DNA of 64,000 nucleotides from Streptomyces adelaidensis. Its GTDB lineage: Bacteria; Actinomycetota; Actinomycetes; Streptomycetales; Streptomycetaceae. Made by a program: the position numbers and the translations under genes. The stretch spans positions 1-64,000 of the forward strand of contig NZ_JAEMUX010000012.1 of assembly GCF_016598475.1 (NCBI RefSeq). The letters run 5' to 3'. Below the pieces are notes generated by a model, which had not been told where the DNA came from, searched no databases, and saw only the letters and a list, made by a program, of their open reading frames with translations. Below are positions 1 through 64,000 of this stretch, piece by piece; the stretch's first letter is position 1, and each line of letters starts with the position of its first letter.

Positions 1-292
1 TAGCCGCGTCCCGGAAGAACGCCGGATACTGAGCCCGAGCCACCTCCTCCTTGCTCGCGCGCAACACCCCACCCGCGTCCAGCACTTCATCCGCCCGGTC
101 GATGAACTTCGGCGGCGGGATACGTCTCCCCTGCTCGAACGCCGCGATCGTCGAGGCGGAGTACCCGGTCAGCGAGCCGAGTTCCGCGCGGTCCTTCCCC
201 GCCCGCTCCCGGAACAGCTTCAACTGACGCCCGAACACGTAGAGAATGCCCGCCCCGAACTCGTACTCCGGCTGCTGAACCTCGTCGTCCAC
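1..292 (-). CDS. XRE-family helix-turn-helix regulator, C-terminus cut by window edge
   Basis: This reading frame enters on the minus strand and runs off the left edge, so only about the first 97 residues are visible. The N-terminal part has a typical Cro/CI helix-turn-helix (residues about 15-70, including GSLTGYSASTIAAFEQG and RIPPPKFIDRADE). The Streptomyces XRE/DUF5753 family carries a longer ligand-binding-like domain after it. The GTG start at 292 follows a good GGGAGGAG ribosome site. It is divergent from an RsbW-like ATPase gene, the usual partner of this family. It is probably a DNA-binding regulator; its target is unknown. Confidence 0.8.
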   Translation of the reverse strand, partial: MDDEVQQPEYEFGAGILYVFGRQLKLFRERAGKDRAELGSLTGYSASTIAAFEQGRRIPPPKFIDRADEVLDAGGVLRASKEEVARAQYPAFFRDAA

Positions 293-465
293 GCCGCAGC
301 TCCTCCCGTACGCCCACCACAGCCACCGGACTTCACCCAACGCGAGGCCCCAGAAACCGGTCACGCCCCACGCCGCATACAAGCGCACCGCTCACGCGTA
401 CAGCCCGTACCCGTCAGCGCGTCACTCCTGGTCAACGCTACGCAGAGTCCGCGACCGTTACCCCC
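293..465. promoter_or_regulatory. Divergent intergenic region between XRE regulator and ATPase gene
   Basis: The 173 bases between the two divergent genes hold no reading frame of note. A TTGACC on the minus strand near 430-435 could serve as a -35 box for the XRE gene. I see no convincing -10 partner, and no ribosome site immediately before the ATG at 466. Confidence 0.3.
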
Positions 466-1080
466 ATGAAGTCAGCAACTCCCCCGAACGGGCATATGCC
501 ACAGCGCCCCGCACCCGAACGCGAGTTCAGCATGCGCTTCACCTCGACTCCGCGCGGTGCCCGCCTCGCCCGGCGACTCGTCTCACACCGCCTGAACGAC
601 TGGGGCCACCCCTACACGACCCCGGCCAACGAGACGTTCACCCTCATCACGGCCGAACTCACTGCCAACGCCGTACGCCACGGCCACGTCCCCGGCCGGG
701 ACTTCCACGTCCAACTCACCCTGGTGGAGGACACGTTCCGCATCGAGGTGACGGATACCCGAGCCGAGAAACAGCCCCCGTCCACTCCCCCGACCCCCGA
801 CTCCGCATCCGAGTCCGGCCGCGGCCTGCTCCTTGTCTCAGCCCTCGCGGACGCCTGGGGCGTCACGCCTCGCTCGGCCGCCCCCGGCAAGACTGTATGG
901 GCCACGCTGCGCGTACCGGCCGGAGGCCACCCGCACACGCACCGGGTGGCCCCTCCTCCGACAGACTCGGCATCGGCGTACGGGCACGACACCGAGTCAT
1001 TTCCGGCTACTTCTTCACGGCGGCGCGACGACCTCGGGTTGCGGCCGGGGGACGCCAGTTGCGGAGGTCGTCGTCGGTGA
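466..1080 (+). CDS. RsbW-like ATP-binding protein (HATPase_c_2), anti-sigma type
   Basis: The 204-residue product carries a GHKL ATPase fold of the RsbW/SpoIIAB type: an N-box (AELTANAVRHG, residues about 62-72) and a glycine-rich G box (ESGRGLLLVSALADAWG, about 115-131). In Streptomyces such small ATPases are numerous, usually sit beside XRE/DUF397 genes, and are presumed to bind sigma factors or anti-anti-sigma factors. The tail after about residue 150 is low in conservation and overlaps the convergent pglX stop by 74 bases. The start could also be the ATG at 496. Function is by family only. Confidence 0.75.
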   Translation: MKSATPPNGHMPQRPAPEREFSMRFTSTPRGARLARRLVSHRLNDWGHPYTTPANETFTLITAELTANAVRHGHVPGRDFHVQLTLVEDTFRIEVTDTRAEKQPPSTPPTPDSASESGRGLLLVSALADAWGVTPRSAAPGKTVWATLRVPAGGHPHTHRVAPPPTDSASAYGHDTESFPATSSRRRDDLGLRPGDASCGGRRR

Positions 1081-4000
1081 GTCCGTGCTCGCCCTGCTTC
1101 TGCTGGCGGTAACCGGCGAAGAAGTCCGCCGGGGAGCCGCTGTAGAGCATGTCGAACTCGTTGTGCCACTGGGACAGCCACGGCTGCAGTTCCAGCAGAC
1201 CGGCGAGGAATGGCGTGATCTCCTCGGTGGACAGCGTGGTGTTGGTGAAGTACGTGGCGAGGGCCTGCGCCTGCTCCCGCTGGTCCCAGCCGGCCCACCC
1301 GTACAGCTCGGGGGTGGCCGCGTTGGTCTGCCCGTAGGAGACGAACCGCTCCTTGGGCACGTCGAGCTTGCCGCGCGCCTTCCAGTAGGACACGCGGAGG
1401 AAGTCTGCCGAGGTGTACTTCGGCGGCACGGGGATGGAGTCCCGGATCTTCCGCTTGGCGGGCTCGTCAGGCGCGGCGTCCTCCTTGCGCTGGAGGTCCC
1501 ACACCTCTTCCCAGTCGGCGCGCTTCTTGAGGCCGGAGGGCTTGTAGCGGAGGGTGGAGAGGAACGGCACGTGTTCCTCGGCGATCAACTCGGAGACGAC
1601 CTTCGCGAGTTCCTTACGGGGCGCGTAGAGCTTGGCGACGGAGACGAAATCCTCGTCGCGGGAGAGGGCGTCGGTGAGACGGGCCAGGGTGAGGATGGTG
1701 GGCTGACCGTTCTCGTCGAACCAGTGGTCGCGGTTTTCCATACGGTCGAGCAGCCAGGAGCGCAGGGCCTTCTCCTGGAGGGCGTCCCAACCCTCAGTGG
1801 CCCAGCGGCGCTTGTACTCGGGGCGCTCGACCATGCCGATAGCACGGTTCGACTCGATGACGTCGATGCGCTTCTGGACGATCTCGCGGTAGGGGGCGGG
1901 CCAGTGGGCAGGGAGCTCCGGGATTGGCGCAAACTTATGGTTGTGATGCCCAAACCATGAGGTGTTGACCTCGCCACGCTCCACTTTGCGAGCCAACACG
2001 ATAGCGAAGGCCCGTTCAGCGGGGGCAATTACAGGAACGTCCTCAGTCGACGCAATGATCTCTTGATCAAGAAGGCCGTAGAGACTGTATACCTGCCAAT
2101 CCAGCTCTTCTTGAACAGCAATCATGCGCCCGCGGATAGCCTCCCACCGCTCCCTGCCCTCACGTAGCGCAACCGCAGTAGGCACAGCACCCGATGCGAT
2201 AGCGGAGGGGCTTGTCGCAGTCAACTCCCGGGCAAGGCCGTCCAAAGCAGTCCCCAGTTCCGAGGGGTACTCAGACGGAAGTGGAAACTCCTCCAGCTTG
2301 GTTCCCGTGAACTCGAAACGGTGCTCCCAAGGTTCATCAGCACCGGCTACATCTGCACCCGGACGCCCCTTGTCATGGCTGACTTGCCGGAGCCAGAACC
2401 CCGCAGTGGAGCTGTTGAGCAGCCCGAGCAACCGCAGGTGCTCCTCCTCGCTCGCATCCCGCCGCAACTTGATGAGTGGAGCGGACTGCTTGAACACCTT
2501 TCCCCCTCGATCCAGCACAAAGTGGTTGTGCGTGGCAACAAAGGCAAAGGTGATCGTCCAGGCATGGGCACCACGGCTTGGAGTAGTCTGGTGCCACTCG
2601 TACCACCGACGGCCATCCGTAAAGTACGTCCCCTTAGAGAAGGTCGCACGATTCCCCATCACGGTTCGCCCCGGCCACAACCATTTGTATGCTCGCGACT
2701 CCTGAGGCAACTCGCGAAGCATCAAGTCGTCGGCGTACGGATAGAAGCTGTAGGTATCACCATCTCGCCTCCAGTCCCGCAATTCGTCACCCAGAACCAA
2801 GTCCTTCCCAAAGGTTTCCTCTGCTCCGCGTCGCACCCAAGCCGCTCGAGTTGTCAACATGATGTCGTCAGCGTTTGTCATGCCGAAGACGCCAAGTCGA
2901 CTCGTCAAGGAGGAAAGTTTGGTCACGCAAGCTACGTTTAGCTGCTCAACCATCTCGAGTCCGCCATCAGCCAAAATCCACGGTTGACGCCCGAAGTACT
3001 TAGCTCTCTCAAGCTCGCCTACTGACACCCACTGACTCACCGATCCCGGCTTGTCGATTTGCGCCACGATCGCCTGCCAGACGAGCCCATCTTCAGCATT
3101 ATCTGGCGCGGATGGCTCGCCCTGGACACTACGAACGGTCCGGATAACGGGCGATCGCCCGTCGCCACCCCGCTGCCTTCCCACGAGAATGACCGTGGGT
3201 GTGCCATGCCCAGGAATGTACGCTCCCGAGGTGTCGATTACTTCAGTTAGCTCCACCGCATGGCCGAAATACTGCTCGATGAGCTTGGTACCAAACTCAC
3301 GTTTCATAAAGGAGTTAGCAGTGATCTGGCCGACCATGCCATAGCCGCGTCCCGCAGAATCCCCACGCTTGGCCAGCTCAAAGAACCGCTGAGCGAACGG
3401 AACCGACAAGGCGTACTTCCCCGCACAGGCCGGATAAATCTCCCGGTACAGCTCATTGAGCGTCTTATCCTTGACCGTGATGTACGGCGGATTTCCCACC
3501 ACGACGTGATACCGCCCCGGACGCAGGATATCCGGGTATTCATGCAGGTCTTCCGTGGCGTACTTGAACTCCGCCAGCTCGTCCACGAAGCCTTGGTCCA
3601 CCCCGCCGAACAGGTTGCCCTGCTGGGAACGGCGGGTCTTGATCAGCGAGTCCCCCACTGCCAGATTCACGGGCCAGTCGTACTTCGCCGCCTCCGCCAG
3701 CGTCCGCACCCCACCCGCCGCCATTACCGCAACCAGCAATCGGAACCGTGCAATAGCCACCGCAAACGGGTTGACATCCACACCGTGCACCGATTTCAGC
3801 GCCGCCGACACCCGCTCGTGCACGTCCTTCCCCGGTTGCCCCTCCGCCCACAACTGCACCAACCGCCGAAACGCCCCCAACACAAAGTGCCCCGACCCAC
3901 AAGTAGGGTCGATCATCTTCAGTTCCTCGTACCCGAACTCCCGCACAGCCGGATTCATAGTCCGGTCGAGGATGAACTCCTCCACGAACTCCGGCGTCTG

Positions 4001-4627
4001 CAGCAGCGCATACGTCTTCCGCGCAGCCTCGCTCAGGTCCTGGTAAAGGTCACCCAGGAACCGCGTGTCCCACCCCTCCGTGCCGTCCGCATTCAGCGGA
4101 TCGGTGAAGTCGTGGACGAGAACACCCCCCTCGTCCCTCCCTCGCCAGAACTCGACCAGCTCCCGCGCACCGTCATGCGAAAGCGGAACCTGGTACAGAG
4201 GGTTGTGCCGCTGGTCGAAAAGCAGCCGTCCCGCCTGCCCCTGTCCCAGCTCCTCGAAGGCCTTCTCCAGCCAGCCCCGGTACGTCGGATCGTCGTCCGA
4301 CTCCACGTACGCGTCGTACCGTGACTCCGCCAGCTCCCGCCGGTCACCGTCCGCCCCCGTCAGGTACGGCTCCGGGATCAGCCGGTTGTCCTCGCAGAAC
4401 CGTACGAAGACAGTCCCCAGTACCCACGCCACCGCGACCTGCGTGACCCGCTCGTCCAGCCATGAGGTCCACGTCGCCGCCGTCCGCCCCAGCTTGCGTG
4501 CCTGGTCGTACTCGGACCTCAGCTTCGCGCCGACATCGCCCAGCGCCTTCACCTGGAGTCCGAGGTCGGTCTCGACCGTCTTGACCTGCTGCTTCAGGTC
4601 GTTCAATAGAGCCTTGCGGTCGATCAC
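1007..4627 (-). CDS. pglX: BREX-2 (Pgl) adenine-specific DNA methyltransferase PglX
   Basis: The 1206-residue product is a large N6-adenine methyltransferase of the PglX family. It has the AdoMet-binding motif DPTCGSGHF near residue 242 and the catalytic NPPY near residue 377. Length matches known PglX proteins. In the Pgl/BREX-2 phage-resistance system PglX modifies DNA and works with PglW, PglY and PglZ. The GTG start overlaps the pglW stop as GTGA, so the pair is translationally coupled. The central part, roughly 1920-3470, is visibly poorer in G+C than either end: 31 of 60 bases in 2881-2940 against 40 of 60 in 4261-4320. This suggests the target-recognition region was exchanged. PglY and PglZ are not seen here. 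Confidence 0.9.
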   Translation of the reverse strand: MIDRKALLNDLKQQVKTVETDLGLQVKALGDVGAKLRSEYDQARKLGRTAATWTSWLDERVTQVAVAWVLGTVFVRFCEDNRLIPEPYLTGADGDRRELAESRYDAYVESDDDPTYRGWLEKAFEELGQGQAGRLLFDQRHNPLYQVPLSHDGARELVEFWRGRDEGGVLVHDFTDPLNADGTEGWDTRFLGDLYQDLSEAARKTYALLQTPEFVEEFILDRTMNPAVREFGYEELKMIDPTCGSGHFVLGAFRRLVQLWAEGQPGKDVHERVSAALKSVHGVDVNPFAVAIARFRLLVAVMAAGGVRTLAEAAKYDWPVNLAVGDSLIKTRRSQQGNLFGGVDQGFVDELAEFKYATEDLHEYPDILRPGRYHVVVGNPPYITVKDKTLNELYREIYPACAGKYALSVPFAQRFFELAKRGDSAGRGYGMVGQITANSFMKREFGTKLIEQYFGHAVELTEVIDTSGAYIPGHGTPTVILVGRQRGGDGRSPVIRTVRSVQGEPSAPDNAEDGLVWQAIVAQIDKPGSVSQWVSVGELERAKYFGRQPWILADGGLEMVEQLNVACVTKLSSLTSRLGVFGMTNADDIMLTTRAAWVRRGAEETFGKDLVLGDELRDWRRDGDTYSFYPYADDLMLRELPQESRAYKWLWPGRTVMGNRATFSKGTYFTDGRRWYEWHQTTPSRGAHAWTITFAFVATHNHFVLDRGGKVFKQSAPLIKLRRDASEEEHLRLLGLLNSSTAGFWLRQVSHDKGRPGADVAGADEPWEHRFEFTGTKLEEFPLPSEYPSELGTALDGLARELTATSPSAIASGAVPTAVALREGRERWEAIRGRMIAVQEELDWQVYSLYGLLDQEIIASTEDVPVIAPAERAFAIVLARKVERGEVNTSWFGHHNHKFAPIPELPAHWPAPYREIVQKRIDVIESNRAIGMVERPEYKRRWATEGWDALQEKALRSWLLDRMENRDHWFDENGQPTILTLARLTDALSRDEDFVSVAKLYAPRKELAKVVSELIAEEHVPFLSTLRYKPSGLKKRADWEEVWDLQRKEDAAPDEPAKRKIRDSIPVPPKYTSADFLRVSYWKARGKLDVPKERFVSYGQTNAATPELYGWAGWDQREQAQALATYFTNTTLSTEEITPFLAGLLELQPWLSQWHNEFDMLYSGSPADFFAGYRQQKQGEHGLTDDDLRNWRPPAATRGRRAAVKK

Positions 4628-7600
4628 TTGACGTCTCCCTCGACACCACTGGCACTAGCGCTAGCACTGGCCACACCCTCGCCGGACCCGCGATGGGCGT
4701 TGCCCACCCATGTGTCCGGAAGCTGAATCCACTCCCCCAGGCCGGCCTGGTACGGCACGGCCACCTGCCCGAGCCGGGGCTCGCGCGAGGGGTCGCTCTG
4801 CGGGACCAGGAGCCACAGTCCCCGCCCGCCCTGCCTGGCCGCCGACGCCAGTCGGTCAAGGACGCCCATCGCGTCGTACCGCGCGAACACCCCGGCCTCC
4901 GTCAGCAGGACCGGACCGACAGGACCAGCCCCGCCACCACCGCCCCCACCACCGTCGCCCAGCAGCCCCGCGATCCGAGGCTCCACCGCGCCCCACGCCG
5001 TCCGCACGTACTCCGCGAACCGCACCGCACCCCTCGAACCCGGCTCGGCGGCGTCCGCCTTGAGCAGGGTCTCCCAGGTGGGCTTGGTGCCCGGCGTGAC
5101 CTGGGCGTGGAGGGCCTCCAGGAACAGCTCGGTCACCGACAGCGCGCCCGCGCCCAGCCGCTCGGCTCCCAGTTCCCGCACCGCGTCCCGCACCAACTGC
5201 TGTCGTACGGTCAGCACCCGGAACCCGTCCCGGCGGGCCGACGCGAGCAGCCGTTCCTCCGCGCGCACCGCACCCGCGAGCTGCGGGTCGTCGGCGTACC
5301 GCGTCACCGCTCCCGTACGCGTCGACTGCCGCCACGCGCCCGTCGTGAGGTAGCTGGACGCGTCGTCCACCCGCGTCGGCAGGTAGCGCAGCGTCCCCGT
5401 CTCGTCGCGCATGCTGAGCGACAGTTCGAAGCCAGCGTCGCGCAGGGCCTTGGTCAGGGGACCGGCCGTCGGCAGTTCGTGGGAGGTGCCACCCCGCCCG
5501 TCGACCACGACCAGCTCGGGGAAGCGAGCGCGCACCCGCTCGTGCACGTCCTCGCCCGTCAGGCCTGGCTGCCGTCCCTCCGGTACGCCCGGAATCCAGC
5601 GGACCAGCCCCGCCTGCGTGAGGCGCAACGCCCGTACCAGGGGCAGGTCGCGCGGGTAGATCTCCAGGCGCGGAGTGGCGGCGGCGTTCACCGACGCCGC
5701 AGCCGCCAGCTCCACCATGCGCCGCTCGTCCCAGTCCACCACGCCCGGCGGCACCGTCAGCGCGCCCAGCTCGGCGAGGACGGTCGCCGCCGTCGGGAGG
5801 GTGTCCAGTTTGGCCTGCCGGTCGGCCGTCTTGCCGAGTCGGGTCGCGTACTCCAGGAGTCCGGGGGCCGTCGGGGTGTCCGGGCCGTCGTTCTCCCGTA
5901 CGTCGAGGGCGAGCAGGCCGGCGCCCAGGGACTCGTCCGTCGCCTTGCGGTTCGGCTGGTGCTGGAACTCGGCCTCCTGGGGCAGCAGTTGCTCGACCTC
6001 GACCACGGCCCGTACGGCCGCCAGTGCCATCGCCCGCCGCTGCTCGCGCCCCGCGAGATGCGTGCCGCGCCGGACGGCCAGGGCATCCGCGATCTCCACC
6101 GCCGAGGCGACGCGCCCCATGCTCACCAGCAGGTCAACGATCTCGTCGCGCAGCGCCTGGACAGCCGGCTCGGCCTTCCAGCGCTTGCGCTCGTCCTTGA
6201 GCATCTGCGGGATACGGCCGTGGCTCAGGGTGAGCGCGTCAGCGACGTCCTTCTGCTTGGGCCAGACGCCGATGTCCGGCAGGACCCCGTGCTCGTCGGG
6301 CAGGCGCAGCAACAGCCGTACCATCTCGGCCTTGTTGCGGTTGGAGCCGTTGTTGTTGACGGCGGGCACGAAGACGGTGGCGAGGGTGTCGAGGCTGACG
6401 GAGCGCAGGGTTCGGGCGGGCAGCGCGCCCGCCGACTCGCCCGTCGCGAGGTGGCCCACCAAGGCCGACTCGGCGGCCGTGAGCTGCTCCAGCTCCTCCT
6501 TGGCCTCTGCCCGGCCCTTCGGCGTGAGCGGCGAGACGGGGATCTCGCGCAGCCGCTCGCCCCACTCGCGCTGCCGCTGCTGGACCTCGTTGCGGGTCTT
6601 GGCGCCCAGCCCAGGGGCGTTGACGAGCTTGCGGCGGCTGTAGTCGAGCAGTTCGCCGACCGTCGTGATGCCCAGGCCGTAGAGGAAGGACTGTGCGGCG
6701 GGTGTGAGGCCGGAGACGGTCAGCGGCGTGTCCCGCGTGACCTCGGCGGCGAGGCGGTCGCGCTGCTGCTCGGCGGTCTCCGGCTCGGCGTCCGCGATCG
6801 CCGCCGTGACGGCGGCCTCGGCGGGTGTCCCCTCCCCTGTGGTCGCGGCGGCCGGGTGGCGGGAACGGTGGCTGGACGGGACGGTCTGGGAGGCGTCGAG
6901 GAAGACCTTGCGCCAGGCGTCCCGCATCGGCTTCAGCTCGGGGAACCGCTGGCCGGCGTCGCGGTGCAGGGCCTTCTGGAAGAAGGCGACGAGGCCGTCC
7001 CGTACGGCCGGGTCGAAGGCCTCGGCCGCGATGGTCGGGTACGGCCAGTCCTTGGGGACCGTCATGCGGGGCAGGACGCTGCCGTCGCCCCACTTGGGCA
7101 GCTCGCCGGAGGCCATCTGGTGCAGGGTGACGGCGACGGCGTACCGCTCGGCGTGCGAGTCGTACGAGCCGCGGGTGATGACGTCGACGAAGGGGTCGAG
7201 GTAGCCGTCGGTGCCCGCGTTGGTGCTCTTCGCCGGGTAGCCGGCGAGGGAGAAGTCGATGAGGACGAGTTCGCGGGTGCGGTTGGGGCGGATGCGGATG
7301 GCGATGTTGTCGGGCTTGATGTCGCGGTGCCAGACGCCCTCGCCCTCCAGGAAGTCGACGGCTCCGAAGAGGTAGTCGCCGTACGCCTCCAACTGGTCCA
7401 CCTGGAGGCGGCCGTTGTCGCGGAGCTGGCGGGCGACCGTCTCCTCACGGCGGCGCGGGCGGCTCCCGGCGTCGGTGCCCGGTCCGGCGTCGTCGCGTTC
7501 GTCGCCGACGTACTCCAGTGCCAGGACGGTACGGCCGCCGATGTGCAGCGGCTCGGGTTCGACGAGGCGGATGATGCCGGAGTGGGGGCGCAGGCGGCCC

Positions 7601-9360
7601 ATGGCCTCCGCCTCGCGGGCCAGGATCTCGCCCCGGTTGTCGGAGAGGGCGGCCTTCAGTACGGCCAGCGGGCGGGTCTTGCGGGCCTCGGCCTGCAGGT
7701 CGCGGACGAGGAAGGCGCGGCTGGTGGAGCCGGTGCCGAGGCGGCGGCGGATCTCCCAGCGGCCGGCGAGCACGTCACCGGCGACGGCCTCCAGCGGGTC
7801 CTTGTCGGCCGGGGTCTCGTCCTCCTCGTCCTTCTCGTCCAGCGCTTCCGTGGTGATGGCTGTCTGGGCCGGGGCGGTCAGGGAGTCCTCGACGACCTCC
7901 AGCAGCTCCAGGAACTCGTCCACGCTGGAGAGGCGCTGCCCCGGCCGGTAGGCGGTGGCGGCCTGCACCAGTTCGTCGACGTCCTCCGACAGGCCGTCCA
8001 CCAGGGAGCTGGGGCGCAGTCCCTCGCCCGCCTCCAGGCGGGCCAGCAGCTCGGCCTGGCTGGCGGCCGGGGCCTTGCCGGTGACCAGCAGGTACGTGAG
8101 GACGCCGAGTCCGTACACGTCGAGGTGGACCGGGTCGGGCTTGAGGGCGGTGAGTTCGGGGGCGAGATAGGCGTCGGCGTCGTCCGCCAGGTGCATCGCG
8201 GACAGGGCCGTCGGCGCGAAGCGGGTCATGCCCTGGCCCTGGGAGGAGTCGCCGCTGCGCTGGGTGGCGATCTGCCAGTCGGAGATCTGGAGCTGCGGAG
8301 TGAGCCAGGCGGCCTCCTCCCCCACCGCCCGGCCCTTCCCGCCGCGCGTGCGGGGGACGACCAGCACAGAGCGTGCTGCGAGAGCCCGGTGGTGGATGCG
8401 GCTGGAGTGCGCGGAGCGCATGGTCTCGGCGAGCTGGCGGACCAGTGCCATCCGGCCGAGGATGTCCAGCTTCTCGCCGTACTGGACCAGGTACTCGTCC
8501 AGCTTCAGGGTGTCCGGGTGGTAGTCGAAGATCAGGGCCGGGCCGGAGGTGTGCCCGGAGGGGAAATACTGCTTGAGCTCGACCGCGCCCGGGTGCTTGA
8601 AACGGCCCAGGACCGCGGCTTCCCGCCGGGCCGCGTTCTCGACGGACTGGCGCAGGGAGGTGTCGGAGCCGCGCTCGCTGAGGTAGATGCGGACGCGGGC
8701 GGCCTCGGGCAGGTCGCTGTGGCGGGCGAGGTAGTCCGCCCAGGTGGGCCCGGAGTCGAACGACTTGCGCTGCAGCTCGTACGGTCCGACCTTGTACTGC
8801 GCGTCGCTCTTGCGGATGCCGATGTTCTTGAGGGCCGCCTCGATCTCGCGCGAGCTGATCGCCGTGATGCGGCGCCGCTCGTCACGCGGGGGCTCCTTCA
8901 GTATCTCGACCAGCTGGTGGACGGTGTGGACGCCGTTCTGGTCGTGCGCGGGCAGGCGTACACGAAGGCTGTTGTCCGTGAAGCAGACGGCCTCGGCGAC
9001 CCAGACGCGCTTGTTGCCGGGCAACGCGAGCAGGCCGGCCAGTTCCTTGGCCTTGCGGTTGACCAGGTGCAGCGGATTGCCGTGCGTACGGCGGCGACCG
9101 CCGGGTGTGGTCTGCACCCAGGTGCCGTTCTCGGAGGTGACCGAGCCGTGCCAGTCCTTCAGCTCGATCATGCAGACGCCGCCGGGGGCGACGACCAGCA
9201 GGTCGACCTCCCGGACGTGGCCGGTGTTCGCGGTGAAGGTGAAGTTCGACCAGGCACGCCAGGGGTCGGAGTCCGGCAGCTTCTCCCGGATGGCCTCCAG
9301 GCCACGGCGTTCGTGATCGAACTCGGACTCGGTGACCGTGACCCACCGGCCTTCCCGCAT
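4624..9360 (-). CDS. pglW: BREX-2 (Pgl) serine/threonine kinase PglW
   Basis: The 1578-residue protein begins with a NERD domain (about 14-125, with VREVDLLVV and MIELKDWHG), a nuclease-related fold. Two kinase-like domains follow. The first (about 190-480) has lost the catalytic loop: HHRALAARS near 325 replaces HRDLKPEN. The second (about 525-820) keeps a glycine loop (LGTGSTSRAF, 541), a VLK lysine and HRDIKPDN (678), but reads DFS where DFG is usual. Around 880-925 is a helix-hairpin-helix stretch (GITTVGELL, PGLGAKT) resembling the RNA polymerase alpha C-terminal domain. A glycine-rich run interrupts the C-terminus. PglW is the kinase of the Pgl system. The ATG at 9360 has a GGGGAA upstream. 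Confidence 0.9.
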   Translation of the reverse strand: MREGRWVTVTESEFDHERRGLEAIREKLPDSDPWRAWSNFTFTANTGHVREVDLLVVAPGGVCMIELKDWHGSVTSENGTWVQTTPGGRRRTHGNPLHLVNRKAKELAGLLALPGNKRVWVAEAVCFTDNSLRVRLPAHDQNGVHTVHQLVEILKEPPRDERRRITAISSREIEAALKNIGIRKSDAQYKVGPYELQRKSFDSGPTWADYLARHSDLPEAARVRIYLSERGSDTSLRQSVENAARREAAVLGRFKHPGAVELKQYFPSGHTSGPALIFDYHPDTLKLDEYLVQYGEKLDILGRMALVRQLAETMRSAHSSRIHHRALAARSVLVVPRTRGGKGRAVGEEAAWLTPQLQISDWQIATQRSGDSSQGQGMTRFAPTALSAMHLADDADAYLAPELTALKPDPVHLDVYGLGVLTYLLVTGKAPAASQAELLARLEAGEGLRPSSLVDGLSEDVDELVQAATAYRPGQRLSSVDEFLELLEVVEDSLTAPAQTAITTEALDEKDEEDETPADKDPLEAVAGDVLAGRWEIRRRLGTGSTSRAFLVRDLQAEARKTRPLAVLKAALSDNRGEILAREAEAMGRLRPHSGIIRLVEPEPLHIGGRTVLALEYVGDERDDAGPGTDAGSRPRRREETVARQLRDNGRLQVDQLEAYGDYLFGAVDFLEGEGVWHRDIKPDNIAIRIRPNRTRELVLIDFSLAGYPAKSTNAGTDGYLDPFVDVITRGSYDSHAERYAVAVTLHQMASGELPKWGDGSVLPRMTVPKDWPYPTIAAEAFDPAVRDGLVAFFQKALHRDAGQRFPELKPMRDAWRKVFLDASQTVPSSHRSRHPAAATTGEGTPAEAAVTAAIADAEPETAEQQRDRLAAEVTRDTPLTVSGLTPAAQSFLYGLGITTVGELLDYSRRKLVNAPGLGAKTRNEVQQRQREWGERLREIPVSPLTPKGRAEAKEELEQLTAAESALVGHLATGESAGALPARTLRSVSLDTLATVFVPAVNNNGSNRNKAEMVRLLLRLPDEHGVLPDIGVWPKQKDVADALTLSHGRIPQMLKDERKRWKAEPAVQALRDEIVDLLVSMGRVASAVEIADALAVRRGTHLAGREQRRAMALAAVRAVVEVEQLLPQEAEFQHQPNRKATDESLGAGLLALDVRENDGPDTPTAPGLLEYATRLGKTADRQAKLDTLPTAATVLAELGALTVPPGVVDWDERRMVELAAAASVNAAATPRLEIYPRDLPLVRALRLTQAGLVRWIPGVPEGRQPGLTGEDVHERVRARFPELVVVDGRGGTSHELPTAGPLTKALRDAGFELSLSMRDETGTLRYLPTRVDDASSYLTTGAWRQSTRTGAVTRYADDPQLAGAVRAEERLLASARRDGFRVLTVRQQLVRDAVRELGAERLGAGALSVTELFLEALHAQVTPGTKPTWETLLKADAAEPGSRGAVRFAEYVRTAWGAVEPRIAGLLGDGGGGGGGGAGPVGPVLLTEAGVFARYDAMGVLDRLASAARQGGRGLWLLVPQSDPSREPRLGQVAVPYQAGLGEWIQLPDTWVGNAHRGSGEGVASASASASGVEGDVK

Positions 9361-9425
9361 GCCTGTTCCCCGCTCCTCGTGTCCCCCACAGGCCGCCGTT
9401 CCCCATGGTCAGGCCCTCGACGCAG

Positions 9426-9450
9426 ATCCTAGTGGCTGCATGTGACATGC
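9426..9450 (-). promoter_or_regulatory. Candidate pglW promoter -10 box with adjacent palindrome
   Basis: On the minus strand a TAGGAT (9431-9426) is a good Streptomyces -10 box, 65 bases before the pglW ATG. Immediately upstream is a 13-base palindrome, GCATGTCACATGC (9450-9438), lying where the spacer and -35 would be. I see no TTGACA-like -35. The arrangement suggests an operator controlling pglWX, but no regulator is identified. Confidence 0.45.
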
Positions 9451-9772
9451 GAAGAGGTGATGCAGGACGGAACTACGGTGCATACGGCTCGCATGATCGA
9501 ATCGGGCACTCGCCACCACGCTGGCCAACGGCTGTACAGACCGGTCAGTCTTCCGCATGTACAAGGAATCACCTCCAGGTGTGCCCGACGCGCCAAGGGA
9601 GCAGGGCGGTGAGTGAGACTTTCGCGCTGCCAGCCGCGTGAATGCCGTACCGATCAGGGGCGGATCGCCTTCTTTTTCCATCCGCCCTCCACTCAGCGTG
9701 TCAAACGCTAGGGTCGCCATCGGACACGTCGGTAAGGGGAACCTGACGTGCGGTGTTGACGGGGGTGGCGCG
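9451..9772. other. Divergent intergenic region between pglW and the PIN-like gene
   Basis: About 320 bases with no supported gene. It contains several GCATG/TGTAC-type short inverted motifs (for example around 9535-9565). A weak promoter-like stretch for the rightward gene lies near 9705-9716 (TAGGGT). An in-frame ATG at 9638 could extend the next gene, but this stretch does not look coding. Confidence 0.3.
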
Positions 9773-11062
9773 GTGGCAAGTGACACGACGACCGATGAAA
9801 ACGTCCGCGGTCTGTTCGACGACTTTGGAGCCTTCCGCACTCCCACGGCGGCGGATTTCACCACCGTTTTGACGGGCGGCCTGGTCGCCGCCGACGCCAA
9901 CGTGCTACTCAACCTCTACCGCTATACCGAGCAGGCCCGTGCCGATCTCTTGGACGCGCTCGGCGCTCTCGGCGAGCGCCTGTGGGTCCCGCACCAGGTC
10001 CTGGTGGAGTTCTGGCGGAACCGGGAGAGCACGATCTCCGACGCACGGTCGACCAGCGTCAAGGCCGCACAGGATATGAGTGGGCACGCCGGGCAGGCAG
10101 TGCAGACGCTACGCACCTGGGCCAGCCGTGTGGCGTTGAGCGATGAGGAATTCGACGAGCTTCGCGACCGGTTGAGCGAGATCTTCGACGAGGTACGGAA
10201 AAAGATCACCGAGGTCGGCGAGGGCGAGTGGCAGAACATCAGCCATGACACGAGTACCGATCCGGTGATCGCCACGCTTGAGCAGGCGCTGACGGGCCGG
10301 GTTGGGGCACCATTCTCCGACGAAGAGGTCCCCAAGCTCGTCGGCTTGGGGCAGAAGCGTGTCGAGCAACGAGTCCCGCCGGGTTACATGGATGCCAAGA
10401 AGGACGGCAACGGGGCCGTCGGGGACTTTTTCGTGTGGGAACAACTCCTGCGAGAGGCATCCCGGCGCCAGTGCGACGTACTTTTCGTGACCGCGGACGC
10501 GAAAGAGGACTGGTGGCGCAAGGAACGCGGTAACAACCGCGGTCCTCGGGCGGAACTGACCGCAGAACTCCGGACCCGTGGCGGAGGACGACTCTTCCTG
10601 CTGTCACCCAAGCAGTTCCTGGAAGTGGCCGCCCCTGTTCTGCGGCTCAGTCTCCAGGCCGGCTCTGTGGAGGACATCGCGCGGGTCGAACGTATCGAGG
10701 CCGAGAGCACACACGGTGGCTGGACAGCCGAGGCTCTTGAGGAACTCTTCCGAGGACTGGCCTACGAGGGCTACGGCGATCGTGTCGCAGTCATCCGCTA
10801 CGCAGCCGAGATGGACGGCTACGTGGAAGCCACGTCCGTCTACGACATTTGCGATTACGACGACGATCGCAGCCTGAGAGGCTTCACCAAGCCGATCAAG
10901 CGGATCAGCGGCAACCTGCACGAACAAGGGCTCATCCCGGACTCCGCAGTAGCAGTTCTCACAGCCCAGTACAAAAACGGTCCAGGTCGCGCTTCCGGTT
11001 TCAAAGTTCACCCCCTCCTCGTATCGCTCATCAACGAACCGTCAGACAACGACGAGTCGTGA
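9773..11062 (+). CDS. PIN-like domain protein (PIN_8 family), putative nuclease
   Basis: The 429-residue product starts its conserved part with an acidic PIN-type motif (GLVAADANVLLNLYRY) followed by LWVPHQVLVEFWRN. A second acidic cluster occurs near LFVTADAKEDWW. These are the features of the PIN_8 group of predicted RNases, often found in defence neighbourhoods. A helical insert separates the motifs, and the C-terminal 130 residues are an unassigned domain. I chose the GTG at 9773, preceded by GGGGG; an ATG at 9638 in the same frame would add 45 unlikely residues. It is divergent from pglW, so a defensive role is plausible but inferred. Confidence 0.75.
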   Translation: MASDTTTDENVRGLFDDFGAFRTPTAADFTTVLTGGLVAADANVLLNLYRYTEQARADLLDALGALGERLWVPHQVLVEFWRNRESTISDARSTSVKAAQDMSGHAGQAVQTLRTWASRVALSDEEFDELRDRLSEIFDEVRKKITEVGEGEWQNISHDTSTDPVIATLEQALTGRVGAPFSDEEVPKLVGLGQKRVEQRVPPGYMDAKKDGNGAVGDFFVWEQLLREASRRQCDVLFVTADAKEDWWRKERGNNRGPRAELTAELRTRGGGRLFLLSPKQFLEVAAPVLRLSLQAGSVEDIARVERIEAESTHGGWTAEALEELFRGLAYEGYGDRVAVIRYAAEMDGYVEATSVYDICDYDDDRSLRGFTKPIKRISGNLHEQGLIPDSAVAVLTAQYKNGPGRASGFKVHPLLVSLINEPSDNDES

Positions 11063-11075
11063 CTCCGTCCCGGAG

Positions 11076-11098
11076 CGCCGTCAAGCCGAGAGACGGCG
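11076..11098 (+). terminator. Hairpin after the PIN-like gene
   Basis: CGCCGTC (11076-11082) and GACGGCG (11092-11098) form a 7-bp stem 14 bases past the stop codon, without a T-tract. It is a plausible weak terminator. Confidence 0.4.
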
Positions 11099-11241
11099 GT
11101 GCGCCTCATCGGCCGGTTCTCCATGTCAGCGCAGCACGTTGCTACTGACCGGACCCGGCCCGCAACGCCCTGCGTACAGTCCGGTCGTCCGGCACGCACC
11201 GCATCGCCGTCAGGCCGATCGTCTCGGGGTGTGGAAGGACA

Positions 11242-11376
11242 ATGGGAACGACGCGTCCGTATCCGGTCAAGGAGCTTCGGACCGCTGTCCGGCTGGAGAT
11301 CGCCGCCGAGTTGCGCAGCGATGCCAAGGACGGTGTGAAGGTGCCGCTCTCGAAGGGGCACTGGAATTCGTCATGA
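11242..11376 (+). CDS. Small hypothetical protein, 44 residues
   Basis: An ATG at 11242 follows GGAAGGAC with suitable spacing. It opens a 44-residue frame with good Streptomyces codon use and acidic/basic helical character (RPYPVKELRTAVRLEIAAEL). It resembles the N-terminal helix of a larger protein, so it could be either a short gene or the stub of a truncated one. I recognise no family. It lies between the PIN-like gene and the 3' end of rnpB. Confidence 0.4.
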   Translation: MGTTRPYPVKELRTAVRLEIAAELRSDAKDGVKVPLSKGHWNSS

Positions 11377-11435
11377 TCAAAGTGGCCGCAGTAAGCGCCG
11401 GAAATCATGGCCTCTGGCTTGGGGGAACGCTGAGA

Positions 11436-11856
11436 GGCAGACGAGTCGGGCTGTACGCCGGGTTCTGTCGCCCGGCTGCCTCGCGGCGGCCGGGGAGACG
11501 GCCATCCATCTAGGGTCGGCGTTGCCGCCGGCCTCGTGCGGTCTACCCGCGGACTCGGGCGGGCAGCCCTCGAACGTCCGCGCAGGGTCGCTCTTCTTGC
11601 GAAGAGGCGGCCCCTCTTGACCTTGCTCCGGGTGGGGTTTACCTAGCTGCCCAGGTCGCCCTGGGCACTGGTGGTCTCTTACACCACCGTTTCACCCTTA
11701 CCCAGCGCCGGAGCGCTGGGCGGTCTGTTTTCTGTGGCACTGTCCCGCGGGTCACCCCGGGTGGCCGTTAGCCATCACCCTGCCCTGTGGAGCCCGGACG
11801 TTCCTCGGGGAGATCCACAAGAACCTCCACGCGGCCGTCCGCCCGGCTCGTCTGCC
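11436..11856 (-). ncRNA. rnpB: RNase P RNA, bacterial type A
   Basis: The minus strand shows the RNase P RNA core. The 5' segment contains GAACGTCCGGGCTCCACAGG and a GGCTAACGGCC element. Universal ACAGAAA and GGTAAGGGTGAAACGGT segments follow, and near the 3' end comes GACAGAACCCGGCGTACAG. The ends are set by helix P1, GGCAGACGAGCCGGGC (11856-11841) pairing with the segment at 11451-11436 with one mismatch, giving about 421 nucleotides. A -10 box TAGCAT (11871-11866) sits at the right distance. It is the catalytic RNA that matures tRNA 5' ends. Its first 89 nucleotides overlap the end of the EamA transporter gene. Confidence 0.95.
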
Positions 11857-12760
11857 GTGTGGACCATGCTACCGGGCGGGCGGAGGGCTTCGGTCCCGCC
11901 GGGACAGGCCCGGCGGCCGTCGCCAGGAACGAGCCCGCCAGGATCAGGGCGAAGGCGGCCAGGACTCCGGCCGTGAGCTGCTCGTCCAGCAGGAGCGCGC
12001 CCGCCGCCACCGCCACGGCGGGGTTGACGTAGGTGAAGACCGTCGCCCGTGTGGGGCCGACCTCGCGGACCAGTTCCAGGAAGCCGACGAAGGCCAGGGC
12101 CGTGCAGATGACGCCCAGGCCCGCGAGGGAGAGCAGAGTGGGCGTGGAGGGCATCGTGGAGGGTCGGGTGAGGGCCGCCGCCGGGGCGTAGACGAGTGCC
12201 GCGAGGAGCAGGACCGGGGCTATCAGCTGGAGGGTGGGGACCTGCTTGAGGTGGCGGGTCATGATCAGGGGGGCTGTCGCGTAGCCGACCACCGTGATCG
12301 CCACCTCGGCCAGGGAGAGGGCGTTGCCTCCCGTGAGGTGGGGGACGGTCAGGACCGCCACGCCGCCGAGGCCCAGGGCCAGCCCGGTGATCCGGCGGGC
12401 GCCCAGCTGTTCCGTGTCGCCGAAGAAACGGGCCAGGACCACGCTCACGATCGGTACGCCCGCGATCAGCAGGCCGGCGGTGGAGCTGGAGAGATGGCGT
12501 TCGGCGTCGGTCAGCGTCCACCAGGGGCCGATGACCTCGATGACGGCGAAGGCGAGCATCGGACGCCAGTGCTGCCGCACCACGCGGGTGAGTCCCCCTT
12601 GGCGGATGGCGAAGGGGAGCAGAAGGGCCGCGCCCAGGGCACAGCGTACGAAGACGACCATGGACGGCGAGACCTCGTCCACCGCCACTTTGATCATCAG
12701 GTAGGGGATGCCCCAGAGGACTCCCATCAGGGAGAAGAGGAACCAGCCGCGTGCAGTCAT
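11768..12760 (-). CDS. EamA/DMT-family transporter
   Basis: The 330-residue product is a ten-helix EamA (drug/metabolite) permease: hydrophobic segments run from FSLMGVLWGIPYLMI to AFALILAGSFLATAAG, with the internal repeat typical of the family. Substrate cannot be told; members export amino acids or metabolites. The ATG at 12760 comes 62 bases after the AraC regulator on the same strand, so the two are likely one transcript. The last 29 codons (after about residue 300) are not membrane-like and overlap the 5' end of rnpB. Confidence 0.85.
   Translation of the reverse strand: MTARGWFLFSLMGVLWGIPYLMIKVAVDEVSPSMVVFVRCALGAALLLPFAIRQGGLTRVVRQHWRPMLAFAVIEVIGPWWTLTDAERHLSSSTAGLLIAGVPIVSVVLARFFGDTEQLGARRITGLALGLGGVAVLTVPHLTGGNALSLAEVAITVVGYATAPLIMTRHLKQVPTLQLIAPVLLLAALVYAPAAALTRPSTMPSTPTLLSLAGLGVICTALAFVGFLELVREVGPTRATVFTYVNPAVAVAAGALLLDEQLTAGVLAAFALILAGSFLATAAGPVPAGPKPSARPVAWSTRQTSRADGRVEVLVDLPEERPGSTGQGDG
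11866..11871 (-). promoter_or_regulatory. Probable rnpB -10 box inside the upstream gene
   Basis: TAGCAT on the minus strand lies 9-10 bases before the deduced 5' end of RNase P RNA, within the coding sequence of the EamA transporter. No good -35 is visible. Confidence 0.5.
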
Positions 12761-12822
12761 GGGGTGAGTCTCGGCCGGAGCGGTGGCGTACGTCTTGAAC
12801 GCTGTTGCGCTCCCGTCCCGCT

Positions 12823-13644
12823 TCAGGGCCTCGGCGTCACCCCCGTCCGGTACGCCGCCGGTGTCACCCCCAGTACCCGGCGGAACCAGCGCGTCATGTG
12901 GGCCTGGTCGGCGAAGCCCACCTGGCCGGCCACGTCCGCCGGGCGGCCGCCGGCCTCCAGCAGCGTGCGGGCGCGGCTCACCCGGTGCTGGGCCAGCCAG
13001 GCGTACGGGGGCATGCCCATGGTCGCGCGGAAGGCGCGGAGCAGCTGGTAGCGGGAGAGGCCCAGGTCGATGGCGAGGTCGGCAAGGGAGGGGGGAGTCA
13101 AGAGTTCGTCGGCGAGGCGGTCTCGTACGGCCAGGGCGATGGTGCCGGCGCCCGGGACCCTGTCGGAGGTGTGGCGGGCCGTGGAGTGGCGGCGGGCCAG
13201 GGCCGTGAGCAGCCAGGGGAGGCGGGACTCGGCCTCCAGGGGGTCGGGGCAGGTGCTCAGCTCGGCGTGGGCGGTGCGCAGGGCGGTGGAGAGTTCGGGG
13301 TCGTGGAGGAGGGGCTCGCGGAAGTGCGGGATGCCGCCGAGGATGCCGTCGGTGAGGAGGGTGGGGTCCGGGTAGAGGGCGCGGTAGGCGTAGGTGCCGT
13401 AGGCCGACTCGCCGGTGTGCGGCTCTCCTGGGGCCAGGACGACGATCGCGCCCTCGCCGACCTTGAGGGCGCCGCCCCGGTAGTCGATGCAGGAGGCACC
13501 CAGGACGCAGATGCCCACGCTGAACTCCTCGTGCGTGTGCGGGGCGTAGCGGTGGCGGTCGAAGCGGGCGGTCAGCAGGTCGAGGGGGCGGTCGGGACGG
13601 CCGAGGGTCGCCCGGGTCCATCGGGTCTGCTCACGTCCGGTCAC
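12823..13644 (-). CDS. AraC-family transcriptional regulator
   Basis: The 273-residue protein has an N-terminal cupin-like sensing domain (THEEFSVGICVLG, APGEPHTGE) and a C-terminal pair of AraC helix-turn-helix motifs (LADLAIDLGLSRYQLLRAF, then DVAGQVGFADQAHMTRWFRR). The closing VTPAAYR is the family signature. The GTG at 13644 is the start that aligns with the cupin domain. It precedes the EamA gene on the same strand and probably controls it, in the manner of AraC/exporter pairs. The effector is unknown. Confidence 0.88.
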   Translation of the reverse strand: MTGREQTRWTRATLGRPDRPLDLLTARFDRHRYAPHTHEEFSVGICVLGASCIDYRGGALKVGEGAIVVLAPGEPHTGESAYGTYAYRALYPDPTLLTDGILGGIPHFREPLLHDPELSTALRTAHAELSTCPDPLEAESRLPWLLTALARRHSTARHTSDRVPGAGTIALAVRDRLADELLTPPSLADLAIDLGLSRYQLLRAFRATMGMPPYAWLAQHRVSRARTLLEAGGRPADVAGQVGFADQAHMTRWFRRVLGVTPAAYRTGVTPRP

Positions 13645-13695
13645 CGCATGCCCTGTCTTCCGCTCGCCCTGGGATTCCCGCAGGATGCAACACCC

Positions 13696-13850
13696 GAACG
13701 ACCCGATCCCATCCCCGACCCGCTCCCCGACTCGTCCCTCGGCCCATTCCCCGACCCGTCCCCCGTCCCGTCCCCCGTCCCATCCCTCGGCCCACCCCCG
13801 TCCCATCCCCCGCCCCATCCTCCCGACCCGCCCCCGCACGTCCCCCGCAC
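13696..13850. repeat. C-rich degenerate repeat tract
   Basis: The stretch is built from imperfect CCCGTCCC / CCCATCCC / CCCGACCC units. It lies between the divergent AraC and MerR genes and has no other visible content. Confidence 0.6.
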
Positions 13851-13858
13851 GGTGTCGC

Positions 13859-13889
13859 TTGACCCTGTCGCGGCGTCAACGTTTCTACT
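13859..13889 (+). promoter_or_regulatory. MerR-type promoter with 19-base spacer and dyad
   Basis: TTGACC (13859) and TCTACT (13884) are separated by 19 bases, the long spacer characteristic of MerR-regulated promoters. The spacer is framed by TTGAC ... GTCAA, an inverted repeat that would be the regulator's operator. The -10 ends 6 bases before the merR ATG, so the transcript should start at or next to the start codon (leaderless). Confidence 0.65.
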
Positions 13890-13895
13890 GGTCCC

Positions 13896-14684
13896 ATGCG
13901 GATCGGAGAACTGGCCTCGACCGTCGGTGTCACCACACGGACGGTGCGGCACTACCACCACCTGGGCCTGCTGCCGGAGCCGGAGCGGCGGCCGAACGGA
14001 TACCGGGACTACACGTTGCGGCACGCGGTCGTGCTGGCGCGCATCCGGCGGCTGACGGAGCTGGGGCTCGGTCTCGCCGAGGTGCGGGACGTGCTCGCGG
14101 ACGACGCGGGGCGCGAACTCGTCGAGGTACTCGGGGAGTTGGACGAGGACCTGGCCCGGCAGGAGACCGCGATCCGGGAACGGCGGGCCCGGCTGCGCGC
14201 CCTGATGGCGGACGCGCGGGCCGGGCGACTGCCGGCCGAGGGGCCCGTCTCTCCCGAACTCACCGCCCTCTTCGGGAAGTTCGGGACGCCTACGCCGCAG
14301 TCCCCGATGGCCGTCAAGGACCGCGAGGTGTTCGCTCTGCTGGAGACGACGGCGACGCCCGAGGCGCGGGCGGAGCTGCTGGCCGGGCTGGAGAGCATGA
14401 TGGCGGCGCCCGGCGCGGTGGAGCGGGCGCACGAGGCGTACGCGCTGCTCGACGCGCTCGCCGACGCCGGCCCCGACGACCCCCGGGTGACGGGGGCGGC
14501 CCGTCTGCTGGCCGGCCTCGTCCCGCCGGAGATGCTCCCGCGGGACACCTCCATCGAAGGTGACAGCGGCGGCAAGGACACCTTCCTGCGCGCCTTCTAC
14601 GCCGACCTCGCCCCCGCCCAGGCGGAGGCCATCCGCCACGCACTCCGGATACTGATGGAGGACCGCCCATGCCCATCCCCGTGA
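13896..14684 (+). CDS. MerR-family transcriptional regulator
   Basis: The 262-residue protein starts with the MerR winged helix (MRIGELASTVGVTTRTVRHY, then LLPEPERRPNGYRDY), a coiled dimer helix (about 75-110), and a 150-residue C-terminal region of unknown ligand specificity. No cysteine cluster for metal binding is seen, so an organic ligand is likelier. There is no ribosome site, and a MerR-type promoter ends 6 bases upstream, implying a leaderless, autoregulated gene. The next gene overlaps by 16 bases and is probably co-translated. Confidence 0.88.
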   Translation: MRIGELASTVGVTTRTVRHYHHLGLLPEPERRPNGYRDYTLRHAVVLARIRRLTELGLGLAEVRDVLADDAGRELVEVLGELDEDLARQETAIRERRARLRALMADARAGRLPAEGPVSPELTALFGKFGTPTPQSPMAVKDREVFALLETTATPEARAELLAGLESMMAAPGAVERAHEAYALLDALADAGPDDPRVTGAARLLAGLVPPEMLPRDTSIEGDSGGKDTFLRAFYADLAPAQAEAIRHALRILMEDRPCPSP

Positions 14685-15340
14685 GGAACACCGCCCCTAC
14701 CGCCCGCCGGACCACCCTCCGTACCGCCCGCCGAACCGCCCACGTCCTGGTGCGCCATGAACTCCTGCTCGTGGCAAGCCTGTTGCGCTGGATCGCCCGG
14801 CGTCCGCACGGCACCGGGGAGGGGCGGGCGTACGGGTACGCGAGTGGGCAGGGGGCCATGATGTTCGGCTTCGGTCTCGTGTGCGTCGTCGAGACGGTGA
14901 CCATGTCGGTGCTGCTGCGCGACTTCCCCACGGCGCACGGGATCGTCCTGATCCTCGACCTCTACACGATCCTCGTCGTCGTCGGACTGCACGCGGCCTC
15001 CGTCACCCGCCCCCACGTCCTCACCGGCACGACCCTGCGGCTGCGGCGCTTCGCCACCGTGGATCTGCGCGTCCCGGTCACCGCCGTCGCGTCGGTGCGC
15101 CGCGAGCTGCGTACGACGCACGAGAAGCGGGAGTGCGAGCTGAACCTGGAGGTCGGCGCACAGACCACGATCACCCTCGAACTGGCCGAGCCCGTCGAGT
15201 ACTCGACCTTCCTCGGCCGCCGCAGGGCGGTACGGCTCGTACGCTTCCACGCGGACGAGGCCGACCAACTCATAAGGACCGTACGGGAGTTCACACGGGA
15301 ACGAACCGGACCTTCGCCGCTCCCGGCGCGGCCTGGGTGA
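14669..15340 (+). CDS. Membrane protein of unknown function
   Basis: The 223-residue product has an arginine-rich N-terminus, two strong transmembrane helices (MMFGFGLVCVVETVTMSVLL and IVLILDLYTILVVVGLHA) and a soluble C-terminal half of mainly beta character. I do not recognise a named family. It overlaps the merR end by 16 bases, so the regulator probably controls it. Its 3' end overlaps the convergent RNB gene by 50 bases. Confidence 0.7.
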   Translation: MPIPVRNTAPTARRTTLRTARRTAHVLVRHELLLVASLLRWIARRPHGTGEGRAYGYASGQGAMMFGFGLVCVVETVTMSVLLRDFPTAHGIVLILDLYTILVVVGLHAASVTRPHVLTGTTLRLRRFATVDLRVPVTAVASVRRELRTTHEKRECELNLEVGAQTTITLELAEPVEYSTFLGRRRAVRLVRFHADEADQLIRTVREFTRERTGPSPLPARPG

Positions 15341-16817
15341 GCCGTACCCGTAGCCGCTCCCCCAGGGGTAGCGGCTCGCCGGGGGTCCCGACGAGGCGGC
15401 CGATGACGGCCGGGGACTCCAACTGCACTGTCCCGGCGGCGGGTTCGCCCTCGCGGACCCGCTCCTCCACGTCCACCACACACCCGTCGAAGACCTCGCC
15501 GATACGGTCCTTGAGCAGCGCGGCCTCGACGATGTCGACGCACTCGCGCTCCACCCGCCCGGCCCGCCGGGTGCCCTCGGCCATCTCGTCGGGGAGGGTG
15601 CCGAAGGCTGCCGGGACCCAGTCGGGGACCGGGTCGCCGGCCACCGCCGCGAGGCAGATCTCCGCGGCGTAGCGGTCGACGAGGCGGCGCAGCGGGGCCG
15701 TGCAGTGCGTGTAGGGGGCGGCGACCGCGGAGTGGGTGGTGATGTCCGGGAGTTCTCCGTTCCGGAAGACCGTGTAGTGCGCGCCCCGGAGCAGCGTCGT
15801 GCACTCCAGGAGGAAGGCCGCGTTCCTCGGTTCGCGCGGGTCGAGGGAGCGGACGAGCCGCGCGTACGAGACATGGTGCGGCCAGTCGATGCGCAGGGCA
15901 CGCGCGGTACGGCGCAGCCGGCCGACCGCGCCGTCCGGTGCGGCGGGGAGCGTGCGCAGTACGCCGGTGCCGTGGGCCAGCATCAGCTCGGCTGCGGCCA
16001 TGCCGGTGAGCAGGGAGATCTGGGCGTTCCAGCCATCGGCGGGGAGCGGGGCGCGGTACGTCAATTCATAGCTCTCGTCGCCACCGCCACCGCCACCGCC
16101 ATCACGATCACGATCACGATCACCATCACCATGGGTATCGCCCTCTGCATGCTCGACGATCTCCTGCTCGGGGACGTTGAGGGAGATGCCGCCGCGTTCG
16201 ACTTCGAGGCGTTCGCGCAGTAGCCCGATCTCCTTCAGCAGGGCGAGCGGTTCCTCGGCGGTGCCCGCGTCGATCTCCCGCTGCACGCCGGCGTAGTCCA
16301 GCTTGGCGCGGCTGCGCACGAGGGCGCGGCGGACGTCGACGGCTTCGGTACGGCCGTCCGCGTCGAGGTCCAGCGTCCACAGCACCGCCGGGCGGGGGTG
16401 GTCCGGGAGGAGGCTGGCGGCGCCCTCGGAGAGACAGGCGGGGTGCAGGGGGACCTTGCCGTCGGGGAGGTACAGGGTCGTCACCCGGCGGTGGGTCTCG
16501 GCGTCGAGCGCGGTGCCGGGGGCCACGAAGGCGGCGACGTCGGCGATGGCGTACCGGACGCGGTAGCCACCGGCCGGGCGTCGTGCGAGGTGCATCGCCT
16601 GGTCGAGGTCGGTGGCGGTGGGCGGGTCGATGGTGAAGAGGGGGATGTCCGTGGCGTCGTACGACGGGAGGCGGGGGGACTTCGCGGCGTGCTCCGCCTC
16701 GACGAGGACCTGGAGCGGGAAGGCGTCGGGGACACCGAGTTCCCCGCGCAGCGCGCGCAGGGCCGACCGCAGGGGAGCCTCGGCGGCGCCCGTGACGCGG
16801 AGGTGGCGGCGGGGCAT
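15291..16817 (-). CDS. RNB-domain ribonuclease (RNase II/R family)
   Basis: The 508-residue protein carries the RNB catalytic domain: the acidic motif FTIDPPTATDLDQAMHL (about 85-100) supplies the metal-binding aspartates, followed by VRYAIADVAAFV and, later, TTHSAVAAPYTHCTAPLRRLVDRY. It lacks the cold-shock and S1 domains of full RNase R, as do the short actinobacterial versions. The role is 3'-to-5' RNA degradation. The ATG at 16817 has no clear ribosome site; a TACGCT 7 bases upstream hints at a leaderless message. A GATCAC/CACCGC microsatellite (16078-16132) encodes an in-frame Asp/Arg/Gly run. Confidence 0.88.
   Translation of the reverse strand: MPRRHLRVTGAAEAPLRSALRALRGELGVPDAFPLQVLVEAEHAAKSPRLPSYDATDIPLFTIDPPTATDLDQAMHLARRPAGGYRVRYAIADVAAFVAPGTALDAETHRRVTTLYLPDGKVPLHPACLSEGAASLLPDHPRPAVLWTLDLDADGRTEAVDVRRALVRSRAKLDYAGVQREIDAGTAEEPLALLKEIGLLRERLEVERGGISLNVPEQEIVEHAEGDTHGDGDRDRDRDGGGGGGGDESYELTYRAPLPADGWNAQISLLTGMAAAELMLAHGTGVLRTLPAAPDGAVGRLRRTARALRIDWPHHVSYARLVRSLDPREPRNAAFLLECTTLLRGAHYTVFRNGELPDITTHSAVAAPYTHCTAPLRRLVDRYAAEICLAAVAGDPVPDWVPAAFGTLPDEMAEGTRRAGRVERECVDIVEAALLKDRIGEVFDGCVVDVEERVREGEPAAGTVQLESPAVIGRLVGTPGEPLPLGERLRVRLTQAAPGAAKVRFVPV
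16078..16132. repeat. In-frame microsatellite in the RNB gene
   Basis: Short CACCGC and ATCACG repeats encode a polyglycine and Asp-Arg-Asp run, probably a flexible surface loop. Confidence 0.7.
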
Positions 16818-17041
16818 GGGTCGAGCGTAGGGCGGAGCGGGCGGGACGGCACCCCGAAGGCAGCCGGGCCGTGCCCCTGCGGCAGCCGACGGCGCCCCGA
16901 CGACTGCCCGGGACGGCAGCCCCGGGGGACACCCCGACGGCAGCCCACCTGCGCCCTCGGCCGGTCCGGCGGAGCCCCACCCCACCCCGTACGCTGTCGC
17001 GGAGCTTTCGTCAGCCCCACGAGTCATGAGAAGGAGCACCC

Positions 17042-17824
17042 GTGCTCGTCCTGCTGCCCCCGTCCGAAGGAAAGGCCCCCTCGTCGGGTGGCGCTCCCCT
17101 GAAACTGGAGGGGCTTTCGCTCCCGGCGCTCACCGGGGCACGGGAGGCCGTACTCGGTGAGCTGGTCGAGTTGTGCGCGGGGGACGAGGACAAGGCGCGC
17201 GAGGTGCTCGGCCTGAGCGAGGGGCTGCGCGGCGAGGTCGCCAAGAACACGGAGCTGCTGACGGCGGGCACGCGCCCGGCCGGGCAGATCTACACGGGCG
17301 TGCTGTACGACGCCCTGGACCTGGCCACCCTGGACACCGCCGCGAAGCAGCGGGCGGCGCGCTCGCTGCTGGTCTTCTCCGGTCTGTGGGGCGCGGTCCG
17401 GGTGACGGACCGGATCCCCTCCTACCGCTGCTCGATGGGCGTGAAGCTGCCCGGCGTCGGCGCGCTCGGCACACACTGGCGTACGCCGATGGCGTCGGCG
17501 CTCCCCGAGGCGGCCGGCGACGGCCTCGTCCTGGACCTGCGGTCCTCGGCGTACACGGCCGCGTGGAGGCCGAAGGGCGAGGTGGCCGGGCGGACGGCGA
17601 CCGTACGGGTGCTGCACGCGCCGACCCGGAAGGTGGTCAGCCACTTCAACAAGGCGACCAAGGGCCGGATCGTACGGAGTCTGCTGTCGGCCGGGATCGC
17701 GCCGAAGGGTCCGGCGGAGCTGGCGGAGGCGCTGCGGGACCTTGGGTATGTCGTGGAGGTGGAGCCCGCGGCAGGGGCCGGGAAGGCGTGGGGGCTGGAT
17801 GTGCTGGTGACCGAGGTGCACTGA
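17042..17824 (+). CDS. yaaA: Peroxide stress protein YaaA (UPF0246/DUF328)
   Basis: The 260-residue product has the family signatures: VLLPPSEGK at the N-terminus, VLDLRSSAY near 160, and VSHFNKATKGRIVR near 200. In Escherichia coli YaaA limits free iron and DNA damage during peroxide stress. The GTG start follows GAAGGAG at proper spacing. It stands alone on the plus strand, divergent from the RNB gene. Length is normal. Confidence 0.9.
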   Translation: MLVLLPPSEGKAPSSGGAPLKLEGLSLPALTGAREAVLGELVELCAGDEDKAREVLGLSEGLRGEVAKNTELLTAGTRPAGQIYTGVLYDALDLATLDTAAKQRAARSLLVFSGLWGAVRVTDRIPSYRCSMGVKLPGVGALGTHWRTPMASALPEAAGDGLVLDLRSSAYTAAWRPKGEVAGRTATVRVLHAPTRKVVSHFNKATKGRIVRSLLSAGIAPKGPAELAEALRDLGYVVEVEPAAGAGKAWGLDVLVTEVH

Positions 17825-17855
17825 CCCGCCTCCCCCCACCCCGAGCATTGCACTG

Positions 17856-17875
17856 TGCGCAACGCACGTTGTGCA
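17856..17875 (+). promoter_or_regulatory. Inverted repeat upstream of the KDPG aldolase gene
   Basis: TGCGCAAC and GTTGTGCA flank GCAC, an 8-base inverted repeat with one mismatch, ending 28 bases before the ATG. It is a likely operator overlapping the promoter; the regulator is unknown. Confidence 0.4.
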
Positions 17876-17903
17876 TGGTGTGCGGCCCGGGCACGATGAA
17901 GGC

Positions 17904-18560
17904 ATGTCCTCACCGCTGCCCTCGTCGTCGTACGCCTCCGTCCTCGACCTGGCGCCCGTCCTGCCGGTGGTCGTCGTCGACGACCCCTCCGACGCGGTGC
18001 CGCTGGCGCGGGCCCTGGTCGCGGGCGGGCTGCCGGCGATCGAGGTGACCCTGCGGACGCCGGCCGCGCTGGACGCCGTACGGGCGATCGCGGCGGAGGT
18101 GCCGGCGGCGGTGGTCGGAGTGGGCACGGTCATCACCCCCGCGCAGGTGGGGGAGGCCGTCGCGGCGGGCGGCCGCTTCCTGGTGAGCCCGGGCTGGACG
18201 GACGTACTGCTCGACGCCATGCAGGTGTCCGGGGTGCCGTTCCTGCCGGGGGTGTCGACCACCTCGGAGGTGGTGGCGCTGCTGGAGCGCGGGGTGCGGG
18301 AGATGAAGTTCTTCCCGGCGCAGGCGGCGGGCGGCACGGCGTATCTGAGGTCGCTCGCCGGTCCCCTCCCGCAGGCCCGCTTCTGCCCGACCGGCGGCAT
18401 CGGGCCGGGCAACGCACCGGAGTACCTGGCCCTCCCCAACGTCGGCTGTGTGGGCGGCACTTGGATGCTTCCGGCGGACGCGGTGGCCGCGCGGGACTGG
18501 GGGCGGATCGAGGAGCTGGCCCGGACCGCCGCGGCGCTCGGCGGCAGCCCCGCTCAGTAA
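17904..18560 (+). CDS. eda: KDPG/KHG aldolase (bifunctional 4-hydroxy-2-oxoglutarate aldolase type)
   Basis: The 218-residue class I aldolase has the Schiff-base lysine in REMKFFPA (K135), the catalytic glutamate in AIEVTLRTP (E47) and the phosphate-binding CPTGGI. It splits 2-keto-3-deoxy-6-phosphogluconate to pyruvate and glyceraldehyde 3-phosphate. No other Entner-Doudoroff gene is adjacent. I chose the ATG at 17904; an in-frame GTG at 17871 would add 11 atypical residues and would begin inside the inverted repeat. The downstream region is a tandem-repeat tract shared with the convergent gene. Confidence 0.88.
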   Translation: MSSPLPSSSYASVLDLAPVLPVVVVDDPSDAVPLARALVAGGLPAIEVTLRTPAALDAVRAIAAEVPAAVVGVGTVITPAQVGEAVAAGGRFLVSPGWTDVLLDAMQVSGVPFLPGVSTTSEVVALLERGVREMKFFPAQAAGGTAYLRSLAGPLPQARFCPTGGIGPGNAPEYLALPNVGCVGGTWMLPADAVAARDWGRIEELARTAAALGGSPAQ

Positions 18561-18599
18561 TGCCTCAATGCCTCAATGCCTCAATGCCTCAATGCCTCA
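18560..18599. repeat. Five tandem copies of ATGCCTCA
   Basis: Five perfect 8-base units fill the gap between two convergent genes, touching both stop codons. Copy number is probably variable. Confidence 0.9.
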
Positions 18600-19859
18600 G
18601 CGCAGATGTGAGGTGTCGTTGAGGAGCCGGAGGGTCGCGTTGCCGTCCGCGTAGTAGGCCAGGGCCGACAGCGAGGCGGCGGCCAGCTCCATGCGGAACA
18701 GGGACTCCGAGGGCGCGCCGAGAGCCAGGCGTACCAGGGTCTTGATCGGTGTGACGTGGCTGACGAGCAGGACCGTACGGCCCCTGTGCGCCGCGATGAG
18801 CTCGTCCCGGGTGGCGGCGACCCGATGGGCCACGGCCTCGAAGCTCTCGCCGCCGCCGGTGGGTCCGGCGTCCGGTGAGGCCAGCCAGGCGTTCATGTCG
18901 TCCGGGTACCGCTCCCGCACCTCGCCGAAGCTCAGCCCCTCCCACGCGCCGAAGTCCGTCTCCCGCAGCCCGTCCTCGACGGTCACCTTGAGGCCCAGGC
19001 GGGCCGCGACGATCCCCGCCGTCTCCCGGCAGCGGGCCAGCGGCGACGACACGACCTCCTGGATCGTCCCCCGGGCGGCCAGCGCGGCGGCGACCCGCTC
19101 CGCCTGGTACCGGCCGACGTCCGAGAGGGAGGGGTCCGAACCGCCGCTCCCCGAGAACCGCTTCTGGGGGGTCAGCGGGGTCTCGCCGTGGCGCAGCAGG
19201 ACGAAGGTGGCGGGCGCGCCCAGATCGGGGGCGGCGGAGGCGATGTTCTTGGCGGCGCGGAGATCGGCGGCGGCCTTGGTCGCCTGCGCCGCCTCCGCCT
19301 TCGCCTTTGCCGCCTCCGCCAGTGCCGCCCGCGCCTTCGCCGCGCCGGCCGTCGCGTCCCCGGGCGGGCCCGACGGCTCGGGGAGGGCGGTTCTCGCCGC
19401 GCGGGCGTCCAGCTCCGCCGTGGACGCGGACGGCGACCACTGTTCGCCGCGCTTCCCCGCGTCCATCGCCTCGTTGGCGAGGCGGTCGGCGTGCTTGTTC
19501 AGGTCGCGGGGGATCCACTCGTAGGTGACCTGATCAGGCGGGTAGACCCGGGCGGCCTCGGCGGCGAGCGGCTTCATGCCGGGGTGCTTGATCTTCCAGC
19601 GGCCCGACATCTGCTCGACGACGAGCTTGGAGTCCATCCGGACCCGGACGGCGGCCGTCGGATCCAGCGCGTACGCCGCCTTCAGGCCCGCGATGAGCCC
19701 CCGGTACTCGGCGACGTTGTTCGTGGCGACCCCGATGTACTCGGCGGCCTCCGCCAACGCCTCGCCCGTCACCGGGTCGAGGACGACGGAACCGTAGCCC
19801 GCGGGCCCCGGGTTGCCCCGGGAACCGCCGTCGGCCTCGACGATGAACTCCCTTACCAC
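18597..19859 (-). CDS. Bifunctional RNase H / acid phosphatase
   Basis: The 420-residue protein joins an N-terminal RNase HI domain (FIVEADGGSRGNPGPAGYG; acidic residues in EYRGLIAG and RMDSKLVVEQ; HADRLANEA) to a C-terminal histidine-phosphatase domain (VLLRHGETPLT, GLRETDFGAWEG, LLVSHVTPIK) through an Ala/Lys-rich linker (about 150-200). It degrades RNA in RNA-DNA hybrids and has a phosphomonoesterase activity. The same fusion is known from Streptomyces coelicolor (SCO2299). The GTG at 19859 follows GAGGG. It sits downstream of the zinc-ribbon and Nif3 genes in a conserved order. Confidence 0.93.
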   Translation of the reverse strand: MVREFIVEADGGSRGNPGPAGYGSVVLDPVTGEALAEAAEYIGVATNNVAEYRGLIAGLKAAYALDPTAAVRVRMDSKLVVEQMSGRWKIKHPGMKPLAAEAARVYPPDQVTYEWIPRDLNKHADRLANEAMDAGKRGEQWSPSASTAELDARAARTALPEPSGPPGDATAGAAKARAALAEAAKAKAEAAQATKAAADLRAAKNIASAAPDLGAPATFVLLRHGETPLTPQKRFSGSGGSDPSLSDVGRYQAERVAAALAARGTIQEVVSSPLARCRETAGIVAARLGLKVTVEDGLRETDFGAWEGLSFGEVRERYPDDMNAWLASPDAGPTGGGESFEAVAHRVAATRDELIAAHRGRTVLLVSHVTPIKTLVRLALGAPSESLFRMELAAASLSALAYYADGNATLRLLNDTSHLR

Positions 19860-19872
19860 GTAACCCTCTTGC

Positions 19873-19911
19873 CTCTGACCACGTGCTCTGACCACGTGCT
19901 CTGACCACGTG
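19873..19911. repeat. Three perfect 13-base tandem repeats containing CACGTG
   Basis: CTCTGACCACGTG is repeated three times without change between the zinc-ribbon gene stop and the RNase H gene start. Each unit holds the palindrome CACGTG. It may be a neutral slippage array or a set of protein sites. Confidence 0.9.
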
Positions 19912-19915
19912 CCCC

Positions 19916-20659
19916 TTACAGGCCGGACTCCGCCGTGCGCACCAGGATGCGGCGGCAGTTCTCGCAGCGGACGACCAGGTCGGACGGGGCCTTGCGGATC
20001 TCGCTCAGCTCGGTGATGGCGAGCTCCTGGCGGCAGCCCTGACAGCTGCGCTGGTAGAGCTTGGCCGCGCCGATGCCGCCCTGCTGCTCGCGCAGCTTGT
20101 CGTAGAGCTTGAGGAGGTCGGCGGGGATGACGGCGGCGATGACCTCGCGCTCCTTGGTCACCGAGGCGGCCTCACCGTCGAGCTGCTCGAAGGTGGCGTC
20201 ACGGCGCGCGGTCGCGTCGTCGACCTTCCCCTGGACGGAGCCGACCCGCTCGGTGAGCTCGGCGACCCGCTCCTGCGCGGACTCCCGGCGCTCCATGACC
20301 TCCAGGACGATGTCCTCCAGGTCGCCCTGCCGCTTGGCGAGGGAGGTGATCTCGCGCTGGAGGTTCTCCAGGTCCTTCGGGGAGCTGACCGCGCCCGAGT
20401 CCAGGCGCTGCTGGTCGCGGACGGCACGCTGACGCACCTGGTCCACGTCCTGCTCGGCCTTGGTCTGCTCGCGGGCGGTGTCACTCTCCTCGGTCTGCGC
20501 CGCCACGAGCAGGTCGCGCAGCTGGGTGTGGTCCTTCGTCAGAGACTCGATCTCGGCGTGCTCGGGCAGCGACCTCCGCTTGTAGGCGAGCTGCTGCAGG
20601 CGTACGTCGAGGGCCTGGACTTCGAGAAGGCGGATCTGGTCGGCGGGCTCGGCGTTCAG
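19916..20659 (-). CDS. Coiled-coil C4 zinc-ribbon protein (DUF164-type), CTG start
   Basis: The 247-residue protein is a long coiled coil (about 10-180, rich in Glu, Arg and Gln) ending in a zinc ribbon (CQGCRQEL ... CENCRRI). This is the CT398/DUF164 family; members are thought to act in RNA or protein complex assembly. The conserved N-terminus LNAEPADQIRLLEVQALD begins at a CTG (20659) that overlaps the Nif3 stop as CTGA. No ATG, GTG or TTG lies nearby in frame, so CTG is the likely start, used by translational coupling. Confidence 0.85.
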   Translation of the reverse strand: MNAEPADQIRLLEVQALDVRLQQLAYKRRSLPEHAEIESLTKDHTQLRDLLVAAQTEESDTAREQTKAEQDVDQVRQRAVRDQQRLDSGAVSSPKDLENLQREITSLAKRQGDLEDIVLEVMERRESAQERVAELTERVGSVQGKVDDATARRDATFEQLDGEAASVTKEREVIAAVIPADLLKLYDKLREQQGGIGAAKLYQRSCQGCRQELAITELSEIRKAPSDLVVRCENCRRILVRTAESGL

Positions 20660-21588
20660 TTGGGGGCTCCCGGTGTTTCGGTGAAAGAAGAGGGGGCGCG
20701 CGAGGCGCTCGTCGGAGGGGCGGTGGTGGGCGACGGGTGGGTGGACGCCGCGTGGGCGGTCCAGGGGTCGGTGACCGTCTTCGAGACGTGGACGCGCAGT
20801 CCCCATCCCTCCCGGTCGGAGATCTCGTCGAGCTGGGCGGCGGCCAGTTCGCACCAGGGCCATTCGGTGGCCCAGTGCGCGGCGTCGAGCAGCGCGAGCG
20901 GGCTGTGCGCGCCCACGGTGTCATGCGCCCGGGCTTCCGAGACCGGGTGGTGGCGCAGGTCGGCGGTGAGGAAGGCGTCGACGCCCGCCGCGCGGACCTG
21001 TTCGAAGAGGCTGTCGCCGGAGCCGCCGCTGACGGCGACCGTGCGGACGAGCGCCTCGGGGTCGCCGGCCACCCGGATGCCCTGCGCGGTGGCCGGCAGC
21101 CGCTCGGCGGCCCGCGCGGCCAGCTCCCGTACGGTCAGCGGGTGGTCCAGCTCGCAGATCCGGCCGAGGCCGCGCCGCCCGGTGGGGTCGGCCGGGTCCG
21201 GTACGAGCGGGCGTAGGACCCGCAGGTCCAGCGCGCCGGCGAGGGCGTCGCTGACTCCCGGGTCGGCGGTGTCGGCGTTGGTGTGGGCGACGTGCAACGC
21301 GATGTCGTGCTTGATGAGCGTGTGCACGACCCGGCCCTTGAAGGTGGAGGCCGCCACCGTCGTCGTACCGCGCAGATAGAGCGGATGGTGGGTGACCAGC
21401 AGGTCCGCGCCCAGCTTCACCGCTTCCTCGACGATGTCCCGGACGGGATCGACGGCGAACAGGACCCGTGCGACCTCCTGGTCGGGGTCTCCGCAGACCG
21501 TGCCGACCGCATCCCATCCCTCGGCCCTCTCGGGCGGCCAGAGGGCGTCGAGCGCGGTGATGACTTCAGACAGACGGGGCACGGACAA
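20656..21588 (-). CDS. Nif3-like dinuclear metal centre hexameric protein
   Basis: The 310-residue protein matches the NIF3/YqfO/YbgI family: AEGWDAVGTVCGD, LLVTHHPLYLRG (metal ligands), HVAHTNADTADPGVSDAL, and LTADLRHHPVSEARA followed by LLDAAHWATEWPW. Members bind two metal ions; their biochemical role is uncertain and some act as cyclohydrolase-like enzymes. The GTG start opens a three-gene minus-strand operon with the zinc-ribbon protein and RNase H/phosphatase. The last 30 residues are a Pro/Ser/Thr-rich extension. Confidence 0.9.
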   Translation of the reverse strand: MSVPRLSEVITALDALWPPERAEGWDAVGTVCGDPDQEVARVLFAVDPVRDIVEEAVKLGADLLVTHHPLYLRGTTTVAASTFKGRVVHTLIKHDIALHVAHTNADTADPGVSDALAGALDLRVLRPLVPDPADPTGRRGLGRICELDHPLTVRELAARAAERLPATAQGIRVAGDPEALVRTVAVSGGSGDSLFEQVRAAGVDAFLTADLRHHPVSEARAHDTVGAHSPLALLDAAHWATEWPWCELAAAQLDEISDREGWGLRVHVSKTVTDPWTAHAASTHPSPTTAPPTSASRAPSSFTETPGAPN

Positions 21589-21814
21589 AGGCTACCCGTA
21601 CTGCTCCCGTCCCCGACCGGCCGCGGGTCACTTGACCTGCCCCGCCTCTCGCGTCCCAGCCGACCGACCTCCCGCTTCGGCGCGTCGGCCAGCACATCTG
21701 CCGCCGTTCCCTCAGGCGAATCGGGCGACGAGCACCCTTATGTGTGAAGGGGGTCCCGGTTGTCCCACGTCTGTGCGTGCGAAAACTAGCTTCGTCGCCG
21801 GAGGTGATCGAACG

Positions 21815-23212
21815 ATGACGGCCTGTGCATCCCCCTCACCCGCGACGGGCCACGGGAGCGAGAACGGGAACGGAAACGGAAACGGGAACGGGAACGGGAC
21901 GGGGCAACACGCGATCGGCGAGAACGACGGGACCCACGGGAACGGCGCGCTTGGCGGGGCCGACGGCAGTGGTGGCCATGGCGGCAGCGAAGGCAGTGGT
22001 GGCCATGGCGGGACCGACGGCATCGAGCGGTCCGCGTCACCGCCCGGCTGCGTGATCACCGCCGACGGTACGTACGCGGCGCGCCTCGCCCTGGACGGCG
22101 AGTCCTGGTTCCCCGAGCGCTGGACCCTGGACGGCCCCGAGCCGTACGCCGTCCCCCTGCCCGGCAACCAGCCGGAGGAGCCCGGCACCGAGGTGCTCCC
22201 CCTGACCGACGGCCGGGTCCTCATCCACCGGCTGGCGGCCGACCGGCACCTGTTCTCGCTCCTCTACCCGACCGGGCCCGGCACCGGCGAACTGCCGCTC
22301 GGCGCGGTGGAGTGCGCCGATCCGGCGGCCGAGGTACGGCTGCTGCCGCCCGCGCCGTGCGGGGAGCGGGCGTACGCCCTCGTCCTGGGCCGGAGCGCCA
22401 CGGCGGTGTGGCTGGTGGCGGGCGGAACGTTCGGCCCGGAGCTGCTGGCGGAGGTGCCGGGGCGGTGCTCGGGCGGGGTCTGGCTGGACGGGACGGGCCG
22501 GCTGCTCGCCCTGGACCAGGAGTTGGGCGGCCGGACGAAGTCGGTGGCGGTCGACCTGGAGCAGGGCGGCACGGTCTCGCCGCTGCTCCAGATCGCGGAC
22601 GACAGCAACGACCGCGTCCTGCTCGCCGACCCGGACAGCGGGCTGCTCCTGATCCGCTCCGACGCGCCCTCCCCCGGCGACGACCGGCTCGGCTGGGGCG
22701 TGCTGGGCAGCACGCTGCCGGTCCGCTTCCCGGAGTGCCTGCGGGTTCCCGACGGCCACCGCATCACCCCGTTCGCCATCCAGCCGGGCCAGATCCTGAC
22801 CCCCGAGAGCTGCGCGGTCGCCTTGCGCGTCGACGGCGTCCGGGGCAGTTGGCTCGGCATGTGGCGCCCGGCCTCTCGCCAGGTCCACCATCTACCCGCC
22901 CCCGAGGGCTGGTTGGCGGGGGCGGGGCTGTGGAGCCAACAGGGCGTGCTGCAACTGCCCTACGCCACAGGGGTGGTGCGGTGCGGGGTGGCTCGGGTGG
23001 GAGTGCCTTGGGGGGAGGGGGCGGAGGAACCCCCGCAAGGGCCGCAGGCTCCGGAGCCGACGGCGACTGCTCCGGCGACGGAGGCGCCGCCCGCGCCGTC
23101 CCCCGTGCCCTCCCTCACGTCGCCCCCCTCGCCGCCGGTCGTGGCCCGGCCCGTGCCGTTGCAGCAGGCCCCGTTGGAGGGGCGAATGCCCGAGGAGGTG
23201 ACGGTCGGGTGA
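21815..23212 (+). CDS. Hypothetical protein with repeat-rich N-terminus, possible beta-propeller
   Basis: The 465-residue protein begins with low complexity: six Gly-Asn pairs encoded by a GGAACG-type microsatellite, then Gly/His/Ser repeats. A body of short beta-strand blocks follows (for example VWLVAGGTFGPELLAEVPG, GVWLDGTGRLLALDQ, DRVLLADPDSGLLLI), suggesting a propeller. The C-terminal 60 residues are Pro/Ala-rich. There is no signal peptide or named domain that I recognise. The start is secure: GGAGGTGATC sits 6 bases before the ATG. Confidence 0.7.
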   Translation: MTACASPSPATGHGSENGNGNGNGNGNGTGQHAIGENDGTHGNGALGGADGSGGHGGSEGSGGHGGTDGIERSASPPGCVITADGTYAARLALDGESWFPERWTLDGPEPYAVPLPGNQPEEPGTEVLPLTDGRVLIHRLAADRHLFSLLYPTGPGTGELPLGAVECADPAAEVRLLPPAPCGERAYALVLGRSATAVWLVAGGTFGPELLAEVPGRCSGGVWLDGTGRLLALDQELGGRTKSVAVDLEQGGTVSPLLQIADDSNDRVLLADPDSGLLLIRSDAPSPGDDRLGWGVLGSTLPVRFPECLRVPDGHRITPFAIQPGQILTPESCAVALRVDGVRGSWLGMWRPASRQVHHLPAPEGWLAGAGLWSQQGVLQLPYATGVVRCGVARVGVPWGEGAEEPPQGPQAPEPTATAPATEAPPAPSPVPSLTSPPSPPVVARPVPLQQAPLEGRMPEEVTVG

Positions 23213-23346
23213 CGGTGAGGTGGCCGTTGCGTGCGAGGTGGGCGCGGGGCGGCCGACACGCCCTTGGGCGCTTTCCGGATGAACGTGGAGGCCCGTTAAA
23301 CTCTCTCGCCGACAAGAAGATCATGCGACGGGGTGAAGACAACCAC

Positions 23347-23505
23347 ATGAGCGACGCGCACACGACCCAGCCTCCCGCCAACCCCCACGAGGCGGAAGGT
23401 CACGGCAAGCACCGGGGTCAGATCTCGGCCCACGAGGCCGAGACGTCCCCGCACGGACGGCACCGCAAGCCGGCCGGCCAGACGGAGTCGACGACGGTCG
23501 TCTGA
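23347..23505 (+). CDS. Small hydrophilic His-rich protein
   Basis: A 52-residue frame rich in His, Glu and Lys (NPHEAEGHGKHRGQ, SPHGRHRKPAGQ) has no cysteines and no hydrophobic core, so it is probably disordered. An upstream in-frame ATG at 23323 could extend it by 8 residues. A TAAACT -10-like box lies at 23297, and a strong hairpin follows the stop. Those flanking signals support a real transcription unit. Function is unknown. Confidence 0.6.
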   Translation: MSDAHTTQPPANPHEAEGHGKHRGQISAHEAETSPHGRHRKPAGQTESTTVV

Positions 23506-23528
23506 GGGCGGGACGAGTCCCCTCCCGA

Positions 23529-23578
23529 CGGCTCTGGCAGAAACGTCAATGCGACGTCAGTACGGAATGCCAGAGCCG
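23529..23578. terminator. Long-armed hairpin after the small His-rich gene
   Basis: CGGCTCTGGCA and TGCCAGAGCCG form an 11-bp stem around an inner ACGTC/GACGT stem. It lies 24 bases past the stop codon. Confidence 0.55.
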
Positions 23579-23592
23579 GCCATCGCGGCATC

Positions 23593-23630
23593 CGGCCCCG
23601 CTCATCACCACCGGTTGATGGGCGGGGCCG
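23593..23630. terminator. Bidirectional hairpin terminator
   Basis: CGGCCCCGCTCATCA pairs with TGATGGGCGGGGCCG across an 8-base loop, a 15-bp stem with a single non-Watson-Crick pair. It lies between convergent genes. Confidence 0.65.
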
Positions 23631-23659
23631 TTCCGTTGGGCCCGTCGGCCGGCGACGAG

Positions 23660-23694
23660 CGACCAGCGACCAGCGACCAGCGACCAGCGACCAG
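23660..23694. repeat. Five tandem copies of CGACCAG
   Basis: Perfect 7-base units in the convergent intergenic region before the SDR gene end. Confidence 0.85.
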
Positions 23695-23743
23695 CCTCGT
23701 CGTACAGGGCGACATGAGCCGACCGACCTCAGCCCGACCGGCC

Positions 23744-24715
23744 TCAGCCCCCCGCCACCTCCCGCCCATGCCGCAGCCCGAGCACCTCCGCCGCCGCGAA
23801 CGTCTCCCCCTCCGGCCGGTCGACGTAGTACGGCGTGAGCAGCCCGTCCAGCTCGTCGTACGTGAACGCGTCCTGCTTGGTGTCGAACTTCGCCTGTATC
23901 CGGGGCCGTTCGACGATCGCGACCATGCCGCCGTGTACGACGAGGAGCTGCCCGTTCACCTGTGCGGCGGCGGGCGAGGCCAGGTATCCGACGAGTGGGG
24001 CGACGTGTTCGGGGGCGAGGGGGTCAAGGCCGGTGTGGTCACCTTCCGCCGCCCCGGGCAGTCCCGCGAAGACGTCCTCGGTCATCCGGGTCCGGGCGCG
24101 CGGGCAGATGACGTTCGCCGTGACGCCGTACTTGGCGAGCGCGAGGGCCGTGGAGGTGGTCAGCCCGACGATTCCGCCCTTCGCGGCGGCGTAGTTGGGC
24201 TGTCCGGCGGAGCCGGCGAGGAAGGCCTCGGAGGAGGTGTTCACGACGCGCCCGTACACCGGCCCGCCCGCGCCCGACTTCGCCCGCGTACGCCAGTGGG
24301 CGGAGGCGAACCGGGTCGTGTTGAAGTGCCCCTTGAGGTGCACCCGGACAACCGTGTCCCACTCTTCCTCGGACATGGAGAAGACCATGCGGTCGCGCAG
24401 GATGCCGGCGTTGTTGACGAGGATGTCCAGCTTGCCGAACTCCGCTATGGCCGACTCGACCAGTTCACGCGCCTGTTGGTGGTCGGAGACGTCCCCGGTG
24501 TGCGCCACCGCACGGCCGCCCGCCGCACGGATCGACGCCGCGACCTCCTCGGCGGGCCCGGTGTCCGTCTCCCCGGAACCGTCCCGCCCCGGCCGGCCGT
24601 AGTCGTTGACGACGACGGCCGCGCCCAGGCGGGCCAGTTCCAGCGCCTCGGCGCGGCCGAGGCCGCGACCCGCGCCGGTGACGATCGCGGACAGTCCTTC
24701 AAGGGGCAGTGACAC
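23744..24715 (-). CDS. Short-chain dehydrogenase/reductase, steroid/fatty-acyl type
   Basis: The 323-residue SDR has the NAD(P)-binding TGAGRGLGR, DILVNNAGI, a catalytic serine in VVNTSSEAF and YAAAK (YxxxK). An unusually long C-terminal extension (about 250-323) follows. The N-terminus MSLPLEGLSAIVTGAGRG and overall form resemble mycobacterial Hsd4A-type 17-beta-hydroxysteroid/beta-hydroxyacyl-CoA dehydrogenases. It is the last gene of the MaoC-ADH-SDR operon, after a KstR-type operator. The GTG start follows GGAAGGGA. The substrate is probably a lipid or steroid acyl-CoA, by inference. Confidence 0.85.
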   Translation of the reverse strand: MSLPLEGLSAIVTGAGRGLGRAEALELARLGAAVVVNDYGRPGRDGSGETDTGPAEEVAASIRAAGGRAVAHTGDVSDHQQARELVESAIAEFGKLDILVNNAGILRDRMVFSMSEEEWDTVVRVHLKGHFNTTRFASAHWRTRAKSGAGGPVYGRVVNTSSEAFLAGSAGQPNYAAAKGGIVGLTTSTALALAKYGVTANVICPRARTRMTEDVFAGLPGAAEGDHTGLDPLAPEHVAPLVGYLASPAAAQVNGQLLVVHGGMVAIVERPRIQAKFDTKQDAFTYDELDGLLTPYYVDRPEGETFAAAEVLGLRHGREVAGG

Positions 24716-24739
24716 CGCCGAGTCCCTTCCGCCGAAGCT

Positions 24740-24831
24740 GATTCGTCGGCCGATTGGTCGGCCGATCGGTTGGCCGATTCGTCGGCCGATCGGTTGGCCG
24801 ATTCGTCGGCCGATCGGTTGGCCGATCGGTT
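24740..24831. repeat. Seven-copy 12-base tandem repeat between SDR and ADH genes
   Basis: Units alternate between GATTCGTCGGCC and GATCGGTTGGCC (one GATTGGTCGGCC), seven full copies from 24740 to 24823 and a partial eighth. GGCCGAT recurs at every junction. The array fills the leader between two genes of one operon. Confidence 0.9.
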
Positions 24832-24879
24832 CACGCTCTTCATGGAGCTCTCGTCGAGCCCAGGTTCCCCTCTGACGTG

Positions 24880-25956
24880 TCAGATCTCGATGCAGGTCCG
24901 CAGCGCCGTGCCCGTCCGCATCTGGTCGAGCGCCTCGTTGATGTCGGCGAGGGGCACCCGGTGGGTGATCAGACCGGCCAGGTCGACGCGGCCGGCCCGC
25001 CAGAGGGCGATGGTCCGCTCGTAGGAGCGCAGGATGTCCCCGCCGCCGTACATGGAGGGCAGGATGCGCTTCTCGTCGAAGAACAGCTCGAACATGGAGA
25101 GCTGGAGGAAGTCGTCCAGCGCGCCCGCGCCGACGACGACGAGCGTGCCGCCGCGCCGGGTGGTCTCGTACGCGGTGCGGGCGGTGGTCGAGCGGCCGAC
25201 GACCTCGAAGACATAGTCGAAGCCCTCGCCCGCGGTGACGGACTGCTTGACGTCGGCCAGCTCCTCCGGCGAAACCGCCCTGGTGGCCCCGAACCTGAGC
25301 GCCGCCTCGCGCCGGGAGGGCACCGGGTCGACGGCGACGATCTCGGCGGCGCCCTTGAGCCGGGCGCCCTGGATCGCCGAGATGCCGACGCCGCCGCAGC
25401 CGATGACGGCGACCGACGAACCGGCCTCCACATCGGCGGTGTTGAGGGCCGCGCCGAGCCCGGTGGTGACGCCGCAGCCGATGAGGGCCGCGATGTCGAA
25501 GGGCACGTCGTCCGGTATGGGCACGGCGCAGCCCGCGTCGACGACGACCTCTTCGGTGAAGGTGCCGGTGCCCGCCATGCCGAAGACATCCCCGGCGGGC
25601 CGCCTGAAGTTGGGCGTGCCCGCGTTCATGAACCCGGCGAGGCACAGTTGGGTCTGGCCGCGCTTGCAGGCCGGACAGCTGCCGCAGGCCGGCAGCCAGC
25701 ACACGACGACCCGGTCGCCGGGCTTCAAGTCCCGTACACCCTCCCCGACTTCGAGTATCTCGCCGGCCCCTTCGTGCCCGGGGACGAAGGGGCCGGGCTG
25801 GGGCAGCACCCCGGCCATGGCGGACAGGTCCGAGTGGCACAGCCCCGTGGCTCGCACCCGGATCCTGACCCTGCCCGGCCCGAACCCCACCGCTTCGACG
25901 TCGTCGAGCACGTCCAGCTTGTCCTGGCCGATCTCGTGCAGTACGGCTGCGCGCAT
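24880..25956 (-). CDS. Zinc-dependent alcohol dehydrogenase (class III-like MDR)
   Basis: The 358-residue protein has catalytic zinc ligands in ATGLCHSDLS and GHEGAG, the structural zinc motif CGSCPACKRGQTQLC, and the nucleotide-binding VIGCGGVGISAIQGA. It oxidises an alcohol with NAD+; mycothiol-dependent and lipid alcohol dehydrogenases share this form. The ATG at 25956 follows GAGGGGAGC. It lies between the MaoC and SDR genes on the minus strand, so a chain of hydratase and dehydrogenase steps is plausible. Confidence 0.88.
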   Translation of the reverse strand: MRAAVLHEIGQDKLDVLDDVEAVGFGPGRVRIRVRATGLCHSDLSAMAGVLPQPGPFVPGHEGAGEILEVGEGVRDLKPGDRVVVCWLPACGSCPACKRGQTQLCLAGFMNAGTPNFRRPAGDVFGMAGTGTFTEEVVVDAGCAVPIPDDVPFDIAALIGCGVTTGLGAALNTADVEAGSSVAVIGCGGVGISAIQGARLKGAAEIVAVDPVPSRREAALRFGATRAVSPEELADVKQSVTAGEGFDYVFEVVGRSTTARTAYETTRRGGTLVVVGAGALDDFLQLSMFELFFDEKRILPSMYGGGDILRSYERTIALWRAGRVDLAGLITHRVPLADINEALDQMRTGTALRTCIEI

Positions 25957-26074
25957 GGTGCGGCTCCCCTCAGGAGTGCCTGTAGTACCTGTAGGACTTG
26001 CAGTACCTGTCAGGAGACCCTGACCTTCCGGTTGGCCCGGAACGGCATCGCGTCGCTCAACGGCATCCCGTCGC

Positions 26075-27043
26075 TCATTCGTGCCCGACCTCATGCTCGA
26101 CCTCGTGCCCGACCTCGTGCCCGACCTCATGCTCGACCTCGTGCTCGACCTCGTGCTCGACCTCGTGCTCGACCTCGTGCTCGACCTCGTGCTCGACGAG
26201 GGTGTCCGCCAGGACCGGCGCGTCGTCCCGCTCGACAGCGGTCACCGCCACCCGCACCGAACTGTCGTCCGGCCGCCACATGCGGATGCGGAGGGTCTCG
26301 CCCGGGAAGACGACTCCCGCGAAGCGGGTGCCGTACGCGCGGACGCGGCCGACGTCCCCGCCGAGCACCGTGTCCACCACGGCCTTCAACGTCATCCCGT
26401 AGGTGCACAGCCCGTGCAGGATCGGCCGGTCGAACCCGGCGCGGCCGGCGAACTCCGGGTCGGCGTGCAACGGGTTCCAGTCGCCGGAGAGACGGTAGAG
26501 CAGCGCCTGGTCCTCTCGGACGACCCGCTCGACCTCCTTGTCGGGTGCGGTCGTCGGCGGTTCCCGGCGGGCGGACGGCCCGCGCTCACCACCCCAGCCG
26601 CCTTCTCCCCGTACGAAGATCTGGGCCTCGTTCGTCCACAACGGGCCGTCGGTGTCGACCACTTCGGTCCGCATCACCAGAACGGCCGCCTTGCCCTTGT
26701 CGTACACCGCCGCCACGCGCGAGGTCGCGGTGGCCCGGCCCTCGACCGGGATCGGCCGGTGCGACTCGACGCGCTGGCCGCCGTGCAGCACCTTGGCGAG
26801 GTCCACGTCGACGCCGGGTACGTCGAGGCCGCCGATCACGTCGGGCGAGCCCGCGCCCGCGACGGTGGCGAAGCTCGGCAGAACATGCAGCCGGGACTCC
26901 AGGGTGTAGCGCAGCTCGCCGGGGTCGGTCGCGGGGATACCGGCGCCGATGCCGAGGTGGTAGAGCAGGACGTCCTTACGGGTCCACTCGATCTCGGCGG
27001 AACGGGGCTCGGCCGCGAGGGCCTTGGCTGCGTCGATGGGCAT
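26075..27043 (-). CDS. MaoC-like enoyl-CoA hydratase (double hotdog)
   Basis: The 322-residue protein is a double-hotdog MaoC hydratase like mycobacterial Hsd4B/ChsH3-type enzymes. The N-terminus MPIDAAKALAAEP is followed by WTRKDVLLYHLGIGAG. The catalytic half has LSGDWNPLHADPEFAGRAGF and PILHGLCTYGM, the D/H hydratase motif. The C-terminus is abnormal: from about residue 284 it runs into VEHE/VGHE repeats produced by a 12-base tandem array. It is the first gene of the operon, about 155 bases downstream of a KstR-type site. Confidence 0.87.
   Translation of the reverse strand: MPIDAAKALAAEPRSAEIEWTRKDVLLYHLGIGAGIPATDPGELRYTLESRLHVLPSFATVAGAGSPDVIGGLDVPGVDVDLAKVLHGGQRVESHRPIPVEGRATATSRVAAVYDKGKAAVLVMRTEVVDTDGPLWTNEAQIFVRGEGGWGGERGPSARREPPTTAPDKEVERVVREDQALLYRLSGDWNPLHADPEFAGRAGFDRPILHGLCTYGMTLKAVVDTVLGGDVGRVRAYGTRFAGVVFPGETLRIRMWRPDDSSVRVAVTAVERDDAPVLADTLVEHEVEHEVEHEVEHEVEHEVEHEVGHEVGHEVEHEVGHE
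26081..26197. repeat. 12-base tandem array encoding the VEHE tail
   Basis: Nine full units of GTGCTCGACCTC and close variants run to the MaoC stop codon, encoding repeated Val-Glu-His-Glu or Val-Gly-His-Glu. Five adjacent units near the upstream end are almost identical, a sign of recent slippage. Confidence 0.92.
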
Positions 27044-27197
27044 GGGGCTCCTGTCTCACGACCCGTCCGGCAGGGGGTGCGGCGGCGTGTGGCGTACGGG
27101 ATGGGGGCGCGGTGGTGGGGCGTTGGGGAACCTCGGTACGACCGTCCGCACCAGCGGCCGCACCGAGGTCGTCACAGGGGCCCGGAACCCGCCCTTC

Positions 27198-27211
27198 TAG
27201 AACGCGTTCCA
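27198..27211 (-). promoter_or_regulatory. KstR-type operator upstream of the MaoC-ADH-SDR operon
   Basis: TAGAACGCGTTCCA fits the mycobacterial KstR motif TNNAACNNGTTNNA exactly. It lies from 15 bases downstream of the -10 box, covering about +8 to +21 of the transcript, so a bound repressor would block elongation. A KstR-like gene lies at 44.1 kb. Confidence 0.75.
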
Positions 27212-27225
27212 GTCCGGCGACCCTC

Positions 27226-27254
27226 TGTATAGCCGAGCTCCGTGCACTTGTGAA
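27226..27254 (-). promoter_or_regulatory. Promoter of the MaoC-ADH-SDR operon
   Basis: TTCACA (27254-27249) and TATACA (27231-27226) on the minus strand are separated by exactly 17 bases. This is the best sigma-70-type promoter I saw in the window. The interrupted palindrome CTGACAGTACGTCAG (27260-27274) lies just upstream of the -35. Confidence 0.7.
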
Positions 27255-27364
27255 GGCTCCTGACAGTACGTCAGATATGGGGCCGCTCGGCCATGACATT
27301 TGTCCCGCCGGACTCCGTACAACCGCATCTGCCGGGCGTCGCGTCGTCTTCGTAGTGTCGAAGC

Positions 27365-28651
27365 ATGACGCAGACGCAAACGTGCACAGGGGACAGGCCG
27401 ACTCGATTCTCGTGGCGGGCGGTGCGCCGTGGCGGCCGGTCCGGGGCGCCGGAGGAACCGGGCCCGCCGCCCACCGCTCTCACCCTGCTGCCATGGCTGC
27501 TGATGGGGATGGGCGCCTTCGCCAACCTTGTGCAGGGCCGCGCCCCGAACCCCTGGATCGGCGGTCTCGGCCTCCTCACCTTCAACTCCCTCTACATCTG
27601 CGTGGTCATGCGCGCCTTCGTGAAGGAGAAGCGCGAGTCCCCCTCCACCCGGCTCGCGCTCGTCCTGCTCGGCCTGGTCGCCTGCGGCCTGGCCCTCGCC
27701 TACGGCGGCAGCTGGCTGAACTTCTTCCCGCTGCTCGGTCTGGCCGTGGGCGCCGTCATGCGGGGCCCGCTGCTGGGCCGGACCGGGCTGGCGGTGACCG
27801 CGCTCGCCGGCGGCGTCTCCGCGGTCCGCGACGGCTGGGACGCGATCAACGTGGCCTACGGCACCCTCATCTCCGTGATGGTGACGGCCGCGCTCCTCTC
27901 CCTCTCCGAGGCCGTACGACAACTGCGCGCCGCCCGCGAGGAGCTGGCCCACCGCGCGGTGGAGAAGGAACGCCTCCGCTTCTCCCGCGATCTGCACGAC
28001 CTCCTCGGCCACACGCTGTCGGTGATCGTGGTGAAGTCGGAGGCGGCCCGCCGTGTCGCCCCGCACGACCCGGGCGCGGCGATCGCCCAGATCACGGACA
28101 TCGAGTCGGTCGGCCGCCAGGCCCTCACCGAGATCCGCGAGGCCGTGACCGGCTATCGCGAGGGCAGCCTCACCACGGAACTGGCCCGCGCGGACTCCGT
28201 CCTGTCGGCCACCGGCACGACCCTCGCCGTAAGCCGCTCCGGCCCGCCCCCGACGCCCCGGGCCGAGGCCCTGCTGAGCTGGGTCGTCCGCGAGGCGATC
28301 ACCAACGTCGTACGCCACACTCACGCCACCCACTGCGCCATCACCCTCTCCACGACCACCGACCACACCCGCCTGACCATCACCGACAACGGCCCCCGCA
28401 CCACCACTCCCCCGCCCACCTCGTCCCCCGGCATCACCCCCAACGGGCTGAAGGGCCTGACCGAACGCCTCACCGCGGCCGGCGGCACCCTCCACGCCGG
28501 ACCGGACCCCCGCCGACACGGCTTCGTCGTCACGGCGGAACTGCCCATGACACCGGAGCCGGGTGACGGCCCGGAGCTGCCGGAGCCCGCGCCGGATCCG
28601 AAACCGGAGCCTGCGTCGGACCCGAAGCCCGCGCCGGAGCCGTGCGCCTGA
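27365..28651 (+). CDS. NarL-type sensor histidine kinase
   Basis: The 428-residue protein has about five transmembrane helices (residues about 35-180), then a HisKA_3 dimerisation segment with the phospho-accepting histidine in FSRDLHDLLGHTLSV (H211), and a C-terminal ATPase with TITDNG and NGLKGLTERL. The last 40 residues are Pro/Glu/Asp repeats. The arrangement is like DesK, which senses membrane state. The ATG has no ribosome site, and a TAGTGT ends 6 bases before it, suggesting a leaderless message. The partner response regulator follows. Confidence 0.88.
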   Translation: MTQTQTCTGDRPTRFSWRAVRRGGRSGAPEEPGPPPTALTLLPWLLMGMGAFANLVQGRAPNPWIGGLGLLTFNSLYICVVMRAFVKEKRESPSTRLALVLLGLVACGLALAYGGSWLNFFPLLGLAVGAVMRGPLLGRTGLAVTALAGGVSAVRDGWDAINVAYGTLISVMVTAALLSLSEAVRQLRAAREELAHRAVEKERLRFSRDLHDLLGHTLSVIVVKSEAARRVAPHDPGAAIAQITDIESVGRQALTEIREAVTGYREGSLTTELARADSVLSATGTTLAVSRSGPPPTPRAEALLSWVVREAITNVVRHTHATHCAITLSTTTDHTRLTITDNGPRTTTPPPTSSPGITPNGLKGLTERLTAAGGTLHAGPDPRRHGFVVTAELPMTPEPGDGPELPEPAPDPKPEPASDPKPAPEPCA

Positions 28652-28779
28652 TCGGGGCCGGCCGGACCGAGTCGCAAGGGCGCCGCGCTCCGTGCGCGGC
28701 GCCCGACGGCCGCTCGCACCGCCGCCCCGAACGGCCCGCACATCCGTCGGAACCGCCCCCGCCGCCCTACCCTTGGGCC

Positions 28780-29421
28780 GTGAACGAGATGCCGCGGGAC
28801 CACCGGCCCGCAAGGTCCATCAGGGTTCTGCTCGCCGAGGACCAGATGATGATGCGGGGCGCGCTCGCGCTGCTGTTGGGTATGGAGGCGGACATCCAGG
28901 TCGTGGCGCAGGTCGGGCGGGGTGACGCGATCGTGGACGCGGCGCTGACCCATCGGCCGGATGTCGCTCTGCTGGACATCGAGCTGCCCGGGATGAGCGG
29001 CCTGGACGCCGCCGCCGAGCTGCGGGACGAGGCGCCCGACTGCCGGGTGCTGATCCTCACCACCTTCGGCCGGCCGGGATATCTGCGCCGGGCCATGGAC
29101 GCGGGCGCCGCCGGGTTCCTGGTCAAGGACGGGCCCGTGGAGGAGCTGGCCCAGGCCATCCGCCGGGTGCTGACCGGGGAGACCGTCGTCGATCCGGCCC
29201 TCGCCACGGCCGCGCTGAGCGCCGGGCCCAACCCGCTCACCGCCCGCGAACGCGACGCCCTCAACGCCTCCGCCGACGGCGCCACCGTCGCCGACATCGC
29301 CGTCCGGCTCCACCTCTCCGAGTCCACCGTCCGCAACTACCTCTCCTCAGCCATCGGCAAAACAGGCACCCGCAACCGCATGGAAGCAATGCGCGAGGCC
29401 CGACAACAGGGCTGGCTCTAG
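28780..29421 (+). CDS. LuxR/NarL-type response regulator
   Basis: The 213-residue protein has a receiver domain with the phospho-acceptor D66 (DVALLDIELPG), the lysine in GFLVKD, and a C-terminal LuxR helix-turn-helix (LTARERDALNASADG ... IAVRLHLSESTVRNYLSSAIGKTGTRNR). It resembles DesR and is the cognate of the kinase just upstream. The GTG at 28780 lies 6 bases after TACCCT, so it too may be leaderless; ATG 28789 is an alternative. Targets are unknown. Confidence 0.88.
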   Translation: MNEMPRDHRPARSIRVLLAEDQMMMRGALALLLGMEADIQVVAQVGRGDAIVDAALTHRPDVALLDIELPGMSGLDAAAELRDEAPDCRVLILTTFGRPGYLRRAMDAGAAGFLVKDGPVEELAQAIRRVLTGETVVDPALATAALSAGPNPLTARERDALNASADGATVADIAVRLHLSESTVRNYLSSAIGKTGTRNRMEAMREARQQGWL

Positions 29422-29437
29422 CCGCCTCGGCCGCCGG

Positions 29438-29640
29438 GTGCACACCCCCGTGGGACACCCAGCCGCCGACCGACCGGCGGATGCGCACCCCCGTGGGACA
29501 CCCGACGCCCGGCCACCCCCCATGGGTGCCGACCCCGTGGGAAACCCCCGGCCAACGGCCGGCTACTCACCCCCGTCGAGCACCCAGCCCCCGAGCAACC
29601 ACCGGCTGCCCACCCCGTGGAGAACCCAGCCACCCGCCAC
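29438..29640. repeat. Degenerate CACCCCCGTGGGACACCC repeat tract
   Basis: The 271-base gap between two convergent genes is filled with four to six decaying copies of an 18-20 base unit built on CCCCGTGGGA/GAGACACCC. No gene or clear terminator is visible in it. Confidence 0.7.
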
Positions 29641-29692
29641 GCTCACCGCCTCACCCGGTCACCCGCTCACCCCGTGCCCCGCCCCGGCCCCG

Positions 29693-30535
29693 TCACTTCG
29701 TCACCTTCGCCGACTCGTATCCCACCCCCTCCGGAGCCAGCGCCACGAACCAGTTGGTCTGGGCGCCCTTCACCTCGACGATGCGCGGGTTGCGCAGGTC
29801 CGCGTAGTAGGGGAGGTCCGTGACGTGGTTGACGTTCGTGGTGGTGCCGTCGGACCAGGTGACGCGTACCTGTTGGGCGGTGGGAGCGACCGTGCCGATG
29901 ACGAGGCGCTCGGGGGCGCCGTCCTTGTCCCGGTCGCCGCCGGTGCGGAGGACCGTCGAGTAGACCTCCAGGTCCGTGCCCGACAGGGCGTCGGCCTCAC
30001 CGTCGATCACCGCGCCCATCTGGTCGCTGCCCAGGGTCAGATGAACGAAGTTCCAGGTCTTGCCCACGAGATCGGCCGCGCCGTCCAGGCCCGTCGGCAC
30101 ATCCCCGAACAGGCCCATCTCGGCGAGCTGGTCAGCCGCCTCCGCCCTGTTCCTCGGCGCCTCCCAGACATCGATGCTCACCTGCCAGACCGTGCCCTGG
30201 TCCCGCCCCTCGGCCAGTGCGATCCGCCACGGCTCGCCCAGATGACGAGCCTCGGATGTCACGGGTGCCGTGGCCGCCGGTGCCACCCGGCCTCCGTTCC
30301 CGTCCGCCACCCCGGCCAGCGCCAGCGTCCCCGTGGAGCCCGCGATCACCACGGCGGCGGCAGCGGCAACCGCCCAACGGCGGGCCTTGCGGCGCCGCCC
30401 GCCCCGTACCACCGCCTGATAGGGGGCTATACCGATCTCGACCTCGCCGGCCGCGTCGGCCAGCAGAAGGGCGATGTCCCGCTCCAGCGCGGTGCTGTGC
30501 GTGATGTCGCCGGGCGTGCCGTCGCGGTGCGTCAT
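29693..30535 (-). CDS. Membrane-anchored protein paired with an ECF sigma factor
   Basis: The 280-residue product has a short cytoplasmic N-terminus (about 1-50), one transmembrane helix (WAVAAAAAVVIAGSTGTLALAG) and an extracytoplasmic domain of about 190 residues ending in VGYESAKVTK. That layout, and its place after an ECF sigma gene, suggest an anti-sigma or sensor partner, though no zinc anti-sigma HxxxCxxC motif is present. I chose the ATG at 30535 (GGGAGG upstream). GTG starts up to 30676 are also open and would add an Asn-Gly-Glu repeat tail. Confidence 0.65.
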   Translation of the reverse strand: MTHRDGTPGDITHSTALERDIALLLADAAGEVEIGIAPYQAVVRGGRRRKARRWAVAAAAAVVIAGSTGTLALAGVADGNGGRVAPAATAPVTSEARHLGEPWRIALAEGRDQGTVWQVSIDVWEAPRNRAEAADQLAEMGLFGDVPTGLDGAADLVGKTWNFVHLTLGSDQMGAVIDGEADALSGTDLEVYSTVLRTGGDRDKDGAPERLVIGTVAPTAQQVRVTWSDGTTTNVNHVTDLPYYADLRNPRIVEVKGAQTNWFVALAPEGVGYESAKVTK

Positions 30536-30597
30536 GTTCTGGATCGCCTCCCTGTTCGCGCCGTCTGTACCATCCGCATCGTTCATTCCGTACGCGC

Positions 30598-30727
30598 TGT
30601 TCGCTCCGTCCGCACTGTTCTCACCGTTCTCACCGTTCTCACCGTCCACGCTGTTCACGCCGTCCGCGCTGTTCACGCCATCCGTGCCGTTCGTGCCGTC
30701 CGCACCGTTCGCCCCCCCTCGCTTCCT
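30598..30727. repeat. Low-complexity spacer of GTTCTCACC / GTTCACGCC units
   Basis: Short 9-base-period repeats link the sigma gene stop to the next gene in the same frame, with no stop codon between. On the minus strand they read as repeated Asn-Gly-Glu / Asn-Ser-Ala-Asp-Gly. Confidence 0.7.
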
Positions 30728-31267
30728 TCACCTCCGGCCTCCCTGCGTCACTGTCTCGGCGAGTCCCGGTATGGCGCGGAGCTTCGCGATCCCCTTCGCC
30801 GCGTTGCTCTTCACCGCGCCCACGGAACAGCCCATCGCCTCCGCGGTCCGGCTCTCGCTCAGGTCCTCCCAGTACCGCAGGACCACGGCTTCGCGCTGGC
30901 GCGGCGGCAATTGGGAGAGGGCTGTCAGCAGGGCGCTTCGGTCGTCGGCCTGGGCGATGCGGTCCCCGCTGTCGGGCAGCTCGGGCACCAGGTCCGAGTC
31001 GCTCCTGGGCGCCAGGAACTCCTTGAGGCGTCTGCGGTGCTTGCGCGCGTGGGCGTTGATCATCACGCGCCGGACGTAGGTGTCCGGGTCGTCCCTGGAG
31101 CTGACCCGGCGCCAGGCCACGAACACCTGCTCCAGCGTCGTCTGGACCAGGTCCTCCGCGGCGTGCTGCTCCCCCGTGAGGAGAAATGCCGTACGCATCA
31201 GCCGTGGCCAGCGGCCGATGAGGAAGCTCTGGAACTCCTCGTCCCCGGCCTGCTTCCGATCCCCCAT
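30728..31267 (-). CDS. ECF RNA polymerase sigma factor, SigE family
   Basis: The 179-residue protein has sigma region 2 (FLIGRWPRLMRTAFLLTG ... AEDLVQTTLEQVFVAW) and region 4 (LPPRQREAVVLRYWEDLSESRTAEAMGCSVGAVKSNAAKG). This matches the actinobacterial SigE-family group of ECF factors. The ATG follows AGGAGGTG closely; a GTG two codons earlier overlaps that site. It forms an operon with the membrane protein downstream, its probable partner. Confidence 0.9.
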   Translation of the reverse strand: MGDRKQAGDEEFQSFLIGRWPRLMRTAFLLTGEQHAAEDLVQTTLEQVFVAWRRVSSRDDPDTYVRRVMINAHARKHRRRLKEFLAPRSDSDLVPELPDSGDRIAQADDRSALLTALSQLPPRQREAVVLRYWEDLSESRTAEAMGCSVGAVKSNAAKGIAKLRAIPGLAETVTQGGRR

Positions 31268-31470
31268 GAGCACCTCCTAGATGTCTTTAACAGTCCACGA
31301 GGGCCCGATTCCGTTGCCCCGCCCCGCAGGGAATTCCGGCCCTGACGGCACGTCATTTCCCCATGGGCAAGTCAAGATTTCGTTAGTCACTCAAAACAAC
31401 GGAATAGTTGCCCCGGCACACAAGGTTCAGGTGACACGTACCTCTCACCCCGGCCAGGAGGCCCCGCGCA
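31268..31470. promoter_or_regulatory. Divergent region between sigma factor and MFS exporter
   Basis: The 203 bases are AT-richer than their surroundings. CAAC-GGAATA-GTTG (31397-31410) is a small inverted repeat about 60 bases before the exporter gene and may be its operator. A -10 box cannot be chosen with confidence. Confidence 0.35.
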
Positions 31471-33054
31471 ATGACGCAGCAGCACACATCGCCGACACCC
31501 GAGCGGCCCACCACGGGAGCGACCGGAGCGTCGGGCGCGTCGGGCGCGTCGGGAGCGGCTGGAAGGACCGGAGCGACCGGAGCGACCGGAGCAAACGGCG
31601 CGATCGTCCCGGTGCTGGCCTTCGCGGGCATCGTGGTCGCGGTGATGCAGACCCTGCTCGTCCCGGTGATCAAGGATCTGCCGCAACTGCTGGACACCTC
31701 CCCCAGCAACGCCACCTGGGTCCTGACCTCCACCCTGCTCGCGGGTGCCGTGGCCACCCCGATCATGGGCCGCCTGGGCGACCTCGTCGGCAAGCGCCGC
31801 ATGCTGCTCGCCAGCCTGGCCGTGATGGTGGTCGGCGCCCTGATCAGCGGGTTCACCAGTGAACTCGCCCCCATGATCGTCGGCCGTACCCTGCAGGGCT
31901 TCTCCATGGGCGTGATCCCGCTGGGCATCGGCCTGATGCGCGACGAACTGCCCCGCGAACGTCTCGGCTCCGCCATGGCCCTGATGAGCTCGTCCATAGG
32001 CGTCGGCGGTGGACTCGCGCTGCCGCTCGCCGCCGCGGTCGCCCAGAACACCGACTGGCACGTCCTCTTCTTCGGTGCCGCCGGCCTCGGTGTCCTCTCC
32101 ATCCTGCTGACCCTCGTCGCCGTACCGGAGACGAAGGCGCGCGCGCAGGGCACCTTCGACTATCTCGGCGCGCTCGGCCTCTCCGCGGGCCTCATCCTCT
32201 TCCTCCTGCCGATCACCAAGGGCAGCGACTGGGGCTGGACCTCCGCGTCCACGCTCGGCCTGTTCGCCGCGTCGGCCGTGGTCCTGCTCCTCTGGGGCGT
32301 CCTGGAGCTGCGCATTCCCGCCCCCCTGGTGGACCTGCGCACGACCGCCCGCCGCGAGGTACTCCTCACCAACCTCGCCTCGATCATGGTCGGCGTCTCC
32401 TTCTACGTCGTCTCCCTCGTCCTGCCGCAGCTCCTCCAGCTCCCCTCCTCCACCGGCTACGGCCTCGGTCAGTCGATGGTCGTCGCGGGCCTGTGCGTGG
32501 CCCCGCTGGGCCTGACGATGATGTTCACCGCGCCCGTCTACGCCCGGATCTCCACCAAGTACGGCCCCAAGAGCACCCTCATCCTCGGCCTGCTGATCAT
32601 CGCGATCGGCTACGGCGCCGGGCTCGGCCTGATGAGCGCCGCCTGGCAGACCGTGGTCATCTCGGTGGTCCTGGGCGCGGGTATCGGCCTCGCCTACTCC
32701 TCGCTCCCGGCGCTGATCATCGGCGCCGTGGACCCGTCCGAGACGGGCGCCGCGAACGGTCTCAACTCCCTCATGCGCTCCATCGGCACGTCCATGTCGA
32801 GCGCCGTCATCGGCATGGTGCTGGCCAACACCGCGAACCACGTCGGCGGCGTAGCGATCCCCACCATGCACGGCTTCCGCGTCTCCTTCCTGATCGCCAC
32901 GGCCGCGGTCGCCGTCGGCATCGTCCTCGCGGTGTTCCTGCCGGGCCGCCGCCCCACCCCCGGCCTGACGCTCCGCGCGAGCGGCGGGACCGACAAGCTG
33001 AGCGACGAGAAGGACGCCTCCACCGTCGTACGTCCGGCCGAGCGGGTTTCCTGA
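31471..33054 (+). CDS. MFS transporter, DHA2-like 14-helix drug exporter
   Basis: The 527-residue permease has MFS motif A (GRLGDLVGKRRMLL) and about 14 hydrophobic segments, typical of DHA2 proton-driven exporters. The N-terminus carries collagen-like Gly-Ala/Ser-Thr repeats (about 16-43) encoded by a GGAGCGACC microsatellite. Such exporters remove antibiotics or dyes; the substrate here is unknown. AGGAGG precedes the ATG. No regulator gene adjoins it. Confidence 0.88.
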   Translation: MTQQHTSPTPERPTTGATGASGASGASGAAGRTGATGATGANGAIVPVLAFAGIVVAVMQTLLVPVIKDLPQLLDTSPSNATWVLTSTLLAGAVATPIMGRLGDLVGKRRMLLASLAVMVVGALISGFTSELAPMIVGRTLQGFSMGVIPLGIGLMRDELPRERLGSAMALMSSSIGVGGGLALPLAAAVAQNTDWHVLFFGAAGLGVLSILLTLVAVPETKARAQGTFDYLGALGLSAGLILFLLPITKGSDWGWTSASTLGLFAASAVVLLLWGVLELRIPAPLVDLRTTARREVLLTNLASIMVGVSFYVVSLVLPQLLQLPSSTGYGLGQSMVVAGLCVAPLGLTMMFTAPVYARISTKYGPKSTLILGLLIIAIGYGAGLGLMSAAWQTVVISVVLGAGIGLAYSSLPALIIGAVDPSETGAANGLNSLMRSIGTSMSSAVIGMVLANTANHVGGVAIPTMHGFRVSFLIATAAVAVGIVLAVFLPGRRPTPGLTLRASGGTDKLSDEKDASTVVRPAERVS

Positions 33055-33110
33055 CCGAGGCCCCCGCGGCCGACGACCACCCACGTGGCAGCATGGGGCG
33101 CCCTCGGGAA

Positions 33111-33143
33111 CGTACGAGCGAAGCGAGCGTGACGGCTCGTACG
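33111..33143. other. Hairpin between MFS exporter and methyltransferase genes
   Basis: CGTACGAGC and GCTCGTACG form a perfect 9-bp stem with a 15-base loop. It could be a weak terminator or an mRNA structure in the leader of the next gene. Confidence 0.45.
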
Positions 33144-33182
33144 GTCCCCGTCCGCGCGTACGTACGACATCACGGAGGACCC

Positions 33183-33893
33183 ATGTCCGCGGCCCCCGCC
33201 CCCGCCCCACCCTCTGCCCCCAAGCCGGAGATCCTCGCCGCCTTCGAGTCGGCCAAGGGGTTCATGCCCGTGGGTGAGGGGCTGGCCCTGTACGCGGCGG
33301 CGGTGGAGGCGGGGCGGCTCGGGCTGCCGCTGCTGGAGGTCGGCACGTACTGCGGCCGTTCCACGATCCTGCTGGGCGACGCGGCCCGCGAGGCCGGGGT
33401 CACGGCGATCACGGTCGACCACCACCGGGGCAGCGAGGAGCAGCAGCCCGGCTGGGACTACCACGACGAGTCCACCGTCGACCCCGAGGTGGGCCGCATG
33501 GACACGCTCCCCACGTTCCGCCGCACCCTGCACCGGGCGGGCCTGGAGGACCACGTGGTCGCGGTCGTCGGCCGTTCCCCGCAGGTCGCCGCCTTCTGGG
33601 GCACCCCGCTCGCCCTCGTCTTCATCGACGGCGGCCACACCGACGAGCACGCCACCGCCGACTACGAGGGCTGGGCCCCGCACGTCGCTCCCGGCGGCCT
33701 CCTCGTCATCCACGACGTCTTCCCCGACCCCGAGGACGAGTTCACCGGCCAGGCGCCGTACCGCGTCTACCTCCGCGCCCTCGCCTCCGGCGCCTTCACG
33801 GAGGTCTCGGCGACGGACTCGCTGCGGGTGCTGCGGCGGACGGGGACCGGTACAAGTACGGGTACGGGTACGGGTACGGGTACGGGGATCTGA
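33183..33893 (+). CDS. Class I SAM-dependent methyltransferase (Methyltransf_24 type)
   Basis: The 236-residue protein has the AdoMet motif LLEVGTYCGRSTILLGDAA, an acidic VDHHRG turn, and LVFIDGGHTDEHATADY, typical of the Methyltransf_24/O-methyltransferase-like group. The C-terminal tail is Thr-Gly repeats encoded by GGGTAC units (about 33850-33886). GGAGGA precedes the ATG. The substrate is unknown. Confidence 0.82.
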   Translation: MSAAPAPAPPSAPKPEILAAFESAKGFMPVGEGLALYAAAVEAGRLGLPLLEVGTYCGRSTILLGDAAREAGVTAITVDHHRGSEEQQPGWDYHDESTVDPEVGRMDTLPTFRRTLHRAGLEDHVVAVVGRSPQVAAFWGTPLALVFIDGGHTDEHATADYEGWAPHVAPGGLLVIHDVFPDPEDEFTGQAPYRVYLRALASGAFTEVSATDSLRVLRRTGTGTSTGTGTGTGTGI

Positions 33894-33926
33894 TCCGTCG
33901 GGCCCACTTGGGCCCACTTGGGCCCC

Positions 33927-36029
33927 CTACGCCACCTCTATCCCGTAGTCCTGGACCAGTTCCTCCAGACCACCCCCGTATCCCTTGCCGCCGATGACGA
34001 AGTCCCAGTCGCCGTTGGCCCGGCGGCGGAAGGAGCCGAGGACCAGGGCGGTCTCGCCGGAGCGGCCGTCGGAGACCTCCAGTCGGCCCTGTTCGGCGCG
34101 GGAGGGGTCCAGCAGGCGGATGTGGGCGTCGGTGAAGCCGGCGAGGTCGGCCTCGGGGTTGGCGGCGGGGTCGATCGCCGCGACCAGGACGAAGCGGTCG
34201 GCGGTGGCCGGGAGGGCGTCGAAGGACACCTGGATCGCGGCCTTGTCCGGTGCGGTCGGCGGGACGGCTCTGACCGCCCCGTCAGGGGTCCGGAGGTTGT
34301 TGAAGAACACGAAGTGGTCGTCGCTGAGGACCCGGTTGCCCTGGCAGACCAGGGCGCAGACGTCGAGGGCGACGCGGCCGGTCCAGGACATGCCGAGCAC
34401 GCTGTAGTCGTCGGGGCCCGTGTCCCCGTCGTCCGGCGCCGTCCGCTGCGCGGGAACGGCGGGAGCGGCCGGACCGCCCCGCTCCCCCGTCCCCAGCCGC
34501 CCCCGCAGCCCGTGCCGGTGCAGCAGGTCGACGAGTTCGCGGCCTGAGACCAGTTCGAGCGGTTTGCCGTTGGCGAAGGTGTGCGAGCCCGGGCCGAACT
34601 TGGACGTCGTGACCAGGACACCCTTGTTGGCGCCGGCGTCCTGGACCGTGCCGTACAGGTCGCGGACGGCGGTCGGCGGGACGGTGTTCCGGTAGCGCTT
34701 GACCTGGACGACGATCTTGCCGCCCCGGATCGGGGCGGGGTCCAGGGCGTCGACGTCCACCCCGCCGTCGTTCGAGCGCTGGGTGGTGACCGCCTGCATG
34801 CCCATGGCCCGGAAGAGTTCCGCGACCAGCCCTTCGAAGGCGATGGGGTCCATCTCCAGCAGGTCGGGGTCCTCGTCGCCACCGTGGGTGACGACGACGT
34901 CGCCGACGTCGTCGGGCCGGCGCCCGGTCCGTACGGGGGTGCGTTGGTCCGGGCGGGCGGACAGCTGGCCCCGGAGCCCGTCCGACAGGCAGTCGACGGC
35001 GCTCACCTGCTCCAGGTTCAGCCGGGAGAACACCGGCCGGGACGCCATGACGGTCGCCAGGAAGATCTGGGCCCGCCTGCCGGTCACCGGATCGTGGTCG
35101 TCCACGAACCCGTTGAGGGCGACGGATTCCAGCGCGCCGAACTCGTCGGCGGCGAAGAGGTCGTGCAGCACCAGGAGGACGCACTGCGCGAGGACGTCCC
35201 GGTACAGCGCCCGCCGCTGGGTGACCGGACGCGGCCGTTCCTTGTCCTGGTCGACGCTCGGCATGTAGACGACGGTCTTCGTCTCGGGCACGACGTCGTA
35301 CCTGGGCAGCTCCCAGTCGAGGACCAGTTGCCGTGCCGCCGGGTCGTACGCCGCGGAGATCGCCCGGGGGAAGCCGTCGGGCCACGCGGCCGAGGCGTAG
35401 AGGGCGGCGGAGAAGTAGTCGACCGCGGCTTCCGGGTCGCCGCCCCGCAGCGCCGCCGTCATCTCCGCGATCCCGGCGTTGTGCCGCCGGATCTCCGCCC
35501 GTTGTCCCTCGGCCCACTGCTCGTACTGCCGCTGGTACCCGGCCAGTTGCTCCTGGCGCTGCGCCTCGGCGGCCTGCGCGGCGTGCCAGTCGTACTCGAA
35601 CCGGGCGCGCGCCTCGGCCTGTGCCTGGGCCCGGCGCTGGGCGGTCCAGCCGCCGCCCTGCGCCTGGTAGTGGTTGGGGTCCGGCATGGGCACCGGGTGG
35701 GCGAGCGGCCCCGGCGCGAACGGCTCCAGCCGCTCGGTACGGCCGAGGGAGCCCGCGCCGAACGCCGGTGCCCGGCAGCCCGCGACCAGCAGCCCTTCCA
35801 AGGCCGCGACCCGCGCGTCCATTTCCTCCGTGCGGCGCCGCGCCTCCGCCTCGCGCTGCTGCCGGTACGCCGCCTGCTGCTCCCGCTGGCTGCGGACCAC
35901 GTCCCGCTGGTACGCGCGCTGTTGTCGCTCGTACTCCCGCTGCTGCCTGGCCCGCGCCTCCGACTGGCGCTGCTGCTGGCGTTGGGCCTCTGCCCAGATT
36001 CCGGCCAACCCGTTGGAGCGACGACTCAT
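33927..36029 (-). CDS. Mrr-type restriction endonuclease fused to a TerD domain
   Basis: The 700-residue protein has Gln/Arg-rich coiled coils (about 10-75 and 150-215), a central beta-rich region, an Mrr_cat nuclease domain (about 390-520) and a C-terminal TerD domain (about 545-700). The nuclease core GGVDVDALDP ... KIVVQVKRY (about 425-445) carries the D-QxK active site. TerD appears in YSVLGMSWTG, GNRVLSDDHFVFFNN and GDWDFVIGGKGYGGG. TerD domains bind calcium at membranes; Mrr nucleases cleave (often modified) DNA. It may be a stress- or invasion-responsive DNA effector. The ATG follows GGGGGGAGGG. Confidence 0.87.
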   Translation of the reverse strand: MSRRSNGLAGIWAEAQRQQQRQSEARARQQREYERQQRAYQRDVVRSQREQQAAYRQQREAEARRRTEEMDARVAALEGLLVAGCRAPAFGAGSLGRTERLEPFAPGPLAHPVPMPDPNHYQAQGGGWTAQRRAQAQAEARARFEYDWHAAQAAEAQRQEQLAGYQRQYEQWAEGQRAEIRRHNAGIAEMTAALRGGDPEAAVDYFSAALYASAAWPDGFPRAISAAYDPAARQLVLDWELPRYDVVPETKTVVYMPSVDQDKERPRPVTQRRALYRDVLAQCVLLVLHDLFAADEFGALESVALNGFVDDHDPVTGRRAQIFLATVMASRPVFSRLNLEQVSAVDCLSDGLRGQLSARPDQRTPVRTGRRPDDVGDVVVTHGGDEDPDLLEMDPIAFEGLVAELFRAMGMQAVTTQRSNDGGVDVDALDPAPIRGGKIVVQVKRYRNTVPPTAVRDLYGTVQDAGANKGVLVTTSKFGPGSHTFANGKPLELVSGRELVDLLHRHGLRGRLGTGERGGPAAPAVPAQRTAPDDGDTGPDDYSVLGMSWTGRVALDVCALVCQGNRVLSDDHFVFFNNLRTPDGAVRAVPPTAPDKAAIQVSFDALPATADRFVLVAAIDPAANPEADLAGFTDAHIRLLDPSRAEQGRLEVSDGRSGETALVLGSFRRRANGDWDFVIGGKGYGGGLEELVQDYGIEVA

Positions 36030-36187
36030 GCGCTTCAGGCCCTCCCCCCAGAGCTCCGCGCACCGCATGGCGAAGCACTGCCCCACAACCCGACGTAACC
36101 GCACGACTTTATCCCGTACTGGTGAATCCGCCCATCGCCGGTCAGCACTCAACACGCGACACGCGGCACTCAGCGCTCGGCGCCGCT

Positions 36188-36901
36188 CTAGCCCACGTAC
36201 CGGACGATCAAGTACACGGCGGCCGCCACGGCGAGGATCACGGCCGCCACGGCGGGCCGGTGGGCCCGTCGGGACAGCGGCTCCATCGGGCGGCCCGCGA
36301 ACGGCGGCGTAGAGAAATCCGGGGGCGGGCCACCAGGGATACCGCCGGGATCCGGTCGGCTCATCGGTACGTGCGGGCTGACGATCGGTGCCACCGGCGC
36401 ATACCAGTGGGCCTCGCCGCCGCCCGCCGCCTGCGGCTGGAGTCCGCCGGTCGCCAGCCGGCGCCAGCGGCTGCCGGAGGTGTCGGTGAAGTCGACGGAG
36501 CAGAGCAGGGCCGAGGGTGGGGCGCCGGCGGTGGAGGCCGTGGGGAGGTTCACGGTGAGCGCGCCGCCGGCGGGCAGGACCTCGCGGGCGTCGAGGCGTA
36601 CGCCGTCGTAGTGGACGGCGACCTGGAGGAGCGGCTGGTTGCTGGTGTTGACCGCTTCGAGGCGCCAGCGCACGAAGCCGTCGGCCAGGACGGACGGGCC
36701 GCTGACCATCGCCACGTGCAGCATCGACGACTGGGTCAGTCTCTCCCGCTGATCCGCCTCGCGTTCCCGGGCCTCGATACGGCGTTCCCGCTCCGCCAGC
36801 CGCTCGGCCTGGCGAACGTTGTGCCGGTGCCCCGCGATGCTCACGAGGAGCGCCGACGCGCCCACCACCGCCCCGAGAACCGCGATCAGCACCTCCAGCA
36901 T
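36188..36901 (-). CDS. Membrane protein of unknown function with two terminal helices
   Basis: The 237-residue product has an N-terminal transmembrane helix (LEVLIAVLGAVVGASALLVSI), a charged coiled coil (about 30-55), a beta-sandwich-like middle (about 60-170) and a C-terminal helix (AVAAVILAVAAAVYLIVRYVG). No named domain is recognised. It is divergent from the amidase gene, only 75 bases apart, and could be linked to the cell envelope. Confidence 0.7.
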   Translation of the reverse strand: MLEVLIAVLGAVVGASALLVSIAGHRHNVRQAERLAERERRIEAREREADQRERLTQSSMLHVAMVSGPSVLADGFVRWRLEAVNTSNQPLLQVAVHYDGVRLDAREVLPAGGALTVNLPTASTAGAPPSALLCSVDFTDTSGSRWRRLATGGLQPQAAGGGEAHWYAPVAPIVSPHVPMSRPDPGGIPGGPPPDFSTPPFAGRPMEPLSRRAHRPAVAAVILAVAAAVYLIVRYVG

Positions 36902-36976
36902 CCTCGTACTCTGACCTGACGACGACCGGCCAGTCCAGACCCACCGACACCGGACCCGCCCCGTAAGGTGGCAGAC

Positions 36977-37939
36977 GTGTCGTACGTAGGCCCGGACTTC
37001 GATCCGCCCCAGCCCCGCCGTTCCCCTCTTCGCCGTCCGCTGACCGTGGCGGTGGCCGCGATCACGGTGGGGGCGGTGGCCGGATGGGGCGTCTGGCAGG
37101 CCACCGGGGATTCGGGCGGCGGTGACAGCGGGTCGGACCGGGCGGCGGTGCCGGGGACCCGGGCGGCGACCACTCCTTCGGAGTCCGCCGGCCCGTCCGG
37201 CGGCGACGACAGCAAGGCGGCGAGCCCTTCCGCCTCTCCCTCCTCCTCCGCCCCCGCCCCCACCGGCCCCCTCAAGGGCAAGGTCGTCGTGATCGACCCG
37301 GGGCACAACCCCGGCAACTTCCAGCACACCACCGAGATCAACCGCAAGGTGAACATCGGGACGGGCTCGAAGGAGTGCGACACGACGGGGACGACCACCA
37401 ACGACGGTTATATGGAAGCCAAGTTCACGCTGGACGTCGCACGGCGGCTGCGGACGCTCCTCCAAGAGCAGGGCGCCACGGTGAAGTTCACGCAGGACGG
37501 GGACCGGGCCTGGGGTCCGTGCATCGACGAGCGGGCACGGATCGGGAACGAGGCGGAAGCGGACGCGGTGGTGTCGATCCACGCGGACGGCTCGGGCGCG
37601 GGCAACCGCGGTTTCCATGTGATCCTGCCGGGCTCGGTGAACTCGGGCGCCGCCGATACGCGCCCCATCGTCGCGTCCTCCCGCGAACTCGGCGAGCGCA
37701 TCGCCGGCCGGTTCGTCCGCGCCACCGGCAGCGCCCCCTCCAACTACGTGGGCGACGGCACCGGCCTCGTCACCCGCAAGGACCTCGGCGGCCTCAACCT
37801 GTCCACCGCCCCCAAGGTGTTCATCGAGTGCGGCAACATGCGCGACAGCAAGGACGCGGCACTGTTGACCAGCGGTGCCTGGCGACAGAAGGCGGCACAG
37901 GGACTCTCCGACGGCATCACGAGCTTCCTGGAAAACTGA
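36977..37939 (+). CDS. N-acetylmuramoyl-L-alanine amidase (Amidase_3), secreted
   Basis: The 320-residue protein has a signal-anchor (about 20-40), a Ser/Thr/Pro linker and a C-terminal zinc amidase domain: VVVIDPGHNPGN (zinc His), a zinc Glu in the following segment, VVSIHADGSG (zinc His) and FIECGNMRDSKDA (catalytic Glu). It cleaves peptide stems from peptidoglycan. I chose GTG 36977 (MSYVGPDFDPP), which lies 7 bases after TAAGGT, a leaderless arrangement. GTG 36968 is also open. A copy of its C-terminal end follows. Confidence 0.88.
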   Translation: MSYVGPDFDPPQPRRSPLRRPLTVAVAAITVGAVAGWGVWQATGDSGGGDSGSDRAAVPGTRAATTPSESAGPSGGDDSKAASPSASPSSSAPAPTGPLKGKVVVIDPGHNPGNFQHTTEINRKVNIGTGSKECDTTGTTTNDGYMEAKFTLDVARRLRTLLQEQGATVKFTQDGDRAWGPCIDERARIGNEAEADAVVSIHADGSGAGNRGFHVILPGSVNSGAADTRPIVASSRELGERIAGRFVRATGSAPSNYVGDGTGLVTRKDLGGLNLSTAPKVFIECGNMRDSKDAALLTSGAWRQKAAQGLSDGITSFLEN

Positions 37940-37977
37940 ACAACTCTCCTCTTCGGGTGGGGGGGAATTCCGAATGC

Positions 37978-38127
37978 GGTCTCAATCTGTCAACAGTTCC
38001 CGCCGTGTTCACCGAGTGTGCCGGGATGCGCGGTATCCATGACGCGGCACTGTTGACCAGCGGTGCCTGGCGGCAGAAAGCGGCGCGGGGGAACTCTGAG
38101 GGAATCGTGAGTTTCCTGCGAGGGTAG
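37978..38127 (+). pseudogene. Duplicated C-terminal fragment of the amidase gene
   Basis: Fifty codons (LNLSTVPAVFTECAGMRGIHDAALLTSGAWRQK...) repeat the last 48 residues of the upstream amidase, including a 30-odd base stretch of identical DNA around GACGCGGCACTGTTGACCAG. It lacks its own start, the catalytic core and a promoter, and is in a different frame from the intact gene. It is a tandem partial duplication now decaying. Confidence 0.85.
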
Positions 38128-38177
38128 CGGGCGGGTCGTGATCACCGAGATCATCCCGGCGGACACCCACGTCGGTC

Positions 38178-38201
38178 GGACGATATGGTCGTCCCTACGA
38201 T
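38178..38201 (+). promoter_or_regulatory. Candidate promoter with inverted repeat
   Basis: GGACGA-TATGG-TCGTCC is a perfect 6-base inverted repeat ending one base before TACGAT, a good -10. It would give an untranslated leader of about 90 bases for the next gene. Confidence 0.45.
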
Positions 38202-38296
38202 GAGGAGCCACCCCCGCGCTTCCCACCACGGCCTGACGGCGACATGGTGACGGCGACGCCTCCACCGATGACGAGACGACTGACGAAGGACCTGAA

Positions 38297-39139
38297 GTGA
38301 ATATCCGCTCCCTCACCAGAGGCGACGGCGTCGTGATCGGAGCAGCGGTATTGCTGTTCATCGCGTCGTTCCTCGACACGTTCGACGGCTCCGGCGACGA
38401 CATCCCCAATGCCTGGGACAACCTCGGCTTGGTGATGAGCATGTACGTCGCCGGCATCGTCGGTGCGGTGCTGATCGTCCTCGCCCGTGCGCTGCCGCAG
38501 CCGCCCAAGGTCGTCGGTCTCGACGTCGGCCAGCTCGGGGTGGCCCTGACGATCTTCGCCGCGTGGACCTCGTTCTGGTCGATCATCGACCCGTTCGGGG
38601 CGATGGAGGAACTGCTGGGCACCTTCGGAGGCTCGGAGCCCGACTCCGGTGCCGGGCTCATCCTCGGCCTGATCGCCGCGCTGGTCCTCGCCGCCGCCGC
38701 CATCGCCACCCCCCTCGTCCCCGCCCTCAAGGCCGCCCTCGTCGGTGCGCCGCGTCCGGCGGCCCCGCTGCCGTACGGCGGCCAGCCGCCCGGTGGTTAC
38801 GGCTACCCGGGTGCCGGTGCGCAGGCGCCCTACGGTGCGGGCCAGCCCGGACAGCCGGGCCAGCCCGGACAGCCCGGTCAGCCGGGGGCGCCGTTCGGTG
38901 CTCCGCAGCAGCAGGCGGCGGCGCCGCAGCCGCCGGCCGGTGACTTCTCGCCGTTCTGGTTCGCGGTGCCGGTGGCCCGTCCGCTGTTCGCGGAGGACGG
39001 TTCGCAGTCGGCGATCGCCGAACTGGCGCCGGGCACCTGGTACCTGGCGGTCGAGCAGCGCGGCGCCAACCTGGTGGCCCAGACGCAGGACGGCCGTCGC
39101 GGTGTCCTGCAGGACACCAGCGGCATCCAGCGCGGCTGA
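38297..39139 (+). CDS. Four-helix membrane protein with Pro/Gly/Gln tail (DUF5336-like)
   Basis: The 280-residue protein has four transmembrane helices (about 12-26, 45-65, 78-95, 115-145), then a GQPGQPGQPG repeat linker and a soluble C-terminal domain (FAVPVARPLFAEDG ... AELAPGTWYLAVEQRG). It is typical of an actinobacterial family of unknown function. The GTG start follows GAAGGACCTGAA. A very strong hairpin ends the unit. Confidence 0.75.
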   Translation: MNIRSLTRGDGVVIGAAVLLFIASFLDTFDGSGDDIPNAWDNLGLVMSMYVAGIVGAVLIVLARALPQPPKVVGLDVGQLGVALTIFAAWTSFWSIIDPFGAMEELLGTFGGSEPDSGAGLILGLIAALVLAAAAIATPLVPALKAALVGAPRPAAPLPYGGQPPGGYGYPGAGAQAPYGAGQPGQPGQPGQPGQPGAPFGAPQQQAAAPQPPAGDFSPFWFAVPVARPLFAEDGSQSAIAELAPGTWYLAVEQRGANLVAQTQDGRRGVLQDTSGIQRG

Positions 39140-39149
39140 TCACCTCGTC

Positions 39150-39197
39150 GTACGGCAACGGCCCTTCGCTCTTCCGAGCGAGGGGCCGTTGCCGTAC
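39150..39197. terminator. 22-bp perfect-class hairpin terminator
   Basis: GTACGGCAACGGCCC...GGGCCGTTGCCGTAC with an inner TCGCTC/GAGCGA arm gives a continuous 22-bp stem (one G-T pair) capped by TTCC. No T-tract follows, as is common in Streptomyces. Confidence 0.85.
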
Positions 39198-39219
39198 AGT
39201 CGCCTCCCGCCCGGCGTGG

Positions 39220-39234
39220 CTGACGTACCGTCAA
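39220..39234. promoter_or_regulatory. Palindrome TGACG-TAC-CGTCA before the F420-type oxidoreductase
   Basis: CTGACGTACCGTCAA contains a perfect TGACG/CGTCA dyad 11 bases before the start codon, a likely operator. Similar 15-base motifs occur at 27260 and 47742. Confidence 0.45.
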
Positions 39235-39245
39235 GAGGCAGGCGT

Positions 39246-40256
39246 ATGCGGCTCGGTGTGGCACTCGGTTACTGGGGGCGCGGCCCCTCGGCGGACCATG
39301 TCCCGCTCGCGCGGGAGGCGGAGCGGCTCGGCTACGACTCGGTGTGGACCGCCGAGTCGTGGGGCTCGGACGCCTTCACCCCGCTCACCTGGATCGCCGC
39401 GCAGACGTCAACGATCAAGTTGGGCACGGCGATTGCGCAGATGGCCGCCCGGTCGCCGACCACCACCGCGATGCACGCCCTGACCCTGGACCATCTTTCC
39501 GGCGGGCGCGTGCTGCTCGGTCTCGGGCTCTCCGGGCCACAGGTCGTCGAGGGCTGGTACGGGCGGCCGTTCCCGAAGTCCCCGCTGACCGCGACCAGGG
39601 AGTACGTCGACGTCGTACGCCAAGTCCTGAGGCGTGAGGCCCCTGTTGAGCTGGACGGCCGCTTCCACCCCCTCCCGTACGACGGGCCGGACGGCACCGG
39701 CATCGGCAAGACGCTGAAGTCCATCACCCACCCCCTGCGGTCCGACCTCCCGGTCCTGCTCGGCGCCGAGGGGCCGAAGAACATCGCGCAGACGATCCGG
39801 ATCGCGGACGGCTGGCTGCCTTTGTACTGGTCGCCGACGAGGACCGATGTCTACGAGGCGTCGCTGACCGACGTACCCGAAGGGTTCCTCATCGCGCCCA
39901 TGGCCCGGGCGAAGGTCTGCGACGACGTCGCCGAAGGGCTGCTGCCCGTGAAGGCGATGCTCGGCTTCTACATCGGCGGGATGGGCCACGCCAAGCGCAA
40001 CTTCCACGCCGATCTCATGGCCCGCATGGGATACGAGGAGGAGGCCCGGCACATCCAGCAGCTCTTCCTCGACGGGCGGCGAGAGGAGGCCGTACTCGCC
40101 GTACCGGACACCTTCGCCGACGAGATCTCCCTCATCGGGCCGCGTGAACGGATCGCGGAGCGGCTGGAGTTGTGGCGGAAGGGGCCGGTGACGGACCTGC
40201 TGCTCCTCGGCCCCGATCCGCACACGCTGCGGGTGCTGGCCGAGCTCAACACCTGA
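39246..40256 (+). CDS. LLM-class F420-dependent oxidoreductase
   Basis: The 336-residue protein is a luciferase-like monooxygenase fold: MRLGVALGYWG, REAERLGYDSVWTAES, TSTIKLGTAIAQMAARSPTT and GRVLLGLGLSGPQVVEGWYG. These match F420-dependent oxidoreductases of the MSMEG-type LLM group. It acts in the cytoplasm on an unknown substrate. It is preceded by a palindromic site and a strong terminator, so it is its own unit, perhaps with the small membrane gene downstream. Confidence 0.88.
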   Translation: MRLGVALGYWGRGPSADHVPLAREAERLGYDSVWTAESWGSDAFTPLTWIAAQTSTIKLGTAIAQMAARSPTTTAMHALTLDHLSGGRVLLGLGLSGPQVVEGWYGRPFPKSPLTATREYVDVVRQVLRREAPVELDGRFHPLPYDGPDGTGIGKTLKSITHPLRSDLPVLLGAEGPKNIAQTIRIADGWLPLYWSPTRTDVYEASLTDVPEGFLIAPMARAKVCDDVAEGLLPVKAMLGFYIGGMGHAKRNFHADLMARMGYEEEARHIQQLFLDGRREEAVLAVPDTFADEISLIGPRERIAERLELWRKGPVTDLLLLGPDPHTLRVLAELNT

Positions 40257-40299
40257 CCCATCGAGGTTTCATCGAAGGGCGGCGGGCAACCCGTTCAGC

Positions 40300-40587
40300 A
40301 TGTCTGGATATAGCGGTGCCAATCAGGCGGGCCGGGTCATAGCCATCGTCGCCGACATCATGGCTCTGATCCTGGGCCTCTGGATCCTGATGTATCTGCT
40401 GGACGCCAACAGCGGCAACGACTTCGTGCAGTTCATCCACGACGCCGCCCGCTGGCTGGCGGGCTGGTCGCACGACCTGTTCACCTTCGACGAGGCCTGG
40501 GCCCGGGTCGTCGCCGGGTACGGGCTCGCCGCGATCGTGTACCTCTTCGTCGGCCACGCGATCGCGGGCCGGATGCACCGCCACTGA
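40300..40587 (+). CDS. Small membrane protein, 95 residues
   Basis: The product has two or three hydrophobic segments (VIAIVADIMALILGLWILMYLL and VAGYGLAAIVYLFVGHAIAG) around an amphipathic middle. Similar short proteins are common in Streptomyces but unassigned. It follows the LLM gene by 44 bases and is convergent with the next operon, 4 bases away. Confidence 0.7.
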   Translation: MSGYSGANQAGRVIAIVADIMALILGLWILMYLLDANSGNDFVQFIHDAARWLAGWSHDLFTFDEAWARVVAGYGLAAIVYLFVGHAIAGRMHRH

Positions 40588-40591
40588 CAGC

Positions 40592-41671
40592 TCAGCAGCA
40601 CTCCGAGTCGTCGAAGTCGTCCAGCCCGCGCGGCAGCCGCTCCCCGCCGAAGACGGCGCACGTGGCCTCGTCCCCACCCAGGGCGGCCACCGCCAGCAGC
40701 AGTGAACCGGCGGTCCAGGACGTCAACTCCTCGGGCCAGACGGCCCGGTCCTCGAAGACGAAGCCCGTCCAGTAGAGGCCGGAGTCTGTGTCGCGCAGAT
40801 GCTGGATGGACTGGAGGATCTCCAGCGCGCGGTCGGACTCGCCCATCACCCACAGGGCCAGGGCGAGTTCGGCCGACTCCCCGCCGGTCACCCACGGGTT
40901 GGGGACGACACAGCGGACGCCGAAGCCGGGCACGACGAAACGGTCCCAGCCCTCCGCCATACGGGACTTGGCCTCCGTACCCGTCAACGCGCCACCCAGG
41001 ACCGGGTAGTACCAGTCCATCGAGTAGCGGCCCTTGTCGAGGAACCGCTCCGGGTGGCGGCGGATCGCGTGGCGCAGCGCGCCGACCGCCAACTCCCAGT
41101 CGGGCTGCGGCTCCTCGCGCTGCTCGGCGATGGCGAGCGCGCAGCGCAGCGCGTGGTGGATCGAGGACGAACCGGTCAGCAGGGCGTCGTCGACGGGCGT
41201 GCCGTCGTCCTCGCGCTTCCAGCCGATCTGCCCGCCGGGCTGCTGGAGCCGCAGGACGAACTCCACGGCCGCGTAGACGGCAGGCCACATCCGGTCGAGG
41301 AAGGTGTCGTCGCCGGTGGCCAGGTAGTGGTGCCAGACGCCGACGGCTATGTACGCGACGAAGTTGGTCTCGCGGCCCCGGTCGGTGACGTCGGCGGCGT
41401 CCCCGTCGGCGTAGGCGGCGTACCAGGAGCCGTCCCCGTTCTGGTGCCGGCGCAGCCACTCGTAGGCTCGCTCGGCGGCCTCGTGCTCGCCCGCCGCGTC
41501 CAGGGCCATGGCCGCCTCGGTGTGGTCCCACGGGTCGAGGTGGTGACCGCGAAACCAGGGTATGGCGCCGTCCGTGCGCTGTACCGCGAGGATGCCGCGC
41601 ACGGTGATGGCGGCCTGCTCGGCGGTGAGCACACCGGGCAGGACCAGGTGTTCCGTCCGGGGAGTGGTCAC
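40592..41671 (-). CDS. Alpha/alpha-toroid protein (prenyltransferase/squalene-oxidase-like)
   Basis: The 359-residue protein has toroid repeats such as GAIPWFRGHHLDPWDHTEAAMAL, AYEWLRRHQNGDGSWY, and a Trp/Asp-rich C-terminal half (YSMDWYYPVLGG, NPWVTGGESAELALAL). This resembles the glucoamylase/terpene-cyclase fold rather than a proven cyclase. The C-terminus ends in DDSECC. The GTG start overlaps the methyltransferase stop as GTGA. As the last of three coupled genes it may process the product of the glycosyltransferase and methyltransferase. Confidence 0.75.
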   Translation of the reverse strand: MTTPRTEHLVLPGVLTAEQAAITVRGILAVQRTDGAIPWFRGHHLDPWDHTEAAMALDAAGEHEAAERAYEWLRRHQNGDGSWYAAYADGDAADVTDRGRETNFVAYIAVGVWHHYLATGDDTFLDRMWPAVYAAVEFVLRLQQPGGQIGWKREDDGTPVDDALLTGSSSIHHALRCALAIAEQREEPQPDWELAVGALRHAIRRHPERFLDKGRYSMDWYYPVLGGALTGTEAKSRMAEGWDRFVVPGFGVRCVVPNPWVTGGESAELALALWVMGESDRALEILQSIQHLRDTDSGLYWTGFVFEDRAVWPEELTSWTAGSLLLAVAALGGDEATCAVFGGERLPRGLDDFDDSECC

Positions 41672-42402
41672 CGGGCGTCCACGGCGGGCAGGTGCGGCTT
41701 GGTCGCGTACGCCACGAAGCTCTTGCCGATCAGCGGGTTCAGCGCCTGCTCGGCGACCCGGGTGGCCAGGGGCTTCTTCATGATGTCCCAGACCAGCAGC
41801 TTGTGGTACGCGCGGACCGGCAGCGCCTTGTCGTTGTCGACACCGAACGCGCACTTCAGCCACCAGTACGGCGAGTGCAGGGCGTGCGCGTGGTGGGTGC
41901 CGTACGGCTTGAGGCCCGCCTCGCGGATCCTGCCCAGCAGTTCGTCCGCCTTGTAGATGCGGATGTGGCCGCCCTCGACCTCGTGGTAAGCGTCGGACAG
42001 TGTCCAGCAGACCTTCTCGGGGCCGTAGCGCGGGACGGTGATGGCGATGCGGCCGCCGGGCTTCAACACCCGGACCATCTCCGCCAGTACGCCCTTGTCG
42101 TCGGGGATGTGCTCCATGACCTCGGAGATGATGACGACGTCGAAGGACTCGTCGGGGAAGGGCAGGGCTAGGGCGTCGCCCTCCATCGCGGTGGCGGTGG
42201 CGCCCTCCGGGGCCTCCCCGGCCTCCTTCATCGCCGCGAACCACTTGGCGACCTCGCGGATCTCCTCGGCGTTCTGGTCGAGGGCCACGACCTGGGCGCC
42301 GCGCCGGTAGCACTCGAAGGCGTGCCGGCCCGCTCCACAGCCGAGATCCAGGACACGATCCCCCGGGGCGAGCGGGAACCGGGAGAAATCGACGGTCAGC
42401 AC
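41668..42402 (-). CDS. Class I SAM-dependent methyltransferase (Methyltransf_11 type)
   Basis: The 244-residue protein carries the AdoMet site VLDLGCGAGRHAFECYRRG, a VALD acidic loop, DVVIISEVMEHIPDD and VLKPGGRIAITVPR. The GTG start overlaps the end of the glycosyltransferase by 7 bases, and its stop overlaps the next start. It is therefore the middle of a tightly coupled three-gene operon. The acceptor is unknown, perhaps a glycosylated lipid or small molecule. Confidence 0.85.
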   Translation of the reverse strand: MLTVDFSRFPLAPGDRVLDLGCGAGRHAFECYRRGAQVVALDQNAEEIREVAKWFAAMKEAGEAPEGATATAMEGDALALPFPDESFDVVIISEVMEHIPDDKGVLAEMVRVLKPGGRIAITVPRYGPEKVCWTLSDAYHEVEGGHIRIYKADELLGRIREAGLKPYGTHHAHALHSPYWWLKCAFGVDNDKALPVRAYHKLLVWDIMKKPLATRVAEQALNPLIGKSFVAYATKPHLPAVDAR

Positions 42403-43895
42403 GTGGCCCTGCTTTCGCGGTTGGCGCTTTCGCGGTTGGCTTCCATTACTTCTTCGGCTGCTGCTTCGGCCGCTTCTTCGACTACGTCCGCTGTGCCGAG
42501 GGTGTCCTCGGCCGCCTCTTCGGCGGCCCGGCCCGTCATCGGTACGGCTGCGACGCGGCCCCCCGCACGGCCCTCCGCGCGGGCGATCGCCTCGCGGTAG
42601 TGGGCCGCCGTGCCCTCGGCGGCCTTGGCCCAGGTGAACCGCTCAAGGACCCGTTCGCGTCCCGCGCGGCCGAGCCGCAGGCGGAGTCCGGGGTCGCCGA
42701 GCAGTCGGCTCAGCCCGGCGGCCAGTGCACCCGGGTCGCCCGGGGGCACCGCGAGGCAGGTCTCTCCGTCGGGTCCGGCGACCTCCGGGATGGCCCCGCC
42801 GGTGGTGGCGACCAGGGGCGTACCGGTGGCCATGGCCTCGGCGGCGGGCAGCGAGAACCCCTCGTACAGCGAGGGCACACAGGCGACCTCGGCCGAGCGG
42901 ACCAGGTCGACGAGCTCGGCGTCCGAGATGCCCTTGACGAACTCGACGGCGTCTTCGAGGCCGTACCGCTCGACGGCCTGGGCGACCGGCCCCTCGGTGG
43001 GGCGCTTGCCGACGACGACCAGATGGGCGGCGGGGTGCTCGGCGCGCACCTTCGCGAGCGCCTCGACGAGGAAGACGAGCCCCTTGAGCGGCACGTCCGC
43101 GCTGGAGGTGGTGACGATCCGGCCGGGCACCTGGGCGACGGCCGGATCCGGTGCGAAGAGGTCGGTGTCGGCGCCTATGTGCACGACGTGCATACGGTCG
43201 TCGCGGACGCCGAGGTGCTCGACGATCTCCTTGCGGGAGGTGCCGGAGACGGTGAGCACGGACGGCAGCCGGCGCGCGACCCGCTTCTGCATCCGGGTGA
43301 ACGCGTACCAGCGGCGCACGGACATCCGCCGCTGCCAGCCCTCGGCCGCGTCCAGCTCCAACTGCCGGTCGACGGTGATGGGGTGGTGGATGGTGGTGAC
43401 GAGGGGCGCGCCGACGTCCCCCAACAGGCCGTAGCCGAGCGTCTGGTTGTCGTGGACGACGTCGAACTCGCCGCGCCGGGCGCGCAGATGACGCCGGGCG
43501 CGGAGCGAGAACGTCAGGGGCTCGGGAAAGCCGCCGGTCCACATCGTGGCCACTTCGACGGCGTCGATCCAGTCGCGGTACTCGTCCCGCTTCGGGGTGC
43601 GGAAGGGGTCGGGGTGCCGGTAGAGGTCGAGGCTGGGCAGCTCGGTGAGGGAGAGCCGGTCCCCGTGATCCTCGTCGAGGACGTCGAGCGCGTCGAGTAC
43701 CGGATACGGCTGGGAGCCGATCACCTCGACGCGGTGGCCGAGGCGCGCGAGCTCGCGCGAGAGGTGCCGTACGTAGACGCCCTGGCCCCCGCAGAACGGG
43801 TTCCCCTTATAGGTGAGGAGCGCGATGTTGAGCGGGCTCCCACCGTCGGCCGCGAGGTCATGCCGGGCCCCCGTCTGACTGGCCTCAGCGGTCAC
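42396..43895 (-). CDS. Family 4 glycosyltransferase
   Basis: The 499-residue GT-B enzyme has NPFCGGQGVYVRHLSRELARLGHRVEVIG, VTTIHHPI, VLTVSGTSRKEIVEHLGV and the C-terminal nucleotide-sugar site PSLYEGFSLPAAEAMATGTPLVAT, the GT4 E-x7-E motif. The tail (about 460-499) is an Ala/Glu-rich extension. The start is the GTG at 43895 with GGGGG upstream; the region before the fold has no ATG. It opens an operon divergent from the KstR-like gene, with a KstR-type site in between. Confidence 0.87.
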   Translation of the reverse strand: MTAEASQTGARHDLAADGGSPLNIALLTYKGNPFCGGQGVYVRHLSRELARLGHRVEVIGSQPYPVLDALDVLDEDHGDRLSLTELPSLDLYRHPDPFRTPKRDEYRDWIDAVEVATMWTGGFPEPLTFSLRARRHLRARRGEFDVVHDNQTLGYGLLGDVGAPLVTTIHHPITVDRQLELDAAEGWQRRMSVRRWYAFTRMQKRVARRLPSVLTVSGTSRKEIVEHLGVRDDRMHVVHIGADTDLFAPDPAVAQVPGRIVTTSSADVPLKGLVFLVEALAKVRAEHPAAHLVVVGKRPTEGPVAQAVERYGLEDAVEFVKGISDAELVDLVRSAEVACVPSLYEGFSLPAAEAMATGTPLVATTGGAIPEVAGPDGETCLAVPPGDPGALAAGLSRLLGDPGLRLRLGRAGRERVLERFTWAKAAEGTAAHYREAIARAEGRAGGRVAAVPMTGRAAEEAAEDTLGTADVVEEAAEAAAEEVMEANRESANRESRATC

Positions 43896-43949
43896 TCCTG
43901 GCCCCCTTCTCACTGCGATTTCCCGTGAGATTACGACGAGACGGTAATC

Positions 43950-43963
43950 TAGAACAAGTTTCA
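43950..43963. promoter_or_regulatory. KstR-type operator between kstR-like gene and glycosyltransferase operon
   Basis: TAGAACAAGTTTCA fits TNNAACNNGTTNNA; extended by one base each side it reads CTAGAACAAGTTTCAG. On the minus strand the same bases provide TTGTTC, 18 bases before TAATCT, a possible promoter of the glycosyltransferase operon. It lies 149 bases before the kstR-like start and suggests autoregulation. A second dyad, TCTACC-GGCT-GGTAGA, lies at 43990-44005. Confidence 0.72.
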
Positions 43964-44112
43964 GAGTTGATCGTTCAAGAGGCTTTGAATCTACCGGCTG
44001 GTAGAACCGCTGTGAGAGCTGGATCAGGTGATTCACGCCACGACACAGGCCCTGGCATGCTGTCTGATCGCATACCCTCACCGACCGTCACAACCGTCAC
44101 GGAACGAGACCC

Positions 44113-44757
44113 ATGCCTGCGGAAGTCAAGGTGGAAGCCGGTAGCGCGCGACAGGCCCCGCGTCCGGACTCGCCGCCCCTCACGGAGCGGCAGGAGGCCC
44201 GTCGGCGCCGCATCCTGCACGCGAGCGCCCAGCTGGCCAGCCGGGGCGGTTTCGACGCCGTCCAGATGCGCGAGGTCGCCGAGTCCTCCCAGGTCGCCCT
44301 CGGCACCCTCTACCGCTACTTCCCCTCCAAGATCCATCTGCTGGTCGCCACCATGCAGGCGCAGCTGGAGCACATGCACGGCATGCTCCGCAAGAAGCCG
44401 CCGACCGGCGACACGGCGGCCGAGCGGGTCGCCGAGACCCTGATGCGCGCGTTCCGCGCCCTCCAGCGCGAGCCCCACCTCGCCGACGCCATGGTCCGCG
44501 CCCTCACCTTCGCCGACCGCAGCGTCAGCCCCGAGGTCGACCAGGTCTCCCACCAGACCACCGCGATCATCCTCGACGCCATGGGCCTGGACCACCCCAG
44601 CGCCGAACAGCTCTCCGCCGTCCGCGTCATCGAACACACCTGGCACTCGGCCCTGGTCACCTGGCTCTCGGGCCGCGCCTCCATCGCCCAGGTGAAGATC
44701 GACATCGAGACGGTGTGCCGGCTCATCGACCTGACCGCGCCCGAGCAGAAGAAGTGA
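44113..44757 (+). CDS. TetR-family regulator, KstR-like
   Basis: The 214-residue protein has the TetR helix-turn-helix in the form ERQEARRRRILHASAQLASRGGFDAVQMREVAESSQVALGTLYRYFPSK. From memory this is very close to the mycobacterial cholesterol regulator KstR over the same segment, and the ligand domain also has ALTFADRSVSPEVDQV and RVIEHTWHSALVTWLSGRAS. KstR represses lipid and steroid catabolism genes until a CoA thioester binds. Its own upstream region carries a KstR-type site. Calling it KstR-like is well supported; the ligand here is not known. Confidence 0.85.
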   Translation: MPAEVKVEAGSARQAPRPDSPPLTERQEARRRRILHASAQLASRGGFDAVQMREVAESSQVALGTLYRYFPSKIHLLVATMQAQLEHMHGMLRKKPPTGDTAAERVAETLMRAFRALQREPHLADAMVRALTFADRSVSPEVDQVSHQTTAIILDAMGLDHPSAEQLSAVRVIEHTWHSALVTWLSGRASIAQVKIDIETVCRLIDLTAPEQKK

Positions 44758-44759
44758 TC

Positions 44760-44990
44760 AAAAAAATAGGGCCCCGAACAGACGTCGGGGCCTACGAAGG
44801 GACCTACGAGACGGGTTTCCCTGTACCGGTATGACTGCTCCGGAACAGGTGCCGAGGGTCACCGTCAGGCCCTGTCCTGCGACCTTCCGGCCTCTCAGCC
44901 CGACCGTCGACGTCGGCACCGGCGGATCTTCAACCTCTCGCCCATGTCGGCTACTCCGGTCGACTCCCTCTACTCGCCTCGTAGGCCTAT
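44760..44990 (-). ncRNA. Candidate structured small RNA with intrinsic terminator
   Basis: On the minus strand a -10 box TACTCT (45001-44996) is followed by about 230 non-coding bases ending in a textbook terminator: GGCCCCGA-7-TCGGGGCC (44769-44793) and seven T residues (44766-44760). The 5' part GGCCTACGAG can pair with either of two 3' segments, CTCGTAGGTCC or TTCGTAGGCC, so the ends close a long stem. It precedes no minus-strand gene, arguing against a riboswitch. A 6S- or Ms1-like RNA is a possibility I cannot verify. Confidence 0.55.
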
Positions 44991-45039
44991 CTCCAGAGTA
45001 GGACAAGAAGAACGGATGCAACACCCCAAATAGGATTTT

Positions 45040-45903
45040 TTATCCCACGATTTCCAGCCCGCTCCAGCCGCGCCCGATCGCCGCCTCCCCCGCCCACTGG
45101 TCCAGCAGCCGCCTGGCCTCGCTCTCCGGGGCCGCCAGGCAGACGCGCTGGGCGCCGGCGTGGACACTCCGCTCCTTGTGGATGGTGCCCTCACTGCAGC
45201 AGGAGCAGTGGAAGACCACGCTGCTGGCGGGTTCGGCGCCGAAGGCGTGGTCGGTGAAGAGGTCGACGAGCGCTTCCAGGTCGGCGGGGTCGCCCGCGGT
45301 GACCGTCACCTGGAGCGTGGGCAGGTCGGACGGTTCGAAGAGGAGGAGTTCGTCGAAGACGGGGTAGGTGCTGCCGTCGATGACGCGTTCGCCGTTCGGC
45401 TCGCCGTCGTGCAGGACGATCTCGCCGTAGCGGCGACCGCCGGACACGGGTACGTTCACGACGCGCCCTCGGGTGGGGCAGAGACGTTCGATCCAGACGA
45501 CCTCGCGTTCGCCGCCGGTGTCCAGGCGGACGCAGGCGTGACCGAAGCCGCCCTCGATCTCGCCCTCCCCGGCCGGGAGTTCGATGCCGAAGCCGGCCCA
45601 GGCGTCACGCGCCGTCGCCCAGTCGCGACGGATCGTGGCCGCGATGCCGAGGTTCCAGTACGCGGGGTCGCCCTCGCCGCGCGGTGCGCGGGCGGCGGCC
45701 TGGACGCCGAGTTCGTACGCCTTCTCCCAGTTGCGCAGGAACTTGTGGCCGAGCGCGGCGTCGTACCACCACTCGGCGCTCGACGTCTCGTCCGGGTAAT
45801 GGGCGAGTACCTGCTCGTAGAGGTCGGCGGCGCGCTGCCACTCCTCCGCGTCCCAGGCCGCGTACGCCTGCTCGATCAGTTGCCTGGCCTCGGACTTCCG
45901 CAC
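45040..45903 (-). CDS. Tetratricopeptide-repeat protein with C-terminal cysteine cluster
   Basis: The 287-residue protein opens with TPR-like helices (about 1-105: AYAAWDAEEWQRAADLYEQVLAHYP, AYWNLGIAATIRRDWATARDAW), followed by a beta-rich domain and a C-terminal cluster FHCSCCSEGTIHKERS. Such proteins are common and unassigned in Streptomyces. The start is GTG or equivalent at 45903. It is upstream of the small RNA on the same strand. Its stop codon lies in GGGATAAAAAATCC, a possible weak terminator. Confidence 0.72.
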   Translation of the reverse strand: MRKSEARQLIEQAYAAWDAEEWQRAADLYEQVLAHYPDETSSAEWWYDAALGHKFLRNWEKAYELGVQAAARAPRGEGDPAYWNLGIAATIRRDWATARDAWAGFGIELPAGEGEIEGGFGHACVRLDTGGEREVVWIERLCPTRGRVVNVPVSGGRRYGEIVLHDGEPNGERVIDGSTYPVFDELLLFEPSDLPTLQVTVTAGDPADLEALVDLFTDHAFGAEPASSVVFHCSCCSEGTIHKERSVHAGAQRVCLAAPESEARRLLDQWAGEAAIGRGWSGLEIVG

Positions 45904-45984
45904 GCTTCCCTGTCCCTGCTCACATCCACGGGTCCGGCTCTCCGGGCCCGCTCGCCACCGCGACGATCGCAGGAGCGTACGCCG

Positions 45985-46218
45985 CTACTCTTCCGGCGGG
46001 AACACCGGCTGTCCGCTGCCCAGCAGGGCGATCGAGATCGCCTCGACCGGGCAGCCCTCCGCCGCCTTCAGGACGGGTTCGCCCGCGTCGGTCTCGGGGT
46101 CGGTGGGGTGGGACTGCATGGCGGAGTCGAGGTGGAAGGCGTCCGGGGCGTGGTGGGTGCACTGGGCGGAGCCGATGCAGAGGGCACGGTCGACCTCCAC
46201 GTGCCAGCGGTCGCCCAT
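45985..46218 (-). CDS. 3Fe-4S ferredoxin
   Basis: The 77-residue protein has the single-cluster pattern CIGSAQC near residues 14-20 and EGCPVEAI near 56, as in the ferredoxins that serve actinobacterial cytochromes P450 and other oxygenases. It starts 3 bases after the aldehyde dehydrogenase stop, so both come from one message. No P450 gene is present in this window. Confidence 0.9.
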   Translation of the reverse strand: MGDRWHVEVDRALCIGSAQCTHHAPDAFHLDSAMQSHPTDPETDAGEPVLKAAEGCPVEAISIALLGSGQPVFPPEE

Positions 46219-46221
46219 GTC

Positions 46222-47694
46222 CTACGCCTCCCCGGCCGGGGGCTGGTAGCCGGCGGGCAGGTGGATCATCTTGTGTTCCAGGTACTCGCCGTAGCCCTCG
46301 GGGCCGAACTCGCGGCCCAGGCCGGAGTTCTTGTAGCCGCCGAAGGGGCCGAGCATGTCGAGGCTGAAGGTGTTGACGGAGTAGGTGCCGGTGCGGACCC
46401 GGCGGGCGATGTCGATGCCGCGTTCGTCGTCGGCGGTCCAGACGCTGCCGCTGAGGCCGTAGTCGGAGTCGTTGGCGATCCGTACGGCCTCGGACTCGTC
46501 GCCGTACGGCAGGAGGCAGATCACCGGGCCGAAGATCTCCTCGCGGGCGATGCGCATGGAGTTGTCGACGTCGCCGAAGAGGGTGGCCTCGACGTACCAG
46601 CCGCGGTCGAGACCGGCCGGGCGGCCGCCGCCGGTGAGGATCTTGGCGCCCTCCTCCTGGCCGATCCGGATGTAGTCGAGGCTGCGGCGCTGCTGGCGCT
46701 CGGCGACGAGGGGGCCGAGTTCGGTGGCCGGGTCGAGGGGGTCGCCGACCTTCAGCGCGGAGGCCGCCGCCGCGAAGGCCTCGGCGAACTCGTCGTAGCG
46801 GGTGCGGGGTACGAGGATGCGGGTCTGGGCCACGCACGCCTGGCCGTTGATCATCCAGGCGAAGGGGGCGATGCCGGCGACGGCGGTGACCGCGTCCGCG
46901 TCCGGCAGGATCAGGGCCGCCGACTTGCCGCCCAGCTCCAGCGTGACGCGGGTGAGATTGCGGGCGGCGACCTCCATGACCCGCTTGCCGGCGGCGACCG
47001 AGCCGGTGAAGGAGACCTTGTCGACGCCCGGGTGCCCGACCAGGTACTCGCTGACCTCGCGGTCGGCGGGAAGGATGGACAGAACACCCTCGGGCAGGCC
47101 CGCCTCCGCCGCGATCTCCGCCAACAGGTAGGCGTCCAGGGGGGTTTCGGGCGACACCTTCAGGATTGCCGGGCAGCCCGCGAGCAGCGCGGGGGCCAGC
47201 TTGGCGGCGGCGGTGAACTGCGGCACGTTCCACGGGACGATCGCCGCGACCACCCCGACCGGCTCCCGCCGCACCAGGATCTTCCCCAGCGCGCCGTCCC
47301 GCCGCTCCTCGTACGTGAATCCGCGCGCCGTCGTGATCGCCGCGTCCCACGCCATCAGCGACGCGAGCGCCTGCACCATCACGCTGGAGGTGTACGGGGT
47401 GCCGTTCTCCGAGCTGATGATCCGGGCGAACTCCTCGTGGCGTACGGCGAAGGTGTCCTTGATCCGGGTGACGACCGCGATGCGCTCGTCGAGGGTCATA
47501 CGTGGCCAGGGGCCGTGGTCGAACGCCTGCCGCGCGGCGGCGACCGCCCGGTCCACGTCCGCGCGCGACGCGTGCGGTACGCGGCCGATGACCTCCTCCG
47601 TGTGCGGCGAGACCACCTCGATGACGTCCGTGCCCAGGGGGTCGGTCAACTCCCCGCCGATGAACAGCTGTCCGTGTTCCACGAGTTCCGTCAT
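46222..47694 (-). CDS. Aldehyde dehydrogenase (NAD(P)+-dependent)
   Basis: The 490-residue enzyme has all hallmarks: VVAAIVPWNVPQFTAAAKLAPALLAGCPAILKVS, the NAD site FTGSVAAGKRV, VTLELGGKSAALI with the catalytic glutamate, and the catalytic cysteine in NGQACVAQTRILV. It oxidises an aldehyde to the acid. It is coupled to a ferredoxin, a pairing usual in P450 or lipid/terpenoid degradation. A palindromic element lies 48-83 bases upstream. Confidence 0.93.
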   Translation of the reverse strand: MTELVEHGQLFIGGELTDPLGTDVIEVVSPHTEEVIGRVPHASRADVDRAVAAARQAFDHGPWPRMTLDERIAVVTRIKDTFAVRHEEFARIISSENGTPYTSSVMVQALASLMAWDAAITTARGFTYEERRDGALGKILVRREPVGVVAAIVPWNVPQFTAAAKLAPALLAGCPAILKVSPETPLDAYLLAEIAAEAGLPEGVLSILPADREVSEYLVGHPGVDKVSFTGSVAAGKRVMEVAARNLTRVTLELGGKSAALILPDADAVTAVAGIAPFAWMINGQACVAQTRILVPRTRYDEFAEAFAAAASALKVGDPLDPATELGPLVAERQQRRSLDYIRIGQEEGAKILTGGGRPAGLDRGWYVEATLFGDVDNSMRIAREEIFGPVICLLPYGDESEAVRIANDSDYGLSGSVWTADDERGIDIARRVRTGTYSVNTFSLDMLGPFGGYKNSGLGREFGPEGYGEYLEHKMIHLPAGYQPPAGEA

Positions 47695-47741
47695 GGGCGA
47701 CTGCCTCCCGGAGCCGGGTCTTCTTCTCCAGCGTTCGTTCT

Positions 47742-47777
47742 CTGACGATGCATCAGATAGGGAACTGATACCAGTTC
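47742..47777. promoter_or_regulatory. Two inverted repeats upstream of the aldehyde dehydrogenase operon
   Basis: CTGACGATGCATCAG (47742-47756) and the perfect GAACTG-ATAC-CAGTTC (47762-47777) lie side by side before the minus-strand operon. Both are likely protein sites; the second is spaced differently from a KstR motif. Confidence 0.5.
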
Positions 47778-47869
47778 TGGGCAGAGGAGTCCACGGCAGC
47801 GCTGCCGCTGGGCTGTGCCGGGGAGTGAGTGGGTTGGGGGGTGCGTTGTCGGGTGCGGGTGGGGGGGTT

Positions 47870-47968
47870 GCTCGCGCAGTTCCCCGCGCCCCGAAAAGCA
47901 GGGGCTGCGCCCCGTGCTTTTCGGCCGTCAGTGGCCGTGTCTTTCAGGGGCGCGGGGAACTGCGCGAC
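47870..47968. repeat. REP-like palindromic intergenic element
   Basis: Outer arms GCGCAGTTCCCCGCGCCCC and GGGGCGCGGGGAACTGCGC enclose an inner hairpin of GAAAAGCAGGGGC/GCCCCGTGCTTTTC. This nested palindrome is a common dispersed Streptomyces intergenic repeat. A shortened relative occurs inside the ABC ATPase gene at about 53750. Confidence 0.8.
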
Positions 47969-48018
47969 CAGCCCCCACCGGACCCGCAGCCGACAACGCA
48001 CTCCCCCTCTCCCCTCGG

Positions 48019-48040
48019 TGGAACTCGTTCTAGTTATAGT
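48019..48040 (+). promoter_or_regulatory. KstR-type operator overlapping the MBL gene promoter
   Basis: TGGAACTCGTTCTA (48019-48032) fits TNNAACNNGTTNNA. Its complement, TAGAACGAGTTCCA, differs at only one position from the site at 27198. It is followed at once by TATAGT (48035-48040), a good -10 box, 28 bases before the ATG. The site occupies the promoter spacer, a repressing position. Confidence 0.75.
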
Positions 48041-48068
48041 GGCCGGAGTCGCGGCGACAGGGGATCCC

Positions 48069-49097
48069 ATGGCAGCACACGTGCACGATCACGGCGGCGG
48101 CGTGCGGTCCGTCGAGGTTCCCATTCCGGACAACCCGCTGGGCCACACGCTCGTGTATGTCGTCGACACCGACAACGGCCCGGTGCTGATCGACACCGGC
48201 TGGGACGACCCCACGTCGTGGGACACCCTCACCGCCGGCCTGACGGCATGCGGTACGTCGGTCGCGGAGATCCACGGCGTGGTCATCACCCACCACCACC
48301 CCGACCACCACGGCCTGTCGGGCGCGGTGCGCGACGCGTCCGGCGCGTGGATCGCGATGCACGCCGCGGACACGGCGATCGTGCGCCGCACCCGGGGCAC
48401 GGGCCCGGACCGCTGGTTCTCGTACATGACGGCCAAGCTCACCGCCGCCGGCGCCCCCGAGGAACACCTCGCCCCCCTCCGCACCCCACGCCGCCGCCCT
48501 CTCCCCGGCTTCTCCCCCGCCCTGCCCGACCGCGAGATCGTCCCCGGCGAACTCCTCGACCTCCCCGGCCGCCGCGTCCGCGCGATCTGGACCCCGGGCC
48601 ACACGCCCGGCCACGTCTGCCTGCACCTGGAGGAGACACACCCGGCCCAACTGCCCGGCCACGACCGCCTGTTCTCCGGCGACCATCTCCTTCCCGGGAT
48701 CAGCCCGCACATCGGCCTGTACGAGGACCCGGACGACGACACCGTCACCGATCCCCTCGGCGACTACCTCGACTCCCTGGAACGCGTCGGCCGGCTCGCC
48801 CCCGCCGAGGTCCTCCCGGCCCACCAGTACGCGTTCACCGACGCGGCCGCCCGGGTACGGAAGTTGCTGGCCCACCACGAGTCCCGGCTCACCGGACTCC
48901 TCACCCTCCTCGCCGAGCCCCTCACCGCCTGGCAGCTCGCCGAACGCATGAAGTGGAACCGCCCCTGGGCCGACATCCCCTTCGGCTCCCGCAACATCGC
49001 CGTCTCCGAGGCCGAGGCCCATCTGCGGCGCCTGGTGAAACTGGGCCGCGCGGAGGCGGTGACGGGGAGCGATCCGGTGACGTACGTGGCGGTGTGA
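48069..49097 (+). CDS. MBL-fold metallo-hydrolase
   Basis: The 342-residue protein has the metallo-beta-lactamase ligands HHHPDHHGLSG (HxHxDH), later GHTPGHVCLHLEE and GDHLLPG, and a C-terminal winged-helix-like extension (LTAWQLAERMKW ... EAEAHLRRLVKLGRAE). This is the form of LACTB2-like and thioester/lipid-linked hydrolases. A KstR-type site in its promoter suggests a role in lipid catabolism. The ATG follows AGGGGATCCC. Confidence 0.87.
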   Translation: MAAHVHDHGGGVRSVEVPIPDNPLGHTLVYVVDTDNGPVLIDTGWDDPTSWDTLTAGLTACGTSVAEIHGVVITHHHPDHHGLSGAVRDASGAWIAMHAADTAIVRRTRGTGPDRWFSYMTAKLTAAGAPEEHLAPLRTPRRRPLPGFSPALPDREIVPGELLDLPGRRVRAIWTPGHTPGHVCLHLEETHPAQLPGHDRLFSGDHLLPGISPHIGLYEDPDDDTVTDPLGDYLDSLERVGRLAPAEVLPAHQYAFTDAAARVRKLLAHHESRLTGLLTLLAEPLTAWQLAERMKWNRPWADIPFGSRNIAVSEAEAHLRRLVKLGRAEAVTGSDPVTYVAV

Positions 49098-49120
49098 GCA
49101 GCCCCACGCCCCCATCCGGA

Positions 49121-49489
49121 TCATCCGGAGACCGAGCGGATCAACTCCTCGGCCCGCCCCAGGAGTTCACGCTCGCGCACACTCATCGTCGGGTTGGCGG
49201 CCCGACGCCTCCTCGCCTCGGCCAGGCCCTCGTCCGTGAGCGTGGAGGGGCCGTCCGGCCGGTGGGCGAGGAGGGCGAGGAGGATCCCGTGGGCCAGGTC
49301 CGCGCGGAAGTCGGCCGGGTCGACCGCGACTTGGGCGAGGATCATCGCGCCCCAGCCGTCCCGGTATCGCCGCAACACCCAGGTCCCGCCGGAACCATGG
49401 CGCCCACCCCGCCCGAACCCGCCCTCGTCCTCCTCGAGTTCGTACACGTCCGCCGTGCGCCCCGCCCCGAGCAGTCTCCCCGTACGCAT
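49121..49489 (-). pseudogene. Internally deleted aminoglycoside-phosphotransferase-like kinase
   Basis: The 122-residue frame keeps the N-terminal kinase strand (GRLLGAGRTADVYEL ... WVLRRYRDGW). It then passes directly to a C-terminal segment (MILAQVAVDPADFRADLAHGILLALL) which in intact family members follows the catalytic loop and DxD region. About 150 residues, including the HGDLHPGN-type loop, are missing, so it cannot be an active kinase. The frame is still open, so the deletion is in frame. It is convergent with the MBL gene. Confidence 0.7.
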
Positions 49490-49544
49490 GGCCCGAACCT
49501 ATCCCGGTGCACAGCCGGCCCTCAGGCGGTTCGCTACCGGCAGG

Positions 49545-49550
49545 TAGAGT
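49545..49550 (+). promoter_or_regulatory. Probable -10 box of the B12 operon
   Basis: TAGAGT lies just before the cobalamin riboswitch. The matching -35 is weak. Confidence 0.4.
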
Positions 49551-49552
49551 GA

Positions 49553-49661
49553 CCGGGTCGTCATCACACCCGTACAGGGGGAAGCCGGTGCAAATCCGGC
49601 GCTGACCCGCAACCGTGAGCCGCCCCGGCAAGGGAGCGGCGAGCCGGACTGCCCGGTACGG
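49553..49661 (+). promoter_or_regulatory. Cobalamin (B12) riboswitch
   Basis: The conserved core is intact: GGGGAAGCC, the B12 box GGTGCAAATCCGGCGC, CTGACCCGCAACCGTGA, and the closing GAGCCGGACTGCC. A GC-rich expression platform follows (49675-49775), with hairpins TCACCGGCGG/CCGCCGGTG and GGAGCCG/CGGCTCC, the last able to mask the region before the start codon. Binding of adenosylcobalamin should shut off the downstream B12-uptake operon. Confidence 0.93.
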
Positions 49662-49788
49662 AACAGTGACCGGCTCGCGTCACCGGCGGCCCGCCGGTGT
49701 CACGGCACCGTCGAGGAATACGGAGCCGAGCCGCCCGGCGCTTCGCCGTGCCGCCCGGCTCCCTGTCAGGGAGAGGCAGCCGCCGATC

Positions 49789-51048
49789 ATGAATGTCCGC
49801 CGCAGCGCCGCGGTAGTCACCGTACTGGCCGTCACAGCCGGGCTCGGCGGCGGTTACACCTCGGCCGCGTTCGCCGACAACGCGCCGTCCCCCTCCGCCT
49901 CCCAAGCGACGCCCACGGGTCTGTACGGCTCCACGGACCCCACGTACGACGGGGTCTGGCGGCAGTCCCTCACCCTCCTCGCGCTGGACACCGTGGGGGA
50001 GAAGCCCGGTGCGGGGGCCGTGGAGTGGCTCGCCGGGCAGCAGTGCGCGAGCGGGGCGTTCGCGGCGTACCGGGCCGATGCCACGGCGGAGTGCGATGCC
50101 AAGACCGCCGTCGACACCAACAGCACCGCCGCGGCCGTACAGGCGCTCGCCGCGGTCGGCGGGCGCGACGCCGAGACCGGGCGGGCCGTGCGCTGGCTCA
50201 GGGACAACCAGAACAAGGACGGCGGCTGGGGGTACACCGCCGGCGGGCCCAGCGACGCGAACTCGACGTCCGTCGTGATCGGCGCGCTGACGGCCGTGGC
50301 CGACGACCCCGAGAAGCAGCGGGCGGACGGCCATTCGCCGTACGACGCCCTGCGCGCCCTCGCCATCCCCTGCGGGAAGGGGGAGGAAGACGGTGGCGGC
50401 TTCGCCTACCAGCCCGACAAGAAGGGCGCTCTCGCCGCGAACGCCGACGCCACGGCCGCCGCCGTGCTCGGCAGCCTGGGCGAGGGCTTCGTGGCCGCGA
50501 CCGGCAAAGCCACCGGGAGCGGCGGTGGGTGCGTCTCGGGTGACTCCCCCGAGGATCTGGCCCACAACGGTGCCGTCCATCTCGCCGGCGCCCTCGCCAC
50601 CGACGGCTATCTGACGTCCGCCCTCGCGGGTGCGGAGGACCAGCCCGACCACGGCAACACCGCCGACGCGGTCGTCGCGCTGGCCGCCGCCGGGGACACC
50701 GGGGCGACCGAGAAGCCGCTCGCCTGGCTGGAGAAGAACTACGGCGTCTGGGCGGCCGGGGCGGGCCCCGCCGCGTACGCCCAGCTCATCTTCGCCGCGC
50801 ACACCGCCGGCGACGACCCGCGCGACTTCGGCGGCGCCGACCTCGTGGCCCAGCTGAAGGAGACCGGCCCGGCGCGCGACGTGGACGACTACTCCTCCGT
50901 ACCCAACGAGGACACGGCCGCCGGGGAGGACGGTGGTGACGGTCTCGGCGCCGGCGCGTGGTGGGCGATCGGGCTCGGGGGCGTCGCCGCCGTGACGGCC
51001 GCCGGGTTCGTGCTGGTGCGCGCCGCGAGGAAGCGGCGGCGGGCGTGA
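49789..51048 (+). CDS. Secreted, membrane-anchored alpha/alpha-toroid protein of the B12 operon
   Basis: The 419-residue protein has a signal peptide (1-28), prenyltransferase/squalene-oxidase-type toroid repeats (about 55-350, e.g. AVRWLRDNQNKDGGWGYTAGG, PLAWLEKNYGVWAAG), and a C-terminal anchor (AWWAIGLGGVAAVTAAGFVLV) followed by RRR. Animal intrinsic factor and transcobalamin share this toroid fold and bind B12. Being first behind a B12 riboswitch, it may be an extracellular cobalamin binder; that role is inference. GGGAGAGG precedes the ATG. Confidence 0.85.
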   Translation: MNVRRSAAVVTVLAVTAGLGGGYTSAAFADNAPSPSASQATPTGLYGSTDPTYDGVWRQSLTLLALDTVGEKPGAGAVEWLAGQQCASGAFAAYRADATAECDAKTAVDTNSTAAAVQALAAVGGRDAETGRAVRWLRDNQNKDGGWGYTAGGPSDANSTSVVIGALTAVADDPEKQRADGHSPYDALRALAIPCGKGEEDGGGFAYQPDKKGALAANADATAAAVLGSLGEGFVAATGKATGSGGGCVSGDSPEDLAHNGAVHLAGALATDGYLTSALAGAEDQPDHGNTADAVVALAAAGDTGATEKPLAWLEKNYGVWAAGAGPAAYAQLIFAAHTAGDDPRDFGGADLVAQLKETGPARDVDDYSSVPNEDTAAGEDGGDGLGAGAWWAIGLGGVAAVTAAGFVLVRAARKRRRA

Positions 51049-51845
51049 TCCCCCGTCCTCAGCCGGTGCGCGCGCTCCGCCGTCCTCAGCCGGTGCGCGC
51101 GCTCCGCCGTCCTCAGCCGGTGCGCGCGCTCCGCCGTCCTCGGCCGATGGGCGCGCTCCTGCTGCTCGGCAGCGTGCTGCTTCTCGTCGGAGTGGGGGGC
51201 GTGGGGCAGGCCCGGGCCGCCGCGTACCGCTACTGGTCCTTCTGGGAGCGGGACGGTTCGGCCTGGGCGTACGCGACCCAGGGGCCGTCGACCGCCCGGC
51301 CCCTCGACGGTGACGTCCAGGGGTTCCGGTTCGCCGTCGGCCGGGACTCCGCCGACGCGGCCCGGCCGCGCGGGGCGGCCGACTTCGCCACCGTCTGCGG
51401 GGACACGGCCGCGCGGAACGGACACAAGCGGGTCGCCCTGGTCATCGACTTCGGCACGGCGGTGGACGCCCCGGCCGGCGAGACGCCCCCGGCGGCGCGT
51501 ACCGCCTGTGCGCGCGTGCCGGACGACGCGACCACGGCCGACGCGCTGGCCTCCGTCGCCAAGCCGCTCCGGTACGACACGAACGCGCTGCTCTGCGCGA
51601 TCGCGGACTATCCGGGGAAGGGGTGCGGCGAGGCGGTCGACGCGGACTCCGAGACCGCGGCTTCGTCACCCACCTCCGACGACGAGGACGGACCGTCCGT
51701 CGGCCTGTTCGCCGGCGCCGCCGCGGTGGCCGTACTGGGAGCGGCGGCGCTGTGGCAGACCAGGCGGCGGCGTCGCCACCGTGACCACGACCACCACACC
51801 CGCCACGACGACCACGACGACCACGACGACCACGACCGTGCCTAG
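51045..51845 (+). CDS. SCO2322-family secreted protein of the B12 operon
   Basis: The 266-residue protein starts at a GTG overlapping the previous stop (GTGA). Its signal peptide has an abnormal n-region: three tandem copies of RPQPVRALR encoded by a perfect 27-base repeat, before the hydrophobic GALLLLGSVLLLVGVGG and the cleavage region QARAAA. A globular domain (AYRYWSFWERDG ... LLCAIADYPGKGC) and a C-terminal helix follow. The tail is His/Asp-rich (HRDHDHHTRHDDHDDH). An internal ATG at 51145 could give a normal signal peptide. It is probably the surface partner of the ECF transporter. Confidence 0.8.
   Translation: MIPRPQPVRALRRPQPVRALRRPQPVRALRRPRPMGALLLLGSVLLLVGVGGVGQARAAAYRYWSFWERDGSAWAYATQGPSTARPLDGDVQGFRFAVGRDSADAARPRGAADFATVCGDTAARNGHKRVALVIDFGTAVDAPAGETPPAARTACARVPDDATTADALASVAKPLRYDTNALLCAIADYPGKGCGEAVDADSETAASSPTSDDEDGPSVGLFAGAAAVAVLGAAALWQTRRRRRHRDHDHHTRHDDHDDHDDHDRA
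51054..51149. repeat. 27-base tandem repeat in a signal-peptide coding region
   Basis: Three perfect copies (51054-51134) and a partial fourth that contains the internal ATG. Each adds nine residues, RPQPVRALR. Confidence 0.92.
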
Positions 51846-52917
51846 CCGAGTCCACCCCCTCGCCTGGTGGTTCTGGGCCCTGGGCCTCGCCACCGCCGCG
51901 TCCCGCACCACCAACCCCCTCCTCCTCGCCCTCCTCATCGCGGTGGCGGGATACGTCGTGGCCACCCATCGCACCGACGCCCCCTGGGCCCGCTCGTACA
52001 CCGCGTTCGTGAAGCTCGGGCTGGCCGTCCTCCTCATCCGGCTGGCCTTCGCCGTCGTACTGGGCTCGCCCATCCCCGGCACGCACACCCTCCTCACGCT
52101 GCCCGAAGTCCCGCTCCCGGACTGGGCGCGGGGCATCCGCCTCGGTGGCCGGGTCACGGCGGAGGGATTCCTCTTCGCGCTCTACGACGGGCTGCGGCTG
52201 GCGGCCCTGCTGATCTGCGTCGGCGCGGCGAACGCGCTCGCGAACCCGGCGCGGCTGCTGAAGTCGCTGCCGGGGGCGTTGTACGAGGCGGGTGTGGCGG
52301 TGGTGGTGGCGATGACGTTCGCGCCGCATCTGGTGGCGGACGTACGGCGGTTGCGGGCCGCGCGGCGGCTGCGCGGGCGGCCGGACAGGGGCGTACGGGG
52401 GCTGCTGCACGTCGGACTTCCGGTGCTGGAGGGCGCGTTGGAGCGGTCGGTGGCGCTGGCCGCCGCGATGGACTCGCGCGGCTACGGCCGCACCGCCGAG
52501 GTCCCGGCCCCGGTCCGCCGTACGACCGCCGCCCTCACCCTCGGCGGTCTGCTCGGCGTCTGCGCGGGCACGTACGGCGTACTGACCGCCGCGGGCTCCA
52601 CGTACGGCCTGCCCGTGCTGCTCGCCGGAGTGGCCGCCGCGCTCACCGGGCTGCGGCTGGGCGGCCGTCGCTCCCCCCGGACCCGCTACCGGCCGGAGGT
52701 GTGGGGCGTACGGGCGTGGCTGGTGGCCGGGTCCGGCATGGCCGTCGCCGTCCTGCTGATCCTCAGCGCCGCGTACGACCCCGCCGCCCTGCACCCCACC
52801 GTCGTACCCCTCACCGCCCCGGCACTCCCCCTGTGGCCCGCCGCCGCGATCCTGCTGGGGCTGCTCCCCACGTTCGTCGTACCCGCCCCCGGTCCCCTTT
52901 TCGAGGAGCCCTCATGA
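51838..52917 (+). CDS. ECF transporter T component (CbiQ family)
   Basis: The 359-residue membrane protein has six or more helices and the coupling motifs of energy-coupling-factor T proteins (AANALANPARLLKSLP, VVVAMTFAPHLVADVRRLRAARRLRG, SVALAAAMDSRGYGR). It transmits ATPase motion to the substrate-binding subunit. The GTG at 51838 overlaps the previous gene by 8 bases; no good ribosome site is seen, so translation is probably coupled. It is part of the B12-repressed operon. Confidence 0.88.
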   Translation: MPSRVHPLAWWFWALGLATAASRTTNPLLLALLIAVAGYVVATHRTDAPWARSYTAFVKLGLAVLLIRLAFAVVLGSPIPGTHTLLTLPEVPLPDWARGIRLGGRVTAEGFLFALYDGLRLAALLICVGAANALANPARLLKSLPGALYEAGVAVVVAMTFAPHLVADVRRLRAARRLRGRPDRGVRGLLHVGLPVLEGALERSVALAAAMDSRGYGRTAEVPAPVRRTTAALTLGGLLGVCAGTYGVLTAAGSTYGLPVLLAGVAAALTGLRLGGRRSPRTRYRPEVWGVRAWLVAGSGMAVAVLLILSAAYDPAALHPTVVPLTAPALPLWPAAAILLGLLPTFVVPAPGPLFEEPS

Positions 52918-54674
52918 TCCGCTTCGAGGATGTCTCCGTGACGTACGACGGGGCGGCCGAACCCGCCGTCCGGGGCGTGGACTTCGAGGTGCCGGAAGGT
53001 GAACTCGTGCTGCTCGTCGGCCCGTCGGGGGTCGGGAAGTCGACGGTGCTCGGGGCGGTGAGCGGGCTGGTGCCGCACTTCACCGGCGGGACCCTGCGCG
53101 GCCGGGTCACGGTGGCCGGGCGGGACACCCGTACGCACAAGCCGCGCGAACTCGCCGACGTGGTGGGCACGGTGGGGCAGGACCCGCTCTCGCACTTCGT
53201 GACGGACACCGTCGAGGACGAACTCGCCTACGGCATGGAGTCGTTGGGGATCGCACCGGACGTCATGCGGCGCCGGGTCGAGGAAACTCTGGACCTGCTG
53301 GGCCTTGCCGGGCTCCGCGACCGCCCGATCGCCACCCTCTCCGGTGGCCAGCAACAGCGCGTCGCCATCGGGTCCGTCCTCACCCCGCACCCGCGCGCCC
53401 TGGTCCTCGACGAGCCGACCTCCGCGCTCGACCCGGCGGCCGCCGAGGAGGTCCTGGCCGTGCTCCAGCGACTCGTCCACGACCTCGGCACGACGGTTCT
53501 CATGGCCGAGCATCGCCTGGAGCGTGTCGTCCAGTACGCCGACCGGGTCGCGCTCCTCCCGGCGCCGGGCGCCCCGCCCGTCCTCGGCACCCCGGCCGAG
53601 ATGATGGCCGTCTCCCCGGTGTACCCGCCGGTGGTGGACCTGGGCCGGCTGGCCGGCTGGTCCCCCCTCCCGCTGACCGTACGGGACGCGCGCCGCAGGT
53701 CGGGCCCGCTGCGGGAGACCCTCGCCGCGCACACACCGTCCCACCAGGGCCCCGCCCCGAAGGGGCGCGGGGAACCGCGCGCCCAGCCACACCCCACCCG
53801 CACCCCGCGACGCACCGACGCTCCCGAGCTCTCCCCGGCTCCGACGCCCTCCCTCCTCCGACGCCTCGTACGACGCACCCGCCCTGTCCCTGACGCACCC
53901 TCACTCTCCGCCCACCCGGCGGTTGTCGACGCCCTCTCCATCGAGCACGGCCGCGTCCGCGCCCTCCACCACCTCACCCTCACCGTCACCCCCGGCGAGA
54001 CCATCGCCCTGATGGGCCGGAACGGCGCCGGCAAGTCCACCCTCCTCTCGGCCCTGGTCGGACTGCTGGAACCGGCGGCCGGTTCGGTGCGGGTGGGCGG
54101 GGCGGTGCCGCACCGCACGGCGCCCGCAGATCTCGTACGCCGGGTGGGCCTCGTACCGCAGGAGCCCAGGGACCTGCTGTACGCGGACACGGTGGCGGCC
54201 GAGTGCGCGGCGGCGGACCGGGACGCGGGGGCCGGGCCGGGCACCTGCCGGGCGCTCGTCTCCGGGCTGCTGCCCGGGATCGCGGACGACACGCACCCCC
54301 GCGACCTGTCGGAGGGCCAGCGGCTGACGCTCGCCCTCGCGGTCGTCCTCACGGCCCGCCCGCCGCTCGTCCTCCTCGACGAGCCGACCCGGGGCCTCGA
54401 CTACGCGGCCAAGTCCCGCCTGGTCGCGACCCTGCGCACGCTCGCCGCCGACGGCCACGCCATCGTTCTGGCCACGCACGACGTGGAGTTGGCCGCCGAG
54501 CTCGCCGACCGCGTCGTGATCCTCGCCGACGGCGAGATCGTGGCCGACGGCCCGACCCACGAGGTGGTCGTCGGGTCCCCGTCCTTCGCCCCGCAGGTCA
54601 CGAAGATCCTCGCGCCGCAGAAGTGGCTGACCACCACCCAGGTACGACGTGCCCTGCGGAGGGCCGCGCCATGA
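52914..54674 (+). CDS. Fused double ABC ATPase of the ECF transporter
   Basis: The 586-residue protein has two nucleotide-binding domains. The first has Walker A GPSGVGKST, LSGGQQQR and ALVLDEPTS. The second has GRNGAGKST, a changed signature LSEGQRLT and LVLLDEPTR, so the two sites may be unequal. Between them (about 270-345) is a Pro/Arg linker encoded in part by a fragment of the dispersed GCGCGGGGAACxGCGCG repeat (PKGRGEPRAQP). The ATG overlaps the T-component stop (ATGA). Confidence 0.9.
   Translation: MIRFEDVSVTYDGAAEPAVRGVDFEVPEGELVLLVGPSGVGKSTVLGAVSGLVPHFTGGTLRGRVTVAGRDTRTHKPRELADVVGTVGQDPLSHFVTDTVEDELAYGMESLGIAPDVMRRRVEETLDLLGLAGLRDRPIATLSGGQQQRVAIGSVLTPHPRALVLDEPTSALDPAAAEEVLAVLQRLVHDLGTTVLMAEHRLERVVQYADRVALLPAPGAPPVLGTPAEMMAVSPVYPPVVDLGRLAGWSPLPLTVRDARRRSGPLRETLAAHTPSHQGPAPKGRGEPRAQPHPTRTPRRTDAPELSPAPTPSLLRRLVRRTRPVPDAPSLSAHPAVVDALSIEHGRVRALHHLTLTVTPGETIALMGRNGAGKSTLLSALVGLLEPAAGSVRVGGAVPHRTAPADLVRRVGLVPQEPRDLLYADTVAAECAAADRDAGAGPGTCRALVSGLLPGIADDTHPRDLSEGQRLTLALAVVLTARPPLVLLDEPTRGLDYAAKSRLVATLRTLAADGHAIVLATHDVELAAELADRVVILADGEIVADGPTHEVVVGSPSFAPQVTKILAPQKWLTTTQVRRALRRAAP
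53745..53790. repeat. REP-like element fragment inside the ABC ATPase linker
   Basis: CCCCGAAGGGGCGCGGGGAA and the following CCGCGCGCCCAGCC correspond to one arm of the intergenic palindrome at 47870-47968. It is read in frame as PKGRGEPRAQP. Confidence 0.65.
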
Positions 54675-55522
54675 ACCACCACCCCTCGCCCCCCAGCCCC
54701 AGCCCCAGGCCTCGGCCCCGCCCGGTCCCCTTCTCCCCCCGCTCCCTCGCCGCCCTCCTCCTCGTCAGCCTCATCGGCGGCGCGGCCTTCGTCTGGCCCT
54801 TCTTCGCCGACCCCGCCTCCCAGGTGAGCGCGCACGCGCAGGACGCCCCGTGGCTGTTCGCCGGGCTGCTCGTGCTGCTGGTCGGGGTCGTCGGCGCGAC
54901 GATCTCCGAGGCGGGGCTCGGGGCGAAGGCGGTGGCGATGCTCGGTGTGCTCGCGGCGGCGGGCGCGGCGCTGCGTCCGATCGGGGCGGGGACGGCCGGC
55001 ATCGAGCCGATGTTCTTCCTGATGGTGCTCAGCGGGCGGGTGCTCGGCCCCGGCTTCGGCTTCACGCTCGGCGCGGTGACGATGTTCTCGTCCGCGCTGC
55101 TCACCGGGGGCGTGGGGCCGTGGATGCCGTTCCAGATGCTGTCGATGGGGTGGTTCGCGATGGGGGCCGGGCTGCTGCCGGGCGCGAACCGGCTGCGCGG
55201 CCGCGCCGAGCTGGCCCTGCTCGCCGCCTACGGCTTCGTCGCCGCCTTCGCGTACGGCACGGTCATGAACCTCTACGGCTGGCCCTTCATCGGCAGTCTC
55301 GCCTCGAACATCGCCTTCGACGCGGCGGCGGCCCCGGCCGTGAACCTCGCCCGTTTCGTCGCGTACTGCCTGGCCACGTCCCTCGGCTGGGACCTGGGCC
55401 GCGCGGTCGTCACCGTCGTCCTGACCCTCAGCCTCGGCACCCCCGTCCTGAAGGCGTTGCGCCGGGCCACACGCAGGGCCGCCTTCGAGAGCGCGGTCAC
55501 CTTCACCCCGCCCCCGCGATGA
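54671..55522 (+). CDS. ECF transporter S component, predicted cobalamin-specific
   Basis: The 283-residue membrane protein has a Pro-rich N-terminus and six hydrophobic helices, with the S-component sequence GFGFTLGAVTMFSSALLTGGVGPWMPFQMLSMGW, characteristic of the ECF substrate-binding group. Because the operon is under a B12 riboswitch, cobalamin is the likely substrate. The ATG overlaps the ATPase stop as ATGA. It is the last gene of the five-gene unit. Confidence 0.88.
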   Translation: MNHHPSPPSPSPRPRPRPVPFSPRSLAALLLVSLIGGAAFVWPFFADPASQVSAHAQDAPWLFAGLLVLLVGVVGATISEAGLGAKAVAMLGVLAAAGAALRPIGAGTAGIEPMFFLMVLSGRVLGPGFGFTLGAVTMFSSALLTGGVGPWMPFQMLSMGWFAMGAGLLPGANRLRGRAELALLAAYGFVAAFAYGTVMNLYGWPFIGSLASNIAFDAAAAPAVNLARFVAYCLATSLGWDLGRAVVTVVLTLSLGTPVLKALRRATRRAAFESAVTFTPPPR

Positions 55523-55870
55523 CCAGTCGGTGAAGCGCCGGACACCATCGGTTACCTGAGCCGTGAACCACCCCACAGGACCCACGTCACATACGAAGCG
55601 GGTCGTAGATCGAACTGCGTGGCATGCCCACGCCTTTATCGCTGCTGACCTGGGCTTTGAGAGCCACGTCACAGAAGGCGCCTTCTGGGCGAATACGGCC
55701 ACAACTAGCAAAAGGGGTCATTGCGGATGGCCGCTCGGGCTGTTTCTCTGGATGAGTCGCAACGGCGCCGACGAGCCCACCCGGGCCTCGGCGCCGACGT
55801 ACGCCCCCACCGCACATCACGTGGTGAAGGCATGCCCGCGACGGCCATGTCCCCGAAGAAAAGGTTCCCC
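55523..55870. other. Leader region of the transglycosylase-like gene
   Basis: About 350 bases without a supported gene. It holds a perfect 16-base palindrome at 55672, GCGTGG-5-CCACGC at 55617-55633, and GC-rich complementary segments near 55772-55800. Length suggests a long untranslated leader, but I recognise no riboswitch class. Confidence 0.4.
55672..55687. promoter_or_regulatory. Perfect 16-base palindrome CAGAAGGCGCCTTCTG
   Basis: The palindrome lies about 200 bases before the secreted transglycosylase gene. It may be an operator or a leader hairpin. Confidence 0.4.
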
Positions 55871-56281
55871 GTGACTCTCTCCCTTCTCCGCCGCATCGCC
55901 TCCCCGAAGAAGGCCCTCGCCGGTACCGCCGTGGCCGCCGCCACCGTCGGTACGCTGCTCGCCGCCGCGCCCGCCCACGCCGCGTCGGAGGCCTCTCAGG
56001 CACAGGCGACCGCGAAGAAGATGATCTCGAACTCGGCCCAGTACAACTGCTTCGCCAAGATCGTCGACCACGAGAGCGACTGGAACATCAACGCGACGAA
56101 CGCGTCCTCCGGCGCCTACGGCCTGGTGCAGGCCCTCCCCGGCACGAAGATGGCCTCCGCCGGTTCCGACTGGAAGACCAACGCCGCCACCCAGATCAAG
56201 TGGGGCGTGGACTACATGAAGGACCGCTACGGCAGCCCGTGTGGCGCGTGGGACTTCTGGCAGGCCAACAACTGGTACTGA
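55871..56281 (+). CDS. Small secreted transglycosylase-like (SLT/lysozyme-fold) protein
   Basis: The 136-residue precursor has a signal peptide (ALAGTAVAAATVGTLLAAAPAHA) and one domain with the SLT pattern: FAKIVDHESDWNINATNASSGAYGLVQALPG and KWGVDYMKDRYGSPCGAWDFWQANNWY. The Glu in HESDW is the catalytic position. It probably cleaves peptidoglycan glycan strands. I chose the GTG at 55871 (AAAAGG upstream); ATGs at 55832 and 55847 are in frame and would lengthen the n-region. Confidence 0.83.
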   Translation: MTLSLLRRIASPKKALAGTAVAAATVGTLLAAAPAHAASEASQAQATAKKMISNSAQYNCFAKIVDHESDWNINATNASSGAYGLVQALPGTKMASAGSDWKTNAATQIKWGVDYMKDRYGSPCGAWDFWQANNWY

Positions 56282-56320
56282 TCAGCCACTGGTTTTGATC
56301 AGCCCCACAGCGGCAGAGCT

Positions 56321-56356
56321 GAAGGCGGCGGCCCCGATCCCCGGGCCGCCGCCTTC
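56321..56356. terminator. GC-rich hairpin terminator after the transglycosylase gene
   Basis: GAAGGCGGCGGCCC and GGGCCGCCGCCTTC form a perfect 14-bp stem with an 8-base loop. Confidence 0.85.
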
Positions 56357-56376
56357 GCCGTGCGGGGGCCGCGACA

Positions 56377-56410
56377 CTTCGGGCACTGCCCTCCAGGACA
56401 GTGCCCGAAG
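56377..56410. other. Second inverted repeat
   Basis: CTTCGGGCACTG and CAGTGCCCGAAG form a perfect 12-bp stem with a 10-base loop, just beyond the first terminator. It may be a terminator for the opposite strand. The following 260 bases (56411-56670) show nothing I can support as a gene. Confidence 0.6.
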
Positions 56411-56670
56411 AGACATACACCCCCGGCCTCAAGAAGACGAAGACGACCCGCTACAACAAGGACGTCACCTTCACCAGCAGCACGGTCGCCGCCTCCCGGA
56501 GCCGCCGCGAGATCGGCAGATCCGTTCCGCTCCCGGCACGGAAAAGAACTGGTCTCAGGCCTCAGGCCTGGAACAAAGACGCCAACCGGCGTCCCGGGCC
56601 ACCGTGCGGATGGGGCCGCACCTCGACGATCCGCCCGTTGCGCCGAGGTGGCACCGGCCGGCGACCGCCC

Positions 56671-57120
56671 CTACCCGCGCAAGATCTGTCGCGGCCGGAC
56701 ACACGTGCAGTCGTCCCGTCCGGGCACCCTCCCCCCGGCCCTCACGAAGGCCTCCCAGTCGTACTGGTCACCCTGGAAAAGGACAGGGCGGTGCAGGACA
56801 TCCACGCCTACCACCATCATCGGCCCCCGGTCCGCTCCGTCGCCGTCTCCGTCGCCGGTCCACCGCCCAGCTTCGCGAGGCTCGGCTCCTGGCAACGGCA
56901 CGTGCTGGGCGTTTCCAGCGACCCGCCGTTCCGCCCATTTCCCGCGTACGCCGAAGAGGACCGCGAACACCACACCAGCGGCCCGGAACTTCCTGAACAC
57001 CTCGGCACCTGCCTTCCCCAGAGCTCGGACCCCGCGCTTCCGTTTTCGGCCCGCAACGCGCCCGCTCTCGCGGAACCGGTCGCCGTGCTCACCACCGGTA
57101 CCGCCCGTCGCGCCGCTCAC
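56671..57120 (-). CDS. Hypothetical protein coupled to an RsbW-like ATPase gene
   Basis: A 149-residue frame begins at a GTG overlapping the ATPase stop as GTGA. It has a basic N-terminus, one possible membrane or buried helix (AAGVVFAVLFGVRG), and a C-terminal part with GPMMVVGVDVLHRPVLFQGDQYDWEAFV. No family is recognised. The coupling and frame length favour a real gene, but the composition is unusual and confidence is moderate. Confidence 0.45.
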   Translation of the reverse strand: MSGATGGTGGEHGDRFRESGRVAGRKRKRGVRALGKAGAEVFRKFRAAGVVFAVLFGVRGKWAERRVAGNAQHVPLPGAEPREAGRWTGDGDGDGADRGPMMVVGVDVLHRPVLFQGDQYDWEAFVRAGGRVPGRDDCTCVRPRQILRG

Positions 57121-57554
57121 AAGCACGCCCCCTCGTCGCCGCACCGGCACTCGAACCACACCGTCTTACCTCCGCCGAGCCGGGGCCCTACCCCCCACTT
57201 GTCCGCCACCGCGCCCAACAGCACCAGCCCGCGACCGCGTTCCTCCTCCGGCGCCAAGTCATCCCGTACGACGGGAAGTTGGGTCGACCCGTCCTTGACC
57301 TCCACCCGAACTCCCGTCGCCGCCTTCAGCAACAGCAGGGTGCAGCGTCTGTCCGGGACATGGCGTACGACGTTGGCGACCAGCTCGGTCACACCGAGTT
57401 CGACGGCGCCGGCCAGCTCCGACATCCCCCAGTCGTCCAGGCGCGACCGGACGATCTCGCGGATGTGGTGAGCCGAGTGCTCACCAGCGGTGAGCACCAT
57501 GCGGTACTGGGGCGGACCGACACCCAGGATGAAGGGGGGAAAGTGTGCGTTCAC
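57117..57554 (-). CDS. RsbW-like ATP-binding protein (HATPase_c_2)
   Basis: The 145-residue protein has the N-box (ELGVTELVANVVRHV), a charged middle and the G box (EERGRGLVLLGAVADKWG), then GGGKTVWFEC. It is the same class as the ATPase at 466-1080 and is again divergent from an XRE/DUF5753 gene. It is presumed to act on sigma or anti-sigma partners. The GTG start aligns with the family's short N-terminus. Confidence 0.82.
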   Translation of the reverse strand: MNAHFPPFILGVGPPQYRMVLTAGEHSAHHIREIVRSRLDDWGMSELAGAVELGVTELVANVVRHVPDRRCTLLLLKAATGVRVEVKDGSTQLPVVRDDLAPEEERGRGLVLLGAVADKWGVGPRLGGGKTVWFECRCGDEGACL

Positions 57555-57646
57555 ACCACAAGGGTGACCTGCCGCAACTACCGTGGGCTACCAAATGACG
57601 ACAACCTGTTCCGGTGTTGCACGGCTTTCGCGAGAGGGGACCGCAC

Positions 57647-58495
57647 ATGACCCAGACCAACGCCCTCGACCCAGGCGCCTCACCGCTCCAGTACTACGGC
57701 TACGAGCTGCGCCGACACCGCGAGGCGGCGGGGCTGACGCTGAAGCAACTCGGCGAGATCGTCAACTACACGGGCTCCCTGATCGGCCAGATCGAGACGG
57801 CCCGTAAGGTTCCGACGCAGGAGTTCAGCGAACGGGTGGATGCGGCGCTCGGAACGGACGGGTCGCTGACGCGGCTCCTCGTACTGGTGATGCGCAGCCA
57901 ACTTCCGGCTTGGTTTCAGCAGGTGGCGGAGGTGGAGTCGCGGGCAACGGCGATCTACGCCTTCCAGCCTCAGATTGTGTACGGCCTACTTCAGACGAAG
58001 GCGTACGCCACCGCCGTCTTCGCCGCCCTGCACGACAACGACCTGGACAGCCGCACCGCCGCGCGGATGGAGCGACAGCGCATCCTCACGAAGGACAAGC
58101 CACCGATCCTCTGGGCTGTGCTCAGCGAAGCCGCCCTCTATCAGAAGATCGGCGGCACTGAGGTCATGCGAGAGCAACTGCTGCAGTTGTTGGCCTACGA
58201 GCGGAAACCTCGCGTGCACATCCAGGTGCTGCCGTTCGAAGTCGGCGTCCATGCGGGCATGATGGGCCCCTTCGACATCTTGCACCTCGCCAACGACCCC
58301 ACCATCACCTACAGCGAGAGCTACGACACCGCGAATCCGACCAGCAATCCCGAGGCAGTAGAGGCTCGTACGCTTCGTTACAATCTTCTGCAAGCTGCGG
58401 CACTGTCGGTGAAGGACTCGGCAGCACTGATCCGACAAGTGGTGGAGGAACGCTATGGGAAGCACGCCACGACCGACCAGCCCCCGGTGGCGTAA
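57647..58495 (+). CDS. XRE-family regulator with DUF5753 domain
   Basis: The 282-residue protein has an N-terminal helix-turn-helix (LRRHREAAGLTLKQLGEIVNYTGSLIGQIETARKVP) and the DUF5753 domain (residues about 95-265: AWFQQVAEVESRATAIYAFQPQIVYGLLQT, LSEAALYQKIGG, VQVLPFEVGVHAGMMGPFDIL). Such regulators usually pair with DUF397 proteins, as here. AGAGGGGACC precedes the ATG. Targets are unknown; BldB/WhiJ-type developmental or antibiotic control is the best known example of this gene type. Confidence 0.9.
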   Translation: MTQTNALDPGASPLQYYGYELRRHREAAGLTLKQLGEIVNYTGSLIGQIETARKVPTQEFSERVDAALGTDGSLTRLLVLVMRSQLPAWFQQVAEVESRATAIYAFQPQIVYGLLQTKAYATAVFAALHDNDLDSRTAARMERQRILTKDKPPILWAVLSEAALYQKIGGTEVMREQLLQLLAYERKPRVHIQVLPFEVGVHAGMMGPFDILHLANDPTITYSESYDTANPTSNPEAVEARTLRYNLLQAAALSVKDSAALIRQVVEERYGKHATTDQPPVA

Positions 58496-58727
58496 GTCGA
58501 CCTACAGCGGCGACCAAGCCGCCTGCGTCGAGTGCGTACCCCTCGGCCCCCTCGCCTGGCGCAAGTCCACGTACAGCGGCGACCAGGCCGACTGCGTCGA
58601 AGTCGCCGAACTCCCCACCCCCGCCCTGCTCGCCCGCGACTCCAAGAACCCCACCGGCCCCCACCTCACCCTGGACCCCGCCACCTTCACCACCTTCCTC
58701 AACTGGGCAGCGATGCACCCCTCCTGA
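58455..58727 (+). CDS. DUF397 protein with duplicated WRKSTYSGDQAxCVE motif
   Basis: The 90-residue protein overlaps the XRE gene by 41 bases. A DUF397 domain normally has one motif of the form WRKSSYSxxxGxCVEVA. Here the segment occurs twice, near residues 12 and 35, so the first strand of the domain has been duplicated in frame. The remainder (VAELPTPALLARDSKNP ... LTLDPATFTTFLNW) is normal. It is the probable partner of the XRE regulator. Confidence 0.88.
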   Translation: MGSTPRPTSPRWRKSTYSGDQAACVECVPLGPLAWRKSTYSGDQADCVEVAELPTPALLARDSKNPTGPHLTLDPATFTTFLNWAAMHPS

Positions 58728-58847
58728 TTGTCCGTCGGTAGATACGGCGCCCCTCCCCCTGCCCCAAGAGACAATGTCGCCCCGTCCCCCGCACCCGTGA
58801 CTTCGTCGCGACACCACGAACTACTCGTGTAACGAGGGGAAACCACC

Positions 58848-59171
58848 GTGCGCAACCGCATTGCCGCGACCGCGATCGCCGCTGCCGCTTCCATAGCCGT
58901 GCTCGGCGGAACGGGCCAGGCGTTCGCCGCCGGGCAGGCCGAGGCCGCGGCCGCCAAGCCCGCCAAGCTGACCGTGGCCGCGTACAAGGGCTGGTTGAAG
59001 AAGGCGCCCGGGGGTGGCGAGACGTCGAAGGCGTTCGGCAAGCTGTCCGCCGACTGGACCGCCACGCCCGAGTACAAGAGCGCCGGCGCCAAGTCCCTCA
59101 AGAAGCACCAGTTCATCACCGGCCTCGGCGACACCAGCTGGGCCTGCACCATCGGCAACCTGCCCGGCTGA
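58848..59171 (+). CDS. Small secreted protein of unknown function
   Basis: The 107-residue precursor has a clear signal peptide (MRNRIAATAIAAAASIAVLGGTGQAFAAG) and a mature part of about 79 residues with one cysteine, rich in Lys and Ala, ending in GLGDTSWACTIGNLPG. No family is recognised. The GTG start has GAGGGGAAACC upstream. It is exported and may be surface-associated. Confidence 0.72.
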   Translation: MRNRIAATAIAAAASIAVLGGTGQAFAAGQAEAAAAKPAKLTVAAYKGWLKKAPGGGETSKAFGKLSADWTATPEYKSAGAKSLKKHQFITGLGDTSWACTIGNLPG

Positions 59172-59320
59172 CAGCCCCGAGCGGCGGACCCGGTCGGTGA
59201 CGGCCCGTCCGGATGCGGTGGTCACGCCCGGGACGGAGAATGGGATCAGACCCCGCGGCAGGCCGTCGGACGTGTTGGCCCCGGCCGCCGTCTCCCGCGC
59301 CGCGCGCATGGGGAGCCCTG

Positions 59321-61186
59321 ATGGACCGAGCGGAACTCCTGGCGGTGTTCTACGGGGAGGGACCCGTCCCTGTCCTGTGGGCCACCGACTGCCCCGTCCA
59401 CTTCGACGTGTGGCTGGCGTTCGCCGAGCCACCACCCTCGCTTCAGCCGCCCGCACCACCACCATCACCCTCACCACCGCCGCCCACGCCACCGCCGTCC
59501 TCACCACCGTCACCCTCATCACCGCCGCCCGCCCCGCCCCCGTACCGGCAGGATCTGATCCTCGCCGTCCGTGAGGAGTACGGCGTCGAGCGGGCTCTCG
59601 AACGGTTTCAGCGGCTCGGGCTGACGGAGGAGTGCCGGCCCGTCGCGGCCGGGAGTTTCGTGGCTGCGCAGGTGACCCTGGAGGAGCTGCTCAGGGCCCT
59701 GCTGCCGCTGACCAGTCTCGCCGGGGTGGTGCGGGTCGCCCACGAACTGGCCGTCGACAGCGGCGCGGAGGGCATGGAGGCGGCTCTCCACGGACACATC
59801 CGGTCTCCGGCGACCAGCGAGATCCACGACAACATGCAGCGCCGCCAGGAACGCGGCCGGCAGCTCACCTGGTTCCTGAGACTGTTGCGCCGGGTCGTGG
59901 CGGACACCCTGCCGTACGAGGCGCGCGCCGGGGCGGCGGAACAGGACGTGACCGACGTGCTCGTCCGGATGCTGGCCGCCGTCGTCGTGGACGAGTACCC
60001 GGTACGCGGAGCCCACAGCCCCGTCGGCCAAGTCGTCGACCGGCGGCTGAAGTACCCGATCGTCTCCGTGACGACGAACCGCCGGGCGACCCACGCGGTG
60101 GTACGGTCCCGGCGGACGATCAAGGCCGACGCCGCCGAGCAGGTGTTCTCGGTCGACAGCGCCTCCATCGGCTGGGCCGTGGTCGACAGCGGCATCGATC
60201 TGCGGCACTCGGCGTTCCACGAGTGGGACACCACCGTCTCGCCGGCCCGGAAACTGGAGTCACGGATCGCCCGTTCCTTCGACTTCACCTGCGTACGGGA
60301 GAGGCTGCCCGACGACGCGCTGGTCAACGGACTCGTCAACTGGTCCGCCGCCCTGCCGTCCGTCGAGACCGGCCCGGGCTTCGGCCCGCCCCCGCCGGGA
60401 CAGCTGGACCCCTATGTCCCGCCCGGTGACCAGCACGGCACGCACATCGCCGGCATCATCGGCGGGTGGTGGCCGGAGCTGGAGTTCCGCGGTATCTGTC
60501 CGCGCGTCCGGCTCTACGACTTCCGGGTCCTCAACGACGCCGGTGAGGTCGACGAGTTCTCCATCGTCACCGCGCTCCAGGCGGTCCGCCACATCAATGA
60601 GCAGGCCGGCCGGTTCGTCATCGCCGGGGTCAACATCAGCCTGTCGGTGCCGCACGACGTCGCCACCCACTCCACCGGGTGGACCCCGGTGTGCGTCGAG
60701 TGCGACCGGCTGACGAGGTCGGGAGTCGTGGTCGTCACCGCGGCAGAGAACGCCGGGTTCACCGGGGCCGCGCACACCCTGGACAGCGGCTACCACGACA
60801 CCAGCGTCTCCGATCCCGGCAACGCGGAGTCGGTCATCACCGCCGGCTCCACCCACCGCGGCAATCCGCACCGCCACGGCGTCAGTCACTTCTCCAGCCG
60901 TGGCCCCACCGGCGGCGGACGGCCCAAGCCCGACCTGGTGGCGCCGGGTGAGGACATCGACGGACCGATCCCCGGCGAGGGCATCGCCGCCATGCACGGC
61001 ACCAGCCAGGCGGCGGCACACGTCAGCGGGGCCGCGGCCATGCGGCCGGCCCGCTACCGCGAGTTGCTCGGCCGCCCCGAGCGCGTGAAGCAGATCCTGT
61101 GCGCGACGGCGACCGACCTCGCCCGTGAACGCGACTTCCAGGGCCAAGGGCTCGTCGACGTGCTGCGCGCCATGCAGTCCGTGTGA
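59321..61186 (+). CDS. S8 family serine peptidase without signal peptide
   Basis: The 621-residue protein has an N-terminal helical region interrupted by a Pro/Ser run (about 37-68, from a CACCATCAC-type microsatellite), then a subtilisin domain. Asp is in WAVVDSGID (about 289), His in QHGTHIAGII (about 373), the oxyanion Asn in TAAENAGF (about 476), and Ser in HGTSQAAAHVSG (about 561, where GTSMAAPH is usual). No export signal is visible, so it is probably intracellular. GGGAG precedes the ATG. It leads an operon with an MBL protein and a patatin. Confidence 0.87.
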   Translation: MDRAELLAVFYGEGPVPVLWATDCPVHFDVWLAFAEPPPSLQPPAPPPSPSPPPPTPPPSSPPSPSSPPPAPPPYRQDLILAVREEYGVERALERFQRLGLTEECRPVAAGSFVAAQVTLEELLRALLPLTSLAGVVRVAHELAVDSGAEGMEAALHGHIRSPATSEIHDNMQRRQERGRQLTWFLRLLRRVVADTLPYEARAGAAEQDVTDVLVRMLAAVVVDEYPVRGAHSPVGQVVDRRLKYPIVSVTTNRRATHAVVRSRRTIKADAAEQVFSVDSASIGWAVVDSGIDLRHSAFHEWDTTVSPARKLESRIARSFDFTCVRERLPDDALVNGLVNWSAALPSVETGPGFGPPPPGQLDPYVPPGDQHGTHIAGIIGGWWPELEFRGICPRVRLYDFRVLNDAGEVDEFSIVTALQAVRHINEQAGRFVIAGVNISLSVPHDVATHSTGWTPVCVECDRLTRSGVVVVTAAENAGFTGAAHTLDSGYHDTSVSDPGNAESVITAGSTHRGNPHRHGVSHFSSRGPTGGGRPKPDLVAPGEDIDGPIPGEGIAAMHGTSQAAAHVSGAAAMRPARYRELLGRPERVKQILCATATDLARERDFQGQGLVDVLRAMQSV

Positions 61187-61216
61187 CAGCCGACCGGTCC
61201 GGCGAGGCAGGACGAC

Positions 61217-62380
61217 ATGCTGACCTTCGATTTCCTCGACGCCCGCCACGGCGACTGCTTCCTCGTCCGCTGGGGCGCGGACGAGGACCCGGACGGCGTG
61301 CGGCGGCGCCCGCCCGGCGAGAGGGTCATGCTCGTCGACGGCGGACCCGCGGGTGTCTACCAGGCCTCGCTCCGAGGCCGGCTGCGAGAACTCGCGGGCG
61401 GGGGCGGAGGCTTCGCGGGCGGAGACGGAGGCCCCGTCGGCCGGGGCAGAGGCGACGGAGCCCCGCCCCACCTCGACGTCGTATGCCTCTCCCATGTCGA
61501 CGACGACCACGCCGGCGGACTCGTACGGCTCTTCCGCGACATGCGGCAGGCCCAGCAGGACGGGGAGGCCCCGCCCTACGCGGTGGACGCCCTGTGGTTC
61601 AACTCCGTGGAGGATCTGGTCGATCAGCGGGCCCCCGGGCTGAGCGCCTCCGTCCGCCCGCTCCTCGAACGCGCCGCCGCATCCGCCGCGGCGGTCACGG
61701 CCAGCTACAACCAGGGCCGGGACATCCGTGACGCGGCCGCCGCCCTGCGCCTGGACGGCAACAGCCCCTTCCACACTCCCCTCGTCGAGGGCGCCGAGGC
61801 GACCCTCCACGACCTGGACGTCACGGTCGTCGCGCCGGACGAGGCCGCCCTGGCCGAACTGGAGGAACGCTGGCGCCTGGCGAAACAGCGCGGCGACCCC
61901 GAGGTCATCTCGGCGGCGTACGACGACGATTCGGTGCAGAGCCTCTCCAGCATCGTCCTGCTCCTGCGTCACGAGGACGGCACCGCCCTGCTCACCGGCG
62001 ACGCCCGCGGCGACCACGTCCTGGCCGGCCTGCGCGCCCTCGACCTGCTCGACGACTCCGCCCCGCTCCACGTCGACCTGCTGAAGCTCCCGCACCACGG
62101 CAGCGGCCGCAACCTGGCACCCGACTTCTTCGACCGGGTCCGGGCCGACCACTACGTCATCTCGGCCGACGGCGTCCGCCACCACCACCCGGGCGAGGAC
62201 ACCCTGCGCTGGCTCGTCGACTCCCGTGCCCGCGACGACGGGTACGTCATCCACCTCACCCACCACATCCCCTTCGCCGAGGAGGCACTGGAGCACCTGC
62301 GCGAGGACCGTGCCTTCGAGGTCGATGTCAGAGGGCCCACCGACCAGGCACTCGTCATCTCGATCGGAGACCGGCCATGA
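61217..62380 (+). CDS. MBL-fold protein, ComEC/Rec2-like
   Basis: The 387-residue protein has LDARHGDCFLVRWG, VMLVDGGPAGVY, the metal motif CLSHVDDDHAGGL (about 91-103), LLTGDARGDHV and LKLPHHGSGRN (about 292), as in the competence-type MBL domain. It is soluble, lacking ComEC's membrane part. Such stand-alone forms often accompany proteases, caspases or NTPases in predicted conflict systems. It follows the peptidase by 30 bases and overlaps the patatin start. Confidence 0.87.
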   Translation: MLTFDFLDARHGDCFLVRWGADEDPDGVRRRPPGERVMLVDGGPAGVYQASLRGRLRELAGGGGGFAGGDGGPVGRGRGDGAPPHLDVVCLSHVDDDHAGGLVRLFRDMRQAQQDGEAPPYAVDALWFNSVEDLVDQRAPGLSASVRPLLERAAASAAAVTASYNQGRDIRDAAAALRLDGNSPFHTPLVEGAEATLHDLDVTVVAPDEAALAELEERWRLAKQRGDPEVISAAYDDDSVQSLSSIVLLLRHEDGTALLTGDARGDHVLAGLRALDLLDDSAPLHVDLLKLPHHGSGRNLAPDFFDRVRADHYVISADGVRHHHPGEDTLRWLVDSRARDDGYVIHLTHHIPFAEEALEHLREDRAFEVDVRGPTDQALVISIGDRP

Positions 62381-63696
62381 CCAAGTCACGCCACGGGACG
62401 GACGCGTTCACGCGCCCCGACACCCCCACTGCCCCATCCGCCCCATCCGCCTCTTCCGCCCCGTCCGTCTCCCCTCCCGGCCCGACCTGGGCCGTCGACT
62501 CCCCCGCCCTCGGCACCGGCCTGACCGCCCGCCCCTGCGGCGACCCCCTCCGCCCGGCCGAACCGCCACCCGCCACGGGCACCCCGGTCGCCCTCGCCCT
62601 CTCCGGCGGAGGCTGCCGCGCCACGCTCTCCGCGCTGGGCTTCATCCGCCTCCTGGCCGACACCGGGCTGCTTCGCCGACTGCGCTACTCCTCCTCCGTA
62701 TCCGGAGGTTCGATAGCCAACGCCTGCCTGGCCACCGCCTGGCCGGCGCTCCGCGAGAGGGACTTCACCCCACGGGCGGTGGACGAGCTGGTGATCGCGC
62801 CCGTCGTCGACCAGGTCTCCTCCCACTCCCTCAAGCGGGCACTGCTCCGGGACAGCTGGCGAACCCTCGGCCCCACCACCCGCACGGACCTGCTGGCCAG
62901 ACGCCTCGACGACTGGTTCCTCGCCCAGACCGAGCTGGCACACCTGGACCCACAGGTCCGCTGGATCATCAACGCCGCCAACCTGACCACCGGCGTCCGC
63001 TTCACCTTCGAGCGCGACGTGTACGGCGACTACACGATCGGCCTCGCCCCCACGGCCGGGACGGGCCTGCGCCTCAGCCACGCCGTGTCGGCCTCGGCCG
63101 CGGTCCCCGGCGCCTTCCCGCCCGTGGTCCTCGACAGTGCGCCCTTCCCGTGCGCCACCCACCGCCCCGCCCTCCTGGACGGCGGTGTTTACGACAACAC
63201 GGGCCTGGAAGCGCTGGACAGCGACAGGTACCGCCACACGTTCCTGTGCGTCCTCAACGCCGGGGGCCTGCTCCGACCCGGCATGTACGGCCGTGTCCCG
63301 GTGATCCGCGACCTGGCGCGAGCCAACTCCCTCCTCTACCGGCAGAGCACCGCACTGCGCACCCGCGCCACGATCGAGCGCTTCCTGCGCGGCGCTGCGG
63401 CCGACCCCGCCGGTGAAGTCCCGCCCGGCGCCCGCCGGGGCATCCTGGTCCAGCTTTCCACCGACTTCCCGTTGGCGGACCCGGTCCTGCACCGGTGGCG
63501 CGCGACCTTCCCCGAACACCGCACCCACGACGGCCGGGATCTCGCCCTGGTGCCCACCGTCTTCGACCGTCTCTCCCCCGCTCTGTGCCGCGCCCTCGTC
63601 CACCGGGGCTGGTGGCTGGGCGGCGCCGGCCTCGCGGCCTACCACCCCGAACTCCTCCCGGCCGACCTGACGAAGTTCCACCCACCGCAGCGGTGA
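62377..63696 (+). CDS. Patatin-like phospholipase
   Basis: The 439-residue protein has the oxyanion motif LSGGGCRAT (about 76), the nucleophile motif SSVSGGS (about 109) and the catalytic aspartate in LLDGGVYDNTG (about 268). These are all the parts of an active Ser-Asp lipid acyl hydrolase. The N-terminus is Pro/Ser-rich. The ATG overlaps the MBL stop as ATGA. Membrane lipid attack is the expected activity; in several anti-phage systems patatins are the killing effector, so a similar role is possible here. Confidence 0.88.
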   Translation: MTKSRHGTDAFTRPDTPTAPSAPSASSAPSVSPPGPTWAVDSPALGTGLTARPCGDPLRPAEPPPATGTPVALALSGGGCRATLSALGFIRLLADTGLLRRLRYSSSVSGGSIANACLATAWPALRERDFTPRAVDELVIAPVVDQVSSHSLKRALLRDSWRTLGPTTRTDLLARRLDDWFLAQTELAHLDPQVRWIINAANLTTGVRFTFERDVYGDYTIGLAPTAGTGLRLSHAVSASAAVPGAFPPVVLDSAPFPCATHRPALLDGGVYDNTGLEALDSDRYRHTFLCVLNAGGLLRPGMYGRVPVIRDLARANSLLYRQSTALRTRATIERFLRGAAADPAGEVPPGARRGILVQLSTDFPLADPVLHRWRATFPEHRTHDGRDLALVPTVFDRLSPALCRALVHRGWWLGGAGLAAYHPELLPADLTKFHPPQR

Positions 63697-63716
63697 CCTT
63701 CGTCGTACGAAGGCCG

Positions 63717-64000
63717 TCAGCACACTCGGCCTGATTCCTCGTCCGGGAGGTACTGGGCCCGTTCCTGCTGGGTGAGGTCGCGGTGGACGGCCCGGCAGAT
63801 GCCGGTGACCGCCTTCTCGGGGCCGGGCAGGGCGGCGTCCCACAGGCGCAGGCGGCCGTCGTAGTCGCCGGTGGCGAGGGTGCGGCCGTCGGGGCTGAAG
63901 GCCAGGACCCCGGAGCCCTCTCCCCCGCCGTCGAGGGTCGCGCGCTCGTATCTGGTGGCCGTGTCCCACAGCCGTACGGTGCCGCCGCCGGCCACGGAGG
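63717..64000 (-). CDS. WD40-repeat protein, C-terminal end only
   Basis: The frame enters from the right edge and ends at 63717. It shows two WD40 blades (GTVRLWDTATRYERATLDG, GVLAFSPDGRTLATGDYDGRLRLWDAAL) and the terminal sequence ICRAVHRDLTQQERAQYLPDE. Such a tail is typical of large actinobacterial WD40 proteins that carry an N-terminal trypsin, kinase, HTH or NTPase domain; that part lies outside the window. It is convergent with the patatin operon. Confidence 0.85.
   Translation of the reverse strand, partial: SVAGGGTVRLWDTATRYERATLDGGGEGSGVLAFSPDGRTLATGDYDGRLRLWDAALPGPEKAVTGICRAVHRDLTQQERAQYLPDEESGRVC

Follow-up and report, generated by a model that had tools for sequence, protein, structure and literature searches.

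Riboswitches are usually regarded as leaders of the genes they control. The TPP riboswitch (THI element, RF00059) has a P1–P5 layout with a CUGAGA junction and an ACCUGAU...CCGGCGNAGGGA arm, features that recur in most copies of the RNA described here. Some aptamers depart from the leader arrangement: a handful are not placed before related genes, and the sections of PMC2258182 drawn on here suggest trans action or recent orphaning for them. In antisense riboswitches, as presented in the portion of PMC9943018 used here, an aptamer with its own promoter faces the 3' end of a gene, the examples being SAM at ubiG in Clostridium acetobutylicum and cobalamin at pocR in Listeria. Streptomyces also encodes the small RNA Ms1, whose synteny pairs a HAD hydrolase with an oxidoreductase and whose S. 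coelicolor copy (scr3559) lies between sco3558, a HAD hydrolase gene, and sco3559 (sections of PMC9130861). By RIP-seq, scr3559 and scr0792 were found on RNA polymerase in S. coelicolor (sections of PMC11077062).

Here, we describe a family of structured RNAs represented by one copy in a 64,000-nt stretch of Streptomyces adelaidensis DNA, the whole of which we call the window, and compare its fold, promoter region, gene context and sensor core with these systems. The RNA family appears to be new; the TPP aptamer and out-of-place aptamers were already known. We found no description of the family among the papers listed by full-text searches, judging by titles and the openings of abstracts. As far as their main texts go, PMC9943018 contains no occurrence of Streptomyces, and a survey of Streptomyces small RNAs (PMC3765725) contains none of TPP or thiamine.

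A structured RNA gene and its promoter region

An initial annotation of the window had proposed a new or 6S/Ms1-like small RNA with a promoter box, a structured non-coding body, two alternative pairings closing its ends and a T-tract terminator. The locus has the following features:

44113..44757, plus strand: convergent TetR-family gene of the KstR type (PF17925, TetR_C_20, and PF00440)
44760..44792, minus strand: intrinsic terminator, a stem at 44792-44770 followed by the T-run CTATTTTTTT
44762..44988, minus strand: RNA gene, some 227 nt long, with its ends deduced from the promoter region and terminator
44995..45000, minus strand: -10 region TACTCT, its position conserved in 86 homologues
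45016..45021, minus strand: -35 region TTGCAT, with T at -36 in 0.90 of 86 homologues
45036..45041, minus strand: UP-element-like A-tract AAAAAA (RNA strand), which runs over the stop codon of the TPR-like gene upstream
45040..45903, minus strand: gene for a TPR-like protein, upstream of the RNA (TPR_2 below the curated cut-off)

The structured RNA lies on the minus strand, from about 44988 to 44762. Folded as 231 nt, this strand reaches -107.1 kcal/mol (z -2.97), a stability matched by 0 of 200 shuffles, and its best BLAST homologue, in another Streptomyces, is 89% identical (E 1.9e-63). A coding gene was rejected as an alternative: the 88-aa ORF of the window has no Pfam match, 30 of 86 homologues keep its frame open over the length of the RNA, and RNA lengths in the family spread over all three classes modulo 3. 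The stable fold relative to shuffles, the existence of homologues and the absence of a conserved short protein frame bear out the proposed non-coding gene. It was also correct that no gene lies behind the RNA on its own strand, since the KstR-type TetR gene, which has KstR among its closest solved structures (~1e-38), converges on it. A relative of the TPR-like gene lies upstream of the RNA in 9 of 90 Streptomyces loci.

Homologues support a promoter region belonging to the RNA itself. The -10 region, the -35 region and the A-tract are conserved in position across 86 Streptomyces homologues, with T at 0.74, A at 0.63 and T at 0.62 at positions -15, -14 and -10, and with A at frequencies of 0.76-0.90 at positions -56 to -53 from P1. 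An A5 tract is present in 57 of the 86, as against 0 of 7681 other 35-nt windows, within a search range chosen after looking at the upstream sequences. The promoter box of the initial annotation nevertheless stands only in part, as a sigma-70 scan found 0 promoters at the RNA locus; the spacer between the -35 and -10 regions of the window is short (15 nt).

The terminator of the window is real, with a stem of eight pairs, seven of them G-C, before its T-run, and it is the stronger of two terminator-like sites between 43000 and 47000 (shuffles mean 0.9). It is a property of this copy: a separate terminator hairpin occurs in 3 of 86 homologues, compared with 0-2 in each of five shuffled sets, and we rejected it as a trait of the family. 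Homologues instead carry a short imperfect T-rich stretch after P1, with T frequencies of 0.77 (fourth base) and 0.70 (fifth base), from which we infer termination at P1.

Two further structured RNAs were matched elsewhere in the window, a cobalamin riboswitch aptamer at 49521-49671 on the plus strand (34.2 bits against a cut-off of 31.5) and a class A RNase P RNA at 11438-11850 on the minus strand (283.9 bits).

The homologues share the aptamer fold of the TPP riboswitch

Aligned side by side, the homologues display the TPP motifs CUGAGAGG and ACCUGAUCCGG...AAURCCGGCGNAGGGA, and the RNAalifold consensus of 47 copies contains P1, P2, P3, P3a, P4 and P5. These elements, together with a second pairing partner of P1, map to the window as follows:

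44972..44985, minus strand: P1, 5' strand CCUACGAGGCGAGU, from covariation
44946..44960, minus strand: P3 insert, 5' part ACCGGAGUAGCCGAC, conserved in Streptomyces and with 0 mismatches to the consensus in the window
44903..44918, minus strand: P3 insert, 3' part, with 1 mismatch to the consensus in the window
44891..44898, minus strand: J3/2 motif CUGAGAGG of the TPP aptamer, intact in the window and invariant in the 47 rows of alignment A1
44818..44850, minus strand: P4/P5 arm of the TPP aptamer, altered in the window according to the alignment and a motif test
44803..44816, minus strand: P1, 3' strand ACCCGUCUCGUAGG, from the consensus alignment and covariation
44789..44798, minus strand: alternative partner strand P1' UUCGUAGGCC, which shares bases with the 5' arm of the terminator hairpin

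We examined covariation in a set of 62 copies that includes the Actinomadura family, Catenulispora and Embleya. In this set 93.3% of cells are paired and 30 of 51 pairs show two-sided changes, a result equalled by 0 of 500 shuffles, in an alignment fitted to the model and sharing 11 of its 62 rows with the model alignment A1. One P1 pair is A-U in 31, G-C in 25 and G-U in 6 of the 62 copies. Covariation thus supports the P1-P5 aptamer fold, and the homologues share the fold of the TPP riboswitch aptamer with the addition of an insert in P3 and a long P1.

Rfam does not recover this relationship at its own threshold. In the RNA interval of the window there was no gathering-level match, hits up to E 10 were all at chance level, and the TPP model (RF00059) gave no match to the window copy even at E 10. 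The TPP gathering score of 54.3 bits was reached in 0 of 20 homologous loci. A permissive TPP search given 14 of these 20 (L004, L037, L052, L082, L085 and L088, which include three without a TPP core, were left out) returned matches in 14 of 14, on the right strand, at 28-39 bits (E 3e-4 to 0.13), and the best-scoring alignment hides 57 nt of the P3 insert. The scores probably fall below the cut-off on account of the P3 insert and the odd P1. The RNA is not filed as a TPP riboswitch, given the Rfam cut-off, the gene context and the part of the core that the window copy lacks. It differs from that riboswitch in the long P1 that joins its ends, the P3 insert, a promoter of its own, the lack of a constant gene behind it, its sub-threshold Rfam score and a core that is lost or changed in several lineages, with P4/P5 altered in the window.

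Within the P3 arm (window 44903-44960), an internal loop, GGAGUAGC / GUCGA, is conserved as seen by eye in the alignment. Its G-A, A-G and U-U mismatches would stack with short pairs on either side, and the loop may serve to bind a protein or to make a tertiary contact. Outside Streptomyces the P3 insert shows no conservation, and the effector may therefore differ between groups.

The multi-helix junction of the consensus is not the rod with one large central bubble expected of 6S or Ms1 RNA, and the other comparisons also went against the 6S/Ms1 suggestion. A cmscan of 401 bases found no 6S model at E up to 10, and the RNA neighbours KstR-type TetR and TPR-like genes, not the HAD hydrolase and oxidoreductase of Ms1. 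A HAD-hydrolase intergenic stretch exists elsewhere in the same genome (contig C317:19537-19912, L270). This stretch is matched in 9 of 12 other genomes of the genus and 0 of 8 genomes of the order that were searched, has no match longer than 10 bases in common with the RNA and, judged by its neighbour gene, is a candidate Ms1 of the strain. A 6S/Ms1-like RNA that binds RNA polymerase would agree with the length, the closed ends and the promoter with its A-tract, the length and closing stem being similar in 6S RNA and in Ms1/scr3559 as described in the sections of PMC9130861 used, and with the polymerase-bound scr3559 and scr0792 of S. coelicolor (sections of PMC11077062). Set against the missing 6S match, the TPP junction with its covariation, the different neighbours and genome position, and the Ms1-type HAD-hydrolase locus elsewhere, we regard this reading as very improbable.

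Distribution of the family

At an E threshold of 0.001, BLAST gave matches in 112 of 295 Streptomyces genomes, among which 90 loci with longer matches were picked by eye; 86 of these gave a clean core and are the base of every count out of 86, and alignment A1 holds 47 of the 86. Model R1, built on the long form with the window copy among its 47 sequences, matches the window at 44793-44988 with 156 bits. With R1, 100 of the 295 genomes yield one long-form copy each, scoring 72.6-217.5 bits and comprising the 90 loci picked by eye and ten further loci, and weaker matches of at most 45.7 bits occur in all 295.

Outside Streptomyces, the sole long form in a class-wide draw of 296 genomes was in G519. 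In the family of that genome (f17, which includes Actinomadura and is here called the Actinomadura family), 21 of 200 genomes carry the long form at 72.1 bits or more, one of them twice. The score gap is narrower there than in Streptomyces, the lowest long form scoring 72.1 bits and the next matches 64.8, 60.2 and 58.6. One copy of this family, L133, has an upstream sequence identical to that of L179, from Actinomadura sp. HBU206391.

The P1 pattern was also found in at least 119 stretches of a named collection, from Streptomyces (among them S. scabiei, S. viridochromogenes and S. lydicus), Actinacidiphila and Embleya, and also from Catenulispora, Actinomadura and Actinoallomurus. S. coelicolor, S. 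avermitilis and S. venezuelae are not among the titles of these stretches, among the matches listed. The model matches 117 of the at least 119 (79 of 80 and 38 of 39), two of the 79 being cut at the end of the locus; one stretch, L254, has only a 100-nt match of 64.8 bits. The two without a model match, L237 and L171, are a Phycisphaerales assembly and an uncultured-bacterium assembly, in which the P1 pattern is a chance occurrence or an assembly mix-up. Of the named stretches, the core counts below include the 77 that are uncut among the first 80, six of which were too short for the neighbour count. A virus-borne element was considered and rejected, as the P1 pattern gave 0 hits in viral_contigs.

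No constant gene lies behind the RNA

TPP riboswitches are recognized in part by being placed before a gene, classically one of thiamin metabolism, and this RNA family is not. The next downstream gene is on the opposite strand at 85 of 100 Streptomyces loci (81 of the 90 picked by eye and 4 of the further ten) and at 51 of 71 named loci, compared with 1 of 24 ordinary TPP aptamers. Among 27 ordinary TPP-type hits, 24 could be checked, three being at contig edges, and 23 of the 24 precede a same-strand gene. The strand counts here and below come from a crude codon-position gene caller of our own, which may have produced some false same-strand genes or placed their starts too early.

The neighbours themselves vary. 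At 62 of 90 Streptomyces loci a KstR-like gene converges on the RNA, the remaining loci having other neighbours, and upstream an aldehyde dehydrogenase is found in 51 of the 90 and a ferredoxin in 53. Since neighbours differ among loci, the position of the RNA varies while the RNA and its promoter persist. At 2 of 20 loci scanned, a cobalamin riboswitch aptamer (L010 1825-1883, L022 1272-1345) lies close upstream of the RNA gene and divergent from it.

This arrangement bears on whether the RNA could be a cis riboswitch of a downstream gene, or of an unannotated short ORF, in at least some groups. At 13 of 20 loci of the Actinomadura family a same-strand gene comes next, with CBS protein, RtcB, FtsH, KdpD and phosphoribosyltransferase genes among them, and at the other 7 the next gene lies on the opposite strand; a ratio of 13:7 is close to that expected without any constraint and differs from the 23:1 of ordinary TPP aptamers. 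Same-strand genes also come next at 6 of the last ten Streptomyces loci, five of one kind, and lie within 500 nt at 15 of 71 named loci, and in one Streptomyces group an epimerase-like gene follows the RNA at related loci. The genes that follow are nonetheless unlike one another, the RNA contains no conserved reading frame, and the prevalence of opposite-strand neighbours is foreign to ordinary TPP aptamers. Cis control is possible in single cases such as L150, where a CBS-domain gene lies close behind the RNA; as an account of the RNA it is improbable.

The convergent gene raises another alternative, in which the RNA is an antisense riboswitch: TPP would choose between a stop at P1 or the terminator and read-through into the 3' end of the convergent gene, silencing its mRNA. 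As in the SAM/ubiG and cobalamin/pocR precedents (PMC9943018, in the portion used), an aptamer with its own promoter here faces the 3' end of a gene, and that gene is of the KstR type at most Streptomyces loci. The two alternative end pairings claimed by the initial annotation are both present in the window, where P1' shares bases with the terminator hairpin and competes with P1 (duplex energies -20.5 kcal/mol for the alternative and -23.6 for P1); the window's terminator and this competition would fit transcription control into kstR. The second pairing is, however, not a trait of the family. A second complement of P1 at two or fewer mismatches is found at 10 of 86 loci, the window included, and a general alternative-pairing switch was rejected on this count. 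Neither a constant convergent target nor a conserved terminator/antiterminator platform was found: the convergent gene differs at other loci, the Actinomadura family has a convergent gene at only 7 of 20, separate terminators are as rare as noted above, and the TPP core has been lost in several lineages. The described antisense riboswitches differ from this RNA in these respects, as far as the portion of PMC9943018 used goes, and in that portion TPP is not over-represented among antisense-placed riboswitches (83/9,766, P 1.00). We rank antisense control second and cis control third because the window's terminator and its P1/P1' competition are not family traits, and consider the antisense reading unlikely, though less so than cis control.

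The sensor core is kept in most copies and lost or changed in several lineages

The TPP core, tested as CTGAGAGG plus the P4/P5 motif with at most three mismatches, is kept in 148 of 167 copies (151 distinct sequences). The family as a whole carries the RF00059 core motifs, and the window copy, one of 19 that fail the test, falls short of them: J5/4 'CG' has become UA (44824-44825), J4/5 'AU' has become UU, and the loop is enlarged. The CG step of J5/4 has a role in pyrophosphate binding.

Three divergent copies (L177, L187, L218) were set aside from the 19, leaving 16 changed copies. Eleven of these lack both motifs and form one group without P4/P5 and another without any TPP core. The other five (L001, L003, L160, L169, L216) keep J3/2 and have an altered P4/P5; they are the window copy, S. 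scabiei, S. stelliscabiei and two more, and on their sequence they might still bind a ligand. Core-less versions of the RNA include L081 and L082 (121-nt core stretch), as well as L080, L083, L087, L088, L314 and L315, some much shortened and suited to probing the function of the P3 arm.

Changes to the core leave the remainder of the RNA largely intact. In the three core motifs, mean mismatches are 2.44-3.44 in changed copies, 0.03-0.26 in intact copies and 3.45-3.94 in shuffled sequences. For P1 and the P3 insert they are 0.56-1.12 in the 16 changed copies as against 0.46-1.31 in 78 intact ones; because both the query and the model used to find changed copies include P1 and the P3 insert, copies without those parts would be missed. 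One exception, L087, has 3 and 6 mismatches in the two parts of the P3 insert. The A5 tract is retained in 7 of the 11 core-less and 4 of the 5 altered copies. On an rpoB tree of 30 chosen genomes with a midpoint root, in which G169 and G286, both without both motifs, were entered as unknown, we count at least four changes from clear losses only and at least six with the altered copies included. The natural reading is that TPP sensing forms one module and that P1 together with the P3 arm forms a second, the one that selection keeps in Streptomyces.

The same data weigh on the possibility that the RNA is a relic, a riboswitch orphaned by rearrangement and now decaying. Recent orphaning has been offered for the handful of out-of-place aptamers (PMC2258182, in the sections used), and failure of the core test by the window copy and 18 others might be taken as decay. 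The core is nevertheless kept in the great majority of copies, covariation and the promoter region are conserved across many species, and even the changed copies retain P1, mostly the P3 insert, and in 11 of 16 cases the A5 tract, and we consider a relic highly unlikely.

DevR/DosR-like boxes precede the RNA in the Actinomadura family

In the Actinomadura family, a GGGACCTTCGTCCC-like palindrome resembling the DevR/DosR box lies within 100 nt upstream of the RNA in 15 of 20 copies. With this pattern, which was fixed once the upstream sequences had been read, other windows from these loci gave 5 hits in 515 and shuffled sequences a mean of 0.15 of 20. The boxed loci are among L105 and L132-L150. 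Such boxes were found upstream of the RNA in 0 of 86 Streptomyces homologues, and their presence as a trait of Streptomyces copies was rejected.

Ten neighbours picked by eye at these loci comprise a phosphoribosyltransferase, an M50-CBS protease, RtcB, a CBS protein, KdpD-Usp, FtsH, a CapA-like protein, Hsp20, an MmyB-like regulator and a WhiB protein, several of which are presumably of the kinds found in the DosR regulon of mycobacteria. Boxes and neighbours suggest, at the level of sequence, that the RNA belongs to a hypoxia/dormancy regulon in the Actinomadura family. DrrS/MTS1338 is a DosR-controlled small RNA of mycobacteria. If the Actinomadura-family boxes function, the two would be alike as non-coding RNAs under a dormancy regulator, a likeness drawn by description only; DrrS/MTS1338 is not known to contain a TPP aptamer.

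Discussion

The RNA family described here has its own promoter region, a long P1 bringing its two ends together and an extra domain in P3, and most copies have the TPP fold and core. No constant gene lies behind it, and its core has been lost or changed in several lineages that keep P1 and mostly the P3 insert. On balance, and by a narrow judgement, we favor the explanation that this is a free-standing RNA derived from a TPP riboswitch, with a P3 arm that acts in trans and is gated by TPP where the aptamer survives. The out-of-place aptamers of PMC2258182, in the sections used, are likewise not upstream of genes for their cognate metabolite, and trans action was suggested for them too; this RNA differs from them in being a family with a conserved promoter, an extra domain and covariation.

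In the model of a free-standing RNA, a strong promoter would yield a closed RNA of about 190-230 nt ending just after P1 at the T-rich stretch, or at the added hairpin in the window. TPP binding to intact copies would lock the P2/P3/P4 junction and alter the presentation of the P3 arm or the stability of the RNA. In Streptomyces the P3 arm would be the effector, acting in trans on some RNA or protein. Because its P4/P5 arm is altered, the window RNA is probably unresponsive to TPP, and its action would be constitutive. Synthesis of the RNA in the Actinomadura family would probably be turned on by a DevR/DosR-type regulator. A broader proposal, which we advance tentatively and hold to be less probable than the free-standing RNA itself, is that an aptamer has turned into its own gene: a widespread actinobacterial small RNA that reports TPP status in trans by way of an added P3 domain, is wired to the dormancy regulator DevR/DosR in the Actinomadura family and has lost its sensor several times in Streptomyces, leaving a constitutive regulator.

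The family shows that the Rfam cut-off misses a TPP-derived family, and its conservation together with a promoter of its own makes trans-acting riboswitches directly testable. It offers natural sensor-bearing and sensor-less versions of one RNA, and it may tie vitamin-B1 status to dormancy.
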